Of a stretch of 5,502 nt of DNA, positions 1 to 5,502 are shown piece by piece. A program made the position numbers and the translations under genes. A model generated the notes under the pieces. That model had not been told where the DNA came from, did no database searches, and saw nothing but the letters and a program-made list of their open reading frames with translations. The stretch's first letter is position 1. Each line of letters opens with the position of its first letter. Source of the DNA: Bacteroidia bacterium (GTDB lineage Bacteria > Bacteroidota > Bacteroidia > Bacteroidales > UBA12481); contig JAPLDV010000414.1 of NCBI GenBank assembly GCA_026391235.1, positions 1-5,502 on the forward strand, given 5' to 3'.

Positions 1-1200
1 CATGCCTGCATCTGCAGAAATCTCTGAATTTTTTAAAAGCCGGACCTGATCGCCTTTTACTACGATCGGGCGGAAAGCCTTGAACCCTGGCTCCCCGATC
101 ACTTCAGTTGTGGTAAACAGGAAGTTTCCCTTCCAGAATCGCTTGATGGCCACCGTGCCATCGGGCTGGGCATCCACCGAAAGCAGCATCCCCGGTTTGC
201 TGTCTGTTTGCAGCACCCAGCTGACCAGGATCAGGGTGTGACCATACGGATCAGCAAAAACAACGCCGGGACGAAGGGCCTCACGGGTAAGCTGAACCGG
301 ATAATAATCTGAGTTTTCATCCTTCAAGGCGGTTCGGGCGGTACCCGAATGGATGCCATCCATCACCCTCCGCAAAAAGGAATTGAATGCTAATACCGGA
401 TGGGTTTTCGAGCTTCCCGACTCATTGGTGATCCACCGGCCGGTTTGCGGAGCCTTACCCAGATAACCGCGGTCACACTCGTGGTAACCGAATGGCAACC
501 CAAGTTTCCAGGCAAAATAGGCCCTCATGTAAAACGGATTATCAGCACAGTCGGGCTCCATGATTACCCTGATTTTCCCGGCAGGGACATCCTCGCCCAG
601 TCCCAGATGGTTATACAGGAAATTCCGGTCCGCATTCTGCATCACCTGGTCCAGTGCAGGCCAGGAAGAGCGTTCGTCGGCCTCATAAAACAATGCGTTT
701 ATCCAGGCCGAATAGAGCGCTTCGGTTTCACTCCCCCACCCTTGTTCGGTTTTCCAGATCACTCCGGAAGATTGCAATGACGACTTTTTAGCTGAAATGG
801 CAAATTCCAGCCTGGCCACCGTCTTTTTATTCTCTGTTAAGGTAACCTGATATTTGCCCTCCGCACCGGCCTCAAATTCATCGATCCTCCAGAAAGGCAG
901 CCCATCTCCATTCCGGTTTTTCCCTGATTTGACGGTACCTGATGAGCCTGTGACTTCAATCCGGCCTTTCCGGATGTTCTTGTCTCCGGTTGCCAAAACC
1001 CGGAATGCTTGTCCTGGCTCCGGAATCTTTGGCGACACCAGTAACGCATATACAGTCTTCGATACTTCAACCGCATCAGATTCACCGGTGGAATCAGCCT
1101 TGACCTCAGAGCCGGTTCCGGCAATCTTTCGGGCTGACCGGTCGCCGCAGGATTGCATTCCAAGCAGAACAAAGGATGCTCCTGCTGTCAGCAGCAGCAA
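1..1200 (-). CDS. Lipoprotein with possible NlpC/papain-like domain, 3' end outside window
   Basis: The frame stays open from the TAG at 1210-1212 to the left edge, so the C-terminus is missing; about 400 residues are visible. I placed the start at TTG 1200-1198, preceded by GGAG at 5 bases, because the better-looking ATG (1233) is cut off by that TAG. Numbered from the TTG: a hydrophobic segment at residues 2-16 ends in GMQSC, with Cys18 as likely lipidation site; a polar linker runs to about 45; an Ig-like beta-rich domain spans about 46-135; a mostly helical and mixed domain follows. In that domain PDCAD places Cys218 at the start of a helix (RAYFAWKLGLPFGY). LRPG at 309-312 precedes DPYGH (His321) in a beta strand, and Asp343 follows. 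This order resembles NlpC/P60 and other papain-like enzymes, but that is inference from motif order. The protein would sit in the cell envelope. I cannot name the family. Coding status is well supported by the long open frame and protein-like composition; the start is uncertain. Confidence 0.72.
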   Translation of the reverse strand, partial: MLLLTAGASFVLLGMQSCGDRSARKIAGTGSEVKADSTGESDAVEVSKTVYALLVSPKIPEPGQAFRVLATGDKNIRKGRIEVTGSSGTVKSGKNRNGDGLPFWRIDEFEAGAEGKYQVTLTENKKTVARLEFAISAKKSSLQSSGVIWKTEQGWGSETEALYSAWINALFYEADERSSWPALDQVMQNADRNFLYNHLGLGEDVPAGKIRVIMEPDCADNPFYMRAYFAWKLGLPFGYHECDRGYLGKAPQTGRWITNESGSSKTHPVLAFNSFLRRVMDGIHSGTARTALKDENSDYYPVQLTREALRPGVVFADPYGHTLILVSWVLQTDSKPGMLLSVDAQPDGTVAIKRFWKGNFLFTTTEVIGEPGFKAFRPIVVKGDQVRLLKNSEISADAGM

Positions 1201-1233
1201 ACCTGCTCCCTATATGATGGTTCTTCCACCCAT
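1201..1233 (-). other. Apparent original start and signal-peptide n-region interrupted by TAG
   Basis: On the minus strand an ATG at 1233-1231 reads MGGRTII, then TAG (1212-1210), then GAG followed directly by the hydrophobic signal segment of the lipoprotein. The ATG supplies the positive charge (Arg) that a signal peptide needs and the TTG start lacks. The single codon TAG is one base away from AAG (Lys), CAG (Gln) or TGG (Trp). It therefore looks like a nonsense mutation, or a base error, in an otherwise intact gene. If real, translation depends on the weak TTG at 1200 or the gene is inactive. Confidence 0.5.
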
Positions 1234-1265
1234 ATTCAGTTCAAAACACAATTGAATTCTTTTTT

Positions 1266-1357
1266 CTCCGCGTTCTCTGCGAAAATCTTTGCGTACTCTG
1301 CGGTAATGAAGAGTTAACCGCTGAGTACGCAAAGGTCGCGCAAAGTCCGCAAAGGTC
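1266..1357. repeat. Intergenic inverted repeat with tandem CGCAAAG units
   Basis: Positions 1287-1304 (CTTTGCGTACTCTGCGGT) and 1317-1334 are inverted copies, 17 of 18 bases matching, with a 12-base spacer. The right arm runs on into three roughly 10-base units, each containing GCAAAG (about 1327-1357). The left flank (1266-1286) carries diverged inverted counterparts such as TTCTCTGCG. From memory, elements of the type 'ACCGCAGAG...CGCAAAG' occur as dispersed intergenic repeats in many environmental bacteria. Here it sits between two divergent genes, the lipoprotein and the small beta-propeller fragment. It could form a large hairpin in RNA from either strand. No function is evident. Confidence 0.7.
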
Positions 1358-1462
1358 GTTAAATAATCAGAAAGTTGAAGATAATCGTAAAGGAAACGCG
1401 TGACGATAGCGGGTTTAGAAATCCGTCGCTTTCCTCCATATCTTTATACAAAATCCAACCGA

Positions 1463-1741
1463 ATGAATAAATTTCTCCCTTTGGTTATTACAGCCATACT
1501 GATTTTCTGCAACCCGGTTAAGGCTCAAAGAACCATCAGGATACATGAAAAATCCGATGAAAAGGTTACGTATTCACAGATCTTTAAATCCGCAAAACTG
1601 GTAAAGCTGGAAACCAGGCCGGAGTGCCTGATCGGAGGTAAATCATCTGTCAGGGTTGATAAAGACCAATTAACAGCGATGGCTAAGGCAGCTTCGGAGG
1701 ATGACAATCCGATACTGGTTTTTTATACCTACAAAGAATGA
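1463..1741 (+). CDS. Short secreted protein, probable N-terminal remnant of a 6-bladed beta-propeller protein
   Basis: The product has 92 residues from ATG 1463. This start is preferred over the in-frame GTG at 1400 because it begins directly with a signal peptide: MNK, a hydrophobic stretch at about 4-17, and a likely cleavage after the Ala in VKAQ. The mature part starts with a beta strand, then YSQIFKSAKLVKLETRPECLIG. That pattern (IF/V-x-S, then LET, then ECLIG) is familiar from the start of Bacteroidota 6-bladed beta-propeller proteins, which are usually around 350-400 residues. Here the similarity fades after SSVRVDKDQ, and the frame ends after FYTYKE with a TGA. No continuation of a propeller is visible in other frames before the hairpin cluster at 1785. 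It is either a decayed gene truncated at its 3' side or a small protein of its own. A weak promoter-like pair, TTTA (1414) and TATCTTTA (1439), lies upstream. Confidence 0.5.
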   Translation: MNKFLPLVITAILIFCNPVKAQRTIRIHEKSDEKVTYSQIFKSAKLVKLETRPECLIGGKSSVRVDKDQLTAMAKAASEDDNPILVFYTYKE

Positions 1742-1784
1742 TGCCGCCCCGGGTGTTGCCTAACGCTCGTGCCCAAATTTATTG

Positions 1785-1804
1785 CCCCCGGCTTCAGCCG
1801 GGGG
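1785..1804. repeat. REP-like GC hairpin, first module of the cluster
   Basis: CCCCCGGC (1785-1792) pairs perfectly with GCCGGGGG (1797-1804) around a TTCA loop. Neither strand has a clear T-run next to it, so a standard intrinsic terminator is unlikely. The flanking TTTATTG and ATAATAATGATAATC sequences are AT-rich. The form resembles REP palindromes of the kind mobilised by RAYT (TnpA_REP) transposases, though no transposase gene is in the window. It lies 43 bases after the beta-propeller fragment's stop. Confidence 0.7.
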
Positions 1805-1829
1805 ATAATAATGATAATCAATGAATTAA

Positions 1830-1890
1830 TGGACTTTAGTCCAATTTTTCTAACCCTTTGCCAAATGTCCTTTAGAATTTGGAAAGTCCA
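1830..1890. repeat. Nested palindromes, second module of the REP-like cluster
   Basis: TGGACTTTAGTCCA (1830-1843) is a small hairpin followed by ATTTTTC. Its left half TGGACTTT (1830-1837) is also complementary to AAAGTCCA (1883-1890), and CCAAAT (1861-1866) pairs with ATTTGG (1877-1882). The outer and inner stems together can form a two-tier cruciform, with the first hairpin as an alternative fold. The T-run after the 5-base-pair stem could give weak termination for plus-strand transcripts, but the stem is short and AT-poor only in part. Confidence 0.55.
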
Positions 1891-1915
1891 TAAGGCTTTG
1901 TGGATCAACATAATT

Positions 1916-1934
1916 CCCCACATAAATGTAGGGG
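1916..1934. repeat. Third hairpin of the REP-like cluster
   Basis: CCCCACA (1916-1922) pairs with TGT and GGGG (1927-1934) with one bulged A. The sequence ATGTAGGGGCAA is reminiscent of dispersed 'TGTAGGGGC' repeats seen in environmental bacterial genomes, an impression from memory only. The remainder of the gene-free stretch 1935-2048 shows a direct GGGATC repeat (1944 and 1958) and nothing else I can interpret. No strong terminator for mtaB is visible there. Confidence 0.45.
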
Positions 1935-2048
1935 CAACGTATCGGGATCATCTTTCAGGGATCAATTAAAACACAGTCTCTGAATCCGGAGGCAACATAA
2001 TTTTAACACCCAGGTATTTGCGGGGATTTCAGTATGATTATACAGCCT

Positions 2049-3425
2049 TTACAATCCGTATTCCGCTAAAATTATCTTATCCCCATCGATAAAAGGAATC
2101 ATCTCTTCAATGAATTCCCCCTCTTCCGACGGTATCGATTCGAGGTCCTGACGAATGGTATCGATCCAGACGTATTCCTTTTCATCATTCTTCAAACGGC
2201 CCTCATCCATAGCGGTCTGGATCATCGAAATGGCTTTCTTGCAGCCGTTTACGGTGCTTTCAAGATAGGTGCGTCCGGCCACAATCTCTTTCGCGATCTC
2301 GATGACCGTATCCGGCGCCAGCACAAAGGCCTGGGGATCATGGAATATATCGGAATCCACATAGAGGCTTTTCAACATCCTGGCCGAGGCTTTTCCCTGT
2401 TTGGTGGCAGCATTCATCAGCCGGGTTTCATATTCGAGCTGCTCAAAGGAGACTGTCGGGGCCATGCCGGCCAGCAGCTTGATGTTCTGAACCGATTCAT
2501 TGCTCCAAAGGTCGGCACAGGCGGCGGTGATATTGCCAACCGGACTGAAATGCGCGCAGGCGGCATTTTTTCCTTCCATCGAGATGGGAATCCCCGCAAT
2601 GGCTTTCAGATAAGGTCCTTCATAACCACAATCCTTATTGGGCCCCCTTGCTCCCTGTTCATAAGCCACCAGCGACCGGGTCACTGTGGCTACCCGGGCG
2701 ATTGCCGCAAAAACCTTGGGAATGAATTTCTTTTCGGCCAGAACCATGGCGGTATTGCCAAAAGCACAGGCAGTATCGCCCCCTGGGATCTTATCCAGCT
2801 TGTTGGCCAGAGTCACGATCTTCGACCAGATCATCTGCATATCCCTGACGCCCAGAACAGCCTGGGTAAAAATAAACTGGCGGATATCACACATCATCAG
2901 GGCATCGTCGGACAGTTCCTTGCCGCCAGTGGATTCAATCGACAGCAGATCTCCGCCGGCCAAAGCACCACGTTCAAAGAGTTCCATCATCGGATCCAGG
3001 TATTTTGAAGTCCGCTGCCGGGGCGGCCGGTCGAAATCGCGCAGATCATTGGGAGTCAGCCTGATCTCACTTTTCAGACCCTCCCGGGAATAAAAATCCT
3101 CACAGATATCATTCATCACCTTCACCAGTTCCACTCCGATATCCGGGGTGAGTGTCATTTCAACCACCGTTTCGAATTCCAGGATCAAACCTTCGCTATT
3201 CAGTTCAACCGCCCGTGTTAAGGCACCGGTCACGATATCAGAATAGTGGGTTCTTACCTCAGCCAGGTTGCTTTTCGATACCTCGACCGGCGGCAGGGTA
3301 AAATTAAGCTCCGGGTACACCAATCCGCCTCCGATCAGCAGCCCTCGTTTTGTTAATACCGGTTTAGGTGCAGTGCCGAATATCAGGTCATTTGGGTTCA
3401 AAATGGACAGTTCAGTAAAATTCAT
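2049..3425 (-). CDS. mtaB: Methanol:corrinoid protein Co-methyltransferase MtaB
   Basis: MtaB binds methanol at a zinc ion and transfers its methyl group to the Co(I) corrinoid of MtaC in the cytoplasm; MtaA then passes the methyl on to a thiol or similar acceptor. At 458 residues the product matches the Methanosarcina enzyme (about 461) along its whole length. The three zinc ligands known from the M. barkeri structure (Glu164, Cys220, Cys269) are all present: Glu164 in SIESTGGKE, Cys220 in GGDTACAFGNTAM, and Cys266 in GPNKDCGYEGP. Other family blocks are CAHFSPVGNI (290-299), LWSNESVQ (306-313) and DPQAFVLAPD (363-372). N-terminal LIFGTAPKPV and GGGLVYPELNF also match. The ATG has an AT-rich, Shine-Dalgarno-free leader. 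The gene starts 17 bases after the Rrf2 regulator's stop, so the two form an operon. No MtaC or MtaA gene follows in the window. Identity is near certain at family level; methanol as substrate is inferred from the intact zinc site. Confidence 0.93.
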   Translation of the reverse strand: MNFTELSILNPNDLIFGTAPKPVLTKRGLLIGGGLVYPELNFTLPPVEVSKSNLAEVRTHYSDIVTGALTRAVELNSEGLILEFETVVEMTLTPDIGVELVKVMNDICEDFYSREGLKSEIRLTPNDLRDFDRPPRQRTSKYLDPMMELFERGALAGGDLLSIESTGGKELSDDALMMCDIRQFIFTQAVLGVRDMQMIWSKIVTLANKLDKIPGGDTACAFGNTAMVLAEKKFIPKVFAAIARVATVTRSLVAYEQGARGPNKDCGYEGPYLKAIAGIPISMEGKNAACAHFSPVGNITAACADLWSNESVQNIKLLAGMAPTVSFEQLEYETRLMNAATKQGKASARMLKSLYVDSDIFHDPQAFVLAPDTVIEIAKEIVAGRTYLESTVNGCKKAISMIQTAMDEGRLKNDEKEYVWIDTIRQDLESIPSEEGEFIEEMIPFIDGDKIILAEYGL

Positions 3426-3442
3426 ATATCGTTTATAATGGT

Positions 3443-3853
3443 TTAGCTAATCAGTTCAAGGAGAGTAGTTTGACCTAGTACTTCATTGGTCTTATCACGG
3501 ATAGTCAGAAAAACCTTCCGGATTTTGCAGTTTGCTTCATCCTTGCAAAACTCACAGGGTTGGTACTGTTTTTCAGAGACGCAATAGAGCATGGCTATCG
3601 CTCCTTCAAAGTATCTCACTATATCATAGAGGGTTACTTCGTCCGGTTTTTTAATCAGATAAAAGCCCCCGTCTTTCCCGGGTTTGCTTCCCAGCACGCC
3701 CATCTTTTTCAAATCCAGCAGTATTACCTCCAGGAATCTCTGGGGTATCTTTTCCTGGGTAGCGATCCTGCTGCTTAAAATGGGCCCGTTCCCATATTCC
3801 TTAGCCAGATGGGCCAGTGCCACCATGGCATACCGGGTTTTCATTGCCAGCAT
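3443..3853 (-). CDS. Rrf2-family transcriptional regulator with four-cysteine cluster
   Basis: This is a 136-residue winged-helix DNA-binding protein of the Rrf2/IscR/NsrR family. It opens with MLAMKTRYAMVALAHLA, the usual first helix. IPQRFLEVILLDLKKMGVL (36-54) is the recognition-helix block, and KPGKDGGFYL (57-66) is the wing. The C-terminal half carries Cys91, Cys100, Cys103 and Cys109. In IscR, NsrR and RsrR three cysteines in this region hold an Fe-S cluster, so cluster or thiol-based sensing is plausible here. I chose the first ATG (3853) because family members begin one or two residues before K-T-R-Y-A; ATG 3844 is the alternative. It is the first gene of an operon with mtaB, which suggests that it controls the methyltransferase and itself in response to redox state, iron-sulfur supply or a related signal. 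An inverted repeat overlaps its promoter candidate (3872-3892). The family assignment is firm; the signal sensed is unknown. Confidence 0.92.
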   Translation of the reverse strand: MLAMKTRYAMVALAHLAKEYGNGPILSSRIATQEKIPQRFLEVILLDLKKMGVLGSKPGKDGGFYLIKKPDEVTLYDIVRYFEGAIAMLYCVSEKQYQPCEFCKDEANCKIRKVFLTIRDKTNEVLGQTTLLELIS

Positions 3854-3871
3854 CGGAAATAGTTTAATTTT

Positions 3872-3892
3872 TAATTCATTGACTATGCATTA
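3872..3892. promoter_or_regulatory. Inverted repeat, candidate operator of the Rrf2 regulator
   Basis: TAATTCAT (3872-3879) and ATGCATTA (3885-3892) are inverted copies with one mismatch, separated by TGACT. The repeat covers the -7 region and expected transcription start of the rrf2-mtaB promoter candidate and ends 19 bases before the regulator's ATG. That position suits repression of its own operon. Binding is inferred from position and symmetry only. Confidence 0.35.
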
Positions 3893-3918
3893 ATACCTAC
3901 TTGATTTTTCCGCACAAA
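3888..3918 (-). promoter_or_regulatory. Candidate Bacteroidota-type promoter of the rrf2-mtaB operon
   Basis: Read on the minus strand, TTTG (3918-3915) is followed after 19 bases by TATTAATG (3895-3888). The Bacteroidota consensus is TTTG, about 19-21 bases, then TAnnTTTG; the -33 element matches fully and the -7 element at 4 of 6 fixed positions. Transcription would start near 3882, giving a leader of about 30 bases before the ATG at 3853. Confidence 0.35.
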
Positions 3919-3989
3919 TCTCACAACTGAATGAGCCTTTGTACTGACAAATCCAATCCAAAATTACAATATTTTCGACAATTGTTCAT

Positions 3990-4001
3990 TCAATCGATTG
4001 A
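3990..4001. promoter_or_regulatory. Perfect 12-base palindrome in the divergent promoter region
   Basis: TCAATCGATTGA is its own reverse complement and lies just upstream of, and overlapping, the -33 element of the pst promoter candidate. ATTGT (3981-3985) and ACAAT (4001-4005) form a further flanking inverted pair. Both this site and the 3872-3892 repeat contain ATTGAC. It could bind a dimeric regulator of the phosphate operon, or the divergent Rrf2 protein, but nothing in the sequence decides which. Confidence 0.35.
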
Positions 4002-4029
4002 CAATATGATTTTAATAGATTTAATATTG
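3998..4029 (+). promoter_or_regulatory. Candidate promoter of the pst operon
   Basis: TTG (3998-4000) and TAATATTG (4022-4029) are 21 bases apart, close to the Bacteroidota pattern, and the -7 element differs from TAnnTTTG at one position. Transcription would begin at about 4034-4036, at the ATG of pstS itself (4035), so the mRNA would be leaderless or nearly so. TTGACA (3998-4003) is also a sigma70-like -35 element, but the matching -10 is poor. Confidence 0.35.
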
Positions 4030-4034
4030 CCATT

Positions 4035-4997
4035 ATGAAAATAACATTTTATCATTCAACCAAATTCATCCTCGGGATGATTCTATGCGTCTCTTTTGCA
4101 TCTTGCAGTTCCGGCGGGGAAAAATCAGGGTCGGCCGATAGTGGCACCATCTCCATTTCCGGGGCATTTGCCTTGTACCCGATGACTGCCAAATGGGTTG
4201 AAGAGTTTCAGAAGCAATACCCGAAAATCCGGGTGGATGTTTCAGCCGGCGGTGCTGGCAAAGGTATGACCGATGCCCTGGCAAGAATGGTGGATCTGGG
4301 TATGTTCTCGCGGGAAGTATCAGAAGCCGAAGTTGCCAAGGGAGCCTGGAAGATTGCGGTAACCAAAGATGCGGTTTTATGCACCATCCATTCGGATAAT
4401 CCCGCCCTGGCCCAATTGAAATCACGGGGAATGAAAAAAGCAGATTTTCAAAGGATTTTCCTCAGCGATACCACCCACAACTGGAATGAAATCTATCCTG
4501 AAGTATCTGCCGATATGCATGTATTTACCCGGTCGGATGCCTGCGGGGCAGCCGAAATCTGGGGCAAATATCTGGGTAAAAACCAGGAAAGCCTCAAGGG
4601 CATCGGGGTTTTTGGTGATCCGGGCATGGCGGATGCCGTAAAAAAAGACCGGCTCGGGATAGGGTTTAACAACGTTGGATATGCTTATGATGCCGCAACC
4701 CGTAATAAACTTGCAGGACTGGAGATTGTACCGATCGACATCAATGAAGACGGCCGGATCACTCCCGATGAGAATATATACGAAACACTCGACCAGGTAA
4801 TGGCAGGAATAGCTGACGGCAGATACCCATCGCCTCCCGCCCGGCCGCTCTATTTCGTGGCCAACGGCAAGCCGGAGAAAAAAGAGGTGATCCTCTTTCT
4901 GAAATGGATCCTTACGGAGGGCCAGAAATTTGTCGGGGAAGCCGGATACGTTCAGCTCGCACCTGAGATGATTCAGGATCAGCAATCGAAATTATAG
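4035..4997 (+). CDS. pstS: Phosphate-type ABC transporter substrate-binding lipoprotein (PstS family)
   Basis: This 320-residue protein is the envelope-anchored binding component of a PstSCAB-type importer. A signal peptide with hydrophobic core at about 11-20 ends in SFASC, making Cys24 the lipidated residue, followed by a Ser/Gly/Glu-rich linker. The family blocks are ISGAFALYPMTAKW (41-54), SAGGAGKGMTDAL (70-82), DLGMFSRE (87-94), TRSDACGAAEIWGKYLG (165-181) and GIGFNNVGYAYD (208-219). Compared with E. coli PstS, the Ser and Thr of the RxDGSGT anion loop are Cys170 and Ala172, and the Ser of the earlier glycine-rich loop is Ala. The ligand may therefore be bound differently, although I recall relatives with the same motif. 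Residues 235-246 (DINEDGRITPDE) match a 12-residue EF-hand loop. The next gene is pstC, which supports a phosphate transport role. The ATG start directly precedes the signal peptide. Confidence 0.88.
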   Translation: MKITFYHSTKFILGMILCVSFASCSSGGEKSGSADSGTISISGAFALYPMTAKWVEEFQKQYPKIRVDVSAGGAGKGMTDALARMVDLGMFSREVSEAEVAKGAWKIAVTKDAVLCTIHSDNPALAQLKSRGMKKADFQRIFLSDTTHNWNEIYPEVSADMHVFTRSDACGAAEIWGKYLGKNQESLKGIGVFGDPGMADAVKKDRLGIGFNNVGYAYDAATRNKLAGLEIVPIDINEDGRITPDENIYETLDQVMAGIADGRYPSPPARPLYFVANGKPEKKEVILFLKWILTEGQKFVGEAGYVQLAPEMIQDQQSKL

Positions 4998-5034
4998 AAT
5001 TGATTTCAGCGCCCAGCCCCCGATTCCCTGCATT

Positions 5035-5502
5035 TTGAGACCAAGCCGCCGAATAAAATCCGGATTCCATTTTACCTGGATGATGATCGCCCTGATCCTC
5101 ATCCTGATACTACCATTTGCACTCGCGGTTGGACTGAGCTATAAATCGGGATTGCTGTTCCGTGAGGGTGGCGGATTTGGCATGCTCTTCAGCTCCGACT
5201 GGAGGCCCCAGGAAGGTCACTTTGGATTTATGCCCTTTATTGTGAGCAGCTTATGGGTGACTTTAATAGCCATATTGCTGGCCGGACCGATATGCGTTTT
5301 ATCGGCAATCAACCTCACTTTTTATGCCCACAGGCATGTTAGCAAAGTGATGCAGATCGTGATCGATATCCTGGCCGGAATTCCATCGGTGGTTTATGGG
5401 GTTTGGGGTATCCTGGTGCTTGTACCGCTGGTTTCCCATAGAATCGGGCCCATGTTCGGGCACGAAAGCTCGGGGTACACATTGCTGACAGGCGGTTTGG
5501 TG
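5035..5502 (+). CDS. pstC: Phosphate ABC transporter permease PstC, C-terminus outside window
   Basis: PstC forms, with PstA, the membrane channel of the PstSCAB phosphate importer. The visible 156 residues contain a basic N-terminus (RPSRRIK), TM1 at about 16-34 (MMIALILILILPFALAVGL), a periplasmic loop with SSDWRPQEGHFGFMPFIV, TM2 at about 68-92, and the coupling-helix block DILAGIPSVVYG (111-122), a PstC hallmark, leading into TM3. I chose TTG 5035 as the start because the basic residues before TM1 are in frame from there. The alternative ATG at 5080 would begin inside TM1 with no charged n-region. The frame has no stop upstream until well inside pstS, so other non-ATG starts are possible. 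The gap to the pstS stop is 37 bases, so the two are co-transcribed. The gene runs off the right edge. Confidence 0.9.
   Translation, partial: MRPSRRIKSGFHFTWMMIALILILILPFALAVGLSYKSGLLFREGGGFGMLFSSDWRPQEGHFGFMPFIVSSLWVTLIAILLAGPICVLSAINLTFYAHRHVSKVMQIVIDILAGIPSVVYGVWGILVLVPLVSHRIGPMFGHESSGYTLLTGGLV

Follow-up and report, generated by a model that had tools for sequence, protein, structure and literature searches.

An rrf2-mtaB gene pair in a Bacteroidales genome and its probable, unlinked corrinoid partner

The rrf2-mtaB locus and its products

The window, a stretch of 5,502 nucleotides from a Bacteroidia bacterium (assembly GCA_026391235.1, contig JAPLDV010000414.1), carries a gene for a predicted methanol-type:corrinoid methyltransferase (MtaB) directly downstream of a gene for an Rrf2-family regulator (Table 1). 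The original prediction placed mtaB 17 bases after rrf2 in a probable member of the Bacteroidota. The coordinates and a regulator match to PF02082 of 110 bits confirm the first point, and the five nearest loci support the second. Two further genes lie beyond rrf2, one pstS-like and divergent, the other pstC-like and partial, and the protein encoded at positions 1-1200 has no Pfam match. The operon had also been said to end in a repeat region. Repeats do exist about 700 bases beyond mtaB, namely an 18-nt inverted repeat, whose arms fall inside 1287-1334, and at 1319-1358 a direct repeat of 20 nt, but the region is modest. Rfam gave no match at gathering thresholds.

As had been claimed, no mtaC or mtaA gene was found beside mtaB in the window: the six window open reading frames scanned gave no match to corrinoid-protein or UroD families, and a six-frame comparison of the window with the protein families described below (the corrinoid protein C1, UroD-A, UroD-thioredoxin, the activator RACo and homocysteine methyltransferase) returned nothing.

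Table 1. Genes and putative regulatory elements of the rrf2-mtaB locus, in window coordinates.
Feature	Position	Strand	Basis
mtaB, predicted methanol-type:corrinoid methyltransferase, 458 aa	2049..3425	minus	PF12176, 2i2x_A, ligand conservation, tree
rrf2-family regulator, 136 aa, four conserved cysteines	3443..3853	minus	PF02082, TIGR00738
TAnnTTTG-type -7 promoter element, TAATTTTG	3959..3966	minus	adjoins the repeat; upstream alignment
Operator-like imperfect inverted repeat, AACAATTGTCGAAAATATT	3968..3986	minus	upstream of rrf2; consensus comparison

The MtaB protein matches the PF12176 profile over residues 2-445 with 522 bits (cut-off 25), and a PDB sequence search aligns residues 3-443 with the MtaB structure 2i2x_A (E 6e-74). 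Alignment places the expected Glu-Cys-Cys set of zinc ligands at E164, C220 and C266, identities that we take from the Methanosarcina barkeri MtaB structure, where C266 is numbered C269. All three are kept in each of the 133 aligned rows, of which 130 are distinct and one is the window itself, so the claim of a complete MtaB with an intact zinc site holds. The family is large, with 7055 of 7999 scored candidates passing E 0.001, and the named organisms among the 120 matches listed are Porphyromonadaceae, Cyclobacteriaceae and Draconibacterium. Identity to the window MtaB is 90-94% in five metagenome-assembled genomes (MAGs), where the frames are intact at 458 aa, 48% in Sporomusa, and 37% in two archaeal-type rows. 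The score against the NCBI equivalog model NF040651, 399 bits, falls below the 720-bit cut-off, as does that of an archaeal-type MtaB in one genome of the same order (G016; 669 bits). Judged by these alignments, the window gene is a genuine, intact and active-looking MtaB, with predicted methanol:corrinoid activity.

The regulator scores 101 bits against TIGR00738 (cut-off 73) and stays below the cut-offs of the six specific models that it matched, which are CymR, two IscR models, a SUF regulator, RirA and NsrR. Its cysteines 91, 100, 103 and 109 recur in three full-length relatives (four of four full copies), and from these we infer that Rrf2 might act under redox or Fe-S control, as had been proposed. 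The adjacency of rrf2 and mtaB, which the original prediction suggested examining across relatives, is seen with a full-length rrf2 in three of the five close relatives (L001, L002 and L004, with gaps of 31, 73 and 109 bases), but L003 keeps the promoter with a 27-aa remnant of rrf2, and no rrf2 was detected by mtaB in L005. At several further MtaB loci the neighbour is of the GntR or AraC type in place of rrf2. The Rrf2-mtaB link is local.

Upstream of rrf2, the operator-like repeat adjoins an element of the TAnnTTTG type, which we take to follow the Bacteroidota promoter consensus and which upstream alignment shows to be conserved in the window and L001 to L004. Compared with a 19-base operator consensus, derived from the same sites that were then scored, the repeat has one mismatch in L002 and L004, two in the window and L003, five in L001 (equal to its own shuffled minimum) and seven in L005.

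Corrinoid partner genes in related genomes

The five MAGs with 90-94% identical MtaB served as a stand-in for the window lineage. Each has one MtaB by profile search, and all five encode C1, an MtaC-like corrinoid protein of about 223 aa whose DxHxxG motif (D115, H117, G120) is invariant in 12 of 12 aligned rows. In every case C1 is clustered with a UroD protein of 357-360 aa and a homocysteine S-methyltransferase; in three relatives (L109, L110 and L112) the same run includes a second UroD-type protein and a CobW-type protein, and a domain scan of the L109 copies found thioredoxin-like domains in the second UroD protein. The activator RACo is present in four of the five and was not found in G005. 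These searches, for a B12-binding DxHxxG protein, MtaA/UroD-like methyltransferases and an activator, were the ones proposed for the whole genome, and in the relatives each returned candidates.

In all five relatives mtaB, C1 and, where found, RACo stand on separate contigs, 'unlinked' meaning here on a contig other than those of 5-27 kb that carry mtaB in these fragmented MAGs. C1, both UroD types, RACo and the homocysteine methyltransferase were not found on the stretches around mtaB in L001-L005 (4970-21374 bases), and G002 has a distant UroD-family gene about 8.5 kb upstream of mtaB (L002:397-1500). A PF02607 search found no protein other than C1 in G005, only one other, of MetH size, in G002, and one or two matches besides C1 and MetH in G001, G003 and G004. 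The suggestion that MtaB uses a corrinoid protein encoded elsewhere is thus borne out in the close relatives. We infer from them that C1 and RACo are present in the window's own genome, and the most likely site of the gene for the corrinoid partner of the window MtaB is another part of the chromosome.

Standing apart from this is an observation that counts against the partnership of C1 with MtaB: the C1 of the window lineage adjoins a UroD methyltransferase, which could be C1's own donor enzyme. UroD-A may be a further donor enzyme, with C1 serving both it and MtaB.

Against the MtaC models NF040655 and NF040669, C1 scores 103 bits (cut-off 420) and 102 bits (cut-off 450); its best NCBIfam match is MtgC_2, a glycine-betaine corrinoid protein, at 189 bits (cut-off 370). 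C1 is 41-44% identical to two Sporomusa C1-like proteins and 27-29% identical to archaeal-type MtaC, than which it is shorter; the Sporomusa proteins are themselves 28% identical to archaeal-type MtaC. Among solved structures, 1y80 is nearest to the C1 profile; a passage of PMC3727330 identifies it as a Moorella cobalamin-binding protein. In a C1 tree, to which the C1 genes of L160 and L183 were added back and from which the G154 C1 and a second, partial G231 C1 were left out, the Bacteroidota rows form one clade (98/98). The window-lineage C1s make up a subclade of their own, and the mtaB-adjacent C1s are scattered inside the clade; the tree shows no MtaB-specific corrinoid subclade. C1 also occurs without MtaB in 28 genomes and is not MtaB-specific. 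It would count as 'MtaC-like' by its context in the Sporomusa and Bacteroidota loci, not by NCBIfam membership, and the description that suits it best is a shared corrinoid carrier.

To place the five relatives in a wider sample, we surveyed 393 genomes of the order of G002; the close relative at L003 is labelled Porphyromonadaceae (NCBI: Bacteroidales). MtaB occurs in 17 genomes (in two as short fragments), RACo in 26 and C1 in 44, where C1 was counted above 280 bits, a line set after a gap between 290 and 212 bits that excludes MetH and other corrinoid proteins. C1 is found in 16 of 17 MtaB genomes and 28 of 376 others (Fisher 6e-16), and RACo in 11 of 17 and 15 of 376 (Fisher 1e-10), p-values that treat related genomes as independent and so overstate independence. 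Both associations stay significant without G002, G003 and G005.

Furthermore, C1 lies directly beside mtaB in eight of the 17 MtaB genomes (G050, G327, G126, G391, G265, G140, G278 and G378, the last with an mtaB fragment), across gaps of 20-148 bases. An archaeal-type MtaC adjoins mtaB in G016, and C1 is 7.7 kb off in G023. It is on another contig or lacking in seven genomes (G002, G003, G005, G072, G241, G015 and G236), with no C1 found in G236. RACo adjoins mtaB or sits one gene away in five (G016, G023, G236, G265 and G327) and was not found in six of the 17 (G005 and five others). We reject a stand-alone MtaB pathway, which the original prediction had raised, since both C1 and RACo tend to accompany MtaB and show linkage to it in related genomes. 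The observation that was to speak against such a pathway, an mtaC adjacent in related genomes in the same order, was made in essence: a corrinoid gene does stand beside mtaB in the eight genomes, but the order there is corrinoid-mtaB without rrf2.

The operator-like repeat upstream of rrf2 was also sought upstream of C1 (five loci) and RACo (four loci, one with 169 bases only), with 100 shuffles per region as a control (shuffled minima of 5 or 6 mismatches). Best matches in these nine regions have 5-10 mismatches of 19. The site at the L112 C1 gene, with 5, is one below its shuffled minimum of 6, and the other eight regions are not below theirs. A shared Rrf2 regulon over C1 and RACo therefore finds no support, and there is no good evidence that Rrf2 would control the whole system.

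Our MtaB tree includes methanogen and acetogen sequences, as had been advised, and places the Bacteroidota clade, with the window, as sister to the acetogen-type proteins of Sporomusa and Caldicoprobacter, the archaeal type serving as outgroup; it has 49 rows, was built by a quick method with SH-aLRT support only, and its long branches, Bacillota and archaeal, may be joined falsely. The lineages that diverge near the base of the Bacteroidota clade are mostly C1-linked and the window clade is nested within it, which suggests that an ancestral C1-mtaB linkage was lost in the window lineage. In Sporomusa, two loci (L007 and L009) combine MtaB with RACo, two C1-like proteins, a pterin-type methyltransferase and a CobW-type protein, and methanol metabolism via MtaB and MtaC in Sporomusa is supported in a passage of PMC4632017. 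Three Caldicoprobacter-type Bacillota loci (L006, L010 and L013) have mtaB and no C1-like or MtaC-like gene on the stretches examined, and a second mtaB outside the mtaABC cluster is described for Moorella in part of PMC13391211. An unlinked mtaB is, given these two cases, not unprecedented.

Proposed route, methyl acceptor and alternatives

We propose that MtaB, a zinc enzyme, would cleave the C-O bond in methanol, or in another small methyl donor like it, and transfer the methyl to the Co(I) corrinoid carried by C1. The C1 gene would lie elsewhere in the chromosome, in a conserved cluster that also encodes a homocysteine S-methyltransferase, one or two methyltransferases of the UroD family and, in many cases, a CobW GTPase, while a RACo-type activator encoded at a third site would keep the corrinoid reduced. 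The rrf2-mtaB pair would be a derived, unlinked form of an ancestrally linked C1-mtaB operon, in which Rrf2 most likely represses its own rrf2-mtaB transcript. We regard this explanation as a whole, an MtaB in an autorepressed rrf2-mtaB transcript with an unlinked C1 partner and RACo, as probable.

The homocysteine S-methyltransferase within the C1 cluster of all five relatives points to a possible fate of the methyl group. All 15 family members aligned keep five of its cysteines unchanged; among the five are C211, C277 and C278, which we take to be the set expected of homocysteine methyltransferases. Strong matches, counted above 430 bits (a line set after a score gap, which omits 13 genomes with weaker matches only, G327 included), were obtained in 33 genomes, of which 30 belong to the 44 that have C1 and 3 to the other 349. 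Within the 44 C1 genomes the enzyme is not associated with MtaB (11 of 16 with it, 19 of 28 without; p = 1.0), and it therefore follows C1, not MtaB. In G378 one run contains the MtaB fragment, C1, the homocysteine methyltransferase and a protein of a family with a methionine-synthase-activation-type domain. Homocysteine looks to be the best candidate acceptor. The full route, from methanol (perhaps released from methylated glycans) via MtaB, C1 and the homocysteine S-methyltransferase to methionine, we put forward only tentatively.

Methanol could instead be used as in acetogens, with the methyl group passing to tetrahydrofolate (THF) and on to one-carbon oxidation or acetate. The Sporomusa pairing of MtaB with a pterin-type methyltransferase fits this reading, as do three loci from genomes of the order (L184, L187 and L192) with C1 near a pterin-type methyltransferase, a MetV-MetF-type fusion and formyl-THF ligase; a UroD-type MtaA might also methylate THF, as MtaA does in acetogens according to a passage of PMC5770442. 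However, searches of the five relatives, whose assemblies may be incomplete, found no acetyl-CoA synthase (CdhC; 0 of 18 in all), no formyl-THF ligase (3 of 18 in all) and no stand-alone pterin-type methyltransferase, four having a MetH-type domain only. An ordinary MTHFR, found in four of the five, also weighs against it. Acetogenic use in the close relatives is disfavoured, and we consider the THF route as a whole rather unlikely. The early suggestion of a different acceptor survives in part: a non-acetogenic acceptor is plausible, with CdhC and formyl-THF ligase not found in the five relatives and the homocysteine methyltransferase tracking C1, but that association is not MtaB-specific.

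A further reading assigns the C1-UroD cluster to methyl-sulfur or methyl-selenium salvage of the type 1 mlp kind, with MtaB using another corrinoid protein or MetH. The same component classes (MtaA-like UroD proteins, a corrinoid protein and an activase) appear in PMC10418091, and the 28 C1 genomes without MtaB and the further PF02607 matches in G001, G003 and G004 agree with it. The same source defines a type 1 mlp cluster by at least two Mlps, a corrinoid protein and a Ram activase in the same direction within 2 kb, whereas RACo of the relatives is on another contig. It also ascribes a His-Cys-Cys zinc set to the S-methyltransferases of the UroD superfamily, with a Cys substituted in O-methyltransferases. 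Read by alignment to the UroD protein of L014, the set is His-Cys-His in UroD-A (7 sequences) and without the His in the UroD-thioredoxin family (14); a third UroD family, beside C1 in other genomes (7 sequences), has His-Cys-Cys. Finally, G002 and G005 have no small corrinoid protein other than C1 in the PF02607 search, and we find the salvage reading improbable.

It is also conceivable that MtaB is no more than a remnant, or that its substrate has shifted to another compound, such as a methylated sugar or an aromatic methyl ether, so that methanol is not the donor. Related genes follow mtaB by 11-39 bases in L002, L004 and L005. In L002 they include a clear MGH1-like glycosidase (121 bits), a D-lyxose isomerase (318 bits) and weak matches to melibiase (23.9 bits, cut-off 27) and a rhamnosidase-type family (23.6 bits, cut-off 24.5); their counterparts in L004 and L005 share 78-86% identity with them, and PDB sequence searches with two of the L002 genes gave no match. 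Elsewhere, C1 loci sit among fucosidase, rhamnosidase, galactokinase and isomerase genes in a hand-picked set with no background control (45 of 105 same-strand neighbour open reading frames scanned, the best 25 of 58 matched families considered). Although the score below the equivalog cut-off also points this way, the conserved full-length frames in the five MAGs, the invariant zinc ligands and the acetogen MtaB as nearest characterised kin make this reading improbable.

Significance and comparison with known systems

Judged by its sequence relationships, the system varies a known kind, that of the methanol methyltransferases, in organisms where the usual acceptor pathway was not found. We came across no description of the Bacteroidota MtaB system among the matches listed in the open-licence literature, and bacterial mtaB outside acetogens is reported in an excerpt of PMC11279179, for example in Spirochaetaceae and Anaerolineae MAGs. 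Passages of PMC5770442 and PMC6302309 propose or use mtaB as a marker gene for strictly anaerobic methanol users or methanogenesis. A Bacteroidota MtaB clade in which no acetyl-CoA pathway was found could mislead such surveys, and it points to a different destination for the carbon of methanol under anoxic conditions. The joint occurrence of C1 and the homocysteine methyltransferase offers a directly testable alternative acceptor.

The window protein resembles the Methanosarcina MtaB (2i2x) in near full-length homology and the same expected zinc ligands, and differs from the archaeal type in its 37% MtaB identity and in the shorter, distant C1. With the MtaBC-MtaA system of acetogens (Sporomusa, Moorella and Acetobacterium) it shares MtaB and the zinc ligands, and the close relatives add a C1-like protein (five of five) and RACo (four of five). 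In acetogens, however, the corrinoid protein is usually encoded beside mtaB, an arrangement not found in the window and L001-L005 and seen in the eight genomes of the order named above; the window relatives have the components on different contigs, Rrf2 adjoins mtaB, and searches of the five found neither acetyl-CoA synthase nor formyl-THF ligase nor a THF methyltransferase of the stand-alone kind. The type 1 mlp clusters, as presented in the Kountz and Balskus 2023 preprint, are similar in that anaerobes there pair a corrinoid protein with UroD proteins of the MtaA-like kind. Here, unlike in those clusters, the activase is unlinked, the zinc set differs, an MtaB is present in the genome and the homocysteine methyltransferase is clustered.

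The remaining likeness is to MetH, whose B12 module C1 resembles and whose N-terminal module the homocysteine methyltransferase resembles. The two differ from MetH in being separate polypeptides and, in the methionine reading, in a donor that would be methanol via MtaB, not methyl-THF. If that reading is true, this would be a route without coenzyme M, a THF methyltransferase or acetogenesis: a methionine synthase whose parts are separate proteins and whose methyl groups come from methanol.

Gene neighborhoods of mtaB and C1 among sugar genes

In three close relatives of the window's genome (L002, L004 and L005), related genes begin 11–39 bases past mtaB, those of L004 and L005 being 78–86% identical to those of L002. 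Their matches to glycosidases range from weak to clear, and L002 additionally carries a D-lyxose isomerase downstream of mtaB. At these loci mtaB is placed as if it were the first gene of a glycan-use operon. Sugar genes also surround the clusters of C1, the MtaC-like corrinoid protein, at L193, L195, L197, L206 and L207, stretches from which mtaB is absent. This placement at the five loci hints at B12-dependent demethylation of O-methyl sugars.

Features at mtaB and C1 loci and in the window
Feature	Locus	Coordinates	Detail
mtaB and downstream gene run	L002	10001-18322	
mtaB and downstream gene run	L005	1781-7653	
mtaB and downstream gene run	L004	822-4832	
C1 cluster	L193		fucosidase, rhamnosidase
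C1 cluster	L207		lyxose isomerase
C1 clusters	L197, L206		glycosidases
UroD methyltransferase fused to thioredoxin-like domains	L109	6667-8289	540 aa
rrf2 C-terminal remnant	L003	3653-3733	27 aa
18-nt inverted repeat and 20-nt direct repeat	window	1287-1358	between flanking genes

Other genes accompanying C1

The UroD-thioredoxin protein family is present at 14 of the 56 surveyed loci (451–576 aa), its thioredoxin-like domains having been scanned in the L109 copy only. At L184, L187 and L192, C1 lies near a pterin-type methyltransferase, a MetV-MetF-type fusion and formyl-THF ligase; acetyl-CoA synthase was not found in G016, the sole genome checked of the three carrying these loci.

Alternative arrangements of mtaB

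At L003, in another close relative, the promoter upstream of the rrf2 remnant is retained and mtaB is intact. L118 (G016:C25), from a genome of this order, holds an archaeal-type mtaC-mtaB-activase-DUF1638 cluster (MtaB, 677 bits) that could have originated by either gene transfer or contamination. Outside Bacteroidota, no corrinoid gene was found on the mtaB stretches of Caldicoprobacter-type Bacillota (L006, L010 and L013), where mtaB is followed by a similar 409–421-aa protein.
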